Source: Miltoncostaea marina
GTDB taxonomy: Bacteria > Actinomycetota > Thermoleophilia > Miltoncostaeales > Miltoncostaeaceae
DNA length: 64,000 bases
NCBI RefSeq assembly: GCF_018141525.1
Contig: NZ_CP064655.1
Location: 248,001-312,000, forward strand
Direction: 5' to 3'
The position numbers and the translations under genes were made by a program. Of the stretch, positions 1 through 64,000 are shown piece after piece; position 1 is the stretch's first letter, and every line of letters begins with the position of its first letter. A model generated the notes under the pieces. It did no database searches, was not told the origin of the DNA, and worked only from the letters and a program-made list of their open reading frames with translations.

Positions 1-1
1 C

Positions 2-826
2 ACCGACCCGGCCTGCCCCTGGGCGTACAGCGCCGAGCCGTTCCGGCGCCGGCTCGACTGGCTCTACGGCGACGCCCTCGAGTGGGAGCCGCGCCTGGTG
101 GGCCTCAGCGCCTCGCCCGAGGAGTACCTCGAGAAGGGCTTCACGCCCGAGGCGCAGTCGCAGGCCTTCCGCACGATCGCCCGCGACCACGGCATGCCGA
201 TCGACACCTCCGTGCGTCCGCGCATGGAGGCCACGATCCCGGCCTGCCGCGCCGTCGTGGCCGCCCGCCTGCACGACCGGCCGCGCATGCGGCCCCTGCT
301 GCGCCGCCTGCGGATCCGCCACTTCCGCGGCGAGCTGCTCGACGAGCAGGCCACCATCGACGGCGCCGCCCGCGACGCCGGCATCGACCCGGCCGACCTC
401 GCCCGCTGGACGGCCGACCCGGCCACCGGGTCGGCGCTCGCCGAGGACATGGCCGCCGCGCGCGAGCCGCTGCCCGCCGCGCTGGTGCTCGACGAGCGCC
501 TGGCCAACTGGTCCGGCGGCCGGCGCTACACGTGCCCCTCGTACGAGATCGAGCGGTTGTCCGACGGCGTGCGCATCGCCGTGCCCGGTTTCCAGCCCTT
601 CGCGGCCTACGACGTGGTGATGGCCAACCTCGTGCCGGGCGTGCGCCGCGCCGACGCGCCGTCGTCGGTGGAGGAGGTGCTGCGCTGGACCGGCACGCCG
701 CTGGCCACGAAGGAGGTGGCGGTGGTGTGCGACATGCCGCTCGACCGGGCGCGGGAGGAGCTCGGGCGCGTGGCGGTCGAGGAGCACGTGGGCGCCGACG
801 GCCTCTGGACGCTGCCGGGCGCCTGA
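2..826 (+). CDS. DsbA-family thioredoxin-fold oxidoreductase (5' end cut by window edge)
   Basis: The frame is open from base 2, so the true start lies before the window. The first residues read TDPACPWAYSAEP, the CPW-type active-site entry of the DsbA/FrnE (2-hydroxychromene-2-carboxylate isomerase-like) thioredoxin fold. The motif shows a single cysteine (CPWA), as in FrnE-like and isomerase members, rather than a classic CxxC pair. A helical insertion with ARDHGMPIDTSVRP and a C-terminal DMPLDRAREELGRV segment follow. The stop is 4 bases before the next gene, so the two may be co-transcribed. The family is fairly clear; the substrate is unknown. Confidence 0.72.
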   Translation, partial: TDPACPWAYSAEPFRRRLDWLYGDALEWEPRLVGLSASPEEYLEKGFTPEAQSQAFRTIARDHGMPIDTSVRPRMEATIPACRAVVAARLHDRPRMRPLLRRLRIRHFRGELLDEQATIDGAARDAGIDPADLARWTADPATGSALAEDMAAAREPLPAALVLDERLANWSGGRRYTCPSYEIERLSDGVRIAVPGFQPFAAYDVVMANLVPGVRRADAPSSVEEVLRWTGTPLATKEVAVVCDMPLDRAREELGRVAVEEHVGADGLWTLPGA

Positions 827-830
827 TCGC

Positions 831-3560
831 GTGGGGACGCCGCCCGGCCTGATCCGCTCCAAGACGCGCCCGCCGGCGCTGGGGCCGGGGGTGATCGAGC
901 GGCCGCGCGTGCTGCGCGCCCTGCGCGGGGCCGCTGAGGGGCGGGGCATCCTGCTCGTCGTGGCGCCGCCCGGGTCGGGGAAGACGGTGGCGGCGGCGCA
1001 GCTCCTCGCCGGCCTGCCCGGCCCGCGCGCCTGGCTGGCGCTCGGCGCGTCCGACGTGACGCCCGGGCGGGTGGTGACCTACCTCGCGGCCGCGGTCGGG
1101 GCCATCGACCCGGCCGCCGCCGAGCGGGTGCACGGGTTCCTGGCCGACGGCCTCGGCGCCGAGGACTGCGCCGCGATCCTGGGCGAGGGGCTGCCGCCCG
1201 GCTCGGCCGTGGTCGTCGACGACCTGCACCACGTCGAGTCGCGGGCGCCGGTGCTGCGGGCGCTGCGCGCCTTCCTCGACGCCGCCCCGCGCGACGCCCT
1301 GGTGGTTCTGCTGTCGCGGCGGCTCGTGCACCTGGACCTGAGCCGCGAGGTGCTCGAGGGCCGGGTCGGCGCGGTGGCCGAGGAGGACCTCGCCTTCCGC
1401 GCCGACGAGATCGCCGCGCTGCTCGCCGCGCGCGGCCTGCCGGGCGACGCCGAGCGCATCGCCGCCGGCTCGGGCGGCTGGGCCGCCGGCATCGTCTTCG
1501 ACGCGCTGCGCGGCGGCCGCGCCCCGGCCGCGGGGCCGCCACCCGAAGACCCGTTCTTCTCGTATCTCGGCTCCGAGGTGCTCGACGCCCTGCCGGCCGC
1601 GCTGCGCGACGTGGTGCTGCGCAGCGCGCTGCTCGAGACGGTGAGCCCGTCGGGGCTCGCCGCGGTGCTGGGCGTGCCGTCGGCGCAGGACCTGTTCGAC
1701 GAGATCTGCCGCCATCACCTGCCCGGCTCGGTCGACGGCGACGGGCTGCGCTATCACCCGCGCTTCCGCGAGTTCCTGCTCGACCGCCTGCGGCGCGAGG
1801 GCCCGGGCGACGTGGCCGAGCTCATGGCGCGGTGCGCCCGGGCGCTGCTCGCCGAGGGGCACGCCGAGGAGGCCGCCGACGGCCTCATCGCCGCCGGCGC
1901 GCCGGCGGAGGCCGCCCCGGTCGTGGAGTCGGCCGCCCCGGCGCTGATGCGGCGCGGCGACTGGGACAAGGTGCTCGCCTGGTGCGGGGCGCTCGGCGAC
2001 CCGGCCCTCGCCGCGCGCCCGGCGCTGCGGGGCATCCAGGTGCGCAGCCTGCTGATGAGCCGCCGCCAGGACGACGTCGAGGCGCTCGTCGCGCGCATGC
2101 GCGCCTCCGGCGAGCTCGACCGGCTCGCGACGGAGGCGCCGGACGTCGCCGCCTGGGCCGTGTGGGCGCTGCACGTGGGCGGCGACTGGGCCGCCATGCT
2201 CGGCCTGCTGCCCGACCCCGCCGCGTCGCGGCGCGCCCGGGTGGCGCGCTACATCCTCGAGACCGCCGTCGCGGAGGACCCGCCGCCGGCGTGGACCGAC
2301 GAGGAGCTCGACCGCTTCTGGCCGCTGCACGTGGCGCTCGAGTCGGCGCTCTACTACCGGGGCGCGTTCGCCGAGGTCGAGCGGCTGGCCTGGGCGGCGG
2401 CCGGGCGCGGTCCGGTGACCGCCACGCTGGCCGAGATCTACCGGGTCGCCGTGCTGCGCCAGCGCGGCGACCTGGCCGACGCGCGCGCCGTGCTGGACGC
2501 CGCCGCGCGGCGCGTGCGCAGCTCCCGGTTCATCGAGTTCTGGCAGCAGGTCGAGGCCGAGCTGCTGTTCGACGAGGGCGAGCGCGAGGCGGGCCTGCGC
2601 ATGATGCGCGAGGCGCGGCGCACCTCGCGCGAGCACGGCTACCGGGTGGCGGACCGGGCCGTGCTGGCCGTGGGCGAGGGCCGGATGCTGGTGCGGATGG
2701 GCCGGCTGCCCGAGGCGATGGAGCTGCTCGGCGCCGCGCGCGCCTGGTGCGCCGAGCGGGGACTGCGCTGCTTCGGCGAGTGGGCCGCGGTCTGGCTGGC
2801 GGCCGCCCAGCTCGGGCTCGGCGGCGATCCGGCCGAGGCCCGCGAGCTGCTGCGCGGCGCGATCGCCGGCATGGAGCGCGCGGATCGCCGCCTGGAGCTG
2901 CCGCGCGCGTACGTGCTGCTGGCCGAGGCCGAGTGGCGCGCCGGCGACGAGGCGGCCCACGACGCCGCCGCCGACGCCGCGCACGCGGCCGCGGTGCGCA
3001 TGGGCACCCTCGGGCCGCTGCTCGCCGCGCTCCGCGACGCGCCGGGGGTGCTGGTGCGGCGCATCGACGCCTCGCCGGCGGGCGACCCCACCTGGCGCGA
3101 GCTGGACCGCGCGGGCCGGGCGGCCGGCGCGGCGCGGCGCCGGTGGAGGGCGCGCGGCTCGTGGTGCGCACGCTGGGGGCGCCGCGGGCGGCGGACGACG
3201 ACCGCCACCTGGTCGTCTCGCCGCCGAAGGCGGCCGAGCTGGCCGCCGCGGTGGCCCGGGCCGGTCCGGCGGGCGCGCCGCGGGCCTCGCTCGCCGCCGA
3301 CCTGTTCGAGGGCAGCGCGGACGGGCCCAACTACCTGCGCCAGCTCGTGCACCGCCTGCGGCGCGCCCTGCCGCCGGGTATCGCGCTCGCGTCCTCGGAG
3401 GGGCGGCTCGCCTGGCTGCCGCCGGGGGCGGTGGTGTCCGAGGACCAGGCGCTCGAAGCGGCCATCGACCGGGCGCGGCGCGAGGTGGGCGACGCGCGGC
3501 TGCGGACGCTCGAGGTCGCGATGCGCCTGGCCGGCCGCGGCCCCTTCCTGCCCGACGTGA
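831..3560 (+). CDS. MalT/LuxR-type ATPase regulator, N-terminal part (frameshifted near 3140)
   Basis: GTG start 4 bases after the upstream stop. The N-terminus (IRSKTRPPALGPGVIERPR) matches the entry of MalT-like STAND ATPases. Walker A is APPGSGKT (K51) and Walker B is VVVDDLHHV near residue 130; a long helical TPR-like region follows. Coding-like sequence in this frame stops near base 3140; the remaining codons to 3560 are Arg-rich shadow. The sensible continuation lies in another frame (3143-3880, winged helix plus BTAD). The intact gene would be about 1,016 codons running to 3880. These are signal-responsive transcription regulators; the target here is unknown. Confidence 0.72.
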   Translation: MGTPPGLIRSKTRPPALGPGVIERPRVLRALRGAAEGRGILLVVAPPGSGKTVAAAQLLAGLPGPRAWLALGASDVTPGRVVTYLAAAVGAIDPAAAERVHGFLADGLGAEDCAAILGEGLPPGSAVVVDDLHHVESRAPVLRALRAFLDAAPRDALVVLLSRRLVHLDLSREVLEGRVGAVAEEDLAFRADEIAALLAARGLPGDAERIAAGSGGWAAGIVFDALRGGRAPAAGPPPEDPFFSYLGSEVLDALPAALRDVVLRSALLETVSPSGLAAVLGVPSAQDLFDEICRHHLPGSVDGDGLRYHPRFREFLLDRLRREGPGDVAELMARCARALLAEGHAEEAADGLIAAGAPAEAAPVVESAAPALMRRGDWDKVLAWCGALGDPALAARPALRGIQVRSLLMSRRQDDVEALVARMRASGELDRLATEAPDVAAWAVWALHVGGDWAAMLGLLPDPAASRRARVARYILETAVAEDPPPAWTDEELDRFWPLHVALESALYYRGAFAEVERLAWAAAGRGPVTATLAEIYRVAVLRQRGDLADARAVLDAAARRVRSSRFIEFWQQVEAELLFDEGEREAGLRMMREARRTSREHGYRVADRAVLAVGEGRMLVRMGRLPEAMELLGAARAWCAERGLRCFGEWAAVWLAAAQLGLGGDPAEARELLRGAIAGMERADRRLELPRAYVLLAEAEWRAGDEAAHDAAADAAHAAAVRMGTLGPLLAALRDAPGVLVRRIDASPAGDPTWRELDRAGRAAGAARRRWRARGSWCARWGRRGRRTTTATWSSRRRRRPSWPPRWPGPVRRARRGPRSPPTCSRAARTGPTTCASSCTACGAPCRRVSRSRPRRGGSPGCRRGRWCPRTRRSKRPSTGRGARWATRGCGRSRSRCAWPAAAPSCPT

Positions 3561-3880
3561 CCGGCGAGGCCGCCGCCCGCCGCCGCGACGAGCTGACGGC
3601 GCTCGTGTGCGAGGCGCGCCGCGACCACGCGACGGCGCTCCTGGCGGCCGGGCACGCGGCCGAGGCGGCGGCCGCGGCGCGGGCCGCCGCCGCCGCGGAG
3701 CCGTTCCGCGAGGACGGCTGGCGCCTGCTCATGCGGGCCGAGGCCGCGGCCCGCGGCCCGGCGTCGGCGCTGCCCGCCTACCTCGAGTGCGCCGCGGCGC
3801 TGCGCGAGGTGGGCCTCGAGCCCTCGGCCGGCACCCGGGAGCTGCTGGGGCGGCTGCGCGACGCCGTACCGGGCGGGTGA
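3143..3880 (+). CDS. Winged-helix/BTAD C-terminal part of the split MalT-type regulator
   Basis: From a GTG at 3143 the frame encodes RLVVRTLGAPR, a short OmpR-like winged helix (LFEGSADGPNYLRQLVHRLR) and then an Ala-rich helical BTAD (bacterial transcriptional activation domain) ending VGLEPSAGTRELLGRL, which is typical of SARP-type regulators. It overlaps the previous reading frame and is shifted by one base relative to it. A separate gene is possible, but one missing base in the run around 3128-3143 would fuse it to the ATPase, giving a complete ATPase-TPR-wHTH-BTAD regulator. I favour the fusion. Confidence 0.6.
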   Translation: MEGARLVVRTLGAPRAADDDRHLVVSPPKAAELAAAVARAGPAGAPRASLAADLFEGSADGPNYLRQLVHRLRRALPPGIALASSEGRLAWLPPGAVVSEDQALEAAIDRARREVGDARLRTLEVAMRLAGRGPFLPDVTGEAAARRRDELTALVCEARRDHATALLAAGHAAEAAAAARAAAAAEPFREDGWRLLMRAEAAARGPASALPAYLECAAALREVGLEPSAGTRELLGRLRDAVPGG

Positions 3881-3945
3881 CGCCCGGTTAACGGGCCCCG
3901 TCGTAGCGTCGCCGCACACCGCCGCGACCCTCCCAGGAGGCCCCC

Positions 3946-4767
3946 ATGCCCGGACTGCCCGGCCGCTTCACCCCCGACCGCTTCGGCTTCTCCATGCCGC
4001 CGAGCGACCCGCCCTTCGACACGCCGCCCTACTACTACCGCGGCATCGAGATGATGGCGTTCGCCTACGAGACCGACGACGAGGCGGCCGCCGCCATCGT
4101 CCCGGAGGGCCTCACGATCGCCCACTCGCCGGCGATCGCGCAGCTGATCTTCACCAACTTCCACTTCTCGACGCTCGGCGCCTACACCGAGGCGATCCTG
4201 GGCGTGAGCTGCCTGTGGCAGGGCGAGCCCGTCACCTACTGCTCCAACCTGCTGGTCACCAACGAGGTCGGCCTGATCGGCGGCCGCGAGCCGTACGGCT
4301 TCCCCAAGCTGTTCGGCGAGGTGGAGTGGGTGAAGGAGCACGAGATCATCTCGGCCTACGCCGAGCGCCCGAAGGGCAAGCGCATCTGCACGGGCGTGAT
4401 GCGCCCGCGCGACATCCTGCGCCCGGAGGACGTCGTGACCCCGCCGCTCGTCACGCTCAAGATCATCCCGAGCCCCGAGGAGGGCGCCCCGCCGGAGGTC
4501 TGCGAGCTGGTGCGCACGCCGCTCGAGTTCGAGCTCATCGTGGGCTCCGACGGCCGCGGCGAGGGCTTCTCGGGCCCGGGCAACGTCACGTTCGACTCGC
4601 CCTCGGCGGTCGACCCGTGGCACCGCATGCCGGTGCGCCGCATGGTCGCCTCGAGCTGGGGCCGGTACAACTTCGTGCTGCCCTACGGCGAGGTGATCAA
4701 GCGCTACGAGGTCACGACGGCGGCCCAGCCGGTCGAGCCGGCGCCGCTCGACGCCGCCGGCGTCTGA
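3946..4767 (+). CDS. Acetoacetate decarboxylase-family protein
   Basis: 273 residues, ATG preceded by a clear Shine-Dalgarno (AGGAGG at about 3935). The ADC signature REPYGFPKLFGEVEW contains the Schiff-base lysine (K121), and the fold-typical GRYNFVLPYGEV end is present, so an imine-based decarboxylase, or a relative acting on another beta-keto acid, is likely. Length is close to the clostridial enzyme. It stands alone, followed at once by a strong hairpin (4775-4815). Many actinobacterial members of this family have unproven substrates, so the family call is firmer than the reaction. Confidence 0.82.
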   Translation: MPGLPGRFTPDRFGFSMPPSDPPFDTPPYYYRGIEMMAFAYETDDEAAAAIVPEGLTIAHSPAIAQLIFTNFHFSTLGAYTEAILGVSCLWQGEPVTYCSNLLVTNEVGLIGGREPYGFPKLFGEVEWVKEHEIISAYAERPKGKRICTGVMRPRDILRPEDVVTPPLVTLKIIPSPEEGAPPEVCELVRTPLEFELIVGSDGRGEGFSGPGNVTFDSPSAVDPWHRMPVRRMVASSWGRYNFVLPYGEVIKRYEVTTAAQPVEPAPLDAAGV

Positions 4768-4774
4768 CGCCGAC

Positions 4775-4815
4775 CCCCCCGGGGGCGGCGGGGTTGGGCC
4801 GCCGCCCCCGGGGGG
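4775..4815 (+). terminator. Perfect 15-bp GC hairpin after the ADC gene
   Basis: Arms 4775-4789 and 4801-4815 are perfectly complementary with an 11-nt loop. No T-run follows. It starts 8 bases after the stop codon at 4767, so it probably acts as an intrinsic-like terminator or 3'-end stabiliser. Confidence 0.6.
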
Positions 4816-4848
4816 ACCCTCGGGGTGACCACCCCGAGGAGGCGACCG

Positions 4849-5028
4849 ATGGCCGACGATCCGACGAAGGACCCGCGCGAGCGCGAGCGCGAGCTGCCGC
4901 CCACCGACCCGGCGCCGTCCGCCGCGGGCGACGACGACCCGATGGACCACCGCTTCGCCGCCGACGAGGAGGCGGCCGACGGGACGGCCGGGGCCGACGA
5001 GGCGCGCACCCCGGGCATGCCGGGATGA
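4849..5028 (+). CDS. Small acidic hypothetical protein
   Basis: 59 residues, very hydrophilic (MADDPTKDPRERERELPPTD), rich in Asp, Glu, Arg and Ala, with no transmembrane segment or cysteine; probably disordered. The ATG at 4849 is chosen over the upstream GTG at 4825 because GAGGAGGCG sits directly upstream at Shine-Dalgarno distance. It lies between two hairpin structures, so it may be its own transcription unit. No family is recognised; composition gives no function. Confidence 0.5.
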   Translation: MADDPTKDPRERERELPPTDPAPSAAGDDDPMDHRFAADEEAADGTAGADEARTPGMPG

Positions 5029-5036
5029 GCTGATGC

Positions 5037-5080
5037 GGACGGTCGTCACGGCTGGATAGGATTCGCCGTGACGACCGTCC
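5037..5080. promoter_or_regulatory. 16-bp perfect inverted repeat around a -10-like box, upstream of bioY
   Basis: Arms 5037-5052 and 5065-5080 are exact reverse complements (GGACGGTCGTCACGGC / GCCGTGACGACCGTCC) separated by 12 nt that contain TAGGAT, a -10-like box, at 5057-5062. It could be an operator overlapping the bioY promoter, a leader hairpin, or the terminator of the small gene ending at 5028. It does not match operators I remember for BirA, BioR or BioQ. Confidence 0.55.
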
Positions 5081-5099
5081 CCTGCAGCAGGAGGCAGCG

Positions 5100-5741
5100 A
5101 TCTCCACCAACCGGACCACCCTCGACGGGACGCTGCTCGACAGCGCCCTGCCCAGGCCCTCGGCGCGGGTCGCGGCGATCGCGCTCGACGCGACGCTCGT
5201 GGGTCTCGCGGTCGGCCTGATGACCATCGCGTCGCAGGTCAGCATCCCCTGGCACCCGGTCCCGCTGACCGGCGGCACCTTCGGCGCCCTCCTGATCGGC
5301 GGCCTGCTCGGCCTGCGCCGCGCGTTCACCGCGCTCGCCATCTACCTCGGCATCGGCGCGGCCGGCGCCGGCGTCTTCGCCGACTGGAGCGGCGGCTGGG
5401 ATTACGTCACCGGATCGACCGGCGGCTACCTCGTGGGCTACGTGGTGTGCGCCTGCATCGTCGGCTGGTTCGCCGACCGCGGCGCCTCGCGCAACGTCAT
5501 GACGATGGTCGGCGTGATGGTGATCGCCAACGCCGCCATCTACGCCTTCGGCGCGTCCTGGCTCGCCAACTGGACCCCGCCCGGCGCCGACGCGGCGCTC
5601 GGCTGGGAGCAGGCCTATGAGCTCGGCATCCAGCCCTTCGTGCCGGGTGACGTGGTGAAGCTCTTCTTCGCCGCCGCCCTGCTGCCGGGCGGCTGGCAGC
5701 TGCTGCGGCTGATCGAGCGGCGCCGGGGCGCCGGCCGCTGA
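5100..5741 (+). CDS. bioY: BioY-family biotin transporter (S component), unusual start
   Basis: Hydrophobic, five to six predicted membrane segments; the BioY hallmark is QVSIPWHPVPLTGGTFGALL after the first helix. The first ATG/GTG/TTG in frame is GTG 5199, which would remove the conserved N-terminus TLDGTLLDSALPRPSAR. That stretch is clearly coding, so initiation must be earlier. An ATC at 5100 follows GCAGGAGGCAGCG at ideal Shine-Dalgarno distance, and ISTNRTTLDG makes a normal BioY N-terminus. Alternatively the gene starts at the leaderless-looking GTG 5068 and one C is missing from the CCCC run at 5079-5082. It would import biotin as an ECF-type substrate-binding subunit; no bioMN genes are in the window. 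Confidence 0.8.
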   Translation: MSTNRTTLDGTLLDSALPRPSARVAAIALDATLVGLAVGLMTIASQVSIPWHPVPLTGGTFGALLIGGLLGLRRAFTALAIYLGIGAAGAGVFADWSGGWDYVTGSTGGYLVGYVVCACIVGWFADRGASRNVMTMVGVMVIANAAIYAFGASWLANWTPPGADAALGWEQAYELGIQPFVPGDVVKLFFAAALLPGGWQLLRLIERRRGAGR

Positions 5742-5750
5742 TCCGCGCGG

Positions 5751-5782
5751 CCCCGGCCCGCCCCGTCGGGGGCGGGCCGGGG
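5751..5782. terminator. Bidirectional GC hairpin between bioY and the P-domain gene
   Basis: Perfect 14-bp stem (5751-5764 with 5769-5782) and a GTCG tetraloop, between two convergent genes. No T-run on either side. Confidence 0.65.
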
Positions 5783-5792
5783 AGCGGCCGGC

Positions 5793-7658
5793 CTACTTGC
5801 GCAGGTCGGGCGCGAGGTCGGCGGCCGTGATCGACCCCGCGCGGACGTCGGAGCGCGTGATGCCCGACTCGATCCGCGCGGTCAGCGCGTTGAGGCGCCG
5901 GATGGCGGCCTGCCCGATGCGCTGGTTGACGAGCAGCTGGCCGGCGGTCATCCGCACCGTGCCGCCCTGCCCGGACCGGGCCGCGATCTCGGTCGTCGAG
6001 GCGGCCGGCTGCGCGACGGGCGCCGCCGCGGTGACCGTCAGACGCTCGGCGAGCTTGTCCTGCGAGACCTGGCCGTCGCGGATGTCGCCGCCGGTCAGGC
6101 CCCCGTCGAGCCGCTTCTCGAGCCCGTTGGCCCGGCGCACGGCCGCCTGGGCGACCCGCTGATTGATCAGCAGCTGCGCCGCCGTGAGCTGGAAGCGCGC
6201 GCTGGAGCTCGTCTGCCCCTGCTCGACGACCACCGGGCGGGGCTTCGGCGGCGTGAGGGCCTGCGCGGCCGGCAGCGTGCCGGCGGTGAGCCCCTGGCCG
6301 AGCTGCTTCGCGCCGATGGCGCCGCCGCAGAAGTCGTCCTTCACGAGGCCCGCGTCGAGCCACTTCTGCACGGCGTTGGCGCGCCGGACGGCGGCCTGGT
6401 AGATGCGCTGGTTGATCCGCAGCTGCGCCGTGCTGACCGTGACGGTGCCCGACTTCGAGCGGTCGGGCGCCGGCTGCGGCGCCTGGGGCAGGCAGACCTC
6501 GCGCGTGCTCTCGGGCGGTGTCGGCGTGGTCGGCGGGGTGCCCGGGGGCGGGGTGCCGCCACCGTTCGTCGCCGCGTCGGTCGACTGCAGCTGGAGCGTC
6601 CAGCCGGCCAGCGAGCCCTGGTCGTCGCCGACCAGGCTGTCCAGCACCTCGATGGTCCAGGTGCCGTTCGGGTTGCCGCCCACGAGCGCCGCGAGCGCGC
6701 CTTCAGGCACGACCGGATCGGTGTCGGAGGCCGTCGTCGACACGAGCGCGGCCGCCGAGTCGTCGAACAGCCGGTCCTCGTAGAAGCCCGCGCCGCCGTT
6801 GTTGTTCGTGCTCAGCACGACCGTGCGGCCCTGCGGGTTCGTCACGCGGATGCGCAGGTCGCCCACGTTCACGGAATGGGTCGCGTCGGTGACGACGTTC
6901 GCGTCCCAGAGGTAGTCCTTCGCGCCCGAGACGACGATCTCGTGCGTGACGCCGCCCGGCGTCACCGTTCCGCCGTCGTCGGTCGCGTCCGGCACCGGGA
7001 GCGGCGTGCCGATGCTCGAGGGGTGCTCCGTCGCCGTGAGCTGCGGCGCGGTCGCCTGGGTGGTCAGCGCGAGCTGCCAGCTTCCGAGCGTGCCGCCGTC
7101 GGCGTCGTCGTTCGCGTCCAGCACCCGCAGGATCCACGTGCCGTTCGGGTCCTCGCCGATGAACTTCCCGAGCGCGCCCTGGGGCACGAGCTCCGGGACG
7201 GCGCCGTCGGGCGCGGGGTACGTCGTGTCGGTTGCGAGCTCGGTGGCGGAGTCGTCCCACAGCGTTCCGTCGAAGCTGTCGTTCGAGCCCACGGCGCCGT
7301 TGTTGCCCACGACGAGCTTCACGACCGTCCCCTCCGGCGACTCGAGCTCGATGTCGAGGTCGCCCGAGGCGGTGTGCTCGATGAACGTGCGCACGTCGAC
7401 GTCGCGGATGACGCTCTCGGCGCCCGAGACGACGATCTGGGACTCGACGGGATCCGTCGCGGTCGGCGCGACGCCGACCGTCAGGCCGTTCTGCGCGCCT
7501 TCGCTCGCGAACGTGCGCGTCTCCGTGGCGCCCGCGTTCGCCGGCGCGTCCGGCGCGGCCGCGAGCGCGCGGTCGGTCATGGTCAGGCCGGCGGCGCCGA
7601 CGGCGGCGATCGCGCCGCCCACGGCCAGCCCGCGGCCCAGATGCGATGTGAGCTTCAT
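5793..7658 (-). CDS. Secreted double P-domain protein with triplicated C-terminal module
   Basis: 621 residues. Residues 1-35 are a signal peptide ending ALAAAPDA. Residues ~74-200 and ~235-358 are two proprotein-convertase P-domains (GDLDIELESPEGT ... DPNGTWILRVLD; VGDLRIRVTNPQGRT ... NPNGTWTIEVLD), but no protease domain is attached. After a Pro/Thr linker come three copies (~406-458, 488-541, 567-620) of a helical module, consensus QLxINQRIxQAAVRRxNxLxxxL followed by DxxxGxIxxxxL, that I do not recognise. It is probably extracellular, with a binding or surface role. Start ATG 7658 has a weak Shine-Dalgarno. Confidence 0.72.
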   Translation of the reverse strand: MKLTSHLGRGLAVGGAIAAVGAAGLTMTDRALAAAPDAPANAGATETRTFASEGAQNGLTVGVAPTATDPVESQIVVSGAESVIRDVDVRTFIEHTASGDLDIELESPEGTVVKLVVGNNGAVGSNDSFDGTLWDDSATELATDTTYPAPDGAVPELVPQGALGKFIGEDPNGTWILRVLDANDDADGGTLGSWQLALTTQATAPQLTATEHPSSIGTPLPVPDATDDGGTVTPGGVTHEIVVSGAKDYLWDANVVTDATHSVNVGDLRIRVTNPQGRTVVLSTNNNGGAGFYEDRLFDDSAAALVSTTASDTDPVVPEGALAALVGGNPNGTWTIEVLDSLVGDDQGSLAGWTLQLQSTDAATNGGGTPPPGTPPTTPTPPESTREVCLPQAPQPAPDRSKSGTVTVSTAQLRINQRIYQAAVRRANAVQKWLDAGLVKDDFCGGAIGAKQLGQGLTAGTLPAAQALTPPKPRPVVVEQGQTSSSARFQLTAAQLLINQRVAQAAVRRANGLEKRLDGGLTGGDIRDGQVSQDKLAERLTVTAAAPVAQPAASTTEIAARSGQGGTVRMTAGQLLVNQRIGQAAIRRLNALTARIESGITRSDVRAGSITAADLAPDLRK

Positions 7659-7730
7659 CGTCCTGTCACCCCTCTCCCGGTGATGGTCCGGGTCATGGTC
7701 GCGGCCGCCGGGCGACGCCGGGGGCGGTCT

Positions 7731-9020
7731 TTACGCGGCGCTCACAGCCCCTGGACCATCGAGGGGGACGGGCCCTGCGCGGCGGACCCGCGCGATGGCG
7801 AAGCCGCTCGCCGGAAGTGCGGGGGCGCGCGGCGAGCGGCGGGGGCGCAGGTCCTGGGGCGGCACGTCGTACCGCATACGGCGCACGAGGGCGTCGACGC
7901 TCACCCGCATGAGCGCGATCGTGAGCGCCTCGCCGGGGCAGCGGTGGCCGCGCACCGCGCCCCCGCCGCCCTGCGGCACCAGCTCGAACGGTCCGGGCTC
8001 GCGCTCGAGGAAGCGCTCGGGCCGGAAGCGGCGGGGGTCGTCCCAGACGCGCCCGTCGTGGTCGGTGCCGTACAGGTCGAGCAGCGCGCGCCGCCCGGCC
8101 GGGAAGCGCATCCCGCGCCACTCGAAGGTCGCCCGCACGCGCGCCGCCACCGCCGGGAAGAACGGCGCGGTGCGGCGCACCTCCTGCACGAACGGGCCGG
8201 TCAGCGACGGATCGTCGCGCAGCCGCTCGCGCCACTCCGGGTGCTCGACGAGCGCGAGGGCGCAGAACACCACGAAGCGGTCGACCGCCACGGTGGGGCG
8301 CAGCAGGTTGAGCAGCTCGACGGCCGCGACGCGGGGCGGCAGCAACCTGCCGCCGGGGTCGCGGTGCCCCGCGAGCAGGTGCAGGGCCGTCCCGGGCTCG
8401 ACGGCGAGCCGCCCCCGGCGCGCGCGGCGCACCAGCCGCGCGGCCCACCGCTCGGCGCGGCCGCGGCCGCGCCGCCCGCGCAGGTGCAGGGGGCCCACCG
8501 CGGCGGCGCTGTCGATCATCAGGTGCATCGCGCGGGTGCGCCGCGGCACCTCGGCGGGCCCGAGCGGCACGCCCGCCCACGCGCAGGCGGCCTCGCACAG
8601 CAGCTCGCCCACCTCGTCGGCGAGCACGACCCGCTCGCGGTCCTCCCAGCGGGCGATGCGCACGCCCCAGGCGTCGGCGACGCGGGTCGCGAGCGCGTCG
8701 ACGCGGTCGGGCGCCAGCGCGCGCAGGAACAGCGCGCGGCGGGCCGCGTGCTCGGCGTCGTCCAGCGTCTGCACGCCGCCGCGGCCGAACAGGGTCGCGC
8801 GCAGCCGCCGCGGCGCCGCCGTGGCGCGGGCGAACCGGCGCTCGTCGTAGAAGAGCCGGGCCGCGTCGGCGCCGCGCATGCAGATCGTCGGCTGCAGCAG
8901 CAGGCGGGCGGCGAAGGCGTCGGAGCCGTGCGCGTCGCAGCGGCGGCCGATCCAGCCGTACGGGTCCCGCAGGAGCGCGAGCGTGCTGTCGGGCGCCCGC
9001 TCCGAGGGCATGGCGGCCAT
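7731..9020 (-). CDS. CYP152-type cytochrome P450 (fatty-acid peroxygenase)
   Basis: 429 residues. The heme ligand is C361 in RGHRCPGE. The I-helix carries NLLRPTVAVDRF with the Arg241-Pro242 pair of CYP152 enzymes (the Arg binds the fatty-acid carboxylate) instead of the usual acid-alcohol pair. QEVRRTAPFFPAVAARV and DLYGTDHDGRVWDDPRRFRPERF closely resemble Bacillus P450 BS-beta as I remember it. Gln84 aligns with BS-beta Gln85, not the His of OleT, so H2O2-driven alpha/beta-hydroxylation is likelier than decarboxylation. No ferredoxin partner is nearby, consistent with peroxide use. Confidence 0.85.
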   Translation of the reverse strand: MAAMPSERAPDSTLALLRDPYGWIGRRCDAHGSDAFAARLLLQPTICMRGADAARLFYDERRFARATAAPRRLRATLFGRGGVQTLDDAEHAARRALFLRALAPDRVDALATRVADAWGVRIARWEDRERVVLADEVGELLCEAACAWAGVPLGPAEVPRRTRAMHLMIDSAAAVGPLHLRGRRGRGRAERWAARLVRRARRGRLAVEPGTALHLLAGHRDPGGRLLPPRVAAVELLNLLRPTVAVDRFVVFCALALVEHPEWRERLRDDPSLTGPFVQEVRRTAPFFPAVAARVRATFEWRGMRFPAGRRALLDLYGTDHDGRVWDDPRRFRPERFLEREPGPFELVPQGGGGAVRGHRCPGEALTIALMRVSVDALVRRMRYDVPPQDLRPRRSPRAPALPASGFAIARVRRAGPVPLDGPGAVSAA

Positions 9021-9074
9021 GGGTCATCCGTACCGCGCCCGCCCGGCGCGGAAACGCCGCCCCCCGCCGGCCGG

Positions 9075-9080
9075 TACGCT
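9075..9080 (+). promoter_or_regulatory. TACGCT -10 box, leaderless-type
   Basis: TACGCT fits TANNNT and lies 8 nt before the GTG at 9089; no Shine-Dalgarno is present, so the transcript probably begins at or near the start codon. Confidence 0.5.
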
Positions 9081-9088
9081 CCCCCGCC

Positions 9089-9961
9089 GTGATCGACCTC
9101 GACCTGGCCGGGCTGCGCGGCGCCTTCGGCGCCGGCGTCGCCGGCAACTTCGCCGGCCACCTCGAGCAGGCGGGCGAGGCGGCCGACTTCGCGGCCGTCG
9201 CGACCGGCCCCGACGAGGCGCCGAAGGGCGTCTTCCCCTGGTACGTGCCCGGCGCCCCCGGCTTCCTCGGCGTCTTCCCGCTCTCGCACGACCGGCTGGC
9301 GCGCCCGCGGCCGGACGGCGGGCCGGTCAACCTGCAGATCGAGCCCGAGGCGGGTGTGCTCATGGACGTCCGCTACGCCGCGGACGGCGCCGTGGAGGGG
9401 CTCGCGCCGCGGGCGCTGGGCGCGTTCAACGACTGCTCGATCCGGCGGCCGGGGGCGCCCAAGATCAGCCACAAGAAGAACTGGGGGCCCGACTCGAAGG
9501 GGGTCGCGCGGCGGGCGTTCGCCGTCGACGACCTCGACCCGGCCGGCCCGACGGCGTCCTTCCGGCTCGCGAGCTTCCTGCGCCGCGACGGGGTGGCCCG
9601 CGCCTACGGCATCGACAGCCCGCTCCCCGGCTACTCCTACTACGGCGCCCGTCTGCTCGACTGGATCGCCGACCGCCTGCGCCACCAGGCCGGCGACGCG
9701 CCGGGGTCGCCGCTCGAGCCCGTGGGCGAGTACCTGGCCGCCGCGGGGCGGCCCGCGACGCTGCTGGTCGGCATCGGCGCCACCCGCTACACGCCCCTCG
9801 GCGAGTCGACGTACCTCGAGGCCGGCGACGAGGCCGTCGTCGTGGTCTACGACGCGTCGCGATGCCCGTCCGAGCGGGTGGAGGCGGCGGTGGAGCGCGG
9901 CGAGGAGGGCGATCTGCCCGCAGCCTCCGTGCTCACCCAGGCGGTGTACGCCGCCGGCTGA
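9089..9961 (+). CDS. DUF5718-like protein of unknown function
   Basis: 290 residues, soluble, no signal peptide. Notable segments are GVAGNFAGHLEQAGEAADF near the N-terminus, APKGVFPWYVPG, NDCSIRRPGAPKISHKKNWG and LPGYSYYGARLLDWI. These match my memory of the DUF5718 family, whose members show FAH-like layout, but I cannot verify this. Divergent from the P450 gene, with only about 68 bp between the starts, and convergent with the next gene. The reaction is unknown. GTG start with a leaderless-type promoter. Confidence 0.6.
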   Translation: MIDLDLAGLRGAFGAGVAGNFAGHLEQAGEAADFAAVATGPDEAPKGVFPWYVPGAPGFLGVFPLSHDRLARPRPDGGPVNLQIEPEAGVLMDVRYAADGAVEGLAPRALGAFNDCSIRRPGAPKISHKKNWGPDSKGVARRAFAVDDLDPAGPTASFRLASFLRRDGVARAYGIDSPLPGYSYYGARLLDWIADRLRHQAGDAPGSPLEPVGEYLAAAGRPATLLVGIGATRYTPLGESTYLEAGDEAVVVVYDASRCPSERVEAAVERGEEGDLPAASVLTQAVYAAG

Positions 9962-9977
9962 GCCCGCCGCCGGCCCG

Positions 9978-10646
9978 TCACAGCCCGCGCCGCACCCCCG
10001 CCTCCCGCGCCACGTCGGCCAGCTGATCGGCGAGCGAGCCGTCGATCGCCCGCCGGCCGCCCCCGCGCCGCCCGACGGGCAGCACCGTGCGCCCGCGCGC
10101 GTCCTCGAGCGCCAGGGCCAGCGCGGCGTAGACCGCGAGCGCGCACAGCGCGAGCCCCACGACCCCCGCGGGCCGGCGCATGGCCTCGGCGCCCAGCTCG
10201 TCGGCGCCGGTCACCGCGAAGCGCGCGGACGAGGTGGCGACCACCGCGGCCGGCACGACCTTCGTCCCGGCCGCGGCGAGGGCAGGCACCAGCAGCGCCA
10301 CGGCGGCCAGGGCGAGGATGGTGCCGAGGGCGTCGCTGCGCGCGCCGGCCGCCGTCGTCAGCAGGACGAGCGACGACGACAGCCACGTGCCGGCGAGCAC
10401 CCCCATCGCCGTCCCCGCGACCACGTCCCGCGCGGCGAACCCGAGCACCGACGACACGAGCTGCAGCGGCACCACGAAGGCGAGCAGGATCACGCCCACC
10501 TGCTCGCGCTCGGACGCCCCGATCCAGCCGAGCTCGAGCCCGGACATCATCAGCGTGCCGCCGGCCAGCGCCAGGAAGCCCAGCGGCAGGGGCGTGGCGA
10601 GCGGGCGCAGCACCACCCGCGCCTCGGGGCCGGGCGCGGCGCTCAC
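9978..10646 (-). CDS. Multi-pass membrane protein, possibly GPR1/FUN34/YaaH-like
   Basis: 222 residues from the GTG whose first base is 10646. Six hydrophobic segments can be seen (PLGFLALAGGTLMMSGL, VGVILLAFVVPLQLVSSVLG, TAMGVLAGTWLSSSLVLL, LGTILALAAVALLVPALAAA, VVPAAVVATSSA, AGVVGLALCALAVYAALALAL). The PLPLGFLALA opening resembles acetate-uptake (YaaH/SatP) proteins, but the match is partial. The start overlaps the upstream stop by 4 bases (GTGA), so it is translationally coupled to the helical protein and the molybdoenzyme before it. It may anchor or feed that system. Confidence 0.6.
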   Translation of the reverse strand: MSAAPGPEARVVLRPLATPLPLGFLALAGGTLMMSGLELGWIGASEREQVGVILLAFVVPLQLVSSVLGFAARDVVAGTAMGVLAGTWLSSSLVLLTTAAGARSDALGTILALAAVALLVPALAAAGTKVVPAAVVATSSARFAVTGADELGAEAMRRPAGVVGLALCALAVYAALALALEDARGRTVLPVGRRGGGRRAIDGSLADQLADVAREAGVRRGL

Positions 10647-11101
10647 GCGACGACGAGCGCCTGGGGTGCCGCCTGCTTCATCCGGGTCCGCAGCCACGCG
10701 AGCTGGGTCGCCGTCTCGTGCTCGCACGCGTCCACCACGGCGAGCAGCTCGGTGTCGCGCGCGCCCTGCGCCCCCTGGCCGATCATCGTCCACGAGATGT
10801 CGCACTCGCTGGCCATCAGGTACAGGTCGTGCAGGTCGCGCAGCAGGCCCAGGCCGCCGCTGCGCACGCCGTCGCCGAACAGGTCGGAGTGCAGGCGCTC
10901 GGGCTCGTCCTCCTGCTCCTCGCCGTAGCGCTCGGCGAACGGCCGCAGCGCCGCGGCGTGGCGGTCGCACTGCGCCGCCAGGCGCTCGCAGATGTGGAAC
11001 ACGTCCGGCTCCTCGGCGTGACCGCGCGCGACGGTGCGGAAGGCGTCGGCGAGCTCGCCCTCCGAGCGGTGGAGCAGGCCGAGGTAGTCGGCGAGGTGCA
11101 C
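10643..11101 (-). CDS. His-rich helical protein paired with a molybdoenzyme
   Basis: 152 residues, almost wholly helical, with recurrent His, Glu and Cys: HLADYLGLLHRSEGE, HAEEPDVFHICERLAAQCDRHAAAL, YLMASECDISW, DACEHETATQLAWLRTRMKQAAPQ. This looks like a four-helix bundle of ferritin or hemerythrin style, though no exact metal motif can be named. GTG start one base after the molybdoenzyme stop, and a 4-base overlap with the membrane-protein gene. I recall similar unnamed proteins beside similar oxidoreductases in other actinobacteria. It may be an electron-transfer partner or maturation factor; this is inference. Confidence 0.6.
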   Translation of the reverse strand: MHLADYLGLLHRSEGELADAFRTVARGHAEEPDVFHICERLAAQCDRHAAALRPFAERYGEEQEDEPERLHSDLFGDGVRSGGLGLLRDLHDLYLMASECDISWTMIGQGAQGARDTELLAVVDACEHETATQLAWLRTRMKQAAPQALVVA

Positions 11102-11102
11102 G

Positions 11103-13556
11103 TCAGGCCTCCTCCATCCTCGACCGCGCCTCGGCGGCCGCGCCGCCCGTCGTGGCGGGCGCGGCGACGCCGGCGGCCGGCGCCGACGCGCCGGTCGTCG
11201 GGGCGGGCGACGGCCCGTCGCCGGCGCCCAGGCGCGTCACCCGCACGGCGGCGACCTTGAAGGCGGGCTGCTTCGACACCGGGTCCCATGCCGTGATGGT
11301 CAGCTCGTTGGCCGCCCGCCCGGCGCCGGCGCCGGGGCCGGCGGCATCGCCGGCGTCCCAGTAGCCGTAGTGGAACGGCACGAAGACCACCCCGGGGCGC
11401 ACGCCGGAGATGCGGGCGGGCGCCTCGATCGCGCCGCGCGGCGACTCGACCCGCATCCGGTCGCCCTCCGACGCTCCCAGCGCCGCCGCGTCGGCGGCGT
11501 TCAGCTCCACCCACACGTCCGGCGCGGCCGCCGCGAGCTGCGACGCGCGCCCGGTCTTCGTGCGCGTGTGGAAGTGGTAGACCGTGCGCCCGGTGGTCAG
11601 CACGAGCGGGTAGTCGTCGCTCGTGCGCTCGGGGGGCGGGGTCCACTCGTGCGCCTGCAGGAACGCCCGGCCGCGCGGCTCCCTCGCGCGGTACTCCGCC
11701 TCCGTGTGAGCCGCGCCGGTCGTCAGGTCGTGGCCGTACGTCTCGCAGAAGTCGGGGTCGGTGTTGAACCGCCCGCCGGCGTAGAGCCGCTCCGTGCCGT
11801 GCGGCGCCTCGTCGGTGCAGGGCCACTGCACGCCGCTGCCGCCGCGCAGCATGTCGTAGGTGATGCCCGTGTAGTCGCACGGCCGGCCCCGCGAGCAGGC
11901 CTTCCACGCCTCGAAGGCCCCCTCCGCGTCGTGCCACTTCACCAGCGGCGCGCCGTCGCGGTCGCGGAAGTCCATCCGCCGCGCGTAGTCGAGGAAGATG
12001 TCCAGGTCGGGCCGGGCCTCGCCGGGCGGCTCCACGGCCGTCTCGGAGATGTGCACCGTGCGGTCGACGCTCGTGAAGGTGCCGAGCTTCTCGCCCCATG
12101 TGGCCGCCGGCAGCACGATGTCGGCGAGGCGGGCGGTCTCGGTGAGGAACAGGTCCTGCACGACCAGGAACAGCTCCTCCCTGCCGAGGATCGACCGGAT
12201 CCGGCCGAGGTCGGGCAGCGAGACGGCCGGGTTGGTCGCCGACACCCACAGCAGCCGGATCGAGCCCTGCTCGGCGTAGCGGAAGATCTGCATCGCGTGG
12301 GTCGGCGGGGCCCAGTGCGGGATGATCGCGGGGTCCACGTTCCACAGCGCGGCCAGCTCGCGGATGTGCTCGGCGTTGTCCCAGTTGCGCATGCCGGGCA
12401 GGTCGCCGTCGGCGCCGGTCTCGCGCGTGTTCTGGGCGGTCGGCTGCCCGTTCATCTGGTAGATGCCGGCGCCCGGCAGGCCGATCATGCCCCGCAGCAG
12501 GTGGATGTTGTTCACCGCGCACGACGCCGCGGTCGCCTCGTGTGACTGGTAGAAGCCCTGCAGCACCGTCGACAGCAGCCGCGAGCAGGTGCCGAGCAGG
12601 CGGGCCGCGGCGCGGACGTCGTCCGACGGCACGCGGCAGATGTCCGCGACCCGGCCCGGCGGGTAGCCGGCCGTGAGCCGCTCGAGCGCCTCGAAGCCGA
12701 GCGTGCTGGCGCGCACGTAGCGCTCGTCGATCCACCCGTTGCGGATGAGCTCGTGCACGAGGCCGTTCATCAGCGCGAGGTTGGTGCCGCTGACCGGCGC
12801 CAGGTGGACGTCGGCCTCGCGGGCGACCGGCGTCAGGCGCGGGTCGACGCACAGCAGCGCCGGCCGGTCGGCGCCGTGCAGGCGGTCGAGCATGCGGGCC
12901 CAGAGCATCGTCTGCGTCTCGGCCACGTTGTGGCCGTAGACGGCGATCGCGTCGCAGTGGTCGACGTCGGTGTACGAGCCCGGCTGGCCGTCGGTGCCGA
13001 AGCTCGCCTTGAGCGCCGCCGCGGCGGTCGCCGTGCAGAGGCGGGTGTTGCCGTCCATGTGCGGCGTGCCGATGCCGGCCTTCCCGATCACGCCCAGCGT
13101 GTAGTACTCCTCCAGGAAGAGCTGGCCGCTGGTGTAGAAGCCGAAGCGCCCCCACCCGCCCGGGCCGCTGCCGAGCAGCTCGCGCGAGCGCTCCACCACG
13201 CGCCCCATCGCCGTGTCCCAGTCGGTCTCCACCAGCCGGCCGCCCTCGCGCACCAGCGGGCGGGTGAGCCGGTCGCGCGAGCGGTTCGCCTGCCAGCCGA
13301 AGAGGTCCTTGGGGCCCAGGCGGCCGCGGTTGACCCGGTCGACCGCCCGGCCCCGCACGCCCACGAGGCGGCCGTCCCGCACGGCCATGTCGTACGCGTC
13401 GCCGTTCGAGTGCAGGATCGAGGCGGTCTGCACCCAGCGCTCGACGTCCTCCTCCCGCGTGCCCTCCTCGAGGAAGACGTCGGTCCTCGCCGGCCACTCC
13501 CCGCCGCGGGCGTACGGCGTCCGCGGACCCCACGGATCGGCGATCCGGTCGGGCAT
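11103..13556 (-). CDS. Molybdopterin (bis-MGD) oxidoreductase lacking the N-terminal Fe-S cysteines
   Basis: 817 residues from ATG 13556, which follows AAGGAG; the upstream GTG abuts the Shine-Dalgarno and is rejected. Family core: DTAMGRVVERSRELL, MDGNTRLCTATAAAALK (C174, likely Mo ligand, as in Nap/Nas enzymes), GLPGAGIYQMNGQPTAQNTRE, and a C-terminal MGD-binding domain (VLTTGRTVYHFHTRTKTGR). The N-terminal cluster motif (CxxCxxxC) is replaced by ASILHSNGDAYD (residues 45-56), so no [4Fe-4S] cluster seems possible there. No twin-arginine signal. It ends in an Ala-rich tail of about 40 residues. First gene of a three-gene run; substrate unknown. Confidence 0.82.
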   Translation of the reverse strand: MPDRIADPWGPRTPYARGGEWPARTDVFLEEGTREEDVERWVQTASILHSNGDAYDMAVRDGRLVGVRGRAVDRVNRGRLGPKDLFGWQANRSRDRLTRPLVREGGRLVETDWDTAMGRVVERSRELLGSGPGGWGRFGFYTSGQLFLEEYYTLGVIGKAGIGTPHMDGNTRLCTATAAAALKASFGTDGQPGSYTDVDHCDAIAVYGHNVAETQTMLWARMLDRLHGADRPALLCVDPRLTPVAREADVHLAPVSGTNLALMNGLVHELIRNGWIDERYVRASTLGFEALERLTAGYPPGRVADICRVPSDDVRAAARLLGTCSRLLSTVLQGFYQSHEATAASCAVNNIHLLRGMIGLPGAGIYQMNGQPTAQNTRETGADGDLPGMRNWDNAEHIRELAALWNVDPAIIPHWAPPTHAMQIFRYAEQGSIRLLWVSATNPAVSLPDLGRIRSILGREELFLVVQDLFLTETARLADIVLPAATWGEKLGTFTSVDRTVHISETAVEPPGEARPDLDIFLDYARRMDFRDRDGAPLVKWHDAEGAFEAWKACSRGRPCDYTGITYDMLRGGSGVQWPCTDEAPHGTERLYAGGRFNTDPDFCETYGHDLTTGAAHTEAEYRAREPRGRAFLQAHEWTPPPERTSDDYPLVLTTGRTVYHFHTRTKTGRASQLAAAAPDVWVELNAADAAALGASEGDRMRVESPRGAIEAPARISGVRPGVVFVPFHYGYWDAGDAAGPGAGAGRAANELTITAWDPVSKQPAFKVAAVRVTRLGAGDGPSPAPTTGASAPAAGVAAPATTGGAAAEARSRMEEA

Positions 13557-13690
13557 CGTCACTCCTTCCGGCCTGCTGCGATCCCCGTTCGCTGCCCGCC
13601 CGGCCGCGCGGGCGAACATCGGCGGTCCCCCCGCGACCGCCGCGCGGGTCGGGTGCCCGCCCGGCGGTTGCGCGGGGCCGCCCGCGGCGG

Positions 13691-13696
13691 TAGGAC
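13691..13696 (+). promoter_or_regulatory. TAGGAC -10-like box, leaderless-type
   Basis: TAGGAC lies 6 nt before the ATG at 13703, with no separate Shine-Dalgarno. This matches the spacing seen at other starts in the window. Confidence 0.4.
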
Positions 13697-13702
13697 ACCG
13701 CG

Positions 13703-15331
13703 ATGGCCCCTGTGCCCCGCATCCCGGACCGCGCGACCCCCGGGCGGCGCCCGCGCCGCGCGCTCGGCGTGGCCGGCGCCGCGCTGGCGGGGGTCGTCGC
13801 CTACGACCTCACCCAGCGCAAGCACGCCATCCTGCGCAACTTCCCGGTGGTCGGTCACCTGCGCTACATCCTCGAGGCCTTCGGGCCCGAGCTGCGCCAG
13901 TACATCGTCACGGGCAACGACGAGGAGCGGCCCTTCTCGCGCAACCAGCGGCGCTGGGTCTACGCGACCGCCAAGCGGCAGGATCCGCACTTCGGCTTCG
14001 GCACCGACACCGACTGGTCGCGGCGTCCCGGGCACGTGCTGGTCAAGCAGGCCGAGTTCCCGCTGCACCCGCCGCCCGGCGGCGACCCGGCGGGGTGGCC
14101 GCTGCCCTGTGCGAAGGTCGTGGGCGCGCGCCACGGCCGCCGCCACGCGTTCCGCCCCGCCTCCGCGGTCAACGTGTCGGGCATGAGCTTCGGCGCGCTC
14201 GGCTCGCACGCCGTCGAGGCGATCAACCGCGGCTGCGCCGCCGCGGGCTGCCTGCACAACACCGGCGAGGGCGGCCTGAGCGTCCACCACCAGCACGGGG
14301 CCGAGCTCGTCTTCCAGATCGGCACCGCCTACTTCGGCTGCCGCGACGAGCGCGGCCGGTTCAGCCTGCCGAGGCTGCAGGAGGTCGTCGCCGAGAACCC
14401 CGTGCGGGCGATCGAGATCAAGCTCAGCCAGGGCGCCAAGCCGGGCGTCGGCGGGCTGCTGCCCGGCGCGAAGGTGACCCCCGACATCGCCGCCGCCCGC
14501 GGCGTGCCGGTGGGCGAGGACTGCCAGAGCCCGTCCGGCCACACGGAGTTCGGTGACCTCGACGGCCTGGTCGAGTTCATCGAGCGCATCGCCGACGCCA
14601 CCGGCCTGCCCGTCGGCGTCAAGTCGGCGGTCGGCGAGCAGGGCTTCTGGGACGACCTGGCCCGCCGGATGTCCGACGAGCGCGCCGGCCCGGACTTCAT
14701 CACCATCGATGGCGGCGAGGGCGGCACCGGCGCGGGGCCGCTGGCCTTCACCGACCACGTGGCGCTGCCGCTGCGGCTGGCCCTCTCACGCGTGTACCGC
14801 ACCTTCGCCGAGGCCGGCATCGCCGACGAGGTGGTGTTCGGCGCGTCGGGGATGCTGGGCCTGCCCTCCAACGCGCTGCTGGCCTTCGCGATGGGCGCCG
14901 ACCTCGTCAACGTGGGTCGCGAGGCGATGCTCTCGGTGGGCTGCATCCAGGCCCAGCGCTGCCACACCGGCCGGTGCCCCACCGGCGTCGCGACCAACTC
15001 GGCCTGGCTGCAGCGCGGGCTGGACCCGGTGCGGGCCGGCGAGCGGTGCGCCAACTACCTGGCGGGCCTGCGGGCGGAGCTCGTGCGGCTGGCCCGCACC
15101 TGCGGCGTTCCCCACCCCGCCCTCGTCGACCTCAACGCGATCGAGCTGCTCGACGGCCTGGGGTCGCTGCCCGCGGCGAAGGAGTTCAACTACACGGCCG
15201 GCTGGGGCCTGCCGTCCGACGCCGACCGCGACGAGCTGCTGCGCCTGATGGGCGAGCTCGCCACCGTCCGGCCAGAGGCGCGCAAGCGGGAGATCCCCAC
15301 CGGCCGGCGCGAGCTCCCCCGGGTGCCGTAG
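13703..15331 (+). CDS. FMN-binding glutamate synthase-family protein (GltB central/FMN domain)
   Basis: 542 residues. One N-terminal hydrophobic stretch (ALGVAGAALAGVVAYDL) may anchor it. The FMN/TIM-barrel part shows VNVSGMSFGALGSHAVEA, GEGGLSVHHQHGAEL, IEIKLSQGAKPGVGG, DGGEGGTGAGPLAF and the cysteine-rich CHTGRCPTGVATN of GltB-like enzymes. There is no amidotransferase domain and no GltD partner, so it is a stand-alone member (COG0069 type) rather than a full GOGAT. Divergent from the molybdoenzyme operon. The physiological reaction of stand-alone members is generally unclear. Confidence 0.82.
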   Translation: MAPVPRIPDRATPGRRPRRALGVAGAALAGVVAYDLTQRKHAILRNFPVVGHLRYILEAFGPELRQYIVTGNDEERPFSRNQRRWVYATAKRQDPHFGFGTDTDWSRRPGHVLVKQAEFPLHPPPGGDPAGWPLPCAKVVGARHGRRHAFRPASAVNVSGMSFGALGSHAVEAINRGCAAAGCLHNTGEGGLSVHHQHGAELVFQIGTAYFGCRDERGRFSLPRLQEVVAENPVRAIEIKLSQGAKPGVGGLLPGAKVTPDIAAARGVPVGEDCQSPSGHTEFGDLDGLVEFIERIADATGLPVGVKSAVGEQGFWDDLARRMSDERAGPDFITIDGGEGGTGAGPLAFTDHVALPLRLALSRVYRTFAEAGIADEVVFGASGMLGLPSNALLAFAMGADLVNVGREAMLSVGCIQAQRCHTGRCPTGVATNSAWLQRGLDPVRAGERCANYLAGLRAELVRLARTCGVPHPALVDLNAIELLDGLGSLPAAKEFNYTAGWGLPSDADRDELLRLMGELATVRPEARKREIPTGRRELPRVP

Positions 15332-15338
15332 CGGCGCC

Positions 15339-15788
15339 GTGCGCGTCGAGGAGCACGTCGAGATCGCCGTCCCTCCCGAGGCGGCGTTCGCCCTGGTGGG
15401 GGATCCCGGCCGCGACGCCGAGTGGCGCGCGAACGTGCACGAGGTCGCCCTGCTCGACGGTGAGCCCGGGCGACCCGGCGCCCGCTACCGCGAGATCGTC
15501 ACCGCGGCGGGCCGCCGGATCGACGTCCGCTTCGCCGTCGCCGAGGTCGAGCCGGGGCGGCGCATCGCGTTCCGGCTGTCCTCGCCGGTCGACGGCGGCG
15601 CGCGGTTCACCGTCGCGCCCGCCCCTCGCGGCTGCCGGGTCACGTTCGAGCTGCGGCTGGCGGGCGGGTCGGGGCTGCGCGCGCTGGCGGACCGGGCGAT
15701 CGGGGCCGCCGTCGGGCGCTCCGCGCGGGCCGACCTCGCCCGCCTGCGCGACCTGCTGCAGGACGGCGGGCCGGCCCCCGGCGGCTGA
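15339..15788 (+). CDS. SRPBCC (START-like) ligand-binding protein
   Basis: 149 residues with the typical START-fold layout: EEHVEIAVPPEAAFALVGD, a W in a short helix (DAEWRANVHEV), central beta strands and a long C-terminal helix (ADLARLRDLLQD). GTG start 7 bases after the glutamate synthase-like gene, so probably in its operon. Such proteins bind hydrophobic ligands or act as cyclases; no catalytic motif decides which. Confidence 0.7.
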   Translation: MRVEEHVEIAVPPEAAFALVGDPGRDAEWRANVHEVALLDGEPGRPGARYREIVTAAGRRIDVRFAVAEVEPGRRIAFRLSSPVDGGARFTVAPAPRGCRVTFELRLAGGSGLRALADRAIGAAVGRSARADLARLRDLLQDGGPAPGG

Positions 15789-15794
15789 GCGGGC

Positions 15795-16637
15795 TCAGGC
15801 GGGCAGCGGTCGCCCCGCCGGCGCCCGCCAGGCGCCGGCGGCCGCGGCGTCGCGGGCGAACGCGCCGAAGTCGCGCGCCTCGCGGCCGATCGCCCGGCGC
15901 ACGCCGTCCGTGGGCCGCGCGTTGCGCCCGTCGAGCACCTCGGTGAACAGGTGGCGCATCAGCCGGACGACGTCCGGGGGCGTGCCCGCGCCCTCCAGGC
16001 CGGCCGTGAAGGCGTCCATGGGGACGGTCGCGAAGCGCAGCTCGCGGCCCGCCGCGCGCGCGATCTCGTCGACCGCGCCCGCGAAGGTCAGGGCCCGCGG
16101 CCCGGTGAGCTCGTGGACCCGCCCGCCGTGCCCGTCCCCGGTGAGGGCGGCGACGGCGACGTCGGCGACGTCGTCGACGTCCACGAACGGCTCCGGCACG
16201 TCGCCGACGGGCAGGGCCAGCTCGCCGGCGAGCAGCGGCTCCAGCAGGTGTCCCTCGCTGAAGTTCTGGGCGAACCAGGCGCAGCGCAGGATCGTCCACT
16301 CCGCGCCCGCGGCGCGCAGCGCAGCCTCGGCCCGCCGCGCGCCCTCCTCGCCGCGGCCCGACAGCAGCACCAGCCGGCGCACGCCGGTGCGCGCCGCCAG
16401 CCCGGCAAGGTCGCCGACCGCGGCGTCGGCGCCGGGCACGGCCAGGTCGGGCGCGTACGCGATGTAGGCCGACGTCGCGCCGCGCAGGACGGGCGCCCAG
16501 GTGCCCCGGTCGTCCCAGTCGAAGCGCACGGGGCTGCGGCGCGAGGCGAGCCGGACCGCCTCGCCCCGCGCCGCCAGCCGCGCCGCCACCCGCCGCCCGG
16601 TGGTGCCGCCCCCGCCGATGACCACCGTCGTGCCCAT
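15795..16637 (-). CDS. NmrA-like atypical SDR, NAD(P)-binding
   Basis: 280 residues. The Rossmann motif is VVIGGGGTTGRRVAARLAARG near the N-terminus, followed by AYIAYAPDLAVPG, RLVLLSGRGEEGARRAE, WTILRCAWFAQNFSEG and the VDVDDVADVAVAAL strand usual in NmrA/azoreductase-like SDRs. There is no YxxxK catalytic pair, so it may be a redox sensor or a reductase of the atypical group. It lies downstream of an AraC-type regulator on the same strand, a common pairing in which the regulator controls it. Confidence 0.78.
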   Translation of the reverse strand: MGTTVVIGGGGTTGRRVAARLAARGEAVRLASRRSPVRFDWDDRGTWAPVLRGATSAYIAYAPDLAVPGADAAVGDLAGLAARTGVRRLVLLSGRGEEGARRAEAALRAAGAEWTILRCAWFAQNFSEGHLLEPLLAGELALPVGDVPEPFVDVDDVADVAVAALTGDGHGGRVHELTGPRALTFAGAVDEIARAAGRELRFATVPMDAFTAGLEGAGTPPDVVRLMRHLFTEVLDGRNARPTDGVRRAIGREARDFGAFARDAAAAGAWRAPAGRPLPA

Positions 16638-16719
16638 GTCGGCCCCCTCGTCGTCGCCTGCGTCCTGCGGCGATCAAACGACGAGCGGGCGGGACGTTCC
16701 ATGGCCGGATCGCTCGGGA

Positions 16720-17691
16720 TCATGCGCGAGCGTCCACGATGTCCGGGTCGCCGGCGGCGCGGGCCCGCCGCCGGTGCTCCTGCGGGCTGACGCCCCGGAT
16801 GCGCTTGAAGGCCGTGCTGAGCGCGAACGGGCTCCCGTAGCCCACCTGCCGTGCGACCGAGCCGACCGTCGCGCCCGGCTCCAGCAGCAGGTCGGCGGCG
16901 AGGGCGATGCGCCAGCCGGCGAGGAAGCTCATCGGCGGCTCGCCGACCAGCGCGGTGAAGCGGCGGGCGAGCGCCGCGCGCGAGACCCGGCAGGCGCGCG
17001 CCAGCCGCTCGACCGTCCACGGCTGCTCGGGGCCGTTGTGCAGCAGCCGCAGCGCCGGGCCGACCACCGGGTCGGCGTAGGCGCGGTACCAGCCCGGCGC
17101 GCCGGCGTCCGGCCGGGCGAACCAGGCCCGCAGCGCGGCGATCAGCAGCAGGTCGAGCAGCCGGTCGAGGACCGCCTCCTGGCCCGGGTCGTCGCGGGCG
17201 ATCTCGGCGGCGAGCAGCCCCACCAGCGGCGTCTCCCAGGCGTCCGACCGCACCACGACCACGCCCGGCAGCGCCCGCAGCAGGCGGTCGCTCACCTCGC
17301 CGCGCGCCGGATAGGTGCCGGTCAGCAGGGTGGTGGCGCCGTCGGCGCTGTTGCCCCAGGTGCGCACGCCGAGGGCCATCATCCCCGAGAGCTCGACGCC
17401 GTCGGGCGTCGTGCAGCGCTGCCCGGGGTGGATGACCACGGTCGGCGCCGTCCCGGGGTCGTCGGCGACCGTGTACGGATCGGGGCCGCGCACCACCGCC
17501 ACGTCGCCCGCCGCCAGACGCAGCGGGTCACCGGCGTCGGGCAGCAGCCAGGCGCCCCCGCGCACCACGGCCACCAGCGTCAGCGGCGCCTCGTCCCGGG
17601 CGCGCAGCGACCACGGCGGGTCCATCGTCGAGCGCAGCAGGAAGGCCCCGCGCGCACGCGGCCCGTCGAGCAGCCCCGCGACGGCGTCCAT
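16720..17691 (-). CDS. AraC-family transcriptional regulator with cupin sensor domain
   Basis: 323 residues. The N-terminal part is a cupin (APLTLVAVVRGGAWLL, RLAAGDVAVVRGPDPYTV). The C-terminal ~100 residues are the double HTH: VERLARACRVSRAALARRFTALVGEPPMSFL and VGSVARQVGYGSPFALSTAFKRIRGVSPQEHRR. The sensor resembles the cupin_6 type often found with SDR or nitrobenzoate-type targets. It lies 82 bp upstream of the NmrA-like gene, in the same direction, so it may regulate that gene and itself. Start ATG 17691. Confidence 0.85.
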   Translation of the reverse strand: MDAVAGLLDGPRARGAFLLRSTMDPPWSLRARDEAPLTLVAVVRGGAWLLPDAGDPLRLAAGDVAVVRGPDPYTVADDPGTAPTVVIHPGQRCTTPDGVELSGMMALGVRTWGNSADGATTLLTGTYPARGEVSDRLLRALPGVVVVRSDAWETPLVGLLAAEIARDDPGQEAVLDRLLDLLLIAALRAWFARPDAGAPGWYRAYADPVVGPALRLLHNGPEQPWTVERLARACRVSRAALARRFTALVGEPPMSFLAGWRIALAADLLLEPGATVGSVARQVGYGSPFALSTAFKRIRGVSPQEHRRRARAAGDPDIVDARA

Positions 17692-17743
17692 GCGGTCCAG
17701 CGTACGGCGGGCGCACGCGCGGCGGCCAGGGCTGCCGCGCCGC

Positions 17744-18664
17744 TCAGGCCGGCAGCACCCAGGCGAGCGCGGCCAGGCCGGCCGCGACGTAGGCTGGCCG
17801 CCCCTCCCGGACGCCGTAGGCGAGGTCCTCCAGCAGCGCGCAGCGGGCGTGGAACAGCGCGCGTTCGCGCAGTCCCGCGTCGGCCTCGCCGCCCATCGCC
17901 GCGAGCGCGGCCCGCAGGCCCGCCGGGCCCAGGTCGCGCAGCACGCGCCCGAGGTCGCGGGCCGGGTCGGCCAGGGCGGCGTCTCCCCAGTCGATCACCC
18001 CGGTCACGCGCCCCCCCGGCCCCGCCACGAGCACGTGCTCGGCGCCGAGGTCGCAGTGGCACAGCGTCAGCCGCGCGGGCGGGGCGGGCGGCCGGGCCGC
18101 GAGGAACGCCTCGATCGCGGGGCGGTGGGCCCGGGGCACCGCGCCGGCGACGGCCGCGTACAGCTCCGCCGCCTCGGCGAGCCACGCGTCCGGCGGGTCG
18201 TCGTCGGGGTCGGCGAGCCCGGCCGCCACCGTCTCCGGCACCGCCTGGAGCGCCGCCAGCAGGCCGCCGAGCGTCGCGCCGACGGCGGGCGCGGCGGCCG
18301 CGCGCCGCCCGGGGGCCAGCGCGAGCAGCGGCGCGCCCGGCAGGAGCGGGTAGGCCAGCAGGCCGCGATCGGGCACGGCCAGCGCCGGCCGGGGCACCGC
18401 CACCGGCACGCGGTCGCCGATCGCCTCCAGCAGCCGGGCCTCGCGGCGCACCGCCGCGGCGCGCGCGGCCGGATCCCGCTCGGCGGCGACGCGCACCACC
18501 ATGCGGCCGCCGACCAGGGTCGCGGCGTGGTCCGTCCCCGCGCCGAGGGCGCGCACGGGCGCCCCGGCCAGCTCCGGCAGGTGCGCGGCGAGCAGCCGCC
18601 GCAGCTCCGCGCCGGCGCCGCTCAGCGGCGCTCCCGGCGCGACAGGCCGCGACCCTCGTGCCAC
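17744..18664 (-). CDS. Aminoglycoside phosphotransferase-family kinase
   Basis: About 306 residues. Kinase features are MVVRVAAERDPAARAAAVRREARLL (ATP-binding lobe), the catalytic loop LTLCHCDLGAEHVLV and the metal-binding VTGVIDWGDAALADPARDLGRVL. The substrate could be an aminoglycoside, choline or another small molecule; the family does not decide. The GTG at 18664 overlaps the preceding PPOX-fold gene by about 40 bases. A CTG overlapping that gene's stop (CTGA) would be a shorter alternative and fits the tidy overlaps elsewhere here. Confidence 0.72.
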   Translation of the reverse strand: MARGSRPVAPGAPLSGAGAELRRLLAAHLPELAGAPVRALGAGTDHAATLVGGRMVVRVAAERDPAARAAAVRREARLLEAIGDRVPVAVPRPALAVPDRGLLAYPLLPGAPLLALAPGRRAAAAPAVGATLGGLLAALQAVPETVAAGLADPDDDPPDAWLAEAAELYAAVAGAVPRAHRPAIEAFLAARPPAPPARLTLCHCDLGAEHVLVAGPGGRVTGVIDWGDAALADPARDLGRVLRDLGPAGLRAALAAMGGEADAGLRERALFHARCALLEDLAYGVREGRPAYVAAGLAALAWVLPA

Positions 18665-19092
18665 GACTCGATCACGATGTGGTCCGGCGGGTCGCCGAGC
18701 CGGATCACCACGAGCTCCGTGACGTCGGCCCGGAAGAGGTGCGAGCGCCCGCCGCCCGCCGCCTCGCCGTTGACCTCGCGCACCAGGTCGGGGGCGGTGA
18801 CCTCCTCGACCCGCCCCGCGAGCTTGGCGTCGCCCCGCCAGGCCGGCGGGTCGGCCGACCCGCTGTGGAGGGCGAAGCGGGGATCCCTGCGGAGGTCGAG
18901 CGCCTTCACCGAGCGCCACATGCTGCCGAGCCACAGGTCGCCGCGCGCGATCACGACCTCCGTCCCGCTGATGCGCGGCGAGCCGTCGCGACGCAGGGTC
19001 GCGAGGGTCGTGTGGGTGAACGCGTCGAGGAAGCCGCGCGCCTCCGCCGCGAGCTCGGGCACCTCGGCCTCGACGTCGCCCCAGCGCGCCAC
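18622..19092 (-). CDS. Pyridoxamine 5'-phosphate oxidase-fold protein
   Basis: 156 residues in the split-barrel flavin-binding fold: FLDAFTHTTLATLRRDGSPRISGTEVV, WLGSMWRSVKALDLRRDPRFALHSG, AKLAGRVEEV. This is the small F420/FMN-binding PPOX type, not PdxH itself. Similar small proteins often reduce or bind F420 or FMN in actinobacteria. It precedes and overlaps the phosphotransferase gene on the same strand. Start ATG 19092. Confidence 0.75.
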   Translation of the reverse strand: MARWGDVEAEVPELAAEARGFLDAFTHTTLATLRRDGSPRISGTEVVIARGDLWLGSMWRSVKALDLRRDPRFALHSGSADPPAWRGDAKLAGRVEEVTAPDLVREVNGEAAGGGRSHLFRADVTELVVIRLGDPPDHIVIESWHEGRGLSRRERR

Positions 19093-19276
19093 CGCTCAGG
19101 CCGCCCGTCCCGGCGGGCCGCCTCCGGGCCGCGTGCGCGCCGCCGGCGGCGTGACGAGATGCCTCCGCATGCCGGCGAAGTATCCACCCGGCGGGCGGCG
19201 CCCGCACCCGGCCGACGGTCGCCGGGGGGCGCCCGGGCGCACCACCGCCGCGGACGTCACGCCCGGGCCGCGGGCG

Positions 19277-20248
19277 TCAGCCCGGCTCGCCGGCCGCCCG
19301 CAGCAGGCGGCGCGCCATGTCGCGCAGGTGCTCGACCAGCTCGGGGGGCTCGTGCACGTCCACCTCGGCGCCGAGCGCCACGATGCGCATCGCGAGCCAC
19401 CGGACGTCGTCGTCGGAGGTCCGGTACTCGCAGCGGCGCTCGTCGATCGGCGTGAGGGCGCTCGCCAGGTGCGGGTGGCGCGCGGCCAGCTCGCCCGCCG
19501 GCGCGTGGACGGTCACCCGCGCCTCCAGGCGGCTCGCCCCGGCGGCGAGGCCGCCCTCCACGAAGGCCGCGGCGTCGCCGGCCGGCAACGGGCGCGGACT
19601 GAACCGCGAGCCCGTGGCGACCGGGTCCGCCAGCCGGTCGAGCCGGAAGGTGCGCCACGCCTCACGGCGACGGTCCCACGCGACCAGGTACCAGCGCCGG
19701 CCGCGATTGACGAGCGAGTGCGGCTCCACCTCCCGCCGGCTGCGCGCCCCGTCGCGGCCCTCGTAGCGGAAGCGCAGGCACTCGCCGTCGCGGCAGGCGG
19801 CGGCGATGACCGTGAGGTGCTGGGGGTCGACCGTCGGCCCGCCGGGCGGGGCGGCGACGGTGGCCGCGCCGAGCGCCGCCACCCGGCGGCGCAGGTGGGC
19901 CGGCAGCACCTGCTCCAGCTTCACCAGCGCCCGGATCGCGGTCTCCTCGATGCCGGTCACCGACGCGCGGGCCGCGGTGCGCAGGCCGACGGCGATCGCG
20001 ATCGCCTCCTCCTCGTCCACGAGCAGCGGCGGCATCGCCGTGCCGGCGCGCAGCCGGTAGCACCCGGCCGGCCCGGTCAGCGACTCGACCGGGTAGCCCA
20101 GCGCCCGCAGCCGCTCCACGTCGCGCCGGATCGTGCGCGGCGACACGTCGAGCCGCCGGGCCAGCTCGCCCCCCGGCCAGTCGCGACGCGCCTGGAGCAG
20201 CGCGAGCAGGTCGAGCAGCCGGCTGGAGGTGGAGCTCACGCCTCGCAT
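19277..20248 (-). CDS. YafY-type HTH/WYL transcriptional regulator
   Basis: About 323 residues. The N-terminal HTH_11 reads STSSRLLDLLALLQARRDWPG and LDVSPRTIRRDVERLRALGYPV. The central WYL domain includes LRFRYEGRDG, PHSLVNRGRRWYLVAWDRRR and WRTFRLDRL, and a WCX-like C-terminus follows. The ATG at 20248 is used; GTG at 20239 gives the family-typical start MSSTSSRLL and may be the real one. It is divergent from a VOC-family gene with about 79 bp between, the usual target arrangement for these regulators. The effector is unknown. Confidence 0.83.
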   Translation of the reverse strand: MRGVSSTSSRLLDLLALLQARRDWPGGELARRLDVSPRTIRRDVERLRALGYPVESLTGPAGCYRLRAGTAMPPLLVDEEEAIAIAVGLRTAARASVTGIEETAIRALVKLEQVLPAHLRRRVAALGAATVAAPPGGPTVDPQHLTVIAAACRDGECLRFRYEGRDGARSRREVEPHSLVNRGRRWYLVAWDRRREAWRTFRLDRLADPVATGSRFSPRPLPAGDAAAFVEGGLAAGASRLEARVTVHAPAGELAARHPHLASALTPIDERRCEYRTSDDDVRWLAMRIVALGAEVDVHEPPELVEHLRDMARRLLRAAGEPG

Positions 20249-20327
20249 GCTCGCGCATGTCGAGGACAGAACCTGACCGCAATGGGTCGTACGCTCGCCG
20301 CACTGCCACGAGAGGGAGGAGCGGACC

Positions 20328-21191
20328 ATGAGCCAGCCAGCCGGTGACCGGTACATCCCGGGCGTGCCGTGCTGGGTCGACGGCATGCACCCCGACCCGC
20401 GCGCCGCCGCCGCGTTCTACGGCGGCCTGTTCGGGTGGGAGCTGGAGGAGTCCATGCCGCCCGGCGCGCCCGGCAGCTATCAGACGGCCACGATCGGCGG
20501 GCGTCCCGTGGCCGCGATCGGATCGGTGCCGGAGGGCGCCCCGCCGCGGGCGACCTGGAACACGTACGTCTGGGTGGAGGACGCCGGCGCCACGGCGGAG
20601 CGCGCGCGGGCCGCCGGCGGCACGGTGGTCGCGGGGCCCTTCGACGTGTTCGACGCCGGCCGCACGGCCACGATCGCCGATCCCGGGGGCGCCCTGATCT
20701 CGCTCTGGCAGCCCGGCCGCCACCGCGGCGCCGAGGTGGTCAACGAGCACGGCGCGGTCAACTTCAATGACCTGCACACCCGCGACGTCGAGCAGGCGCG
20801 GGCCTTCTACGGCGCGGTCTTCGGCTGGGAGGTGCTCGACCTCGGCGACGGCCTCCTCTGGACCCTGCCCGGGTACGGCGCCTTCCTCGACACCCTGCGG
20901 CCCGGCACGGTCGAGGGCATGCGGCAGATGGGCGCCCCGGAGGGCTTCTGGGACGTGGTCGCGAGCCTCCGGCGCATCGGCGACGACGAGGCCGGCGTCG
21001 AGCCGCACTGGGGCGTGACCTTCGGCGTCGACGACGCCGACGCGGTCGCCGCCCGGGCGGCCGAGCTCGGCGGGCGGGTGATCATCGACCCCCACGACGC
21101 GCCGTGGGTGCGCTCGGCGGTCATCGCCGACCCGCAGGGCGCGCGGTTCACGGCGAACCAGTTCGTCCCGGAGAACGCGCCGGCCGCGTGA
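20328..21191 (+). CDS. Two-domain VOC (glyoxalase/dioxygenase-fold) protein
   Basis: 287 residues made of two VOC modules. The first opens PGVPCWVDGMHPDPRAAAAFYGGLFGW and ends with GGALISLWQPGRH; the second opens AVNFNDLHTRDVEQARAFYGAVFGWEV and ends PQGARFTANQFV. The two-module layout matches VOC proteins annotated as hydroxylases or glyoxalase-like, and metal-binding positions are not obvious. Good Shine-Dalgarno (AGGGAGGAG). Divergent from the WYL regulator, which probably controls it, and followed by a clear hairpin. Confidence 0.78.
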   Translation: MSQPAGDRYIPGVPCWVDGMHPDPRAAAAFYGGLFGWELEESMPPGAPGSYQTATIGGRPVAAIGSVPEGAPPRATWNTYVWVEDAGATAERARAAGGTVVAGPFDVFDAGRTATIADPGGALISLWQPGRHRGAEVVNEHGAVNFNDLHTRDVEQARAFYGAVFGWEVLDLGDGLLWTLPGYGAFLDTLRPGTVEGMRQMGAPEGFWDVVASLRRIGDDEAGVEPHWGVTFGVDDADAVAARAAELGGRVIIDPHDAPWVRSAVIADPQGARFTANQFVPENAPAA

Positions 21192-21210
21192 GGACGCGGC
21201 GGCGGACGAC

Positions 21211-21240
21211 GCGCGGGGCCGGTGCGGACCGGCCCCGCGC
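21211..21240 (+). terminator. Perfect 13-bp hairpin after the VOC gene
   Basis: Arms 21211-21223 and 21228-21240 pair perfectly around a GCGG loop, 20 bases after the VOC stop codon. No T-run follows. Confidence 0.6.
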
Positions 21241-21396
21241 CGCCCCGGCCGCCATCGATCGCCCTTTGCCGAAGGTTCGCCTGCGAGACGGCAGAACCTG
21301 CCGGATGCCCCGGCCCCCGGCCGGCCCCGCCGCCGCCCGCCCGGCGGGTCGGAGACGTGCGACGTCCGTCACGAGACGACGACGAGAGGTGAGCGG

Positions 21397-22341
21397 GTGA
21401 CGGCTCGCGGCGGGCAGATCCGCCGTCGCCCTCGTGCTGGTCGCGGCGTGCTGAAGGACCCCTCGGTGCTCCCGCCGCAGAACCCGCCCGGCGGCATCCG
21501 GAACACCCCGCTGGTCGACCCGGCGGGCGACGTCAGCGTCGGCACCGGCACCGCGTACACGACGCCACGGTTCCCGCTGGAGAACCCGACGCCGCTCGTC
21601 TACAGCAACAGCCTGCTGAAGTTGTCGCGCGCCGAGGCCCGGCTGAAGTGGCACTTCCAGGCCGTCCCGAACGACTTCCACGACTGGGACCTGCGGCTCT
21701 CGCCCGATCTGGGTGCCGCACCCGAAGCGGCCCGTCGTCGTGACGGCGGGGACGATGGGCTGCGTCTACGCGATCGACCCCATGAGCGGGAAGCTCGTCT
21801 GGAAGGTCCCGGTGGGCGACCACGACGGCCGCGACAACGACTCCCGCACGGCCCTCGCGCGGCCGGGCAGCGTCACCATCGAGCCACCGATCGAGGTGCA
21901 GCCCGGGGTCTACGGCGGCGTCGAGACCAACATGGCCTACGAGGAGGGCGTGGTCTACGTGGCCGTCGCCAACCTCTCCACGACGCTGAGCGACCTCGAC
22001 GTCAACTACGGCGGCGCGACCGGCACCTTCGACGACGAGGGCAACACCGGCGAGCTCCCGGCCATCGAGGTCGCCACCGGGCGCGTGCTCTGGACGACGA
22101 CGCGGCCCACGATGGCGCTCGGCGCCGCGACGATCTCGAACGACCTCGTGTTCACCACGACCTTCGACGGGACGGTGTACGCGCTCTCCACGCGCGACGG
22201 CTCCATCGCCTGGCAGGCACGCTGCCGACGCGCACGAACGCCCCGCTCACCATCGCGGGCGACACCCTCGTGACCGCGGCCAGCTACCCGGCCGAGCCGG
22301 GCCAGCGCCCGCAGGTCGTGGCCTACCGCCTCACGCGGTAG
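21397..22341 (+). pseudogene. Decayed PQQ-like beta-propeller lipoprotein
   Basis: Fragments of a PQQ-binding-like propeller appear in alternating frames. A lipoprotein-style leader (RSAVALVLVAAC) sits in one frame at 21416-21451. Then GGIRNTPLVDPAGDVSVGTGTAYTTP and HFQAVPNDFHDWDL follow from 21451. The next part, RPVVVTAGTMGCVYAIDPMSGKLVW to VYALSTRDGSIAW, is shifted by one base (21713-22215), and LAGTLPTRTNAPLTIAGDTL returns to the first frame. The propeller's N-terminal blades are missing, so leader and C-terminal half look joined by a deletion. This is a remnant of a secreted PQQ-domain dehydrogenase-like protein. Confidence 0.68.
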
Positions 22342-22364
22342 CGCGCCGGCGCGGCGCCCGCCGC

Positions 22365-23177
22365 TCAGGCGGGCTTGCGGGCGATCGCGAAGAGCTTCGC
22401 GAACTCGTATCGCCAGCCGCGCGGGCCGGAGCGCGCGCGCAGCTCCGCCTCGATCTTCGCCACGTAGTCGGCGACCTCGGCCTCCGACTGGTCGCCGATC
22501 ATGTGGCCGGCCACCACCCGCATGCGCTCCATGTAGGCCTCGACGGTGGTGTGGCGCACGCGCGTCTCCATCCAGACGTCGAGCGGCTCGAGGCCCGCCT
22601 GGACGAGGTAGTCCTCCATCTCCTCCTGCCCGCGCAGGTTGCCGTCGAAGGCGCCGAGCCAGCGGTAGTTGATCGGCTCGACGTTGGCGATCACGTCGCG
22701 GTAGGCCTGCTCGCCGCCGCGGCCCGACATGAGGATCGCCACCACGCCGCCGGGCCGCAGCGCCCGCGCCATGGCCGCCGCGGCCGCCCACTTGCGCGGG
22801 AACCAGTGGTAGGCCATCGAGCAGACGACCAGGTCGAAGGCGCCGTCGGGCACCGGCATGTTCTCCACGTCGGCCTCGACGAAGGAGACGTCCACGCCCT
22901 CGAGGTCGCCGAGCTTGGCCCGGCAGCGCTCCAGCATACCCACCGCCGGGTCGACGCCGGTGACGCGGGCCGGTCGGAAGCGGTCGATCACCGCCTGGGT
23001 GGCCCAGCCGGTGCCGCAGCCGACGTCGAGCACGTCGTCGTATCGCCCGGGCGGGATGGAGAGCACCAGGCGCTGAGCGCCCTCGATGTTGAAGCGGACG
23101 GCGTCGTCGTAGTCCGACGCCGTCTCGGTGAACCCGCCGGAGACCGACTCGTGGCTCGTGTGGATGTGGGACGACAT
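22365..23177 (-). CDS. Class I SAM-dependent methyltransferase
   Basis: 270 residues from ATG 23177, which follows GGAGGAG. SAM-binding motif I is VLDVGCGTGWATQAV, motif II is VTGVDPAVGMLERC, then VSFVEADVENMPVPDGAFDLVVCSMAYHWF and ALRPGGVVAILMSG. This is the UbiE/Methyltransf_11 type. The substrate is unknown. Extra N-terminal sequence in the longer open frame is Arg-rich shadow. Convergent with the PQQ remnant; nothing nearby suggests a pathway. Confidence 0.82.
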   Translation of the reverse strand: MSSHIHTSHESVSGGFTETASDYDDAVRFNIEGAQRLVLSIPPGRYDDVLDVGCGTGWATQAVIDRFRPARVTGVDPAVGMLERCRAKLGDLEGVDVSFVEADVENMPVPDGAFDLVVCSMAYHWFPRKWAAAAAMARALRPGGVVAILMSGRGGEQAYRDVIANVEPINYRWLGAFDGNLRGQEEMEDYLVQAGLEPLDVWMETRVRHTTVEAYMERMRVVAGHMIGDQSEAEVADYVAKIEAELRARSGPRGWRYEFAKLFAIARKPA

Positions 23178-23634
23178 GGGATGGGGGCTCCTCCGGTCAG
23201 GGATGCGCGCGCCCGCAGTATGGCCGCCCGCATCGCCTGACGGGCCCTCGGGCCGTGTCCGGCGGTGCGGGCCTCGGCGGCCTCGGCGCCGCGCGGTACG
23301 TCGGCGGACACCGGGTCGGCTCCACGAGCCCGGAGCGGCGTTCGCCACGCAGTCCCGGCGAGCCGGCTCGCGGCGCGGCCGGCATCCGGGGGTGCCCCGG
23401 GCGGCGTCGTCGCGAAGGAGGGGGCTGCGCCTCGACGTCGCCCGCGTCCCGCAGGCCGACGACCTCGCCCTCGGCGCGGGCACCCCGGACCTTCGACGGC
23501 ACGGGGCCGGACGGGCGGCCCGTCCACCTCGCGGCCGACGACGCCGACGTGCTCCGCCGTCAGGCTGACGGCACCGCGCGCTTCCTGATCGACGACCCCT
23601 GGAGCACCGCCTGACCGCCGGCGGCGCGCACGAC
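23178..23634. other. Gene-poor gap, possible frameshifted small-gene remnant on the + strand
   Basis: About 460 bp without an intact gene. On the + strand, coding-like pieces occur in successive frames near 23420-23614: LRLDVARVPQADDLALGAGT, then RTFDGTGPDGRPVHLAADD continuing to LIDDPWSTA and a stop at 23614. Joined by one frame correction they would make a small acidic protein. No family is recognised; it may be a remnant or an indel-damaged gene. No promoter was found. Confidence 0.25.
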
Positions 23635-23658
23635 GGAGCCCCGCCGCGGCGGGGCTCC
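23635..23658 (-). terminator. 24-bp perfect palindrome downstream of tRNA-Phe
   Basis: Bases 23635-23658 read the same on both strands (GGAGCCCCGCCG with its exact complement), 8 bases beyond the tRNA 3' end. Likely the tRNA transcript terminator; no T-run. Confidence 0.55.
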
Positions 23659-23666
23659 GGTGCTGA

Positions 23667-23739
23667 TGGCGGGACCCAGATTCGAACTGGGGACACCACG
23701 ATTTTCAGTCGTGTGCTCTACCAACTGAGCTATCCCGCC
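23667..23739 (-). tRNA. tRNA-Phe (anticodon GAA)
   Basis: 73 nt on the minus strand fold as a full cloverleaf: acceptor GGCGGGA/TCCCGCC, D-arm GCTC-AGTTGGTA-GAGC, anticodon arm CACGA-CTGAAAA-TCGTG with GAA, variable GTGTC, and T-arm CCCAG-TTCGAAT-CTGGG. The discriminator base is A and no CCA is encoded. Confidence 0.97.
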
Positions 23740-23771
23740 GCGCTCCGCGCGCGGCGCGGAGGGGCCAGCGA

Positions 23772-23800
23772 ACGCTAGGGCCCGCCCCCCGCCGATTCAA
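23772..23800 (-). promoter_or_regulatory. Promoter of tRNA-Phe
   Basis: On the minus strand TTGAAT (23800-23795) and TAGCGT (23777-23772) are separated by exactly 17 nt, about 33 bases upstream of the tRNA 5' end. This is a good housekeeping-sigma match for a GC-rich genome. Confidence 0.65.
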
Positions 23801-23819
23801 GCGGCGCAGCCACTCGCAG

Positions 23820-23825
23820 TATCAT
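23820..23825 (+). promoter_or_regulatory. TATCAT -10 box, leaderless-type
   Basis: TATCAT lies 7 nt before the ATG at 23833 with no Shine-Dalgarno between; likely the promoter of the three-gene secreted-protein/two-component operon. Confidence 0.55.
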
Positions 23826-23832
23826 CGGCCCG

Positions 23833-24288
23833 ATGCGCCGGCTCCCCATCGCCATCGCCGCCGCGGGGCTCCTCGCCGTGGCGGCGGGCGCGGCGACGGC
23901 GGCGCTCACGCTCACCCAGGGGGCGGCCCGGGTGGTGACGATCGCGCCGCAGGAGGCCGACCGCGAGCCGGTGTTCGCCGTGCGCGCGGGCGAGCCGTAC
24001 CGCTTCGAGGTGGGCTACGCCGTGGACGGCGCGGAGCGGATCGGCACCGGCCACCTGTTCACGGTGGAGCACGCGGTGACCGGCGAGCGCATGACGGTGG
24101 CCTCGAAGAGCTTCCCCCCCGAGCCGCCGGGGACGTACACGGAGTCGAGCGAGATCATGGTCGGGCGCGACTGGGCGGCGGGCGTCTACCGGCTGCGCTG
24201 GACGATCAACGCCCGGCACACGCGCCTGCCGAGCGTGCACGAGCGCGGCGCGCACGTCTTCCTCGTCCTGGCGCCGCGCGAGCCGTGA
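23833..24288 (+). CDS. Secreted or membrane-anchored hypothetical protein upstream of a two-component system
   Basis: 151 residues. The N-terminal hydrophobic leader (LPIAIAAAGLLAVAAGAATAALTL) is a signal peptide or anchor. The rest is beta-rich, with AGEPYRFEVGYAVDGAERIGTGHLF and VYRLRWTINARHTRLPSVHERGAHVFLVLAP, which reads like an Ig-like or sensor-type extracellular domain. No family is recognised. It overlaps the response-regulator gene by 4 bases (GTGA), so it is probably the first gene of that operon and might be an accessory sensor. That role is inference. Confidence 0.65.
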   Translation: MRRLPIAIAAAGLLAVAAGAATAALTLTQGAARVVTIAPQEADREPVFAVRAGEPYRFEVGYAVDGAERIGTGHLFTVEHAVTGERMTVASKSFPPEPPGTYTESSEIMVGRDWAAGVYRLRWTINARHTRLPSVHERGAHVFLVLAPREP

Positions 24289-24974
24289 CCAGCCGGGGCC
24301 ACGTCCTGGTGGTCGACGATGAGCGGGCGATCCGGCGCCTGCTGCGGATGTACCTGACCGACGCCGGGTTCACGGTCGCCGAGGCCCCCGACGGCGAGAC
24401 GGCCCTCGAGCAGGTGCGTCGGGGCGGCATCGACCTGGTGCTGCTCGACCTGATGCTCCCTGAGATGGACGGCTACGAGGTGTGCCGGCGCCTGCGCGAG
24501 GTCGGCAGCGTGCCGGTGATCATGATCACCGCGCGCGGCGAGGAGGCCAGCCGCATCACCGGGCTGGAGCTCGGCGCCGACGACTACGTCGTCAAGCCGT
24601 TCTCGCCGGTCGAGGTGGTCGCCCGGGTCAAGGCCGTGATGCGCCGGGTGAGCGCGCCGCCCGACCCGCACCGGCGGCTGCGGGCGGGCCGGGCCGAGCT
24701 GGAGCCGGCCAGCCGGCGCGTGACGGTGGACGGGGAGGAGGTGGAGCTGACGCGCCTCGAGTTCGACCTTCTGGCCGAGCTCGCGGCGCACCCGCGGGTG
24801 GTCTACACGCGCGACCGCCTGCTCGAGAAGGTCTGGGGCTACCAGTCGGCCGTCGGCGGCAAGACGGTCGACGTGCACGTGGCGAACCTGCGCCGCAAGC
24901 TGGGCGACGACATCGGCATCGTCGCCGTGCGCGGCGTCGGCTACCGGCTGGAGCCGCCCGCGGCGGAGGGGTAG
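24285..24974 (+). CDS. OmpR/PhoB-family response regulator
   Basis: 229 residues. The receiver domain has the acidic pair VVDDE, phospho-acceptor D55 (LVLLDLMLP), TA at residues 82-83 and K104 (VVKPFSP). The C-terminal winged helix has LTRLEFDLLAELAAHP, LLEKVWGY and VDVHVANLRRKLGDD ending VRGVGYRLEPP. GTG start overlapping the upstream stop; the kinase gene begins 2 bases after its stop. Full-length, and the partner of the kinase downstream. Confidence 0.93.
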   Translation: MTSRGHVLVVDDERAIRRLLRMYLTDAGFTVAEAPDGETALEQVRRGGIDLVLLDLMLPEMDGYEVCRRLREVGSVPVIMITARGEEASRITGLELGADDYVVKPFSPVEVVARVKAVMRRVSAPPDPHRRLRAGRAELEPASRRVTVDGEEVELTRLEFDLLAELAAHPRVVYTRDRLLEKVWGYQSAVGGKTVDVHVANLRRKLGDDIGIVAVRGVGYRLEPPAAEG

Positions 24975-24976
24975 CG

Positions 24977-26323
24977 GTGGGGCTCCTGGCGCAGTTGCGG
25001 CCGCGGACCCTGCAGGCGCGCATCGCGCTCGGCATCGTCGTGGCGCTCGTGGCGGTGATCGTGGCCGTGGTGCTGGTCTCGGTGACCGTCGTCCAGGCGC
25101 GCGCCCGCGAGGGGGTGGAGGGCCAGCTGCGCCAGCAGGCGCAGGCGATCGCGATCGCCGTCGAGCGCGGCGGGCTGGACGAGGCCGCCGCGACCGCGCG
25201 CGACGCGCAGCGCTTCATCGGCGACACCCGGATGGTGGTGGAGGTCTCCGGCGAGGTCGTGCACTGGAATTTGCCGGTGGCCGCGCTGGAGGCGTCGGCG
25301 ACCGCGACCTACGGGCCGGTGGAGGTGCTGCTGGAGCGGCCCGACGTCGCCACGGGGCCCTTCGGCGACTGGGCCTTCATCGTGATCATCGCCGCGGGCC
25401 TGCTCGCCACCGCGGCGCTCGTCTGGACGCTCGCCCGCGCCATCACCGGGGGCCTGCGCGAGTCGGTGCGCCGCCTGAGCGACACGGCCGAGGCGGTCAC
25501 GGCGGGCGACCTGACCGTGCGGGCCCCGGTCACCGGCGACGAGCTCGGGCGCCTGGCGACCGCCTTCAACCGCATGACGGCGCGGCTGGAGGCCCAGGAC
25601 GCGCGACAGCGCGAGTTCCTGGCCGACGTCGCCCATGAGCTGCGGACGCCGGTCACGGCGATCGAGGGCTTCTCGACCGCCCTCGCCGACGGCACCGCGC
25701 GCACGCCGGAGGACCGCGCCGAGGCCGCCGAGACCATCCGGGGCGAGGCCGCCCGCCTGCGCGAGCTGGTGCGCGACCTGCAGCTGGTGACCTGGCTCGA
25801 CCTCGAGCCGCGCATGGCGCCGCGCACCATCGACCTGATGGACGCGGGGCGGGCCGCCGTGGCCCGCCTGGCGGCCGACGCGCGGGCGCGGGGGGTCTCG
25901 CTGCACCCGCCGGAGGGCGACCTGGCCGCCGTGGCGGACCCGGAGCACGTCGACACCATCCTGGCGAACCTCATCACGAACGCCATCCGGGCGACGCCCG
26001 CGGGCGGGTTCGTGCACCTCGCGCCGGTGACGGCCCCCGGGCAGGCCGGCATCTCGGTCAGCGACACCGGGGTGGGCATCCAGGCGCAGCACCTGCCGTT
26101 CATCTTCGACCGGCTGTACCGCGTCCAGTCGGCGCGCGAGCGCGACCGCGGCGGCGGCTCCGGCCTGGGTTTGTCGATCGTGCGGCGCCTCGCCACCCTG
26201 ATGGGCGGCCGGGTGACGGTGCAGAGCACCCCGGGGGAGGGGTCGACGTTCACGGTCTGGCTGCCGGCGGCCGGCGTCGCGGCGGAGCCGCGCGCGGGGG
26301 TAGGCTCCGGGCCGGTCGAGTAA
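24977..26323 (+). CDS. Sensor histidine kinase, HAMP-HisKA-HATPase
   Basis: 448 residues from GTG 24977. Two membrane helices (about 15-40 and 131-153) frame a short extracytoplasmic domain of about 90 residues. A HAMP domain follows, then the H-box FLADVAHELRTPVTAIEGF (H220), and the ATPase motifs N (TILANLITNAIRAT), G1 (SVSDTGVGI), F (FIFDRLYR) and G2 (GGGSGLGLSIVRRL). It pairs with the upstream response regulator. The signal is unknown; the small sensing domain and the co-transcribed secreted protein are the clues. Confidence 0.92.
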   Translation: MGLLAQLRPRTLQARIALGIVVALVAVIVAVVLVSVTVVQARAREGVEGQLRQQAQAIAIAVERGGLDEAAATARDAQRFIGDTRMVVEVSGEVVHWNLPVAALEASATATYGPVEVLLERPDVATGPFGDWAFIVIIAAGLLATAALVWTLARAITGGLRESVRRLSDTAEAVTAGDLTVRAPVTGDELGRLATAFNRMTARLEAQDARQREFLADVAHELRTPVTAIEGFSTALADGTARTPEDRAEAAETIRGEAARLRELVRDLQLVTWLDLEPRMAPRTIDLMDAGRAAVARLAADARARGVSLHPPEGDLAAVADPEHVDTILANLITNAIRATPAGGFVHLAPVTAPGQAGISVSDTGVGIQAQHLPFIFDRLYRVQSARERDRGGGSGLGLSIVRRLATLMGGRVTVQSTPGEGSTFTVWLPAAGVAAEPRAGVGSGPVE

Positions 26324-26344
26324 GCGTCGAGCGAGGGGGGCGTC

Positions 26345-27709
26345 GTGTCGCAGCGCCGGTATCTGCTGGACGAGGGGTCGGTCCCGACGCGGTGGTACAA
26401 CGTCGCCGCCGACCTGCCCTCGCTGCCGCCGCCCCCCCTGCACCCGGGCACCGGGCAGCCGGTCGGTCCGGACGACCTGGCGCCGATCTTCCCGATGTCG
26501 CTCATCGAGCAGGAGGTCAGCACCGAGCGTTGGATCCCGATCCCGGACCCGGTGCGTGAGGTCTACGCCATGTGGCGGCCCACGCCGCTGCACCGCGCGG
26601 TCGGGCTCGAGCGGGCGCTCGGCACCCCCTGCCGGATCTTCTACAAGTACGAGGGGGTCAGCCCCGCGGGCAGCCACAAGCCGAACACGTCGGTCGCCCA
26701 GGCGTACTACAACCGCGAGGAGGGCGTCAGGCGGCTGTCCACCGAGACGGGGGCCGGCCAGTGGGGCTCGGCGCTAGCCTTCGCCTGCACGCACTTCGGG
26801 ATCGAGTGCAAGGTCTACATGGTGCGCGCCTCGTACGACTCCAAGCCGTACCGGCGCTCGATGATCCACACCTGGGGCGGCGAGGTGGTCGCCAGCCCGT
26901 CGCCCGACACGGCGGCCGGGCGGGCGATCCTGGCGGAGACGCCCGACAGCACGGGAAGCCTTGGCATGGCGATCAGCGAGGCGGTCGAGGACGCGGCCAC
27001 CCGCGACGACACCAACTACTCGCTCGGCAGCGTGCTCAACCATGTGCTGCTGCACCAGACCGTGGTGGGCCAGGAGGCGCGCGAGCAGCTCGCCCAGGCC
27101 GGCGCGGAGCCGGACGTCATCATCGGCTGCGTGGGCGGCGGCTCGAACTTCGCCGGCCTGGTCTTCCCCTTCCTGGCCGACGCGGCCGCCGGCCGCCCGC
27201 TGCGCATCATCGCGGCCGAGCCGGCCGCCTGCCCCACGCTGACGCGCGGGCACTACGGCTACGACTTCGGCGACACGGCCGGCATGACACCGCTCCTGGC
27301 GATGCACACGCTCGGCCGCGGCTTCGTGCCGGCGGCCATCCACTCGGGCGGCCTGCGCTACCACGGCATGGCGCCGCTCGTGTCGCACCTCGTCGAGACC
27401 GGGATCGTCGAGGCGCGGGCCTACCAGCAGCGGGAGTGCTTCGCCGAGGCGGTGCGGTTCGCCCGGGCCGAGGGCATCATCCCCGGCCCCGAGCCGTCGC
27501 ACGCCATCCGGGCCGTGGTGGAGGAGGTCGAGCGGGCCCGCGAGGAGGGCGTGGAGCGGACGATCCTGTTCAACCTCTCCGGCCACGGCAACTTCGACAT
27601 GGCCGCGTACGACGCGTACCTGTCGGGCGAGATGATCGACTACGAGCTCCCTCAGGAGGAGCTCGACGCTGCCGCCGCAGACCTGGAGGGCCTCCCGGCG
27701 CTGCCCTAG
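26345..27709 (+). CDS. trpB2: TrpB2-type tryptophan synthase beta chain-like PLP enzyme
   Basis: 454 residues, longer than classical TrpB and with the TrpB2-type N-terminal extension ([20 protein letters not shown]). The PLP lysine is K112 in [18 protein letters not shown]; the phosphate-binding Gly-rich loop is [31 protein letters not shown] and [15 protein letters not shown] are typical. It condenses indole and serine to tryptophan, probably salvaging indole, since no trpA or other trp genes are adjacent. GTG start with a GAGCGAGGGGGG Shine-Dalgarno. Confidence 0.9.
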
Positions 27710-27719
27710 GCGCCGGCGG

Positions 27720-27974
27720 TCAGCGCCCGCGCCGGGGGCCGCGGTGCGGCGCGTCCGCCGTCTGCCAGCCGATGCGGATGTTGAGCTCCACGTGGTGGCG
27801 GTGCGTGTGGAGGTCGACCGTCACGTCGACGGGGTCCACGACCACGGTCGGGGCGTGCTCCTCGTCGTAGGAGAGGTCGACGGACCCGCTGGCGAACTGG
27901 TCGGCCAGGTCGCGCAGCTGGCGGGCCACCAGCTCGTGGGTGGCGGTCTCTGAGAGGTCGAAGACGTGCTTCAC
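27720..27974 (-). CDS. Small amphi-Trp-type domain protein
   Basis: 84 residues: SETATHELVARQLRDLADQFASGSVDLSYDEE, then VVVDPVDVTVDLHTHRHHVELNIRIGW. The helix followed by alternating strands ending in IxIGW matches my memory of the amphi-Trp domain, a small module of unknown function. A basic tail (HRGPRRGR) closes it. Convergent with trpB2, 10 bases away. Single-gene unit; role unknown. Confidence 0.55.
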   Translation of the reverse strand: MKHVFDLSETATHELVARQLRDLADQFASGSVDLSYDEEHAPTVVVDPVDVTVDLHTHRHHVELNIRIGWQTADAPHRGPRRGR

Positions 27975-28047
27975 GGCTGGCTCGCTCCGTCGTGTCGTGG
28001 CCGGTCGCCTCGCATTCTGCGCGATCCGGCCGCCGACGGCACGGCGA

Positions 28048-28281
28048 TCAGTACGGGCTCTTGTGCCCGGGCCCCCGCCCGGCGGTCCCGCCGCCCTCGC
28101 GCTCGCGCCGGGCGGTGCGGCGCTGGCTGGCCGCCACGCCGCCGAGGATCACCAGGCCGATCAGCAGGTAGGGGATCCCGAACAGGAAGCGGTTGTCGTC
28201 GAGCCCCACCAGGAACACGATCCCGCCCACGGCGAAGATCAGGCCGATCGCGTAGGAGAAGAGGATCCCGGTCGGGCTCAC
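28048..28281 (-). CDS. Small two-helix membrane protein
   Basis: 77 residues with two hydrophobic helices (ILFSYAIGLIFAVGGIVFLVG and FLFGIPYLLIGLVILGGVAA) and a basic, Gly-rich cytosolic tail. The GTG start overlaps the stop of the NifU/Nfu-like gene by 4 bases, so it is translationally coupled to it. No family is recognised; it may simply be an operon passenger. Confidence 0.55.
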   Translation of the reverse strand: MSPTGILFSYAIGLIFAVGGIVFLVGLDDNRFLFGIPYLLIGLVILGGVAASQRRTARREREGGGTAGRGPGHKSPY

Positions 28282-28556
28282 GCCGCGTCACCGCCGAAGT
28301 GCGCCTGCAGCTCGTCGATGACCCGCGGCACCAGCTCCTGCCAGTCCGCGCCGGCCTCCTTCGTGACGCTCACGAAGTTCGCGGTCATGAAGACGTTCGT
28401 GACGCCGCCGAGCGCGAAGATGCGCGCGCCGAGCGGCGAGTCGGCGGGGTCCGACCCCTCGCGGAAGGTCACCGGCCGCCCCTCGGTGCTCGGGCGGTCG
28501 AGCGTGAACTTGACGGCGTTCGGGTTCGGCGTCGGCTCGGGGGTGACGTCGATCAT
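28278..28556 (-). CDS. NifU/Nfu N-terminal-domain protein (Fe-S scaffold-like)
   Basis: 92 residues from ATG 28556, with a GAGGAGAGAGG Shine-Dalgarno. Nfu_N features are TPNPNAVKFTLDRP, RIFALGGVTNVFMTANFVSVTKEAGADWQELVPRVIDEL. The cysteine-bearing C-terminal NifU domain (CxxC) is absent, so it cannot hold a cluster by itself in the usual way. It may deliver or bind Fe-S assembly factors. First of two coupled minus-strand genes. Confidence 0.82.
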   Translation of the reverse strand: MIDVTPEPTPNPNAVKFTLDRPSTEGRPVTFREGSDPADSPLGARIFALGGVTNVFMTANFVSVTKEAGADWQELVPRVIDELQAHFGGDAA

Positions 28557-28644
28557 GCGCTGGCCTCTCTCCTCAGGTGGACGCGGGCCGGGTCGATGGA
28601 GTCTCACAGGGCCCCGATCCGGGCCCCAGGCGAAAGGTACCGGC

Positions 28645-28857
28645 ATGGGCATGCCGATCGACCCGACGCAGCAGCGGCCGGGTCCCGCGACGACCGCCGT
28701 CGCCCCCACGACCGCCGTCGCCCCCGCGACGCCGAGACCCTGCGGCTGGTGCATGGGCCGCGGGTCGTACCTCGAGGCGCTCGAGGGCGGCCTGCGTCAC
28801 GAGTACCTGCCGGTGGTGTGCGGGGGCTGCGGGGGCACGGGCCGCCGGCGCGCCTGA
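28645..28857 (+). CDS. Small CxxCxGxG zinc-ribbon-like protein
   Basis: 70 residues. After a Pro/Ala/Thr-rich first half come CGWCMGRGSYLEAL and CGGCGGTG, a pair of CxxCxGxG-type motifs as in the DnaJ zinc-binding region. One zinc site is plausible. ATG 28645 follows AAAGG. Too short for a chaperone; it may be a binding module. It lies in the divergent gap between the Nfu gene and pyrE. Confidence 0.5.
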   Translation: MGMPIDPTQQRPGPATTAVAPTTAVAPATPRPCGWCMGRGSYLEALEGGLRHEYLPVVCGGCGGTGRRRA

Positions 28858-28879
28858 CGCGCGCCCCCCGCCGGGCCAC

Positions 28880-28885
28880 TAGGAT
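28880..28885 (+). promoter_or_regulatory. TAGGAT -10 box before the pyrE-like gene
   Basis: TAGGAT is 7 nt upstream of GTG 28893 with no Shine-Dalgarno, the leaderless architecture repeated across this window. It also overlaps an alternative ATG at 28884, which argues for the GTG start. Confidence 0.55.
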
Positions 28886-28892
28886 GCCCGGC

Positions 28893-29462
28893 GTGAACGA
28901 CCGTCGCGACCGCCTCGGCCACCTGCTGCGCGAGCACGCCCTCGTGCGCGAGTCCGTCCGGCTTTCGTCCGGGCGCCGTTCGTCGTACTACTTCGACGCC
29001 CGCCAGGTGCTGCTCGACCCCGAGGGCGCCGCGCTGGCGGGCGCGCTGATGTGGGACCTCCTGCGCCCCGCCGCCCCCCGGGCGGTCGGCGGGCTCACGC
29101 TCGGCGCCGACCCGCTGGTGTGCGCCGTCAGCGCGGCGGCGTGGTCCGAGGACGTCCGCGTGACCGGGTTCTTCGTGCGCAAGGAGGCCAAGAAGCACGG
29201 CCTCCAGCAGTGGATCGAGGGCCCGTTCATCGAGGAGGGCACGCCGGTCGCCGTGGTGGACGACGTGCTCACGAGCGGGGGCTCCCTCGTCGCCGCGGTG
29301 GAGAAGGCGCGCCAGGCGGGCGGGGTGGTGGTCGCGGCGGCGATCGTGATCGACCGCGGCGAGGGCGGTCGCGAGGCGGCCCAGCAGGCGCTGGGCGACG
29401 CGCCGCTGCACGCGCTCTACACCGCGGAGGAGCTCCTGCAGGCGGGGCGCGCCCCGGCGTGA
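28893..29462 (+). CDS. pyrE: Orotate phosphoribosyltransferase
   Basis: 189 residues. Substrate and PRPP motifs: VRLSSGRRSSYYFDARQVLLDPEGA (OPRTase N-terminus), GGLTLGADPL, the lysine-rich FFVRKEAKKHGLQQWIEG, and the PRPP signature VAVVDDVLTSGGSL. It makes OMP from orotate and PRPP in pyrimidine synthesis. The GTG at 28893 is preferred to ATG 28884 because of the promoter spacing. It overlaps rsgA by 4 bases (GTGA), so the two are coupled. Confidence 0.9.
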   Translation: MNDRRDRLGHLLREHALVRESVRLSSGRRSSYYFDARQVLLDPEGAALAGALMWDLLRPAAPRAVGGLTLGADPLVCAVSAAAWSEDVRVTGFFVRKEAKKHGLQQWIEGPFIEEGTPVAVVDDVLTSGGSLVAAVEKARQAGGVVVAAAIVIDRGEGGREAAQQALGDAPLHALYTAEELLQAGRAPA

Positions 29463-30346
29463 CCCCCGGCGGCGGGACGGCCTCGGAGCCCGAGGCCCTC
29501 GTCGTGCGCGTCTCCGGGCCCACCGCCACCGTCGCGCACGACGGCGAGGAGCGGGAGGCCCGCCTCGTGCCCCGCGTGCCGGGCGGCCCGGCGGTGGCCG
29601 GCGACCGGGTGCTGCTGCGCCCCGACCCGGACACGCCGGTCGTCGTGCGCGTGCTGCCCCGCCGCACGGTGCTGGAGCGCGGCGACGGCCACGAGCGGCG
29701 CCCGCGCGCCGTGGTGGCGAACGCCGACCTCCTGATCGTCGTGGCGGCGGTGGCCGACCCGCCGCTGCGCCCGCGGCTGCTCGACCGGTACCTGGTGGCC
29801 GGCGAGGTGGGCGGCCTGGAGGGCGCCGTCGCGCTCACGAAGACCGATCTGCCCCACGACTCGGACGAGGTGGGCCGGGTGGCCGCCCGCTACCGCGCGA
29901 TCGGCGTCCCCGTGCTGGCCGGCTGCACGCGCGACCCGGGGTTCGTGGCGGCGGTGCGCGAGCTCGTCGACGGCCGCACCGCGATCCTGGCCGGGCACTC
30001 CGGGGTGGGGAAGTCGAGCCTCACCCGGGCCCTCACCGGCGTCGAGCGGGCGGTCGGCGAGATCAGCGGCAAGGTGCGGACCGGCCGGCACACGACCACC
30101 GACCCTCGGGTCATCCCGGTGCCCGGCGGCGGGGCGGTCGTCGACACGGCGGGCGTGCGCACGTTCCACCTGCCCCGCATGGACCGCGCGACGCTCGAGT
30201 CGGGCTTCCCGGAGATCGCGGCCGCCGCTGCGGGATGCCGCTTCCGCGGCTGCGCCCACGACGGCGACGCCGGGTGCGCCGTGCCGGGCGCGGTGTCGCC
30301 GGAGCGGCTCGACGCCTACCGCCGGATGCTCGCCGACATGCGCTGA
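29459..30346 (+). CDS. rsgA: Ribosome small-subunit GTPase A
   Basis: 295 residues with the circularly permuted GTPase layout. N-terminal OB-like region (VVRVSGPTATVAHDGEEREARLV), G4 TKTD before the P-loop GHSGVGKSS, DTAGVRTF (G3), and the C-terminal zinc knuckle CRFRGCAHDGDAGC (C-x4-C-x-H-x5-C). It helps 30S ribosome maturation. It overlaps the pyrE-like gene by 4 bases. Confidence 0.92.
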   Translation: MTPGGGTASEPEALVVRVSGPTATVAHDGEEREARLVPRVPGGPAVAGDRVLLRPDPDTPVVVRVLPRRTVLERGDGHERRPRAVVANADLLIVVAAVADPPLRPRLLDRYLVAGEVGGLEGAVALTKTDLPHDSDEVGRVAARYRAIGVPVLAGCTRDPGFVAAVRELVDGRTAILAGHSGVGKSSLTRALTGVERAVGEISGKVRTGRHTTTDPRVIPVPGGGAVVDTAGVRTFHLPRMDRATLESGFPEIAAAAAGCRFRGCAHDGDAGCAVPGAVSPERLDAYRRMLADMR

Positions 30347-30373
30347 CCGGCGCCGTCCGGGCCGGCCCGCACC

Positions 30374-30403
30374 TTGACCACCCCTCCACGCAGGCCATAA
30401 GTT
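30374..30403 (+). promoter_or_regulatory. Promoter of the 14-repeat protein
   Basis: TTGACC (30374-30379) and TAAGTT (30398-30403) are 18 nt apart, about 60 bases before the ATG at 30463. AGGCC/GGCCT half-sites (30392-30396, 30409-30413) flank the -10 and could be an operator. Confidence 0.55.
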
Positions 30404-30462
30404 TGTGCGGCCTAGCACGATCCGTGGTCCGACCGAGTCCGACACCTGCTGGAGGAGCGTTC

Positions 30463-31953
30463 ATGAGCCGTCCCCGTCGTTTCCTGCCGCCCATCGCCGG
30501 GGGCGCTCAGAAGACGGGCTGGGAGGCCCTGGAGAAGTGGGTCGGCGGGGGCTCGGGTGGCTCCTCCGACGCGTCCGCCGCGCCCTCGGCCCCCTCGGGC
30601 AAGACCGGCTGGGAGGCCCTGGAGAAGTGGGTCGGCGGCGGCGGTGGCGGCGGCGCCCAGGCGGCGCCGGCGTCCTCGGGCCCCTCCGGCAAGACCGGCT
30701 GGGAGGCCCTGGAGAAGTGGGTCGGCGGCGGCGGTGGCGGCGGCGCCCAGGCGGCGCCGGCGTCCTCGGGCCCCTCCGGCACGACCGGCTGGGAGGCCCT
30801 CGAGAAGTGGGTCGGCGGCGGCGGCGGTGGCGGCGGCGCGCAGGCCGCGCAGCCGGCGTCCTCGGGCCCCTCCGGCACGACCGGCTGGGAAGCCCTGGAG
30901 AAGTGGGTCGGTGGCGGCGGTGCGCAGGCGGCGCCGGCGGCGTCGGGCCCCACCGGCACGACCGGCTGGGAGGCCCTCGAGAAGTGGGTCGGCGGCGGCG
31001 GCGGTGGCGGCGGCGCGCAGGCCGCGCAGCCGGCGTCCTCGGGCCCCTCCGGCACGACCGGCTGGGAGGCCCTGGAGAAGTGGGTCGGCGGCGGTGGCGG
31101 CGGCGGTGCCCAGGCCGCGCAGCCGGCGCCCTCGGCCCCCTCCGGGAAGACCGGCTGGGAGGCCCTCGAGAAGTGGGTCGGCGGCGGCGGTGGCGGCGGT
31201 GGCGCCCAGGCCGCGCAGCCGGCGTCGGGCCCCTCCGGCAAGACCGGCTGGGAGGCCCTCGAGAAGTGGGTCGGCGGCGGTGGCGGCGGCGGCGCCCAGG
31301 CCGCGCAGCCGGCGTCGGGCCCCTCCGGCACGACCGGCTGGGAGGCCCTCGAGAAGTGGGTCGGCGGCGGCGGTGGCGGTGGCGCGCAGGCCGCGCAGCC
31401 GGCGTCCTCGGGCCCGTCCGGCACGACCGGCTGGGAGGCCCTGGAGAAGTGGGTCGGCGGCGGTGGCGGCGGCGGTGCCCAGGCCGCGCAGCCGGCGCCC
31501 TCGGCCCCCTCCGGGAAGACCGGCTGGGAGGCCCTGGAGAAGTGGGTCGGCGGCGGCGGCGGTGGCGGCGGTGCCCAGGCCGCGCAGCCGGCGTCCTCGG
31601 GCCCGTCCGGCACGACCGGCTGGGAGGCCCTGGAGAAGTGGGTCGGCAGCGGCGGCGGGACGGCGGCCGGCGCCGCGTCGCGCGAGACCGCCCAGCCCGG
31701 GGAGCCGGCGCCGGCGCCCGCGGCATCGGGTCCGTCGGGGACGACCGGCTGGGAGGCCCTCGAGAAGTGGGTCGGGGACGGGGGCGGCAGCGCGCCGTCG
31801 GCGACCTCCAGCGCGACGAACGGCGCCGCGACCGCGGGCGCCGACCAGGCCGCGCCTGAGCCCGTGGCCGCGCAGGCCGCCCCGGCGGCCGACGAGCCGT
31901 CGTCCGGCGGCGGCCTGATGGGCTTCCTCAAGCGCCTCTTCGGCGGCAAGTAA
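30463..31953 (+). CDS. Fourteen-repeat TGWEALEKWV protein, unrecognised
   Basis: 496 residues from ATG 30463 with a strong GGAGGAG Shine-Dalgarno. After a basic start (MSRPRRFLPPIAGG) the chain has fourteen copies of TGWEALEKWV, each followed by a poly-Gly linker of 3-8 residues and an AQAAQPASSGPSG-type spacer. The last two spacers are diverged (Thr/Ala-rich). The C-terminus is an amphipathic helix, GLMGFLKRLFGGK. There is no signal peptide, membrane segment or cysteine. Each unit can form one short amphipathic helix with two Trp on one face and Glu/Lys on the other. No family is recognised; a multivalent binding or scaffold role is a guess. It has its own promoter and terminator. Confidence 0.85.
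   Translation: MSRPRRFLPPIAGGAQKTGWEALEKWVGGGSGGSSDASAAPSAPSGKTGWEALEKWVGGGGGGGAQAAPASSGPSGKTGWEALEKWVGGGGGGGAQAAPASSGPSGTTGWEALEKWVGGGGGGGGAQAAQPASSGPSGTTGWEALEKWVGGGGAQAAPAASGPTGTTGWEALEKWVGGGGGGGGAQAAQPASSGPSGTTGWEALEKWVGGGGGGGAQAAQPAPSAPSGKTGWEALEKWVGGGGGGGGAQAAQPASGPSGKTGWEALEKWVGGGGGGGAQAAQPASGPSGTTGWEALEKWVGGGGGGGAQAAQPASSGPSGTTGWEALEKWVGGGGGGGAQAAQPAPSAPSGKTGWEALEKWVGGGGGGGGAQAAQPASSGPSGTTGWEALEKWVGSGGGTAAGAASRETAQPGEPAPAPAASGPSGTTGWEALEKWVGDGGGSAPSATSSATNGAATAGADQAAPEPVAAQAAPAADEPSSGGGLMGFLKRLFGGK
30514..31779 (+). repeat. In-gene tandem repeat array, 14 units of about 80-130 bp
   Basis: Each unit contains GGCTGGGAGGCCCTSGAGAA (one copy has GGGAAGCC) and a GGC/GGT run. Neighbouring units differ mainly in Gly-codon number and K/T at the first position. 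High nucleotide identity implies recent duplication or ongoing homogenisation, and a risk of copy-number error in assembly. Confidence 0.95.
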
Positions 31954-31966
31954 CGACGAGCGCGCC

Positions 31967-31996
31967 GCGCGCCGCCGCCCCCGGGCGGCGGCGCGC
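31967..31996 (+). terminator. 14-bp hairpin after the repeat protein
   Basis: Arms 31967-31980 and 31983-31996 pair perfectly around CC, 13 bases after the stop codon. No T-run. Confidence 0.6.
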
Positions 31997-32014
31997 CCCT
32001 GCCGCGATCCGGGC

Positions 32015-32503
32015 ATGAGCCGCGTCATCACCGAGCGCTCCGCCGGGGGCGTCCTGCTGCTGCGGATGGGCCCCGAGCTGATGGTCGCCCTCATCGCCAC
32101 GCGCGGCGGCGCGGTGCTCGGCCTGCCCAAGGGCCACATCGAGCCCGGCGAGACCCGCGAGGATGCCGCCCTGCGCGAGACCCGCGAGGAGACCGGGCTG
32201 CGCGGCAGGCTGCTCGCGCCGCTCGAGGACATCTCCTACGTGTTCTGGTCGCGCTCGCTCGGCGCGCGGATCACCAAGCACGTGGGGTTCTTCCTGCTCG
32301 AGTACCGCTCCGGCTCGGTGGCGCACCACGACGGCGAGGTCGACGGCGTCCGCCTGGCGCCCCTGCGCGTCGCGCCCTCGCTGCTCACCTACCCGGGCGA
32401 GCGGCGCGTGGCGGAGGCCGCGCTCGCCTGGGTGGCGGCGGAAGGTTACGGTGGGCCGGGCGCGAAGGACGGCCGCAACGGGCCGCGCCCGCGCCCGCAC
32501 TGA
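32015..32503 (+). CDS. NUDIX hydrolase
   Basis: 162 residues with an intact Nudix box, GHIEPGETREDAALRETREETGL (23 residues: G-x5-E-x7-REUxEExGU). The N-terminal ERSAGGVLLLRMGPELMVALIATRGG and the KGHIE entry resemble Ap4A/dNTP-type hydrolases. A basic, Arg/Pro-rich tail follows. It hydrolyses a nucleoside-diphosphate-linked compound; the substrate cannot be assigned. Confidence 0.85.
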   Translation: MSRVITERSAGGVLLLRMGPELMVALIATRGGAVLGLPKGHIEPGETREDAALRETREETGLRGRLLAPLEDISYVFWSRSLGARITKHVGFFLLEYRSGSVAHHDGEVDGVRLAPLRVAPSLLTYPGERRVAEAALAWVAAEGYGGPGAKDGRNGPRPRPH

Positions 32504-32525
32504 CCACCGGCCCCCGAGGACGCCC

Positions 32526-32888
32526 GTGTACGCGCTGAACTTCTACTCGCCGCTGTTCATCGACCAGCTCCGGAAGGGCCGCAAGACGGCCACCATCCGG
32601 CTGGGGGACAAGTCCCACAAGTACCGTCGCGGCCAGCTCGTGTGGGTCACCGTGGGCCACCGGCACGGACCACGGCAGCGGATCTTCACGGCCATCATCG
32701 ACGACGTGGCGGTCAAGCCGGTGCGCGAGCTGAGCCAGCGCGAGATCGAGCGCGACAACCCGGAGTTCCGGCTGGTGGAGGACACCCTCCACTTCCTCTC
32801 GCACATCTACTCGCGCGAGGTCGCGCTCGACGACACCGTCTCGGTCATCCACTTCAGCGAGGTCATCGAGTTCCCGTCGCTCAAGTGA
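32526..32888 (+). CDS. ASCH-domain protein
   Basis: 120 residues: YALNFYSPLFIDQLRKGRKTATIRLGD, then YRRGQLVWVTVGHRHGPRQRIF, VKPVRELSQREIERDNPEF and DTVSVIHFSEV. The KTATIR/RLGD and GQLVWVTVG segments are typical of ASCH (PUA-like) RNA- or base-binding proteins such as YqfB (an N4-acetylcytidine amidohydrolase in E. coli). GTG start with GAGGACG upstream, 22 bases after the NUDIX gene. It immediately precedes the groES promoter. Confidence 0.75.
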   Translation: MYALNFYSPLFIDQLRKGRKTATIRLGDKSHKYRRGQLVWVTVGHRHGPRQRIFTAIIDDVAVKPVRELSQREIERDNPEFRLVEDTLHFLSHIYSREVALDDTVSVIHFSEVIEFPSLK

Positions 32889-32913
32889 GCGCTCCGGCGG
32901 GCCGGCCGGACGC

Positions 32914-32942
32914 TTGATCTGACGCCGCACCGGTGGCACGCT
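32914..32942 (+). promoter_or_regulatory. Probable groES-groEL promoter
   Basis: TTGATC (32914-32919) and CACGCT (32937-32942) lie 17 nt apart just upstream of the CIRCE element. The -10 is weak but shares the ACGCT core of other boxes here. Confidence 0.4.
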
Positions 32943-32968
32943 TGGCACTCACAGGTTACGAGTGCCAA
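32942..32968. promoter_or_regulatory. CIRCE operator (HrcA binding site)
   Basis: TTGGCACTC, 9 nt, then GAGTGCCAA. It differs from the consensus TTAGCACTC-N9-GAGTGCTAA only by paired G/C changes that keep the palindrome perfect. It lies 15 bases before groES, so heat-shock repression by HrcA is expected. Confidence 0.95.
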
Positions 32969-32983
32969 CCACGAGGAGACTGC

Positions 32984-34896
<1,913 letters not shown>

Positions 34897-34924
34897 GCAC
34901 CGGCCGCGCCGGTGTGAGGTTCGC

Positions 34925-34950
34925 GAAGGGGGCCCCTCGGGGCCCCCTTC
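34925..34950 (+). terminator. Hairpin terminator of the groESL operon
   Basis: GAAGGGGGCCCC (34925-34936) pairs perfectly with 34939-34950 around TC. A weak T-containing tail (GTCGTCC) follows, 29 bases after the groEL stop. Confidence 0.75.
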
Positions 34951-34984
34951 GTCGTCCCGGGGGAGGATCGATGGACCGGAGCGG

Positions 34985-36193
34985 ATGAGCGCGCGACGCG
35001 GCAGGGTGTTCTGGACGGCGACGGGCCTCATCGGGCTCGACACCATCCTGTTCACGATGGTGGTCCCCGCGCTTCCGGGCTTTCAGGACCGCCACGGGTT
35101 CTCGGACGCCGTGGGCGCCCTCATCTTCGCGGCGTTCCCGGTGGCGCAGCTCCTGGCGGCGCTCGGCGCCGCGGGCCTGGTGGACCGGGCCGGCCGCCGG
35201 CCGGTGATGGTGATGGCGGTAGTGATGCTGACGGCGGCGACGCTGGGCTTCGCGCTGGCGGACTCGCCCGGCCTGCTCGCCGCCGCGCGCGCGGTGCAGG
35301 GCCTCGCGGCCGGGCTCGTCTGGACGGCGGCCCTCGCGGCGATCAGCGACGTGTACCCCAGCTCCGAGCTCGGCCTGCGGATCGGCCTCGCCGAGACGGC
35401 GGGCGGGGCGCTCGGCCTCGTGGGACCGCTGGCGGGCGGCCTGCTGATCGACGCCGTCGGCCTCGACGAGGCGTTCCTGCTGGCGGCGATCCTGCCGGCG
35501 CTCGCCGTGGTCCCCACGCTGCTCGTGCCGGAGACGCGTCGCCCGGGGCACGGGGCGCCGCCGCGCCTGCTGCCGGCGCTGGCGCGCCTCGGCCGGGTGC
35601 GCGAGGCGCGGGTCGCCGTCGCCGCGCTCGCGCTGGTCGCGGGGACGCTCGCGCTGCTCGAGCCGCTGCTGCCCCTCGACCTCGACGAGCGCCTCGGCCT
35701 GTCGTCGACCGCAGTGGGCCTGGTGTTCGCCGCCGGCCTGCTGGCTCACTTCACGCTGCTGCCGGTCGCGGGGCGCTGGTCGGACCGGCGCGGCCGGCGC
35801 GGGCCGCTGCTCGTGGGCGGGCTGCTGATGGCCGCGGGGTTGCCGCTGGTCGGCGTGGGCCCGGCATGGTCGGTCGCGATCGCCTTCGCCGTGGTCGGCG
35901 CCGGCATGGCCGCCCTGGCGGCGCCGACCGGCCCCCTCATGGTGGAGTCGGTCGATCGGGCGGGCATGGCCGGCAGCTACGGGCTGAGCTCCGCGGTGCT
36001 GACGGTGGTCTTCGCCGCCGGCTACACCGCCGGCCCGCTGCTCGGGGCCGGGGCGAGCGCCCTGCTGCCGTTCACCGCCACGGTCGCGCTCGCCGCGGCG
36101 CTCGCCCTGGTGGTGGCCGTGCTGGCCGCGCGCGGCCTCCCGCCGGAGCAGGCGGACGAGCCCGCTTTGGCCACCCGGCCAAAGGGCGGATGA
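34985..36193 (+). CDS. MFS transporter, probably a drug-type exporter
   Basis: 402 residues with about twelve hydrophobic segments and the MFS motif-A remnant GAAGLVDRAGRRPVMVMA between the first helices, repeated as GRWSDRRGRRGPLLVGG in the second half. The opening ATGLIGLDTILFTMVVPALPGF resembles DHA1-type exporters. No regulator or substrate gene is adjacent. It starts 88 bases after groEL, beyond the terminator. Confidence 0.82.
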   Translation: MSARRGRVFWTATGLIGLDTILFTMVVPALPGFQDRHGFSDAVGALIFAAFPVAQLLAALGAAGLVDRAGRRPVMVMAVVMLTAATLGFALADSPGLLAAARAVQGLAAGLVWTAALAAISDVYPSSELGLRIGLAETAGGALGLVGPLAGGLLIDAVGLDEAFLLAAILPALAVVPTLLVPETRRPGHGAPPRLLPALARLGRVREARVAVAALALVAGTLALLEPLLPLDLDERLGLSSTAVGLVFAAGLLAHFTLLPVAGRWSDRRGRRGPLLVGGLLMAAGLPLVGVGPAWSVAIAFAVVGAGMAALAAPTGPLMVESVDRAGMAGSYGLSSAVLTVVFAAGYTAGPLLGAGASALLPFTATVALAAALALVVAVLAARGLPPEQADEPALATRPKGG

Positions 36194-36245
36194 GGGGGCC
36201 GCTGGTACCGTCGCGCCGCTGTGCGAGGCCGCCGCGGAGGGCGCC

Positions 36246-37669
36246 GTGCCGCTGTTCACCGACTACAGGACCGACGGCTTCTTCGACGAGATGTTCGAGG
36301 AGCCCGACCGTCCCCGCGAGGCCTACGCGCGCCTGTTCGACGGCCTGCGCGAGCTGCGCCCGGCGACGTTCGCCGCCCGCAGCGCCCTGGTCGATCGCGC
36401 CTACCTGACCCAGGGCATCACGTTCGCGAGCGGCGGCCGCGAGCGCCCCTTCCCGTTCGACCTGCTGCCGCGCGTCATCCCCGCCGACGAGTGGGCCGTC
36501 CTCGAGGCCGGGCTGGAGCAGCGGGTGCGCGCCCTCGACCGCTTCGTCGCGGACGTCTACGGCGAGCGCCGCGCGGTGGCCGACGGCGTGGTGCCGAACG
36601 CGCTGGTGAGCACCAGCGAGGGCTACGTGCGGGCGATGCCGGGGTGCGCCCGCCGGCCGGGCGCTGGGTGCACCTGGCGGGCATCGACCTCGTGCGCGAC
36701 GACGGCGGCGTCTGGCGCGTGCTGGAGGACAACCTGCGCTGCCCCTCGGGGCTCTCGTACGTCGTCCAGAACCGCGCGTTCATGCAGCGCGCCCTCCCAG
36801 AGGCCTTCGCCGACCACCACGTCGAGCCGGTCGGCCACGGGCCCTTCCTGCTGCTGCAGGCGCTGCTCGCCTCGGCGCCGGAGGGGTGCGCCGCCCCGCG
36901 CGTCGTGGTGCTGACACCCGGGCCGGCCAACGCGGCGTACTACGAGCACGCCTTCCTCGCCCAGCAGATGGGCGTGCCGCTCGTGGAGGGGCGCGACCTG
37001 GTCGTGCGCGGGCGCAAGGTGTACCTGCGCACCACCGCCGGCCGCGAGCGGGTGCACGTGGTCTACCGGCGGGTGGACGACGTGTTCCTCGACCCGGCCT
37101 CGCTGCGCTCCGACTCGCTGCTCGGCGTGGCGGGCCTCGTGCAGGCCCACCGGGAGGGCGCGGTGGCGGTCTGCAACGCGATCGGCACCGGCGTGGGCGA
37201 CGACAAGGCGGTCTACGCCCACGTCCCCGATATCATCCGCTACTTCCTCGGCGAGGAGCCGCTGCTCGAGCAGGTGCCGACGTTCCTACTGGACGACGAG
37301 GAGGAACGCGAGCGCGCGCTGGCCCGCATCGACCGGCTCGTGATCAAGGCGGTCGACGGCGCCGGCGGCTACGGGATGCTGATCGGCCTGCACGCGACGC
37401 CGGGCGAGCGCGAGGCGTTCGCCGCGCGGGTGCGCCGCAACCCGCGCGGCTACGTCGCCCAGGAGACGGTGCGCCTGTCGCGGGCGCCGGTGCTGGTGGG
37501 CGAGCGCTTCCACGCCCGCCACGTCGACCTGCGGCCGTTCGTGGTCCACGGTGAGCGCACGCGGGTGGTGCCGGGCGGGCTCACCCGCGTGGCCCTGCGC
37601 GACGGCTCCCTGGTCGTCAACTCGAGCCAGGGCGGCGGCAGCAAGGACACCTGGGTGCTGCGCGCCTGA
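36246..37669 (+). CDS. Circularly permuted ATP-grasp type 2 protein (frameshift near 36650)
   Basis: GTG 36246 has GCGGAGGG at Shine-Dalgarno distance. The first ~135 residues (PLFTDYRTDGFFDEMFEEPD, RALDRFVADVYGERR) are in one frame; from about 36650 the family sequence continues in the next (VHLAGIDLVRDDGGVWRVLEDNLRCPSGLSYV, AVCNAIGTGVGDDKAVYAHVPDIIRYFLGEEP, VIKAVDGAGGYGML, and NSSQGGGSKDTWVLRA at the end). One missing base in the GGGG/CCGG stretch at 36638-36660 explains it. The intact protein would be about 475 residues, normal for COG2308. It predicts peptide-bond or amide ligation together with the next two genes. Confidence 0.8.
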
Positions 37670-38676
37670 TGCTGGCCCGCGTGGCCCAGGCGCTCTACTG
37701 GACGGCCCGCGACCTCGAGCGCGCCGAGGCGCTCGCGCGGCTGCTCGAGGCCGGCCACGCGGCGGCGCTCGAGGGCCGGGCGGCCAACGGCGCGGGCGGG
37801 CGCCTGGTGTGGGAGGCGGTCGTGCGGGTGGCCGGCGACCTCCGTGCGTTCCTCGAGACCCACCGGCGCGCCGACGAGCGCAGCGTCTCGTGGTTCCTCA
37901 CCTTCGGCCGCGACAACCGCGACAGCATCGCCGCCTGCCTGGAGCGGGCGCGCGAGAACGCCCGCAGCGTGCGCGACCGGCTGCCCACCGACGTCTGGGA
38001 GGGCGTCAACGACGCCTGGCTGGAGCTGGGCGGCTGGCCGCCGCAGCGGATCGCCCGCGACGGCGTCTACCCGTTCTGCCGGGACGTCCGCCGGGCCGTC
38101 ACCCTGGTCTGCGGGCTCGTGGAGCAGTCGATGCGCCGCGACGAGGGGTGGTGGTTCGTGCGGCTGGGGCGCGCGCTGGAGCGCGCCGAGCGCGCGGCCC
38201 GGCTGGTGCGCGAGCGGCGCGGCCCGGGCCCCGACGCGCCGGGCGCGGACGTGCTCGAGCTGCACGGCCGGCGGATGCTGCTCGGCGACGCCTCGGCCTT
38301 CGAGGCGTACGTCCAGAGCGACGCGGGATCGCTCTCGGCCGGCGCCGTGGCCCGCTTCCTGCTGCTCGACCGGCGCTTCCCGCGGTCGGTGGCGTTCGCC
38401 CTCGGCGAGGTCGAGGCGGCGATCGGCGCGCTCGTGGCCATGGACGCCATGGCGCCCGACCCGGCCGCGCTCCTGCTCGCCCGCACGGCGCGCGACATGC
38501 TCGACGGCGCCGCGCGACGGCCCTGGGACGCCGGCGAGGCCGGCGACCTCATCGAGCGCCTGCTGGTGCGTTGCGCCTCCATCGACGAGGCCCTGACCGC
38601 GTCCTGCTTCCTCGCCGGCGCCGAGCGTCGGCCGATCGGACAGCATGCCCAGGCTGCACGCCAGGCACAGAACTGA
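37669..38676 (+). CDS. Alpha-E domain protein
   Basis: 335 residues, all-helical, opening MLARVAQALYWTARDLERAEALARLLEAGH and containing SWFLTFGRDNRDSIAACLERARENARSVRD, the signature of the alpha-E (DUF403) family. It overlaps the ATP-grasp gene by one base and the transglutaminase gene by 32 bases, so the three genes are co-translated. Its biochemical role is unproven; it always travels with the permuted ATP-grasp. Confidence 0.88.
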   Translation: MLARVAQALYWTARDLERAEALARLLEAGHAAALEGRAANGAGGRLVWEAVVRVAGDLRAFLETHRRADERSVSWFLTFGRDNRDSIAACLERARENARSVRDRLPTDVWEGVNDAWLELGGWPPQRIARDGVYPFCRDVRRAVTLVCGLVEQSMRRDEGWWFVRLGRALERAERAARLVRERRGPGPDAPGADVLELHGRRMLLGDASAFEAYVQSDAGSLSAGAVARFLLLDRRFPRSVAFALGEVEAAIGALVAMDAMAPDPAALLLARTARDMLDGAARRPWDAGEAGDLIERLLVRCASIDEALTASCFLAGAERRPIGQHAQAARQAQN

Positions 38677-39481
38677 GATCCGCTACGCCGGCCCGGTCGG
38701 CGAGAGCGTCAACGAGGTCCGCCTGACGCCACGGGCCGACGGCCGTCAGGACGTCGAGTGGCGCCACCTGCGGGTGCAGCCGGGCGCCGAGCTTGCCGGC
38801 CATCGCGACGCCTTCGGCAACGAGGTGCGCTGGTTCCAGCTCACCGAGCCGCACGAGACCCTGGTGGTGGAGTCCGAGGCGATTGTGGTCACGCGCCCGC
38901 CCGCGCCGGCGCGGGCGGGCGCGGGCGCCGCGGCCCTCGCCGACCCGGGGTACCGGGACGCCCACGCCGAGTTCCTCGCCCCGTCGCCGCACGTGCGCCC
39001 GTCCGCCGCGCTGGAGGAGTTCGCCCGGGGGCTGGCGCTCGGGGGCGACGACGTCCTCGGCTGGGCCCGCGCGCTGGAGGGCGGCGTCAACGCGGCGATC
39101 GTCTACGAGCCGGGCGTCACCGCCGTGGACACCCCGGTGGAGGAGGTCGTGCGGGTCGGCCGCGGGGTGTGCCAGGACATGGCTCACCTGATGATCGCCT
39201 GCGCCCGGCAGCGCGGCCTGGCCGCGCGCTACGTGAGCGGCTGGCTCCACCTGCCCGGCCACCAGGGGCCGGGCGAGAGCCACGCGTGGGTGGAGGTCGC
39301 GATCCCCGGCGCGGGATGGGTGGAGTTCGACCCCACGCACCCCGAGCCCGCGCACGAGCACTACGTGCGGGTGGCCGTCGGCCGCGACTACGGCGACGTG
39401 CCGCCCCTGCGCGGCAGCTACCTCGGCCCGCCGACCGAGGCGATGACCGTGACCGTGGACGTGCGCCTGCTGCCGGGCTGA
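38645..39481 (+). CDS. Transglutaminase-like protease or ligase
   Basis: 278 residues: an N-terminal beta domain (HARHRTEIRYAGPVGESVNEVRLTPR) and the transglutaminase core with catalytic Cys in RGVCQDMAHLMIACAR, His in ESHAWVEV and Asp in FDPTHPEP. It ends in a family-typical GRDYGDVPPLRGSYLGP. In this cassette it is proposed to process or cross-link peptides made by the ATP-grasp enzyme. Third gene of the operon; terminator at 39500-39542. Confidence 0.9.
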   Translation: MPRLHARHRTEIRYAGPVGESVNEVRLTPRADGRQDVEWRHLRVQPGAELAGHRDAFGNEVRWFQLTEPHETLVVESEAIVVTRPPAPARAGAGAAALADPGYRDAHAEFLAPSPHVRPSAALEEFARGLALGGDDVLGWARALEGGVNAAIVYEPGVTAVDTPVEEVVRVGRGVCQDMAHLMIACARQRGLAARYVSGWLHLPGHQGPGESHAWVEVAIPGAGWVEFDPTHPEPAHEHYVRVAVGRDYGDVPPLRGSYLGPPTEAMTVTVDVRLLPG

Positions 39482-39499
39482 GCGCTCCGCGCACGCCGT

Positions 39500-39542
39500 G
39501 GGGCCGTCGCCACCGGGGTCCCGATGTCGTGGCGACGGCCCC
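39500..39542 (+). terminator. 14-bp hairpin after the ATP-grasp/alpha-E/transglutaminase operon
   Basis: Arms 39500-39513 and 39529-39542 pair perfectly with a 15-nt loop, 19 bases after the transglutaminase stop. No T-run. Confidence 0.6.
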
Positions 39543-40178
39543 GTCGTCCTCGTCCGTCGCCCTCCGCCGGCCGCCCGCCCTGTCGGGCGAGCGACCCGCG
39601 GTGGGCTGTCGTGTGTCCGGTGGGTGCGGGCGGCCCCCCGGCGGTTCAGCCGACGGTACCGCCCTCGATCGCCGCATCCAAAGGCGTCACCTCCCCGCGG
39701 CCCGTCCGCCCGTGCCGGCGGACGTCACGCGGCCGCGTGCTCGTCGTGACGGCGCCGCGACGCGCAGGGGGCCCACGCGCCCCCGGCCGGTGGTCGCGAT
39801 CGCCGGGTGGTGTCGGTATCGGCGTGCGCCCCGTCCCACGGGTGTCGTCCGCCCGTCGCGCCAGCGCGCGAGCATCGCCTGGGCCGGCGTCGCGTTGCCG
39901 GGTGCCGGGCCTGCTGGTGCGGTGACAACCTGGAGACGGCGGTGACGCATTGCTCCACGGCTCGATCCGACGCTGCAGGGGGACGGAGAGCCCGGGCCGG
40001 GACGCGGCCCCGACGGCGCTTCATCCCGTGCAACGATGGTTGCAAACGCCGCGGGGACGGTCAAGCCGACCGGCTCGACCCCCGGCCCAGTGAATGCGAT
40101 GAGGCGGCCGGACGCGCTGTGCCGCGTGGTCGCAGACGCCCGAGGCGGCCCGCCCCGCCGAAGGCGGTGCCGCCGGTT
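39543..40178. other. Gene-poor stretch between two operons
   Basis: About 640 bp with no convincing protein: open frames on both strands are Arg/Pro/Ala-rich with no family motif or Shine-Dalgarno. Base composition is less skewed than in neighbouring genes. A small hairpin, GCAACGATGGTTGC, lies near 40029-40042. No tRNA fold was seen. It could be a decayed gene, a regulatory RNA or simple spacer. Confidence 0.4.
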
Positions 40179-40207
40179 GCGAAACGCCTCGGCCAGAGGC
40201 GTTTCGC
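40179..40207. terminator. Second hairpin beyond the clpP terminator
   Basis: GCGAAACGCCTC pairs perfectly with GAGGCGTTTCGC around a 5-nt loop. It may be a second-stage terminator or an RNA element. Confidence 0.45.
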
Positions 40208-40210
40208 GCG

Positions 40211-40241
40211 TCCCGCCGGGCCCGCGAGAGGCCCGGCGGGA
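40211..40241 (-). terminator. 12-bp hairpin downstream of clpP
   Basis: Arms 40211-40222 and 40230-40241 pair perfectly with a 7-nt loop, 9 bases past the clpP stop. No T-run on the minus strand. Confidence 0.6.
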
Positions 40242-40250
40242 CGCCTTGGG

Positions 40251-40835
40251 TCAGTGTGAGCTGATGACGCGGTCGACCAGGCCGTAGGCCGTGGCCTCCT
40301 CGGCGCTCATGAAGTAGTCGCGCTCCGTGTCCTCGCGCACCTTCTCCATGGGCTGGCCGGTGTGCTTGGCGATGATCTCGTCGAGCCGGCGGCGCATCGC
40401 GATCGCCTCGCGGGCGTGGATCTCGATGTCGCTCGACTGGCCGCTGAAGCCGCCGGAGAGCTGGTGGATCATCACCTTCGAGTTGGGCAGCGCGAACCGC
40501 TTGCCCGCTGCGCCGGCCGTGAGCAGCAGCGCCCCCATGCTCATCGCGATCCCGCAGCAGATCGTCGCGACGTCGGGCTTGACGAACTGCATCGTGTCGT
40601 AGATCGCCATGCCGGCGTACACGGAGCCGCCCGGCGAGTTGATGTAGAGCGAGATGTCCTTGTCGGGGTCCTCGCTCTCGAGGTGCAGCAGCTGGGCGAC
40701 GATCAGGTTGGCGATCTGGTCGTCCACGGGCGTGCCGAGGAAGATGATCCGCTCGTTGAGCAGGCGGGAGTAGATGTCGAACGAGCGCTCGCCGCGCGAG
40801 GTCTGCTCGACGACCATGGGGATCAGTGGGCTCAT
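40251..40835 (-). CDS. clpP: ATP-dependent Clp protease proteolytic subunit
   Basis: 194 residues, standard length. The catalytic triad is Ser99 ([10 protein letters not shown]), His124 ([10 protein letters not shown]) and Asp173 (DTERDYFM). The handle region [20 protein letters not shown] and the family start [20 protein letters not shown] are intact. It degrades unfolded or tagged proteins with ClpX or ClpC; no clpX or second clpP is next to it. Leaderless-type promoter. Confidence 0.97.
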
Positions 40836-40842
40836 GCGGGCG

Positions 40843-40848
40843 AGCTTA
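40843..40848 (-). promoter_or_regulatory. TAAGCT -10 box of clpP, leaderless-type
   Basis: On the minus strand TAAGCT lies 7 nt before the clpP ATG, with no Shine-Dalgarno between. Confidence 0.5.
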
Positions 40849-41157
40849 CGCTCTGAGCGCGGTGATCCGCCCCGCGTCGTCGAACCGCAGCCGGTGCGGG
40901 CGGTCGTCCACCTGCTCGGCGGCCCGGTCGATGACGCGGACGGTCAGCACCACCCACGGCTCCTCGATGCGCGCCCGCCGGAACGCCGAGCGGCCGGGGG
41001 GCGTCGCCTCGCGCACCAGCTCGGGCGGGCCCTCGCGGTCGCCCACCTGCACGTCGGCGCCCGGGGCGAAGAGGGCCGCGAAGGCCTCCGGCCCCGTGTT
41101 GAGGGCGCCGACGTACGCCTTGCCGAACTGCCTGGCCCAGTCGTAGGTCGGCGTCAT
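40846..41157 (-). CDS. SnoaL/NTF2-like small protein
   Basis: 103 residues: [37 protein letters not shown], then [36 protein letters not shown]. The helix-sheet pattern and final DDAGRI strand match NTF2/SnoaL-fold proteins. It could bind or isomerise a small molecule. Start ATG overlaps the stop of the upstream small membrane gene by 4 bases (ATGA), so the two are coupled. Confidence 0.6.
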
Positions 41158-41438
41158 GCGGCCACCAGCACGAACACGACGTAGGCGAGCACCACGATCG
41201 CGCCGAGCGCGATGCCGGCACCGGCGAGTGCGCTCATCGGCCGGCGCTCGGCCGGCCGGGCGTGCGGCGCGGCGGCGGCCCTGGCGTGCCGCGAGCGGCG
41301 GCGCTCCACGGCCACGACGACGGCGGCCGTCAGCACGGTGGCGAGGAACAGGGAGGGCATGGGGCCGAGGCCCGTCCGGGGGACGAGCAGCAGCAGCACG
41401 AGCCAGACCGGGACGCCCACGGCCGCGCAGCGGCCCAC
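41154..41438 (-). CDS. Small membrane protein, start uncertain
   Basis: 94 residues from GTG 41438: two or three hydrophobic segments (VPVWLVLLLLVPRTGL, PSLFLATVLTAAVVVAV, LAGAGIALGAIVVLAYVVFVL) around an Arg/Ala/Pro linker. The frame stays open and coding-like upstream (IDPLDEFDQIARVTRL) without an ATG/GTG/TTG, so the true start may lie nearer 41480. No family is recognised. Coupled to the NTF2-like gene. Confidence 0.45.
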   Translation of the reverse strand: MGRCAAVGVPVWLVLLLLVPRTGLGPMPSLFLATVLTAAVVVAVERRRSRHARAAAAPHARPAERRPMSALAGAGIALGAIVVLAYVVFVLVAA

Positions 41439-41493
41439 CAGCCGGGTGACGCGGGCGATCTGATCGAACTCGTCGAGCGGGTCGATGCGGGGT

Positions 41494-42096
41494 TCAGAAG
41501 GCGTAGCGCTCCTCCTTCCACGGGTCGGCGGTGTTGGAGTACCCCAGGCGCTCCCAGTATCCCGGCTCGTCGTGGTCGAGGACCTCGATGCCGCGGAGCC
41601 ACTTGGCGCTCTTCCAGAAGTACAGGCTCGGCACCAGCAGCCGCACCGGCCCGCCGTGCTCCGGCGTCAGGTCGGCGCCGTCGTAGCGGTGCGCGATCAG
41701 CACGTCGTCGCGCATGGCGTGCCCGAGCGGCGTGTTGGCGGTGTAGCCGTGCTCGGCGTGGGCCACGATGTGGCTCGCCTCGGGGCGCAGGCCCAGCTCG
41801 CGCAGCAGGGGCGCCAGCCGGACGCCCTCCCAGACGGTGTCGAGCTTCGACCAGGTCGTGACGCAGTGGATGTCGCACACCACGCGCTCGGCCGGCATGG
41901 CGCGGAGCTCGTCGAGGGTCCACCGCAGCTCGCCGTCGAGGCCGGCGCCCCAGACGCGCAGGTCCCAGTCGGGCGGGGGCGTGGTGTAGGGGATCGTCCC
42001 GGCGTGCAGCACCGGGAAGTCGCGCACGAGGTGCTGGCCCGGCGCCAGGCGCGCCCGCTCCTCGTCGCTGATCCCCGACCTCCGCAACAGCCCCAC
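41494..42096 (-). CDS. Sulfite oxidase-type molybdopterin oxidoreductase
   Basis: 200 residues from GTG 42096 with a CGGAGGGG Shine-Dalgarno. Molybdopterin domain features: VLHAGTIPYTTPPPDWDLRVWG, the Mo-ligand Cys in CDIHCVTTWSKLD, EHGYTANTPLGHAM, GGPVRLLVPSLYFWKSAKWLRGIEVLD, and the ending YSNTADPWKEERYAF. The C-terminal dimerisation domain of true sulfite oxidases is absent, as in the short YedY-like, single-domain group. It has no Tat signal, so it is probably cytosolic. Electron partner not visible. Confidence 0.88.
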   Translation of the reverse strand: MGLLRRSGISDEERARLAPGQHLVRDFPVLHAGTIPYTTPPPDWDLRVWGAGLDGELRWTLDELRAMPAERVVCDIHCVTTWSKLDTVWEGVRLAPLLRELGLRPEASHIVAHAEHGYTANTPLGHAMRDDVLIAHRYDGADLTPEHGGPVRLLVPSLYFWKSAKWLRGIEVLDHDEPGYWERLGYSNTADPWKEERYAF

Positions 42097-42129
42097 GGGC
42101 CCCTCCGCCGACGGCTCCCGGGCGGATAG

Positions 42130-42135
42130 TACGCT
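42130..42135 (+). promoter_or_regulatory. TACGCT -10 box, leaderless-type
   Basis: TACGCT lies 8 nt before the Kelch-gene GTG at 42144, the same sequence and spacing as at 9075-9089. Confidence 0.5.
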
Positions 42136-42143
42136 GGCGCGAC

Positions 42144-43076
42144 GTGCGGTACCGCATCGTCGCACTCGCAGCGCTGCTCGCGGCCACCGGCTGCTCCGAC
42201 GCCGGGCCCGCGTGGCGGCACCTGGAGGCGGCCCCGGAGGCCCGCACCGAGGTGGCCGGGGCGCTGCTGTCCGGCGGGCGCGTCGCGGTGGTGGGCGGCC
42301 TGACGGCCGACGGCGCCCCGTCGCCCCGCGTCGACGTCTACGACACGCGCCGGCGCCGGTGGACGCGCCTGCCGGACCTCCCCGAGCCGCTCCACCACGC
42401 CATGGCCGTCGGGCGCCAGGGGCGCCTCTACGTGGTCGGCGGCTACCGCGCCCGGGACGGCGAGCCCAGCGACCGGGCCTGGGTGCTGTTCGACCGCCGC
42501 TGGCGGCCCCTGCCGCCCATGCCCCGGCCGCGGGCGGCGGGCGGCGCCGCGCTGGTGCGCAACCGCGTCTACGTCGTCGGCGGCGTGGGGCCGGGCGGGC
42601 TCGCACGGCGCTCGCTGCACCTCGACCTGCGCACCCTGCGCTGGACCGCCTTCGACGGCGTCACGCCGCCGCGCGAGCACCTCGGCGTGACCGCCGCGGG
42701 CGGGCGCGTCTACGCGATCGGCGGGCGCACGGCGGGGCTCGGCACCAACGTGGCCGTGGCCGAGGCCTACGACCCCGTCCGGCGCGCCTGGACCCGCCTG
42801 CCCGACGCGCCCACCGCGCGCGGGGGCGGCGCGGCGGCCGCCGTGGCGCGCACGGTCGTCGCCCTGGGCGGCGAGCGGCCGTCGGGCACGATCGCCGCGA
42901 TCGACGCCTTCGACCCGTCCGCCCGCAGGTGGCGGTCGCTGCCGCCGAGCCCGCGCCCGCGGCACGGCGCCGCCGCCGTCGGGGTGGGCCGGACCGTCTA
43001 CCAGGCGCTCGGCGGCCCCGGGCCCGGGCTCACCGCCAGCCCCACCCTCATGGCGCTGCGGGTCGCCCGCCGCTAG
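42144..43076 (+). CDS. Kelch-repeat lipoprotein
   Basis: 310 residues. The N-terminus is a lipoprotein signal with lipobox LAATGC. Kelch repeats are visible as RVAVVGG, RLYVVGGYRARDG, RVYVVGGVGPGG, RVYAIGGRTAG and TVVALGGERP, each followed by a strand and a W-RLPD-type segment (WTRLPDLPEPLHH, WTRLPDAPTARGG), about five blades of a beta-propeller. Surface binding protein; ligand unknown. Its stop overlaps the stop of the converging IMPase-type gene by 3 bases. Confidence 0.85.
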   Translation: MRYRIVALAALLAATGCSDAGPAWRHLEAAPEARTEVAGALLSGGRVAVVGGLTADGAPSPRVDVYDTRRRRWTRLPDLPEPLHHAMAVGRQGRLYVVGGYRARDGEPSDRAWVLFDRRWRPLPPMPRPRAAGGAALVRNRVYVVGGVGPGGLARRSLHLDLRTLRWTAFDGVTPPREHLGVTAAGGRVYAIGGRTAGLGTNVAVAEAYDPVRRAWTRLPDAPTARGGGAAAAVARTVVALGGERPSGTIAAIDAFDPSARRWRSLPPSPRPRHGAAAVGVGRTVYQALGGPGPGLTASPTLMALRVARR

Positions 43077-43921
43077 CCCGTGAGCCCCGCCAGCAGGTCG
43101 AGCGTGGCCGGGTCGGCGGCGGCGGTCACGTGGTACCGGGCCGAGATCGCCAGCGGGGCGGCGTCGACGTCGGCGGCGCGCGGCATCCCGACGTGCAGGC
43201 CCGTCTCGCGCACGACGAGCTGCGCGGCGGCAACGTCGACCGACCGCCCCGGGGCGAGGCCCGCCATCGCGTCACCGCGGCCCGCGGCGACGTGGCAGAG
43301 GGAGAGGGCGAGCGAGCCGAGCGCGCGCAGCCGGCCCACCCGCCCGTCGAGCGGCGTCGCCAGGCCGCCGATGCGCGACGGGTAGGCGCCCTCCACCAGC
43401 AGCAGCTCCAGGCGCGGGCCGCCGTCGACGGGCGAGGGGACGGGGGGCGGCGCCTCGAGGCGCGCCCCGTCGAGCCAGGCTCCCGCGCCGCGGCGGGCCA
43501 CCCACTCCTCGCCCGTGCCGTGGTCGCGCACGAAGCCGAGCACGACGTCGCGCATGCGCGGCCCGGTGGCCACGGCGAGGGAGGTGGCGAAGACCGGCAG
43601 CCCGCGCTTGGCGTTGAGGCTGCCGTCGATCGGGTCGACGACCACGGTCGGCGCGCGGTCGCCGGGGTCGCCGATCGCCACGTCGCCCTCCTCCTCGGCG
43701 ATTACCCGCATCGGCAGGCCCGTGGCGCGGAGCTCGCCGAGGACGAGGTCCTCGGCCATGCGGTCGATGCGCACGGTCTCGTCGCCGCCGGCGCCCGTGC
43801 CGCAGGGCTCGCGCCGCTCGGCCGGCGACATGGCGGCCGCCCCGTCGGCGATCAGGTCGCAGGCCCGCCGGAAGGCGGCGAGCCAGACGGCTGCGTCGGT
43901 CTCCGCGAGCCCCTCAGCCAT
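43073..43921 (-). CDS. Inositol monophosphatase-family protein
   Basis: 282 residues. The Mg-binding motifs are EEEGD (residue ~80) and VVDPIDGSLNAKRGLPVFATSLAVA. The second metal-site motif of classical IMPases (WDxAAG) is replaced by SVDVAAAQLVVRETG, which keeps an Asp. Family: fructose-bisphosphatase, inositol- or 3'-phosphoadenosine-phosphatase; which one is unresolved. Its 5' end overlaps the preceding DUF1015 gene by 8 bases. Confidence 0.85.
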   Translation of the reverse strand: MAEGLAETDAAVWLAAFRRACDLIADGAAAMSPAERREPCGTGAGGDETVRIDRMAEDLVLGELRATGLPMRVIAEEEGDVAIGDPGDRAPTVVVDPIDGSLNAKRGLPVFATSLAVATGPRMRDVVLGFVRDHGTGEEWVARRGAGAWLDGARLEAPPPVPSPVDGGPRLELLLVEGAYPSRIGGLATPLDGRVGRLRALGSLALSLCHVAAGRGDAMAGLAPGRSVDVAAAQLVVRETGLHVGMPRAADVDAAPLAISARYHVTAAADPATLDLLAGLTG

Positions 43922-45128
43922 CGACCAGCGAGTGGAAGGCCACGCCGGTCAGGAGCTTGGGGAAGAAGTAGGTCGACTTCTGCGGCATCGTCTCGGCCGC
44001 CTCGGCGACCTCGGCGATCGCCGTCTTCGGGATGCCGCGCAGGATGAGGGCCGCGGCGACGCGCCCCGCCTCGACGAGCGCCTGCGCCTCGGCGGCGTCC
44101 TTCGTGTACGAGAGCTCCTCGTCGTGGGCCAGGGCGGCCTGGTCGGCGCCGAGGTGCGGCACGAGGATCTCCCGCTCGAGCGCGGCCACGTCGAGCCGCT
44201 CGGCGGGCGAGGCCGCGGGGCCCGGCTCGCCGGTGAGCAGCCACGCGCCGCCCGGGCGCAGCAGGCCGATCGCGGGCGCGTCCTCGGGCGCGTCGCGCAA
44301 CGCGGCCTCGAGCGCGGCCAGGTCGGCCACCGGGGTCGCTTCGAACGCCGACGCGGCGTCGTCGGGCCAGCGGGCGAGCAGCCGGTGCGTCGGAAGCACC
44401 ACGAGGCCGTCGTCGTCGAGGGCCGTGAGGCCCATCATCACCCGGTCGTGCGGGCCGGGGCCGGCGCCGGCGGCGCGCAGCTCGTCGCGGTAGGCGAGCG
44501 CCGTCTCGTAGCGGTGGTGCCCGTCGGCGATCAGGATCCAGCGGTCCGCCATCGCGGCCGCGAAGGCGGCGTGGGCGGCCGGGTCGGCGATCCGCCAGAC
44601 GCGGTGCACCGTGCCGTCGGCGTCGGTCAGCTCGGCGTCCGGCGGCCCGTCCGGCGCGACCGCGGCCCAGGCGGCGCCCTCGGCGTCCGGGTAGAGGCCG
44701 AAGACCGGCGACAGGTTGGTGCGCACGGCGCGGGTCAGGCGCAGCCGGTCCTCCTTGGGGCCGGCGTGGGTGCGCTCGTGGGGGCGCACGACGCGCGCCT
44801 CGTAGGGCTCGAGCCCGACCGCGCCCAGCACGGTGCGCCGCTCCCGCGGCACGCCGTCGGCGAGCGTGAACGACTGGGTCCACGCGATCAGGACCGGCTC
44901 CTCGCACCGGGTCAGCGCGCCCTGCTCGCGCCAGGACTCGATCAGCCCGGCGACCTCCTCGTAGCCGACCTCCGGCAGGATCAGGCGCACCGCGTTGTAC
45001 GGGCTCGCGGCCATGTAGCCGCGCCGCTCCTCCGGCGAGATGACGTCGTACGGCGGGGAGACGAGCGATCCCAGCGGCCCCGCCGCGTCGGCGAAGCGCA
45101 GGGCGCGGAAGGGGCGGACGTCGGCCAC
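43914..45128 (-). CDS. DUF1015-family protein
   Basis: About 404 residues from GTG 45128. Family landmarks: VRPFRALRF, GSLVSPPYDVISPEERRGYMAASPYNAVRLILPE, VRPHERTHAGPKEDRLRL, NLSPVFGLYPD, WILIADGHHRYETALAYRDE, and TKDAAEAQALVEAG near the end. The His-rich GHHRYE loop suggests a catalytic or metal site, but the reaction is unknown. It overlaps the IMPase-type gene by 8 bases and is divergent from the helicase gene. Leaderless-type promoter. Confidence 0.88.
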   Translation of the reverse strand: MADVRPFRALRFADAAGPLGSLVSPPYDVISPEERRGYMAASPYNAVRLILPEVGYEEVAGLIESWREQGALTRCEEPVLIAWTQSFTLADGVPRERRTVLGAVGLEPYEARVVRPHERTHAGPKEDRLRLTRAVRTNLSPVFGLYPDAEGAAWAAVAPDGPPDAELTDADGTVHRVWRIADPAAHAAFAAAMADRWILIADGHHRYETALAYRDELRAAGAGPGPHDRVMMGLTALDDDGLVVLPTHRLLARWPDDAASAFEATPVADLAALEAALRDAPEDAPAIGLLRPGGAWLLTGEPGPAASPAERLDVAALEREILVPHLGADQAALAHDEELSYTKDAAEAQALVEAGRVAAALILRGIPKTAIAEVAEAAETMPQKSTYFFPKLLTGVAFHSLVDG

Positions 45129-45136
45129 GGGCGGCG

Positions 45137-45142
45137 ACTCTA
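45137..45142 (-). promoter_or_regulatory. TAGAGT -10 box of the DUF1015 gene
   Basis: On the minus strand TAGAGT is 8 nt before GTG 45128; no Shine-Dalgarno. It makes GTG 45128 preferable to the upstream TTG. Confidence 0.45.
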
Positions 45143-45184
45143 GCAAGGCCCCGGGCCGCCGGGGCGTCCGGCGCGAGGGCTACC

Positions 45185-48157
45185 ATGACCGGTCCCGTGC
45201 AGGCCGACCTCACCCCCGAGCAGCGCGCAGCCGTCACCCACCCGGCCGGGCCCGCCGTCGTGCTCGCCGGCGCCGGGGCGGGCAAGACCCGGGTGCTCTG
45301 CCGGCGCCTGGCCTGGCTGGTCGGCGGCGGCGCCGCGCCGTCCGAGGTGCTGGCGCTCACGTTCACCCGCGAGGCCGCGATCGAGCTGCGCGCGCGGGCC
45401 GAGGACCTGCTCGGGTCCTCCCACGAGACCCTCCGGGTCACGACCTTCCACGCGTACGCGCAGGAGATCACCCGGGTCCACGGCGTGGAGCGCGGCCTGC
45501 TGCCGGCGGTGAGCGTCGCCCGCCAGGAGGACCGGGCGCTCACCCTGCTCGACCGCCTGGGCGAGCTCGACCTGCGCCTGCACGACCTGCGCGGCGACCG
45601 CGCCCGCCTGGTCGAGGACCTGCTGGCGCGCATCGACGCCTGCCGCGACCAGCTCGTCTCCGCGGCCGACTACCGCCGCTGGGCCGAGGCCGCGGTCGCG
45701 TCGGCCGGCTCCGCCTCGGCCGCCCACCGCGCCCGCCGCGAGCTGGAGTTCGCGCGCGTCTTCGAGCTGCACGACCGGTGGCTCGACGAGGACGGCCGGG
45801 AGGACTTCGGCCTGTCGATCGTGCGCGCGCTGGCCCTGCTGCGTGAGCACCCGGACCGGCGGGAGGCCGTGCAGGCGGGCGCGCGGCACGTGCTGGTCGA
45901 CGAGTTCCAGGACACCAACCACGCCCAGGCCGAGCTGCTGGCCGTCGTGGCCGGCGCGGCGGAGAGCCTGATGGTGGTCGGCGACGACGACCAGGGCATC
46001 TACCGCTTCCGCGGCGCCTCGTCGAAGAACATCGCCGACTTCCGCCGCCGCCACCCCGGCGCGGCCGACCTGCGGCTGGAGGTCAACCACCGGTCCACCC
46101 AGTCGATCCTCGACGCGGCCGCGGCGGTGGTGGAGCCGATCCCCGACCGCGCCCCCAAGCGCAGCCGGGCGCTGCCCTCCGCCGCCGGCCCGCCGCCGCG
46201 CTTCTGGCGCGCGCCCGACCCAGAGGGCCAGGCCCGCGCGGTCGTCGACCGCATCGTCGAGCTGGCGGCGGAGGGCGTGCCGCTCGAGGAGCAGGCCGTG
46301 CTGATGCGGGCGGTGCGCCTGGAGGCGCGGCCGATCGTCGAGGCCCTGGAGCGCGCGGGCGTGCCGCACCAGGTGCGCGGCGGCATCGGCCTGTTCGAGC
46401 GCCGGGAGGTGCGGACGGCGGTCGCCTGGCTGCGCGCCGCCTGCGACCCGGCCGCCGTGCAGGAGCACCTGCGCATCGGCGCCGACGGGCGCTACGGCCT
46501 GGCCTGGGAGGAGGTGGCCGACGCGGTCACCTCGGCCGCCGCCCGCGACGGCGCGGTGACCGGGGCCCTGTCGCGGGCGGCGCGCGATGGCGGCGCGGCC
46601 GACCTGGCGGCGGCGCTCGACGAGGTCGGCCGCGCGGCCGCCGAGCTGGGCCCCGCCGACGCGCTCCGCGCCGCCATCGACCGCTCCGGCCTGCGCGCCG
46701 CGGCGGTCGCCGCCGGCGGCGCCGAGGGCGCGGCCCGGCTCGCCGGCCTCGCGGCGCTGGAGCGCCTGGGCCGGGAGATCGCCGAGCGCGACCCGGGCCT
46801 CGACGCCGCGGGCCTCGCCGCCACGCTCGGCGGCCTGGCGGAGATCGGCTACCGCGGCGAGGGCGTCGCGCCGCGCGAGCGGATCGGCGTGCAGGTGATG
46901 ACCGTCCACCAGGCGAAGGGCCTGGAGTTCGACGCGGTGTTCGTGGTGGGCATGACCCGCGCGACGCTGCCCGGCAGCGACCGCGGCCGGGTCGACATCC
47001 CCGACGCCCTGCTGCCCGAGGCGCTGCCCCGCGGCCGCGACGCCCACGTGGCCGAGGCGCGCCGGCTGGTCTACGTGGCGATGACGCGCGCGCGCCGCCA
47101 CCTGGTGCTGTGCACCCACGCCGTCAACGCGGCCGGCGTGGCCCAGGCGCCCTCGCCGTTCTTCGAGGAGGCGCTCGCCGCCGTCGGCGGCGCGGTGGAG
47201 GAGGTCGGCGAGGCGCCCGAGCGCGCGGTGCTGGCGGCCGTCGGCGAGCGGCGCGAGGCGTTCGAGCGCGCGTCCGTGCGGGCGGCTCGGGCGGCCGCGG
47301 CGGGCGACCCGGACGAGGCCGAGCGGCTGGCGGAGGCCCAGGCCGCGGCCGCCGACCTCGTGGCCGCCCGCGCGGCGGCGCTGCGGCCGCCGCAGCCGGC
47401 GCCGCCCGTGCCCGCCCCGCCCCGCCCCGCGCGACCGGGGCTGGAGCTGTCGCCGAGCGCGGTGGAGCTCTACCGCGGCTGCCCGCTGCGCTACCGCTAC
47501 GCGATGGTCGACCGGGTGCCCGCCCCGCCCAGCGTGGCGCGGGCGATCGGCGTGGCGGCGCACGCGGCGCTCGAGGCCCACTACCGCCCCGGCGGCACGG
47601 GCGGCGACGGCGAGGCGCTGGTTCGCCGCTTCGCGGTCGAGCTGCGGCGCGAGGGCGTCGCGGCCACCGCCGAGGGCCGCCAGGCCCTGGCGCGGGCGCG
47701 TGAGCGCTTCCCGGAGTACCACGAGCGCACCCTGCGCAGCCGCACCCGGCCGGTGGCGGTGGAGCGGCCGTTCACGCTCACGGTGGGCCCGCACCGGGTG
47801 CACGGGCGGGTCGACCGCATCGACGCCCACCCCGCGGGGGGCCACCAGCTCATCGACTACAAGACCGGCCGGCCGCCGGCCGCCGGCTCGCGCGGCGACG
47901 ACGACGACCTGGTGCTGCGCCTCTACCTGCTCGGCGCCCGCGAGGCGTGGGGCATCGAGCCGCGCGGGGCGACCCTCGTGCACGTGCTCGACGGCGACAC
48001 GCGCGGCGTCCACCCGGACGCGGGCGACGACGCGGCCTGCGTGGAGGCCGTCCGCGAGGCGGCGGACGGCATCGCGGCGGCCCGCTTCGAGCCGCGCACC
48101 TCCTGGGCCTGCCGCACCTGCGACTTCGCCGCGATCTGCCCGGCGCAGGACCGGTGA
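45185..48157 (+). CDS. UvrD-type helicase fused to a PD-(D/E)XK nuclease with Cys cluster
   Basis: 990 residues. Helicase motifs: LTPEQRAAV (Q), AGAGAGKTR (I), LTFTREAAIELRARAEDLL (Ia), LVDEFQDTNHAQAEL (II), VVGDDDQGIYRFRGA (III), EVNHRSTQSI (IV), MTVHQAKGLEFDAVFVVGM (V) and RRLVYVAMTRARRHLVL (VI). The C-terminal PDDEXK_1 domain carries GRVDRIDAHPAGGHQLIDYKTG. Cysteines at GCPLRY and CRTCDFAAICPA suggest an AddB-like Fe-S cluster. It probably does ATP-driven DNA unwinding and end resection in repair. The start could also be GTG 45197. Confidence 0.88.
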   Translation: MTGPVQADLTPEQRAAVTHPAGPAVVLAGAGAGKTRVLCRRLAWLVGGGAAPSEVLALTFTREAAIELRARAEDLLGSSHETLRVTTFHAYAQEITRVHGVERGLLPAVSVARQEDRALTLLDRLGELDLRLHDLRGDRARLVEDLLARIDACRDQLVSAADYRRWAEAAVASAGSASAAHRARRELEFARVFELHDRWLDEDGREDFGLSIVRALALLREHPDRREAVQAGARHVLVDEFQDTNHAQAELLAVVAGAAESLMVVGDDDQGIYRFRGASSKNIADFRRRHPGAADLRLEVNHRSTQSILDAAAAVVEPIPDRAPKRSRALPSAAGPPPRFWRAPDPEGQARAVVDRIVELAAEGVPLEEQAVLMRAVRLEARPIVEALERAGVPHQVRGGIGLFERREVRTAVAWLRAACDPAAVQEHLRIGADGRYGLAWEEVADAVTSAAARDGAVTGALSRAARDGGAADLAAALDEVGRAAAELGPADALRAAIDRSGLRAAAVAAGGAEGAARLAGLAALERLGREIAERDPGLDAAGLAATLGGLAEIGYRGEGVAPRERIGVQVMTVHQAKGLEFDAVFVVGMTRATLPGSDRGRVDIPDALLPEALPRGRDAHVAEARRLVYVAMTRARRHLVLCTHAVNAAGVAQAPSPFFEEALAAVGGAVEEVGEAPERAVLAAVGERREAFERASVRAARAAAAGDPDEAERLAEAQAAAADLVAARAAALRPPQPAPPVPAPPRPARPGLELSPSAVELYRGCPLRYRYAMVDRVPAPPSVARAIGVAAHAALEAHYRPGGTGGDGEALVRRFAVELRREGVAATAEGRQALARARERFPEYHERTLRSRTRPVAVERPFTLTVGPHRVHGRVDRIDAHPAGGHQLIDYKTGRPPAAGSRGDDDDLVLRLYLLGAREAWGIEPRGATLVHVLDGDTRGVHPDAGDDAACVEAVREAADGIAAARFEPRTSWACRTCDFAAICPAQDR

Positions 48158-49029
48158 ACCCCTCCCCGCTCCGCTCGCTCGAGGCCGGCGCGCCGTTCGA
48201 GGCGGTCGTCGCCGTGCGCCGCAAGGAGCGGCGCCTGTCGCGGCAGGGTAAGCCGTTCCTCGCGCTGACCCTGGCCGACGCCAGCGGGTCGGTGCCGGCG
48301 GTCGTCTTCGACGAGGCCGACTACTTCGCCACCCGGTTCGAGGTGGGTGACCGGGTGCGCGTGACCGGCCGGGTCACCGAGCGCGACGGCCGGGCCAGCG
48401 TGGTGGTCACGCACCTGCGGCCCGCGGCCGACGAGGTCGCGGCCGAGGACCTGCTGCCCCGCAGCCACCGCGACCCGGACGAGCTGTGGGGCTTCGTGCT
48501 GCACCTCGCCGACGAGGTCGGCGACCCCGGCCTGCGCGCCACCCTGGAGGCGCTGACCGGCGACGCCGCGCTGGCGCGCGACTGGCGCACGATGCCGTGC
48601 ACCCGCTCGGGGCACCACGCCTACATCGGCGGCCTGGTGGAGCACACGGTGGGGGTCGCCTCGGTGGTGCAGGCGCTCGCCGTCTGGCACCCGCGCCTCG
48701 ACGCCGACCTGCTGCTCGCCGCGGCGCTGGTGCACGACGTGGGGCACGCGCGCGCCTTCCGGCTGGGCGCGACGTTCGAGCTGACCGACGAGGGGCGCCT
48801 GCTGGGGCACCTGGCGATCGGGCACGAGATCGTGGCCGACGCAGCCCGGCGGGCCGGCCTGCCCGCGCTGCGCCGGGCCGAGCTGCTCCACGCGATCGAC
48901 TGGCACCACGGGCCGCCGCCGGGCCAGGCGCCCGGCGCCGCGGGCCCGGAGGCGCTGGCCCTGTGGCGGGCGAACGCGCTCGAGGCGGGGGTCAAGGCGC
49001 GGCTGGAGGGCCCGGGCCCGGTCGATTAG
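48154..49029 (+). CDS. OB-fold plus HD-domain protein (YhaM-like 3'-5' exonuclease candidate)
   Basis: 291 residues. The N-terminal OB-fold reads GKPFLALTLADASGSVPAVVFDEADYF and FEVGDRVRVTGRVTERDGRASVVV. The HD domain shows HHAYIGGLVEHTVGVASVVQALA, AAALVHDVGHAR (HD motif), HLAIGHEIVADAARRAG and LHAIDWHHGPPPG. This matches Bacillus YhaM and related metal-dependent exonucleases. It starts GTG, overlapping the helicase stop by 4 bases, so the helicase-nuclease and this nuclease are made together. Confidence 0.85.
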   Translation: MNPSPLRSLEAGAPFEAVVAVRRKERRLSRQGKPFLALTLADASGSVPAVVFDEADYFATRFEVGDRVRVTGRVTERDGRASVVVTHLRPAADEVAAEDLLPRSHRDPDELWGFVLHLADEVGDPGLRATLEALTGDAALARDWRTMPCTRSGHHAYIGGLVEHTVGVASVVQALAVWHPRLDADLLLAAALVHDVGHARAFRLGATFELTDEGRLLGHLAIGHEIVADAARRAGLPALRRAELLHAIDWHHGPPPGQAPGAAGPEALALWRANALEAGVKARLEGPGPVD

Positions 49030-49060
49030 GCGACCGGTCCATGCAGGTCTCCGAGCTTCG

Positions 49061-49079
49061 CGGAGGTTCGCGACCTCCG
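49061..49079 (+). terminator. Short hairpin after the helicase operon
   Basis: CGGAGGT (49061-49067) pairs with ACCTCCG (49073-49079) around TCGCG, about 30 bases after the stop. No T-run. Confidence 0.35.
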
Positions 49080-49166
49080 TCCGCCGCGCCGCCGGGGCGA
49101 CCGGTCGTCCGCCGGGCGCGCATCGCGCATCGCGCGGGATAGCGCCCCGCCGCCCGGCGTCCGACC

Positions 49167-50742
49167 GTGGACGGCCGTGCCCGTGCCTTGCGAACGCGCC
49201 TCGGCGCGCGCGCCTCCGCGCTCGCCGGCGCCATCGCGCTCTGCACCGCCGCGACCGCCCACGCCGACATCAGCGGCCTGGTCACCGACGCGTCCGGCGG
49301 GGCGCTGCCCGGCATCTCGGTCCGCTCGACGGAGGCCGACGGCACGTCCGGCCCCTCGGCGACGACCGACGCGATCGGCCGCTACACGGTCCGCACCAGC
49401 AGCTGCACGGCGCCGTTCAGCGTCACGGCGCGCTACCACGACTCCTGTCGCGACGCCGACCAGGAGCGCACGGCCGCGGCCGCCGGCCTCGCGACCAACG
49501 CGACCGCGCCCACCCTGGTGCTCGACCCGTACGAGCTCTGCGGCGCCTCCACGCCGGCGGGCTCGCCGGCCGCCACCGGCAACGTCCGGACCGAGCGCGG
49601 CCAGGTGCCCGCGCGGCGGGCGGGGTCGCCTACCTGCGCGTGCTCGCGCCGTTCAGCGCGACGGGGCTCACCCTGACGCTCGCCGACGGCACGCCGGTCG
49701 GGTCGGGCACGCGCAGCTCCTCGGTGGCGCTGACGCGCCGGCCGCCGCGTACAGCGGGCCCCTCACCCTCATGTACAGGACCGGCGGCACGGCGGTGACG
49801 AGGACGATCGGCACGCTGACCTCCGGCCCCATCCCCACGCCGGCCGCGTCCTCCGGCCCGACCGACCTCGCGGCGATCGTCGACATCTCCGGCAGCATGT
49901 CGGGCGCCGACACCGGCCTCCGCCGCAAGACCGCCGTGCAGCTGCTGGTGGACCTCGCCGACCCGGGCGACCGCCTGATCGGCACCGCGTTCGACCCGGA
50001 CGCCGCCGAGATCTTCCCGCGCACCACGATCGCCGGGCAGGCCTCGAAGAACCGGCTCAAGCGCCTCGCCCGCACGAGGATCGTCAGCCGGGGCGGCACG
50101 AGCTACAACGCCGGCTTCGCCGCGGCGCCCGGCGCGATGACGGCCGATCCGCTCAACCCGCAGACGCCGAAGGCCGCCATCTTCCTCACCGACGGCGCGA
50201 ACGGCGGGACGTACGACAACGCGCACCTGCGCTTCGCCTTCAACGGCACCGGCCAGGCGTGGCCGATCTGCGTGGTGCAGCTCGGCCGGGGCTTCTCGAA
50301 GGACGACACGGCGCTGCTCAGGCGCATCGCCCGCGAGACCGGCGGGGCCGACAGCGCCACCCCCAGCAACGCGCAGCTCGAGACCTCCACTTCCAGTGCC
50401 GCGGCCGCGCCTCCGGCGCCACCACGCTGCTCAAGCGGACGAACGCCTTCCGCGTGGGGCAGCGCCGCACCTACCGCCGGCGGGTGGCGAAGGGCCAGCG
50501 CTACGCGACCTTCTTCACGAGCTGGGGCGCCGGGACGTACCGGGTGCGGATCGTCCAGCCGGGCGGCATGGCCGACACCCGCACGACCGGCAGGAAGCTC
50601 CGGTTCGTGAGCGGCGCACCTCGAGCTTCTTCCGGGTGCGGAGCCCGAAGGCGGTCTGTGGCGGGTGAAGGTGACCCGCCTGAAGACCGGCGCGCGCATC
50701 GACCGGGCGACCACCACGGTCACCGTGCAGCGCAAGCGGTAG
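49167..50742 (+). pseudogene. Secreted VWA-domain protein with at least five frameshifts
   Basis: A signal peptide (LAGAIALCTAATAHA) and a CarboxypepD_reg-like domain (ISGLVTDASGGALPGISVRST) start in frame 3. VAYLRVLAPFSATGLTLTLAD is in frame 2. The VWA domain with MIDAS motif LAAIVDISGSMSGADTG, TSYNAGFA and AIFLTDGAN is in frame 1. RASGATTLLKRTNAFRVGQRR is in frame 3, TSSFFRVRSPK in frame 2, and WRVKVTRLKTGARIDRATTT to the TAG at 50742 in frame 1. Every change has the same direction (like one lost base). Corrected, it would be about 525 residues: a secreted VWA protein. Confidence 0.75.
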
Positions 50743-50751
50743 CCGCGGGCA

Positions 50752-50778
50752 GGGGCGGGGGCGACGAGCCCCCGCCCC
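50752..50778. terminator. Bidirectional hairpin between the VWA gene and ychF
   Basis: GGGGCGGGGGC (50752-50762) pairs perfectly with 50768-50778 around GACGA, between convergent genes. Confidence 0.65.
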
Positions 50779-50786
50779 GGCGGCGG

Positions 50787-51863
50787 TCACACGTTGAAGC
50801 GCACCTGCATGACGTCGCCCTCCTGGACCACGTAGTCGCGGCCCTCCATGCGCAGGGTGGCGGCCTCGCGGGCCCTGGCCCACGAGCCGGCGGCGACGAG
50901 GTCGTCCCACGGGATGACCTCCGCTCGGATGAAGCCGCGCTCGAGGTCGGAGTGGATCTTGCCCGCGGCTGCCGCGGCCGTCGTGCCGCGGCGGATGGGC
51001 CAGGCCCGTGCCTCGGGTGGCCCCGAGCCGGTGAAGAAGGTGACCAGGTCGAGCAGGCGGTAGGCGCCGGCCACCACCGCGTCGGCGCCGCGGGTGCCGC
51101 CCAGCTCCATCTCGGCGGCGAGCTCGGCGGCCTCCTCGGGGTCCATCGCGGCCAGCTCCAGCTCCAGCCCCACCGGCAGCGCCAGCGCCTGCGCGCCCTG
51201 CGCGGCCGCGTGCGCGGCCAGGTCGGCGGGCGGCTCGAGCTCCTCGTCGGTGTTCGCGATGTAGAGCACCGGCTTGGCGGTCAGCAGGCCCATGTCGGCC
51301 GCGACGGCGGTCGCCGCCTCGTCGTCGACCGAGCGCGCCGGGCGGCCGGCGTCGAGGGCCTCGATGAGGCGCTCGAGGGCCGCGGCCTCGGCGATCGCCG
51401 CGGCGTCGCCCGACTTGGCGGTCTTGCGCACCCGCTCCAGGCGGCGCTCGCTCTGGTCGCGGTCGGCGACCGCGAGCTCCAGGTCGACGGCCTCCGCGTC
51501 GGCCAGCGGGTCGACCCGCTCCTCGGGGTGCGGCACCTCGGCGTTGGCGAACGCGCGCACCACGTGCAGCAGCGCGTCGGCCTGCCGCAGCTGCCCGAGC
51601 GCGGCGCCGCCGAGCCCTTCGCCGTGGCCGGCGCCGGCGGCGAGCCCGGCGATGTCCACGAGCTGCACCTGGGCCGGCACGCGGCGCGGGATGTCCTGCG
51701 CGTCGGCGATCGCGTCGAGGCGCGGGTCGGGCACGTCGGCCATCGCCCGCTGCGGCTCGCGCGTGGTGAACGGGTAGGGGGCGATCTCCGCCTCCGCGCC
51801 GGTCACCAGCGAGAACAGGGCGGTCTTGCCGGCGTTCGCCCGGCCGACGAGGCCGAGGTCCAT
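50787..51863 (-). CDS. ychF: YchF (Ola1/Obg-related) ATPase
   Basis: 358 residues. The P-loop is GLVGRANAGKTALF, with an Ala where most YchF have GxPNVGKS. YPFTTREPQRAMADVPDPRLDAI, VDIAGLAAGAGHGEGLG (G3) and the NTDE tetrad replacing NKxD are typical of the ATP-preferring YchF group. The C-terminal TGS-like domain reads IRRGTTAAAAAGKIHSDLERGFIRAEVI, ending GDVMQVRFNV. It is a redox-regulated, translation-associated ATPase. Intact. Confidence 0.92.
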   Translation of the reverse strand: MDLGLVGRANAGKTALFSLVTGAEAEIAPYPFTTREPQRAMADVPDPRLDAIADAQDIPRRVPAQVQLVDIAGLAAGAGHGEGLGGAALGQLRQADALLHVVRAFANAEVPHPEERVDPLADAEAVDLELAVADRDQSERRLERVRKTAKSGDAAAIAEAAALERLIEALDAGRPARSVDDEAATAVAADMGLLTAKPVLYIANTDEELEPPADLAAHAAAQGAQALALPVGLELELAAMDPEEAAELAAEMELGGTRGADAVVAGAYRLLDLVTFFTGSGPPEARAWPIRRGTTAAAAAGKIHSDLERGFIRAEVIPWDDLVAAGSWARAREAATLRMEGRDYVVQEGDVMQVRFNV

Positions 51864-51887
51864 CTCAGGCGCCCCCGGGGGTGACGG

Positions 51888-52118
51888 TCAGATCCCTCCG
51901 AAGCCGACGCGGCCGGGCGCCTCGCCGGGCGGCAGCCGCACGTAGACCAGCTCGGCGAGGTCGACCCAGAAGGTGCCCTCCTCGGACTCCACGGCGCGCC
52001 ACCCGGAGGCCGACTGCGCCGCGAGCGCGCCGGTCACCTCGTCGGCCACGCCGGAGTCGACGGTCAGGCGGAGGACGGTGCCCCCCTCGAATCCCAGCTC
52101 GAGTCGTCGTGTCGCCAT
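51888..52118 (-). CDS. DUF3107-like small protein
   Basis: 76 residues: RRLELGFEGGTVLRLTVDSGVADEVTGAL, then GWRAVESEEGTFWVDLAELVYVRLPPG. The strand-helix-strand layout ending in a YVR-type strand resembles the small actinobacterial DUF3107 family, though sequence identity looks weak. It follows a leaderless-type promoter and precedes ychF on the same strand with 24 bases between. Function unknown. Confidence 0.5.
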   Translation of the reverse strand: MATRRLELGFEGGTVLRLTVDSGVADEVTGALAAQSASGWRAVESEEGTFWVDLAELVYVRLPPGEAPGRVGFGGI

Positions 52119-52125
52119 GCGGGGG

Positions 52126-52131
52126 AGTCTA
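52126..52131 (-). promoter_or_regulatory. TAGACT -10 box, leaderless-type
   Basis: On the minus strand TAGACT is 7 nt before the ATG at 52118 with no Shine-Dalgarno; it also overlaps the 3' end of the epimerase gene. Confidence 0.45.
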
Positions 52132-52560
52132 GTGGACGTCCCCGTGCCCGGCGCCGATCAGCTCGGTCAGCACCCCGAGGGTGGAGCGCGGGTGCACGAA
52201 GCCCACGACGTGGCCGCCCAGCCCCCGGCGCCCCCGCTCGTCGATCAGCTCCGCCCCGCGGCCGCGCAGCTCGGCCAGCGCGGCGTCGACGTCCGGCACC
52301 TCGAACGCCACGTGGTGGAAGCCCTCGCCCCGCTTGGCCATGAAGCGGGCGATGGCCCCCTCGGGGTCGAGCGGGCGGATGAGCTCGATCGCCCCGCCCC
52401 CGCCGGAGCACATGAGCGCCTCGACCCCCTGCTCCTCCATCGTCTCGCGCACCGTGACCTCCAGCGGCAGGGTGGCGCGCAGCGCGGCCAGGGCGGCGTC
52501 GAGGTCGGCCACCACGTAGCCCACGTGGTGGATCGGTCCCAGGGCGAGCGGCCCGGTCAC
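52129..52560 (-). CDS. mce: Methylmalonyl-CoA epimerase
   Basis: 143 residues, one VOC module: GPIHHVGYVVADLDAALAALRATLPLE, GGGGAIELIRPLDPEGAIARFMAKRGEGFHHVAFEVPD and GGHVVGFVHPRSTLGVLTELIG. Metal-ligand positions (His in HHVGY, His in HHVAF, Glu near VLTELI) match known epimerases. It interconverts the methylmalonyl-CoA stereoisomers in propionate metabolism. The mutase genes are not in view. GTG overlaps the preceding stop (GTGA). Confidence 0.88.
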   Translation of the reverse strand: MTGPLALGPIHHVGYVVADLDAALAALRATLPLEVTVRETMEEQGVEALMCSGGGGAIELIRPLDPEGAIARFMAKRGEGFHHVAFEVPDVDAALAELRGRGAELIDERGRRGLGGHVVGFVHPRSTLGVLTELIGAGHGDVH

Positions 52561-53651
52561 CGGACGGGGGACAGCCGGGGGTTGGGCCGCTCCTCGCGGC
52601 CGACCTTCGCGCACGGCACGCCGTTCACCCGCACGACGTCGGCGGTGTAGTCGTTGGACCCGCGCAGCAGCGAGGTGCCGACGCCGTACGCGTCGACCGG
52701 GACGCCGCCCTCCTCGAACTCGCGGATGCGGCGCGCGTCGAAGCCGCCCGAGGCGACGATGCGCACGGCGCCGTGGCCGGCGTCGTCGAGCGCCCGCCGG
52801 ACCTTCCAGACCAGCTCGGGCACCACGCCGGTCGGCTTGAAGCGGCCCATCTCCTGCCACAGCGAGCGGTCGACCATGGTGCTGGAGGTGTCCAGGCGCA
52901 CGCCCCACAGGCGCGGGCCCAGCGCGTCGGCCACCTCGAGCGCCGTGCGCACGGAGTCGTTCTCGAAGTCGACGAGCACGGTGATGGCCAGCTCGTGGGC
53001 GAAGCGGTCGGCGAAGCGCTCCGCCGCCGCCACGGTGTCGCCGCCGTAGGCCGCGATCAGCCCGTGGGGGACGGTGCCCATGCCCTTGCCGCCCCACCAC
53101 GACGCCTGGGCGTCGGTCGACACGCCGATCGCGCCCGCGATGTGGGCGGCCCAGCCGTCGCCGGTCTGCACGTGCCAGTGGTCGAAGCGGGCCGGGAAGT
53201 AGAGGATCGGCTTGCCGCCGGCGGCCGCGACGACGTCGCGCACGTTGCGGCTGATCAGCGTGCGCCGCGCCAGCACGCCGAGGTAGAGCGTCTCGAGGTG
53301 GGCGAACAGGCTGTAGTCGCCCGTGATCGTCATCACCGTCTCCCACGGCTCGATCTCGTCGCCGTCGTGGAGGGCGCACACCTCGAGCTCGTCCCAGCCG
53401 GGCTCCCAGCCGCCGTCCGCGAGCCGCCGCCCCGAGCAGAGGCGGAGGATGGCGAGGGCCTCGTCGACGCCGCCGAGCACCGACCGCTCGCGCTGGAAGA
53501 CCTGCATCACCACCCGGGGGCGGTGGTCGTCCCACTCCAGCACCTCGCGGGTGAAGGTGAAGTAGGCGTCGCTGTAGTAGCCCGCCCGCATCTTCTCCAC
53601 CGGCAGCCCGAAGGTCTCGGCGGCGAGCCGCGAGCGGCGCACGGTGGTCAC
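52557..53651 (-). CDS. pncB: Nicotinate phosphoribosyltransferase
   Basis: 364 residues from GTG 53651. Family landmarks: AGYYSDAYFTFTREVLEWDDHRPRVVMQVFQRE, SLFAHLETLYLGVLARRTLISRNVRDVV, KPILYFPARFDHWHVQTGDGWAAHIAGAIGVSTDA, WGVRLDTSSTMVD, VRIVASGGFDARRIREFEEGGVPVDAYGVGTSLL. It salvages nicotinate into NAD. It is the shorter, NAPRT/QPRT-like form and lacks the long insertion of the E. coli enzyme. Overlaps both neighbours by 4 bases. Confidence 0.88.
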   Translation of the reverse strand: MTTVRRSRLAAETFGLPVEKMRAGYYSDAYFTFTREVLEWDDHRPRVVMQVFQRERSVLGGVDEALAILRLCSGRRLADGGWEPGWDELEVCALHDGDEIEPWETVMTITGDYSLFAHLETLYLGVLARRTLISRNVRDVVAAAGGKPILYFPARFDHWHVQTGDGWAAHIAGAIGVSTDAQASWWGGKGMGTVPHGLIAAYGGDTVAAAERFADRFAHELAITVLVDFENDSVRTALEVADALGPRLWGVRLDTSSTMVDRSLWQEMGRFKPTGVVPELVWKVRRALDDAGHGAVRIVASGGFDARRIREFEEGGVPVDAYGVGTSLLRGSNDYTADVVRVNGVPCAKVGREERPNPRLSPVR

Positions 53652-54304
53652 CGCGGCTCCTCGTCGCCGGGCAGGCGCGCCGGGCGGGTCGACCACAGGT
53701 AGCCGAGCGCGAGCAGCGCGAGGGCCGAGATGCCGATCGCGATGACGCCGAGCCAGATGGCGGCGCCGGAGTCCTCGTCGGCGTCCACCCCGCCGCCGGT
53801 GGCCGGGGCGGCCTCCTCGCCCGGCTCGACGATCTGCACGGCGGCCGCCGGGCCGGGGGCGGTCGGCCCGGTCTCGGCCGCCGGGGCGCCGTCGGCCTCG
53901 GGCGGCCCGGTCCAGGGCTTGGTCCGGCCGTCGGCGTAGGTCTGGCGCGCCGGCCAGACGGCGGTCCCGGTCTCCACGGGCGTGCCGAGCAGGCGGAAGT
54001 CGGCGTAGCGGTCGGGGCCGATGCGCCCGCCGCTCCACACCACGGCGCTGAAGCGCCCGTCGTCGCCGCGCACGGGGCGCGCGGTCCACCCCGGCGGCGG
54101 CTCGGCGAAGCTGAACACCGTCACCTGGTCGGGGAACTCGAGCCGCACCTGCGTGGTGTCGACCGACCGCTCCACGGGCACGCGCACCGTGAACTCGACC
54201 GCCTCGCCGCGCGCCACCTCCCCGGGCAGCACCTCGACGTGGGCGGCGGCGGGCGTCGCGGCGGCCGCGAGGGCCACGGCGGCCAGGGCCAGGGCGCGCC
54301 TCAT
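53648..54304 (-). CDS. YcnI-like (DUF1775) protein with C-terminal membrane anchor
   Basis: 218 residues. Signal peptide ends AAAATPAAAHVEVLPGEV; the mature N-terminal His (HVEV) is the copper-binding residue in YcnI. The domain reads VPVERSVDTTQVRLEFPDQVTVFSF, WSGGRIGPDRYADFRLLGTPVE and WTGPPEADGAP. After a Pro/Ala linker there is one transmembrane helix (AIWLGVIAIGISALALLALGYLW). It probably binds extracytoplasmic Cu. No copper transporter gene is next to it. Coupled to its neighbours by 4-base overlaps. Confidence 0.88.
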   Translation of the reverse strand: MRRALALAAVALAAAATPAAAHVEVLPGEVARGEAVEFTVRVPVERSVDTTQVRLEFPDQVTVFSFAEPPPGWTARPVRGDDGRFSAVVWSGGRIGPDRYADFRLLGTPVETGTAVWPARQTYADGRTKPWTGPPEADGAPAAETGPTAPGPAAAVQIVEPGEEAAPATGGGVDADEDSGAAIWLGVIAIGISALALLALGYLWSTRPARLPGDEEPR

Positions 54305-54726
54305 GCGCGCACCGTGTCCGTCAGCGCGTCCAGCATTCCGACGTACATTAGTGCCTGGACCCGGTCGGTCACGGTCATCCGATAGGTGAAGGCGAGCCGT
54401 CCCCGCGCGTCGGCCTCGATCGTCACCCGCGTCCCGTCCGGCTCCGGGGTGAGCGCCGTGCGCGTGCGCGCCCGCAGGCCGGGTCCGCGCGCCTCCCACG
54501 CGATGGCCCGCCCGTCCTCGACCTCGGTCAGCACCGGGCGGGTCCAGAACTCGCGCCCGCGGGGGTGGCGTAGCCGCAGCTCCAGGGCGCTGCCCGGCGC
54601 GAGCGGCCCGTCGAGCGCGGCCGACACGCAGTGCGGGTTCCACGAGGCCCACTCGCCGAACCCCGTCCAGCGGGCCCACACCTCGTCGGCCGCCGCCGGG
54701 GCGACCACCGTCACGACGACCCCCAC
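54301..54726 (-). CDS. SRPBCC-family protein
   Basis: About 141 residues: VVAPAAADEVWARWTGFGEWASWNPHCVSAALDGPLAPGS and LRLRHPRGREFWTRPVLTEVEDGRAIAWEARGPGL, then EPDGTRVTIEADARGRLAF. The conserved W-x-W-NPH segment matches polyketide-cyclase-like SRPBCC proteins. GTG 54726 keeps the first strand complete; GTG 54714 is an alternative. Part of the overlapping run, ATGA-coupled to the YcnI gene. Confidence 0.72.
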   Translation of the reverse strand: MGVVVTVVAPAAADEVWARWTGFGEWASWNPHCVSAALDGPLAPGSALELRLRHPRGREFWTRPVLTEVEDGRAIAWEARGPGLRARTRTALTPEPDGTRVTIEADARGRLAFTYRMTVTDRVQALMYVGMLDALTDTVRA

Positions 54727-54730
54727 GGCG

Positions 54731-55543
54731 TCAGGACGAGGCCGACTCGGCCCGCAGCAGCGCCTCCATCGCCGCCCGCCCGACCAGCATGTCGCCGGGG
54801 CCCGGCTCGCGGGTGACGAAGCCCGACTGCACCGCGTGGCCCACGCCGTGCACGAGGCGGGAGACCGGGTGCGCCGGCCGCCGCGCCGAGAACGAGAACA
54901 CCTCGACGGCCGCGCCGATGCTGACGCCGGCGATCGCCGCGCGCGCGCCGATCGCCCGGCGGCCGAGCCGCCGCGCGACGGTGTTGCCGAGCGTCGTCGC
55001 CACCAGCAGCGGCAGGATGAGGTTGCTGCCGCAGCGGTCGTGCTCCTTCGCGTGGCCCTCGGCGTTGACGATCTCATCGACGCCGCCCGCCTCGTAGGCC
55101 GCGATGCTCTTGTGCTCGACCGCGTGCCAGACCGCCGCCCGCGAGCCGCGCAGCGTGACGAGCGCCGGCGCCAGCCCCGCGACCGCGCCGACCGCCTCCT
55201 GGGCCAGGATCGAGCGCAGCCGGCGGCGCGCCACCGCCGCGACGACCGTTGCGCCCAGCGCCACGCCCATGCTGCCGCGGTCCTCCATCGCGAAGCGGGC
55301 CTGGGGCAGGCCGCGCCGGACCGCGGGCAGGACGGCGAAGGCCTCGCCCAGCCGCACCAGGCCGCGGGCGACGGGCAGGTCGGTCAGGCGGCCGGCGCGC
55401 AGCAGGCGCTTGCGGCCGGACGCGACGACCACGCGGCCGTCGGCGTCGCGCACGGCGGCGGCCCAGTGCTTCGGCCCGTGCACGAGCAGGCCGTTGGCGA
55501 GGGCCATGCCGCCGAGTCGGTTGGCGCGTGGGGGCTCGGACAT
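54731..55543 (-). CDS. DUF1385-family membrane-associated protein
   Basis: 270 residues. Family signature GGMALANGLLVHGPKHWAAAVR and VWHAVEHKSIAAYEAGGVDEIVNAEGHAKEHDRCGSNLIL (His/Glu/Cys-rich, probably metal-binding), followed by hydrophobic C-terminal helices. The first half also has hydrophobic Ala/Val stretches. It is often called a metal-dependent enzyme, but its reaction is unproven. Start ATG 55543 with a leaderless-type promoter, so it probably opens the minus-strand run down to 52129. Confidence 0.8.
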   Translation of the reverse strand: MSEPPRANRLGGMALANGLLVHGPKHWAAAVRDADGRVVVASGRKRLLRAGRLTDLPVARGLVRLGEAFAVLPAVRRGLPQARFAMEDRGSMGVALGATVVAAVARRRLRSILAQEAVGAVAGLAPALVTLRGSRAAVWHAVEHKSIAAYEAGGVDEIVNAEGHAKEHDRCGSNLILPLLVATTLGNTVARRLGRRAIGARAAIAGVSIGAAVEVFSFSARRPAHPVSRLVHGVGHAVQSGFVTREPGPGDMLVGRAAMEALLRAESASS

Positions 55544-55549
55544 TCCCGG

Positions 55550-55555
55550 AGCGTA
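55550..55555 (-). promoter_or_regulatory. TACGCT -10 box of the DUF1385 run
   Basis: On the minus strand TACGCT is 6 nt before the ATG at 55543, with no Shine-Dalgarno; the same hexamer occurs at 9075 and 42130. Confidence 0.5.
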
Positions 55556-55574
55556 GCGTGGCCCGCGGCGCGGG

Positions 55575-56960
55575 CTACCGCGCGCCGCGCAGGGCGACCG
55601 TCCGCGCCGACCGCCCGGTGTCGGCGGTCAGGGCGTGCCGGCCGGCGCCGAGCGCGTCGCGCAGCCGCGCCGGCAGCGCGACGGTCACCGCGCGCCGCCG
55701 CGGCGTCACCATGGCGGCCGCCACGACCGGACCGCCGCCGCGGCGCAGCGTCAGCAGCACCCGGCCCGGCCGCGACAGCGCGAGGCGCACGCGCGGCGCC
55801 GCGCCGCCGCGGCGCGCGACGCGGAGCGCCCGCACGACCGGCCGCGCGGGCGCCCGGAGGGTGCGGGCGAGCACGGGCTCGCTGCCGCTGGACCCGATCG
55901 GCTCGCTGATCGCGAGCATGTCGCCGGCCGCGTCGACGCGCAGCCACGTCGCCGGCTGGTCGGCGACGACGGGGCGCGACAGCCAGCGGCCGCCCGCCGG
56001 CCTGCGGGCCAGCCGGGTGCCGTCCTCCGCCGCCATCACCGTGTCGCCCAGCGGCCCGACGGCCAGCGCGTCGACGCAGCATCCGGCGCCCGTCACGGCC
56101 CGCGGGCGGCTCCACCGCCCGCCGGGCGCGCGCGTGAAGGCGCGCACGCCGGGCCGCACCGCCGTGCCGCTCGTCACGAGGACCGCGGTGCCCGCACCGT
56201 CGACGGCCAGCCCCGACACGCCGAGGGCCCCCGCCCGCCCCACGTGCGCGGGCCGGCTCCACCGCGCCGCGCCGCGCCGGTGCTCCGCCGCCACGATGCG
56301 GCCGGCAGGCGCCTCCCACGCGACGGTCCCGCGCCCGGCGGCGTCGACGGCCGCCGCGAGGCCGGACGGGCTGCCGGCGAGCCGCGCGATCGTCCGCGGC
56401 GGGGACCAGGCGCCGCCGGGGCGGCGGTCGGCGGCCACGACCGCCGAGCGGCCTGCGGAGCGACGGGCCCAGGCCACGAGCACGTCGCCCGAGGCGCCCG
56501 CCGCCACGACCGGCCCGCGGGTGACGCCCCGCGCCCCCGCGAGGCGTCGCGTGCTCCGGGCGCCGTCCGGCGGACGCGTCGCGACGCGCACCGCCCCGTC
56601 GGCGAGCCAGGCCGTCGCCGTGGTGCCGTCCGGGGCGACGGCGGCGGACCGCCGGTCGCGCATCGCGAGCGGCCCGGCGGGCGCGCCGGGCCACGCGTCG
56701 CCGGGCCGCGCGGCGCCCTGCGACCACGGGCCCGCCGGCGGGCGCGCCGCGCGCACGAGCCGCGACGGCCCGGCGACGGCGCAGTCGTCGCGGACCGCGA
56801 GCAGCACGTCCGCGGCCCCGGCCCGGTCGAGGCTCGCCTCGAGCACGTCCCCGCAGCCGGTCAGCGTCACGGCGGGGCCCCACGCCGCGGTCGCCCCGGC
56901 GGCGGGCGCGACGGCGAGGGCGAGGACGGCGCCGGCGAGGAGGCCGCCCGCCCGCCTCAC
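55575..56960 (-). CDS. Secreted repeat protein, beta-propeller-like
   Basis: 461 residues. Signal peptide GLLAGAVLALAVAPAAGATA. Regular repeats with a Trp-rich pattern: GPWSQGAARPG, RRSAAVAPDGTTATAWLADGAVRVATRPPDG, GDVLVAWARRSAGRSAVVAADRRPGGAWSPP, GTVAWEAPAGRIVAAEHRRGAARWSRP, VDGAGTAVLVTSG, GGRWSRPRAVTG. These look like blades of a propeller, with an Ig-like C-terminal part (LRVARRGGAAPRVRLALSRPGRVLLTLRRGG). No family named. GTG overlaps the upstream ThyX-family stop by 4 bases. Confidence 0.68.
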   Translation of the reverse strand: MRRAGGLLAGAVLALAVAPAAGATAAWGPAVTLTGCGDVLEASLDRAGAADVLLAVRDDCAVAGPSRLVRAARPPAGPWSQGAARPGDAWPGAPAGPLAMRDRRSAAVAPDGTTATAWLADGAVRVATRPPDGARSTRRLAGARGVTRGPVVAAGASGDVLVAWARRSAGRSAVVAADRRPGGAWSPPRTIARLAGSPSGLAAAVDAAGRGTVAWEAPAGRIVAAEHRRGAARWSRPAHVGRAGALGVSGLAVDGAGTAVLVTSGTAVRPGVRAFTRAPGGRWSRPRAVTGAGCCVDALAVGPLGDTVMAAEDGTRLARRPAGGRWLSRPVVADQPATWLRVDAAGDMLAISEPIGSSGSEPVLARTLRAPARPVVRALRVARRGGAAPRVRLALSRPGRVLLTLRRGGGPVVAAAMVTPRRRAVTVALPARLRDALGAGRHALTADTGRSARTVALRGAR

Positions 56961-58549
56961 GGCCGGGCCCGGCGCGCCTCGAGGCGCCGCTCTGCGGCGA
57001 GCCGCCCGGCGGCCGGGTCGCTGGCGTCGACGAAGGTCATCATCGCGGCGATCGCGCGGTGGCCGGCGACCTCCGCGATCTGCCGGTGCATCTCGCGCGC
57101 CACCGCGCGGTACGACTCGTGGCCCTGCGGCTGGCTGCGCAGCTCGACGAGGTGCATGGCCTCCCGCGCGTTCATCGTCATCGTGAATCGGATGCGGTGG
57201 GCGAGGGTGACGGCGTAGGCGGCCTCGTGTGGGAACGGGCCGGTCAGCGCGTCGTGCAGCTCCGTGCAGCGCGCCTGCACCGCGGCGTAGGCGCCGGCCC
57301 CGCCGGCGGCGGCGACCTCGTCGGGCACGTCGTAGCCCAGCCGCGGCGTGAGGGGCTGCGCCTGCAGGGTGAGCATGCGGTGGCGCTGCAGGTCCCGGTA
57401 CGCGCCGTAGTCGCAGACGACGTCGAAGGTGTAGGTGGTCGCCTCCAGCGCCCGCCCCGGGCGCTGACGGCGGTCGCCGCGCTCGCCGGCCCACTCGGCG
57501 AGCGCGGCGGCGCGCGCCGGCGGGTCGAGCGCCAGGACGCGGCTGCGCACGTCGGCCAGCGGGCGCCCGCCGGCCGGCCAGAGGGCGTGGGCCAGCACGC
57601 GCGCCTCGCCGTCGGGATCGAAGTCGACCAGCCGCACGGAGGCGCCGGCCGGGGCGTGGGCCGGGTCGCCCAGCAGGCGGTCGGCGAGCTCGGCGGCCGC
57701 GCGGTCCACGCCGGCCAGGTACTCCCCGTGGGCCACCCCGCGGTCCGGCCGGTCGACGCGGGTGAGGAAGGCCGGGATCACCTTGCGCAGCTCGCGCAGC
57801 ATGGCGGCGGCGCAGTCGCGCGCCTCGGGCAGCGGGTGCGCCGCCATGCGCACGATCATGGCCTCGTAGGCCTGGCCCGAGGCGAAGATGCCGACGTTCG
57901 CGGTCGTGGCGGCGGGCAGCAGGCCGCGCAGCAGGTCGAGCGCCTTGGCCCGCACCGCGCGCTCGCGCGCCGCGGGCGGCGTGCCGGGGTCGTCGGGCAC
58001 GCCGGCGGCGACGTGCTCCACCAGGCGCGGCAGCAGCGCGGCGTAGCCCTCGAAGGCCGCGTCGAGCGCGGCGGTGTACGCCGGCCCGAGCTCCGGGTGG
58101 GCCAGCACGGCGGGCGGGCGGTGGTAGCGGTAGCGGCCGCCCGGCCGGTCGGTGAACGCGATGTACCGCGTCGACTGCTCGAGGTAGCTCGCGAGCCGGC
58201 CCCACTGGAGCACCTTGGTGAGCAGGTTGGACGCGCCCTCCACGGCGAGGTGGGCGGCGCCGAGCTGGGCCACGGAGTCGTCGCCGTACTCGGCGAGCAC
58301 CCGCCCGTAGAGCGCCTCGGCGCGCTCCGAGCCGACCTCCGCCGCGGGCGCCGCGGGGCCGCCGTCGCCGGGCATGAACTCGTCCAGCAGCAGCCGCCGC
58401 AGCGACTTGGGGCTGCGCGAGTAGCGGGCGAACAGGGCGCCCTTCACGACCTCGGGGAGCCCGGTCAGCGCGAACACCGGGCCGGTCGTGTCGGTCACGA
58501 ACGGGGCGAGCCGTTCGCGCTCTCGTGCGTCCAGGTCGACGTTGGTCAA
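56957..58549 (-). CDS. Double-domain ThyX-family (FAD-dependent thymidylate synthase-like) protein
   Basis: 530 residues, about twice a normal ThyX (~220-250). The N-half contains FALTGLPEVVKGALFARYSRSP and WGRLASYLEQSTRYIAF (116-132), an echo of the ThyX motif RHRxxSxNExSxRY with the RHR lost. The C-half contains YGAYRDLQRHRMLTLQAQPLTP (RHR at 389-391), where the downstream Ser/Arg residues are lost, and NAREAMHLVELRSQPQGHESYR. Family members usually provide the dTMP methylation site by dimer contacts, so the active site may be split or lost here. TTG start. It overlaps the next gene by 4 bases. Confidence 0.75.
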   Translation of the reverse strand: MTNVDLDARERERLAPFVTDTTGPVFALTGLPEVVKGALFARYSRSPKSLRRLLLDEFMPGDGGPAAPAAEVGSERAEALYGRVLAEYGDDSVAQLGAAHLAVEGASNLLTKVLQWGRLASYLEQSTRYIAFTDRPGGRYRYHRPPAVLAHPELGPAYTAALDAAFEGYAALLPRLVEHVAAGVPDDPGTPPAARERAVRAKALDLLRGLLPAATTANVGIFASGQAYEAMIVRMAAHPLPEARDCAAAMLRELRKVIPAFLTRVDRPDRGVAHGEYLAGVDRAAAELADRLLGDPAHAPAGASVRLVDFDPDGEARVLAHALWPAGGRPLADVRSRVLALDPPARAAALAEWAGERGDRRQRPGRALEATTYTFDVVCDYGAYRDLQRHRMLTLQAQPLTPRLGYDVPDEVAAAGGAGAYAAVQARCTELHDALTGPFPHEAAYAVTLAHRIRFTMTMNAREAMHLVELRSQPQGHESYRAVAREMHRQIAEVAGHRAIAAMMTFVDASDPAAGRLAAERRLEARRARP

Positions 58550-58602
58550 TTCATGCCATCCGGGGGGGTACGGCGGGCCACGTGCTCCGGCATCCTAGTG
58601 CC

Positions 58603-60195
58603 GTGCTCCGCCGCCCCATCGTCGCCCTGTCAGCCGCATGCGCGCTCGGCGCGGCCGCGCTGGGCGGCGCCGGCGCGGGGGAGCGCCCCGCCGCGCCTGC
58701 GCCCTCGGCCGAGCCGGCGCCGCCCCCGGCCGTCTGCCGCACCCCGCCGGCGGGCGCCTGGCCCGCGGTGGGCGACGCGGGCGCCGTGCCCGACCTCACG
58801 CCCTACCAGGACCACCTCGGCGCCCTCGGCGCCGGCGGCGCCGCCCGGGGCGCCGGCGTGCGCATCGCCGACGTCGAGTACGAGTGGCGCGAGCGCCACG
58901 TGGAGCTCGCCGGCCGCGGCCTGGCCGCCGGGCCCCTGACGGGCCTGCCCCCGGAGTACCGGTCGGCCGACCACGGTACGGCGGTCCTCGGCATCCTCGG
59001 CGGCGAGGACGACGGCGCGGGCATCAGCGGCATCGCGCCCGACGCCGAGCTCGTGCCCGTCGCGCCGCACTCGGCGGCCGGGGGCTACCGGCCCGCCGAG
59101 GCGATCCGCGACGCCGCCGCGCGCCTGGCCCCCGGCGACGTGCTGCTCGTGGAGCTGCAGGGGATGGTCGCGCAGGGGCCCGCCGACCCGGGCGTGCCGC
59201 GCTATACGCCGATCGAGTTCCTGCCGGGGGTGCGCGCCGCCATCCGCGAGGCGGTCGACGCCGGCATCACCGTCGTGGAGCCGGCGGGCAACGGCGACGG
59301 CGACATCGGCGCGCTGGCGCCGTGGCTGGCCGGGCCCGACGCGCCCGACCACAGCGGCGCCATCGTGGTGGGCGCCGGCGGCGGCGCGCAGGACGACTCG
59401 CCCGCCGCCGACCGTCAGCGCATCGAGGGCTCGAACTTCGGCGCCCGGGTCGACCTGCAGGGCCACGGCGCCGGCGTGGTGACGAGCGGCTACGGCGACG
59501 CGGGGTGGGGGGCGTCGGGCGACCGCTCCTACACGGCCTGCTTCGACGGCACCTCGAGCGCGGCGGCCACCGTGGCGGGCGCCGTGGCCGTGGTGCAGAG
59601 CGCCGAGATCGCACGCGACGGCACGCCGCTCACGCCGGCCGAGGTGCGCGACCTGCTCGTGGCCACCGGCGCGCCCCAGGTCGCCCCGGAGGAGGGCCGC
59701 ATCGGCCCGCGGCCGGACGTCGCCGCGGCCGTCGCGCGGCTCGGCGCCGGGCTGCCGGCATCGCCGCCCGCGGGCGAGCCCGCGCCGCCGCCCTCGCCAC
59801 CGCCCGCGCCGCCCGCGCCCGCGACCGCCCCCGCGGTGACGGCCGTCGCGCCCGCGGCCGGCGCGGCGGGCGCCCGCGTGCGCGGGGCCCGGGCGGTCCG
59901 CCGGGTCGCGGCGGTCCGGCGCGTCCGCGCGTCGGTGGACCGCCGGGCCGGCCGCCTCGTGCTGCGCCTGTCCGGCCTCGCGCCCCGGGCCACCGTGCGC
60001 GTGGGCGGGCGCCGGGTGCGCGTGGCGCGCGGCCGCGCCGTCGTGCGCGACCCGCGCCTGCGACGCGCCGCGACGCGCCGCCTGATCGTGACCGTGACGG
60101 CGCCGCGGCGCGCCGGCGTCACCTACGCCGGCGCGCGCATGCGGGTGGTGGTGCCGCCGCGCGGCGCGCCGCGCGTGGCGCGGCTGCGCGGCTGA
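58603..60195 (+). CDS. S8-family subtilisin-like serine protease with C-terminal domain
   Basis: 530 residues from GTG 58603. Leader VALSAACALGAAALGGAGAG. The catalytic triad is D90 (VRIADVEYEW), H124 (DHGTAVLGILGG) and S318 (FDGTSSAAATVAG), with oxyanion N230 (EPAGNGDG). The prodomain is short or absent. After a Pro/Ala linker, a basic, Arg-rich beta-like domain (VRRVRASVDRRAGRLVLRLSGLAPRATVRVGGRRVRV) completes the chain. Secreted protease; substrate unknown. Divergent from the ThyX-family gene. Confidence 0.85.
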   Translation: MLRRPIVALSAACALGAAALGGAGAGERPAAPAPSAEPAPPPAVCRTPPAGAWPAVGDAGAVPDLTPYQDHLGALGAGGAARGAGVRIADVEYEWRERHVELAGRGLAAGPLTGLPPEYRSADHGTAVLGILGGEDDGAGISGIAPDAELVPVAPHSAAGGYRPAEAIRDAAARLAPGDVLLVELQGMVAQGPADPGVPRYTPIEFLPGVRAAIREAVDAGITVVEPAGNGDGDIGALAPWLAGPDAPDHSGAIVVGAGGGAQDDSPAADRQRIEGSNFGARVDLQGHGAGVVTSGYGDAGWGASGDRSYTACFDGTSSAAATVAGAVAVVQSAEIARDGTPLTPAEVRDLLVATGAPQVAPEEGRIGPRPDVAAAVARLGAGLPASPPAGEPAPPPSPPPAPPAPATAPAVTAVAPAAGAAGARVRGARAVRRVAAVRRVRASVDRRAGRLVLRLSGLAPRATVRVGGRRVRVARGRAVVRDPRLRRAATRRLIVTVTAPRRAGVTYAGARMRVVVPPRGAPRVARLRG

Positions 60196-60213
60196 GCCCG
60201 GCGGGCCGCCGGG

Positions 60214-60582
60214 CTACCAGGAGTAGCCCGTCGCCCCGCTCGTGTCGGTCTGGTCCATCGGCCACACCTCGGGGAGGTCGACCGCGAAGTTGCCCTCCTC
60301 GTCGGCGTGCTTCTCGTGCCATTCGGTGAAGTTCGGGATGGAGAAGCCCACGACCCGGAACGAGTGGCGGTCGACCCGCACGATGAGCTCGCGCTCGGGG
60401 TCGAGCACCGCGAGCGCCGGCTGCGGGATGCCGTACGAGCAGTGGTAGGCGTCCTTCTCCTTGTCGTACCTCGTCATCGCGTCGGACGGCGAGTGCGTGC
60501 CCGCGCCGACGGCGGAGGCGGGGCCCTCCGGCGGCTCCTCCGGGGGCGGCGCGCCGGGGCCGGGTGGCGGGGTGGTGCTCAT
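60214..60582 (-). CDS. Conserved-looking acidic protein, unrecognised
   Basis: 122 residues. After a Pro/Gly-rich start (MSTTPPPGPGAPPPEEPPEGP) comes a compact part: RYDKEKDAYHCSYGIPQPALAVLDPERELIVRVDRHSFRVVGFSIPNFTEWHEKHADEEGNFAVDLPEVW. The RVVGFSIPNF strand-loop looks like DUF2283-type small domains, but the match is weak. It overlaps YqeY by 4 bases on the same strand. Function not known. Confidence 0.5.
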   Translation of the reverse strand: MSTTPPPGPGAPPPEEPPEGPASAVGAGTHSPSDAMTRYDKEKDAYHCSYGIPQPALAVLDPERELIVRVDRHSFRVVGFSIPNFTEWHEKHADEEGNFAVDLPEVWPMDQTDTSGATGYSW

Positions 60583-61046
60583 CGGTCTCCTCCCAGGAGG
60601 CGTCCAGCGATTGCGCGAACCTGCTTGCCGTCGGCGGCCGAGCCGACGCGGCCCATGACGGCCTTCATCACGCGGCCGAGGTCCGAGGGCCCCGAGGCCC
60701 CCTCGGCGGCGATGACCTCCGAGACGACGGCCTCGATCGCGGCCTCGTCCATCTGGGCGGGGAGGTACGGCTCGAGCACGGCCATCTCGGCCGTCTCCTG
60801 CTGCACGAGGTCGTCGCGCCCGCCCGCCCGGAACTGCTCGATCGACTCGCGGTGCTGCTTGACCAGCCCGCGCAGCACGCGCGCGGCCCCGTCGTCGCCG
60901 AGCGGCCCGCGGGCCTCGATCTCGGCGTTCTTCAGCGCGGCCCGCGCGCGGCGGATCGCGCCGACGCGCAGCTTGTCGCCGGCGCGCATCGCGGTCTTGA
61001 GGTCCTCATCGAGGCGGGCGGCGACGCCCGTCGTGTCCTGTGCCAT
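60579..61046 (-). CDS. yqeY: GatB/YqeY-domain protein
   Basis: 155 residues: LDEDLKTAMRAGDKLRVGAIRRARAALKNAEIEARGPL and FRAGGRDDLVQQETAEMAVLEPYLPAQMDEAAIEAVVSEV, GPSDLGRVMKAVMGRVGSAADGKQV, the standard YqeY fold related to the GatB C-terminal domain. It probably binds tRNA or helps tRNA-dependent amidation. It sits between the membrane protein and the acidic protein on one minus-strand unit. Confidence 0.92.
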   Translation of the reverse strand: MAQDTTGVAARLDEDLKTAMRAGDKLRVGAIRRARAALKNAEIEARGPLGDDGAARVLRGLVKQHRESIEQFRAGGRDDLVQQETAEMAVLEPYLPAQMDEAAIEAVVSEVIAAEGASGPSDLGRVMKAVMGRVGSAADGKQVRAIAGRLLGGDR

Positions 61047-61049
61047 CCG

Positions 61050-61763
61050 TCACATCCTCCCGTCGCGGTCGACCCTAACGAGCCGCGCCGCGGCGCGCCG
61101 CCGCCCGAACGGCCGGTCGAGCAGCCAGAACAGCGCCAGGGCCAGCGCGGCGGCGCTCGCCACGTACCAGGGCCAGGGGCCCATCAGGTCGAGCAGGCTG
61201 CCCCTGCCGGGCGGCTCGCGCAGGAACATGTAGTTGCCGTCGAACGCCCACGAGGCGAGCCCCGCGGCCACGGCGACGGGCACGGTCCACGCGACGACGC
61301 GCAGCGGGGCGCCGGGGCGCGGCGTGCGGCGCAGCCCCCACGCCAGCAGCGTGGCCGCCGCGAGCACGCCCGAGTGGGCCACCACGAACCACCACCAGCG
61401 GTAGTCGGGGAACGAGCGGCCGAGGTCCGGCGTGATCAGCGCCTGCAGCGTGGCGGTGAAGGCCCAGAAGTACGTCAGCTCGAACGCCAGCGGGGAGGGG
61501 CGCCACAGCGCCGCGATCGCGACCAGCGTCGCCACGTCGGTCAGGTGCACGGGCAGGTCGTCGCGCGCGGAGAGCCCCACGTCGAGGTGGTGGACCACGG
61601 TGAAGACCACCTCGTTCGCCAGCAGGAGCGCCGCGAGCGCCCACCCGGCCAGCCGCGGCCACCGCGCGTCCGCGGGCGCGCGGCGCGCCCCCGCGCCGAT
61701 CGCCACGCAGGCCACGGCCGTGCCCGCCAGGACCGCGAGGTGCTCGGCGGAGAAGGCGTCCAT
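61050..61763 (-). CDS. TIGR02206/YwaF-family membrane protein
   Basis: 237 residues with about seven hydrophobic segments. Family landmarks: FSAEHLAVLAGTAVACVAIGAG, DLPVHLTDVATLVAIAALW, ELTYFWAFTATLQALITPDLGRSFPDYRWWWFVVAHSGVLAA, DGNYMFLREPPGRGSLLDLMGPWPWYV. Function of this family is unproven. The yqeY start follows its stop closely (3 bases). Confidence 0.85.
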   Translation of the reverse strand: MDAFSAEHLAVLAGTAVACVAIGAGARRAPADARWPRLAGWALAALLLANEVVFTVVHHLDVGLSARDDLPVHLTDVATLVAIAALWRPSPLAFELTYFWAFTATLQALITPDLGRSFPDYRWWWFVVAHSGVLAAATLLAWGLRRTPRPGAPLRVVAWTVPVAVAAGLASWAFDGNYMFLREPPGRGSLLDLMGPWPWYVASAAALALALFWLLDRPFGRRRAAARLVRVDRDGRM

Positions 61764-61775
61764 GCGGCGGCTCGG

Positions 61776-63128
61776 CTAGAAGGGCTGGTCGTCCTCCCGC
61801 AGGCGGGCGCGGATGGCCCGCAGGCGGGCCGACAGCTCGCCCTCGGCGCCGCGGTCGGTGGGTTCGTAGAAGACCCGGTCCTCGAGGCCCTCCGGCATGA
61901 GCGAGCCCTCCACCACGGCGTCGGGGTGGTCGTGGGGGTAGACGTAGCCGGCCCCGTGCCCCAGCCCGCGGGCGTTGGCCACGCTCGCGTCGCGCAGCGC
62001 CAGCGGCGGCCGCCGGGCGCCCTCGCGCTCCACCTCGGCCAGGGCGGCGTCGATGGCGCGGTACGCGGCGTTCGACTTGGGCGCGAGCGCGATGTACGTC
62101 GTCGCCTGGGCGAGCGAGATGCGCGCCTCCGGGAGCCCCACGAACTCCACGGCGCGGCCGGCGGCCACGGCGACCTGGAGGGCGCGCGGGTCGGCGTTGC
62201 CCACGTCCTCGCTGGCGGCCACGATGAGCCGCCGCGCGATGAACTTGGGGTCCTCGCCGCCGCTCAGCATCACGGCGAGGTAGTAGATCGCCGCGTCCGG
62301 GTCGCTGGCGCGCAGGCTCTTGATGAACGCCGAGATGGTGTCGTAGTGGGCGTCGCCGGCGCGGTCGTAGACGACGGCGCGGCCGCCGGAGGCGGCCCGC
62401 ACCGCGTCGAGCGAGATGGCGGCGCCGTCGGTCGTGCCGGCGGCGGCCGCCTCGAGCAGGTTGAGCGCGCCCCGGGCGTCGCCGCCCGCGCGGGCCACGA
62501 TCGCGTCGCGGGCCTCGGGGGTCAGGCGCACCCGCCCGGCCAGGCCCCGCTCGTCGGCCGCGGCGCGGTCGAGCAGGCGCCCCACGTCGCGGGGGCCCAG
62601 CGGCTCCAGCACCCACACGCGCATGCGCGACACGAGCGCCGCGTTGACCTCGTACCAGGGGTTCTGGGTGGTGGCGCCGATGAGGGTGACGAGGCCGTCC
62701 TCGACCGCCGGCAGCAGGGCGTCCTGCTGGGCGCGGTTGAAGCGGTGGATCTCGTCGAGGAAGAGCACCGTGCGGGTGCCGGCGGCCAGGCGGTCGCGGG
62801 CCCGCGCCATGGTCGCCCGCACGTCGGCGACCGTGGCCGACACCGCAGACAGCTCCTCGAACGCGGCCGAGGTGCTGTGGGCCACGACGCGGGCGAGGGT
62901 CGTCTTGCCGCTGCCCGGCGGCCCGTAGAGGATCATCGACGGCACCCGGTCGGCGACGATCGCCTCGCGCAGCGCGCCGCCGGGGCCGAGCAGCGCCTCC
63001 TGGCCCACGACCTCGTCGATGCGCTCCGGGCGCATGCGGGCGGCGAGCGGCCGCGAGCGCTGCAGGCGCGACTCGACCGCCTCGCCGAAGAGGTCGCCCT
63101 GCGGCGGCCCGCCGCCGCGGCGGGCCAT
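61776..63128 (-). CDS. rarA: Replication-associated recombination protein A (AAA+ ATPase)
   Basis: 450 residues. Opens MARRGGGPPQGDLFGEAVESRLQRSRPLAARMRP with the typical DLF/PLAxRxRP entry, then Walker A LYGPPGSGKTTLARVVAH, Walker B TVLFLDEIHRFNRAQQDALLPAVE, sensor-1 LIGATTQNP and the MgsA/RarA C-terminal domain (DPDAAIYYLAVMLSGGEDPKFIARRLIVAASEDVGNADPRAL). It works at stalled replication forks. ATG 63128; its first base overlaps the stop of the upstream MFS gene (TGATG). Confidence 0.95.
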   Translation of the reverse strand: MARRGGGPPQGDLFGEAVESRLQRSRPLAARMRPERIDEVVGQEALLGPGGALREAIVADRVPSMILYGPPGSGKTTLARVVAHSTSAAFEELSAVSATVADVRATMARARDRLAAGTRTVLFLDEIHRFNRAQQDALLPAVEDGLVTLIGATTQNPWYEVNAALVSRMRVWVLEPLGPRDVGRLLDRAAADERGLAGRVRLTPEARDAIVARAGGDARGALNLLEAAAAGTTDGAAISLDAVRAASGGRAVVYDRAGDAHYDTISAFIKSLRASDPDAAIYYLAVMLSGGEDPKFIARRLIVAASEDVGNADPRALQVAVAAGRAVEFVGLPEARISLAQATTYIALAPKSNAAYRAIDAALAEVEREGARRPPLALRDASVANARGLGHGAGYVYPHDHPDAVVEGSLMPEGLEDRVFYEPTDRGAEGELSARLRAIRARLREDDQPF

Positions 63129-64000
63129 CAGACCGCCTCCCCCGCCCGGCGCCCGGCGGGCAGCGCGAGGGCGAGCAGCCCGCCGATCAGCGGCAGCGCC
63201 GCGACGCCCCACAGGGCGGCCTCGCGGCCGGCCGCGTCGGCGAGCGCGCCGAAGATCGCCAGGCCCGGCGGGGCGGACCCGATCGCGCCGAAGCCGATCA
63301 TCAGCCCGGCCGCCAGGGCGAGCTGGTCCGGCATGTACTCCTGGCCCATCACCACCGTCACCGAGAAGGACGACATCAGCACGAAGCCCGCGGCCGCCAG
63401 GGGGACGATCGCCGGCGCCCCGTCCAGCAGGATGAACGCGGCGAGCAGGGGGCCCACCACGGGCATGCTCCAGACCAGCATCCGCCGCCCGCCCACCCGG
63501 TCGGCCAGCCAGGCGCCGGCGAGGGTGCCGGCGGCGCCGGCGCCCGAGAAGGCGACGACCGCGAAGCCGGCCGCCTGGTCCGAGAAGCCGCGCTCGTCGG
63601 TCAGCAGCAGCGGCACCAGCGCGAGGGCGCAGAACTGGGTCCACGTGCGCATGCTGGTCACGAGCAGGAGCAGGGCCACCGCGCCGGTGCTCGCCCGGCG
63701 CACCGCGCGGGCCGCGCGCGGCAGCCGCGGCGGCACCGGCACGGCGAGCCGGCGCCGCTCGGCGTGCAGCCACGCGGCGACCACCACGCCGGGCACGAGG
63801 AAGACGAGCGTGGCCCGCGCGTCGAGGACGGGGATGAAGAGCGCGGCGATGAGCGGTCCCACCGCGAAGCCGGCGTTGCCGCCGAGCATGAACCAGGCGA
63901 CGCCCGTCGCCTTGCGGTCGGCCGAGATGGCGTTGGCGACCCGGGCGGCCTCCGGGTGGAAGGCCGCGATGCCGAGGCCTGAGCCCACGATGCAGGCGAG
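63128..64000 (-). CDS. MFS transporter, 5' end cut by window edge
   Basis: The frame is open to base 64000, so the N-terminus is outside. The visible ~290 residues hold about eight membrane segments; the start (LACIVGSGLGIAAFHPEAARVANAISADRKATG) contains the FHPEA motif typical of the FSR (fosmidomycin-resistance) group. LADRVGGRRMLVWSMP is the second-half loop. It probably exports drugs or other small molecules. It overlaps rarA by one base on the same strand. Confidence 0.82.
   Translation of the reverse strand, partial: LACIVGSGLGIAAFHPEAARVANAISADRKATGVAWFMLGGNAGFAVGPLIAALFIPVLDARATLVFLVPGVVVAAWLHAERRRLAVPVPPRLPRAARAVRRASTGAVALLLLVTSMRTWTQFCALALVPLLLTDERGFSDQAAGFAVVAFSGAGAAGTLAGAWLADRVGGRRMLVWSMPVVGPLLAAFILLDGAPAIVPLAAAGFVLMSSFSVTVVMGQEYMPDQLALAAGLMIGFGAIGSAPPGLAIFGALADAAGREAALWGVAALPLIGGLLALALPAGRRAGEAV

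Follow-up and report, generated by a model that had tools for sequence, protein, structure and literature searches.

How a relative of the nitrate reductases might work without the cysteines of its proximal Fe-S cluster, and whether the genes coupled to it make good the loss, is the question raised by a locus in the window (the whole 64,000-nucleotide stretch of Miltoncostaea marina DNA analyzed here). Along the minus strand, we name the genes A for the molybdoenzyme, B for the helical protein and C for the membrane protein. Gene A begins with ATG, a few bases downstream of an AGGAG; a 1-base gap separates it from B, and the start of C overlaps the end of B by the four bases GTGA. The tight coupling described in the first-pass annotation is thus confirmed, and its view of a three-gene system holds in part: A and B form a conserved unit, whereas C is an interchangeable neighbor across loci.

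Table. Positions of the genes and of the key segments of gene A in the window.
Feature	Position	Strand	Description
Gene A	11103..13556	-	NapA/NasC-type Mo-bisMGD oxidoreductase without Fe-S cysteines, 817 aa
Gene B	10643..11101	-	Predicted ferritin-like four-helix partner, 152 aa, no curated family
Gene C	9978..10646	-	Predicted GPR1/FUN34/YaaH-family small-anion transporter, 222 aa
Gene A, cluster-pocket segment	13304..13421	-	S46-x2-H49-x3-D53 ... R74 ... G81-P-K83-D84
Gene A, Cys174, predicted Mo ligand (RLC174T)	13035..13037	-	Aligned to the NapA cysteine that ligates Mo

At the level of domains, A is a member of the DMSO-reductase superfamily (Mo/W-bisPGD): it passes the curated cut-offs of PF00384 (2e-46) and PF01568 (7e-32), both of which match in all 55 members of its family, and it keeps the Mo-ligand cysteine. 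The motif RLC174TATA is retained as had been noted from the sequence, and C174 is invariant across 55 aligned relatives. Its best solved relative is NapA of D. desulfuricans (371 bits, the alignment spanning the length of A), which is also the best structural match of the AlphaFold model (pLDDT 91; TM 0.93 to 2jio). None of the NCBIfam profiles for the neighboring families is reached, with 362 bits for NasC (cut-off 1100), 257 for NapA (cut-off 930) and 402 for the formate dehydrogenase alpha subunit (cut-off 666), the last being the top profile by score. In NapA, the lysine equivalent to Lys83 of A lies between the cluster and the proximal pterin. This lysine is required for NapA activity, and the channel residues reported for CjNapA are Arg174, Asp191, Arg463/471 and His715 (PMC12769810). 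Their counterparts in A, as read from the sequence alignment, are R172, D189, R378 and H663. The position of CjNapA Glu192 is occupied by Gly in A, as in NasC, R378-E379 matches the GRE(T/V)GG of NasC, and the Met beside the Mo-Cys of NapA is replaced by Thr.

Where NapA and NasC carry CxxCxxxC, A reads RWVQTASILHSNGDAYDMAV, and in place of their CxKG it has GPKD, so that the four cluster-ligand positions are S46, H49, D53 and G81; the Fe4S4 domain PF04879 gave no match to A in the profile search. The absence of the motif was correctly observed in the first-pass annotation, and it is not a local oddity. Cluster cysteines are missing in 98 of 111 related loci (His-type), while the remaining 13 possess C46-x2-C49-x3-C53 (Cys-type). 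His49, Asp53, Arg74, Lys83 and Asp84 are present in all 98 His-type loci, about half of which also have Asp81; sequencing error, chance or a pseudogene can be dismissed as the cause, because these loci share the same replacement residues. All 13 Cys-type loci combine C46, C49 and C53 with Gly84, and Arg74 occurs in only three of them. Since Gly81 is present in 13/13 as well, the canonical fourth cysteine is missing there too, and even the Cys-type is not the standard four-cysteine form. Over the whole protein, columns 46, 49, 53 and 84 are the only complete separators of the two types; as they all lie at the cluster site, the change of the pocket is local. With the cluster cysteines replaced, the [4Fe-4S] relay appears to be gone. 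In the unconstrained tree, the origin of the His-type takes two to three changes, but the AU test does not reject a single clade (p-AU 0.63), which has the higher likelihood, so that separate origins need not be invoked. The proximal cluster was probably lost once, in actinobacteria.

His49, Asp53 and Asp84, joined by Asp81 in about half of the loci, could bind a single metal ion as a relay or structural center in the cluster's stead: none of the three residues varies among the 98 His-type loci, all change in step with the cysteines, and between them they occupy two ligand-cysteine positions and the spot next to Lys83. Yet Arg74 is fixed alongside them, and a salt-bridge network in an empty cavity fits these observations equally well; we consider a metal site unlikely.

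The partner gene offers another possible substitute. In all 106 measured pairs, B lies downstream of A in the same orientation, at a spacing of -16 to +12 bases (a 4-base overlap in 58 of them), and in a Halomonas the two are fused in one 942-aa ORF. Among 346 genomes, A is found in 22, B in 21 and both together in 19; most genomes with only one of them represent contig ends or a broken A. A few loci speak against a strict pairing: A stands without B at locus L009, from the same family as the window, and at Staphylococcus locus L139, both with three cysteines, and L112 has a B with no A upstream. According to its AlphaFold model (pLDDT 92.8), B would adopt the bacterioferritin/rubrerythrin fold (VIA Z about 17-18.6, the maximum over 143 residues), in line with the earlier description as a four-helix-type protein. 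Its predicted fold resembles bacterioferritin, rubrerythrin and YciF/YciE over the whole length, but identity is only about 6-16% and conserved ExxH pairs are lacking. No Foldseek match to the model falls under E 0.001, no NCBIfam match exists among 66 B members, and a search by sequence found no solved relatives.

The first-pass annotation proposed that B replaces the lost Fe-S relay as an electron carrier. A four-helix ferritin-like fold can host metals, the pairing with A is constant, and His11, His28, His48 and Cys126 are common in B of His-type loci. However, the di-iron ligand set of two ExxH motifs and two further carboxylates is absent: there is no ExxH in helices 2 or 4, no Glu is conserved at 90%, positions 45-48 read C/S-x-x-H, and helix 4 has CxxE or CHPQ. 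The strictly conserved residues, H28, D89, W104, Q109, K142 and Q147, are the same in both types and do not constitute a known redox-metal set; no conserved redox-metal motif was seen in B, and the Glu14/His48 pattern shows no correspondence with the loss of cysteines. Decisively, B also accompanies Cys-type A, where it is conserved to the same degree, in Deinococcus, Hymenobacter, Halomonas and actinobacteria, a spread over four phyla. Relatives of A with CxxCxxxC and an adjacent B of 43-66% identity come from seven genera (Amycolatopsis, Saccharothrix, Prauserella, Curtobacterium, Deinococcus, Hymenobacter and Halomonas); relatives of this kind are what the first-pass annotation had named as refuting its proposal. 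Hence, B predates the loss and was not acquired as a stand-in for the cluster, which makes its role as a substitute relay very improbable.

Gene C, initially left with no clear function, passes the PF01184 cut-off of 25 bits with a score of 32 (E 1e-7) and belongs to the GPR1/FUN34/YaaH family, which includes SatP and AceTr. It stays below the NCBIfam acetate-transporter cut-offs (AceTr_1: 25.5 against 50); acetate and succinate, rather than nitrite, are the substrates for which YaaH-family proteins are known, and their transport by C is putative. A homolog of C adjoins A-B in 16 of 116 loci, and an HPP, SLAC1 or formate/nitrite (FNT) channel occupies its place at others. Altogether, an anion channel from one of these four unrelated families lies within 500 bases in 40 of the 116 loci, and such channels occur elsewhere in the flanks only six times. 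HPP proteins carry nitrite, as PMC4137279 reports in citing Maeda 2014. Beyond A, B and the anion channel, no wider conserved cluster was found in the flanks of related loci. A divergent glutamate-synthase-like gene (13703-15331) was considered as a partner of A and B and rejected, since this neighbor is not recurrent.

The neighboring channels also bear on the substrate. Oxidation of formate or a small carboxylate by A would suit the formate and acetate channels (FNT adjoining A-B in Deinococcus, YaaH here), the formate dehydrogenase genes FdhD-FdhF next to A-B in Halomonas, and the top-scoring, albeit sub-threshold, NCBIfam profile. But formate dehydrogenases have a His directly after the Mo ligand Cys/SeCys, and A has Thr175; moreover, its R-E pair is that of NasC, HPP and SLAC1 neighbors indicate nitrite or nitrate, and FdhD is absent from the window's genome. 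We regard this activity as quite unlikely.

For nitrate, the genomic context is mixed. Against this substrate count the Thr beside the Mo-Cys, the Gly at the position of CjNapA Glu192, and the acetate and succinate known for YaaH-family proteins. A nirB over the cut-off is present in 12 of 22 A-positive genomes versus 34 of 324 others, counts that are uncorrected for genome size or kinship. In genome G269, about 6-10 kb separate A-B from a four-cysteine NasC that is accompanied by nirB and nirD, so that A is not needed there as the only nitrate reductase. In the window's genome, the profile search gave no NirB over the cut-off, and its single NIR_SIR-type reductase may be a sulfite reductase. 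Considered as known counterparts of A, MSMEG_2237 (760 aa) and MSMEG_6816 (720 aa) of M. smegmatis were shown to be dispensable for nitrate use (PMC7816997); compared by length alone, both differ from A. Our searches of the open-access literature turned up no report of a NasC branch devoid of Fe-S.

A might not be an electron-consuming reductase at all, and instead perform redox-neutral Mo chemistry or serve as a non-catalytic binding or sensor protein. The only internal relay is lost, the flanks of related loci contain no recurrent redox partner gene, and redox-neutral members of the superfamily exist, i.e. acetylene hydratase and transhydroxylase. Acetylene hydratase, however, retains its cluster, DorA, TorA and BisC are reductases that work without one, and Cys174, Lys83, R378 and H663 of A, like its pterin-binding domains, vary little or not at all. 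This alternative, too, seems unlikely.

Taken jointly, the loss of cysteines, the fixed replacements, the coupling of A and B, the greater age of B and the anion-channel neighbors, all seen in the sequences, suggest with moderate confidence that A and B are the two components of a molybdoenzyme in the DMSO-reductase superfamily, i.e. a NapA/NasC-like oxyanion reductase with an obligate B and a lost relay. According to this model, A would reduce nitrate, most likely, or a related small oxyanion at a Mo-bis-pterin predicted to be ligated by Cys174. B would be an obligate partner with a ferritin fold, serving as a subunit or in maturation, and would already have been present when A had cluster cysteines. 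One actinobacterial lineage would then have rebuilt the pocket, with S/T/A46, His49 and Asp53 in place of the three cysteines and Asp84 instead of the Gly that follows the pterin-contacting lysine; Arg74 would have become fixed too, and Lys83 was retained as the [4Fe-4S] relay was lost. We infer that electrons from a soluble donor may enter the pterin directly at the remodeled pocket, as in Fe-S-free superfamily members, and that the third gene, whether YaaH here or HPP, SLAC1 or FNT elsewhere, may be an anion channel moving a small anionic substrate or product. More tentatively, and with rather low confidence, this widespread, uncharacterized branch of NapA/NasC-type enzymes could have exchanged its relay for a fixed His-Asp-Asp(-Arg) site that acts as a novel mononuclear metal center or as a charge network, with electrons passing directly at the pterin/Lys83 and B aiding the docking of the donor.

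Comparison with known systems places this change in context. A resembles NasC/NarB and NapA in fold, Mo-Cys position, pterin-contacting lysine and oxyanion channel residues, and differs in His49/Asp53/Asp84 in place of cysteines, the obligate B and the Thr after the Mo-Cys. DorA, TorA and BisC lack the N-terminal cluster as well, but their Mo ligand is Ser instead of Cys, and their sequences are distant from A, at about 50 to 103 bits as against the 362 and 371 for NasC and NapA; the loss in A is independent of theirs and took place inside the NapA/NasC branch. The arsenite oxidase AioA, with its [3Fe-4S] cluster, likewise has three cysteines and a replaced fourth ligand; Cys-type A differs from it in having Gly81 at the fourth position and being NasC-like elsewhere.

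Many soil bacteria carry, beside B, a relative of nitrate reductase whose Fe-S wire has been swapped for fixed ordinary residues. The resulting natural series within one enzyme branch, from four-cysteine NasC via three-cysteine A with B to cysteine-free A with B, opens the roles of the proximal cluster and the bridging lysine to direct test among relatives at 60-70% identity. Many actinobacterial "nitrate reductase" annotations probably denote an enzyme of another kind, free of Fe-S and paired with an unnamed partner, a point of consequence for genome-based inference of the nitrogen cycle. A cluster-free reductase may also be oxygen-tolerant.

Coupling of the three genes is as the first-pass annotation described, with a 1-base gap between A and B followed by a 4-base GTGA overlap between B and C. 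The lack of cluster cysteines in A is likewise confirmed: in a Pfam profile search, A matches PF00384 and PF01568 and leaves the Fe4S4 domain PF04879 unmatched, and its pocket has S46, H49 and D53 (numbering of the window's A, with Cys174 as predicted Mo ligand). Among solved structures, D. desulfuricans NapA is the closest to A (371 bits by sequence, TM 0.93 by model). C, which that annotation gave no clear function, passes the Pfam cut-off of PF01184 (GPR1/FUN34/YaaH).

Coupled genes in the window
Gene	Coordinates	Strand	Length
A, NapA/NasC-type molybdoenzyme	13556-11103	minus	817 aa
B, helical protein	11101-10643	minus	152 aa
C, membrane protein	10646-9978	minus	222 aa

A DUF5718 protein (PF18985, 3e-76; 9089-9961, plus strand), unrelated to the A-B finding as far as seen, is convergent with C; a single-domain glutamate-synthase-like FMN protein (PF01645; 13703-15331, plus strand), whose adjacency to A is not recurrent elsewhere, is divergent from A. 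The genome also encodes an FdhF-like molybdoenzyme with a canonical LCVKG motif (G000:C1:2158580-2160583, locus L151), despite which FdhD was not found there.

Among 111 unique loci, 98 have a His-type pocket of A and 13 a Cys-type pocket; because the loci were picked for likeness to a His-type query, these counts are no census. The His type has S/T/A46 followed by five invariant residues (H49, D53, R74, K83, D84), and at position 81, where the canonical fourth Cys would stand, 53 loci have Gly and 45 Asp. The Cys type has C46, C49, C53, G81, K83 and G84; the canonical fourth Cys is thus already gone here too, so that the Cys type is a natural intermediate, whose cluster, by analogy with arsenite oxidase, may be [3Fe-4S]. 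In a full-length comparison (96 His-type versus 12 Cys-type rows), exactly four columns (46, 49, 53, 84) separate the types completely; the change is therefore restricted to the cluster pocket and the point where it joins the pterin. K83 corresponds to a NapA lysine positioned between the cluster and the proximal pterin and required for activity (PMC12769810); K83 is retained even in the His type, which has lost the cluster. A single origin of the His type is not rejected (p-AU 0.63, tree without motif columns).

In all 106 measured A-B pairs the two genes share a strand, and their spacing is -16 to +12 bases. B matches no NCBIfam model, and its best Pfam hit (DUF2383) is under cut-off. It is confidently modelled as a ferritin-type four-helix bundle (Z up to 18.6; Foldseek E at best 1e-3). 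L90, W104, Q109 and A111 are invariant, H28, D89, W136, K142 and Q147 nearly so; they match no known metal set. The proposal that B replaces the Fe-S cluster is not supported: iron-binding ExxH pairs are absent, and B, with the same conserved residues, already adjoins Cys-type A in several phyla, hence is older than the cysteine loss. A subunit or maturation partner is therefore the better reading, and a fusion in Halomonas sp. KO116, where A and B form a single 942-aa reading frame (plasmid locus L137, 5983-8811), leans towards a subunit. HPP, fdhD and formate dehydrogenase follow this fusion.

Scanning bacterial genomes yielded 80 close relatives of A (65-77% identity) from Micromonospora, Streptomyces, Nocardia, Arthrobacter, mycobacteria, Blastococcus and others. 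Of 346 genomes sampled from the same phylum, 22 contain A, 21 B and 19 both. Exceptions are mostly contig ends (genomes G328, G504) or a frame-broken A adjoining B (G415); the true ones are a 3-Cys A without B (L009, genome G006) and a B without upstream A (L112, G445). Intact B stands beside an A disrupted by frameshifts or a stop, through decay or assembly error, at L153 7556-9626 (G415) and L134 (G463). The pair also occurs on plasmids of Deinococcus, Hymenobacter, Halomonas and one cyanobacterium. On the Gloeothece plasmid (L138, 5998-8556), A is unannotated and B annotated as two pieces; this copy may be decaying. A Staphylococcus saprophyticus plasmid (L139, 5824-8250) encodes a 42%-identical 3-Cys relative (GRLGPKG, no canonical fourth Cys, no B), possibly an outgroup of the family.

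By Pfam identity, YaaH (16), HPP (20), SLAC1 (3) or FNT (1) lies within 500 bases of A-B in 40 of 116 loci, and only 6 times elsewhere in the flanks. That four unrelated small-anion channel families share one slot suggests a small anion as substrate or product; HPP members are reported to transport nitrite (Maeda 2014, cited in PMC4137279). A recurrent gene of ~600 aa upstream of A (L012 3561-5387, L020 3600-5393, L066 3494-5272) precedes HPP in Micromonospora and A in Saccharothrix.

A retains the oxyanion-channel residues R172, D189, R378 and H663; its R378-E379 pair is NasC-like, and the His that follows the Mo ligand in formate dehydrogenase is absent. NirB is over cut-off in 12 of 22 A-positive genomes versus 34 of 324 others (raw counts, uncorrected for kinship or genome size). 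In genome G269, ~6-10 kb separate A-B from a standard 4-Cys NasC that is accompanied by nirB, nirD and an apparently NarK-like major-facilitator transporter. A is most likely an oxyanion reductase of the nitrate type; its substrate and electron donor are both inferred. The M. marina genome encodes a single NIR_SIR protein, and none of its proteins reaches the NirB cut-off, so a nitrate role there is possible but not evident. The wider pattern is genuine: a cluster-free, NasC-like branch in which the replacement residues are fixed and the ferritin-fold partner is obligate. In the literature searched we found no description of it.
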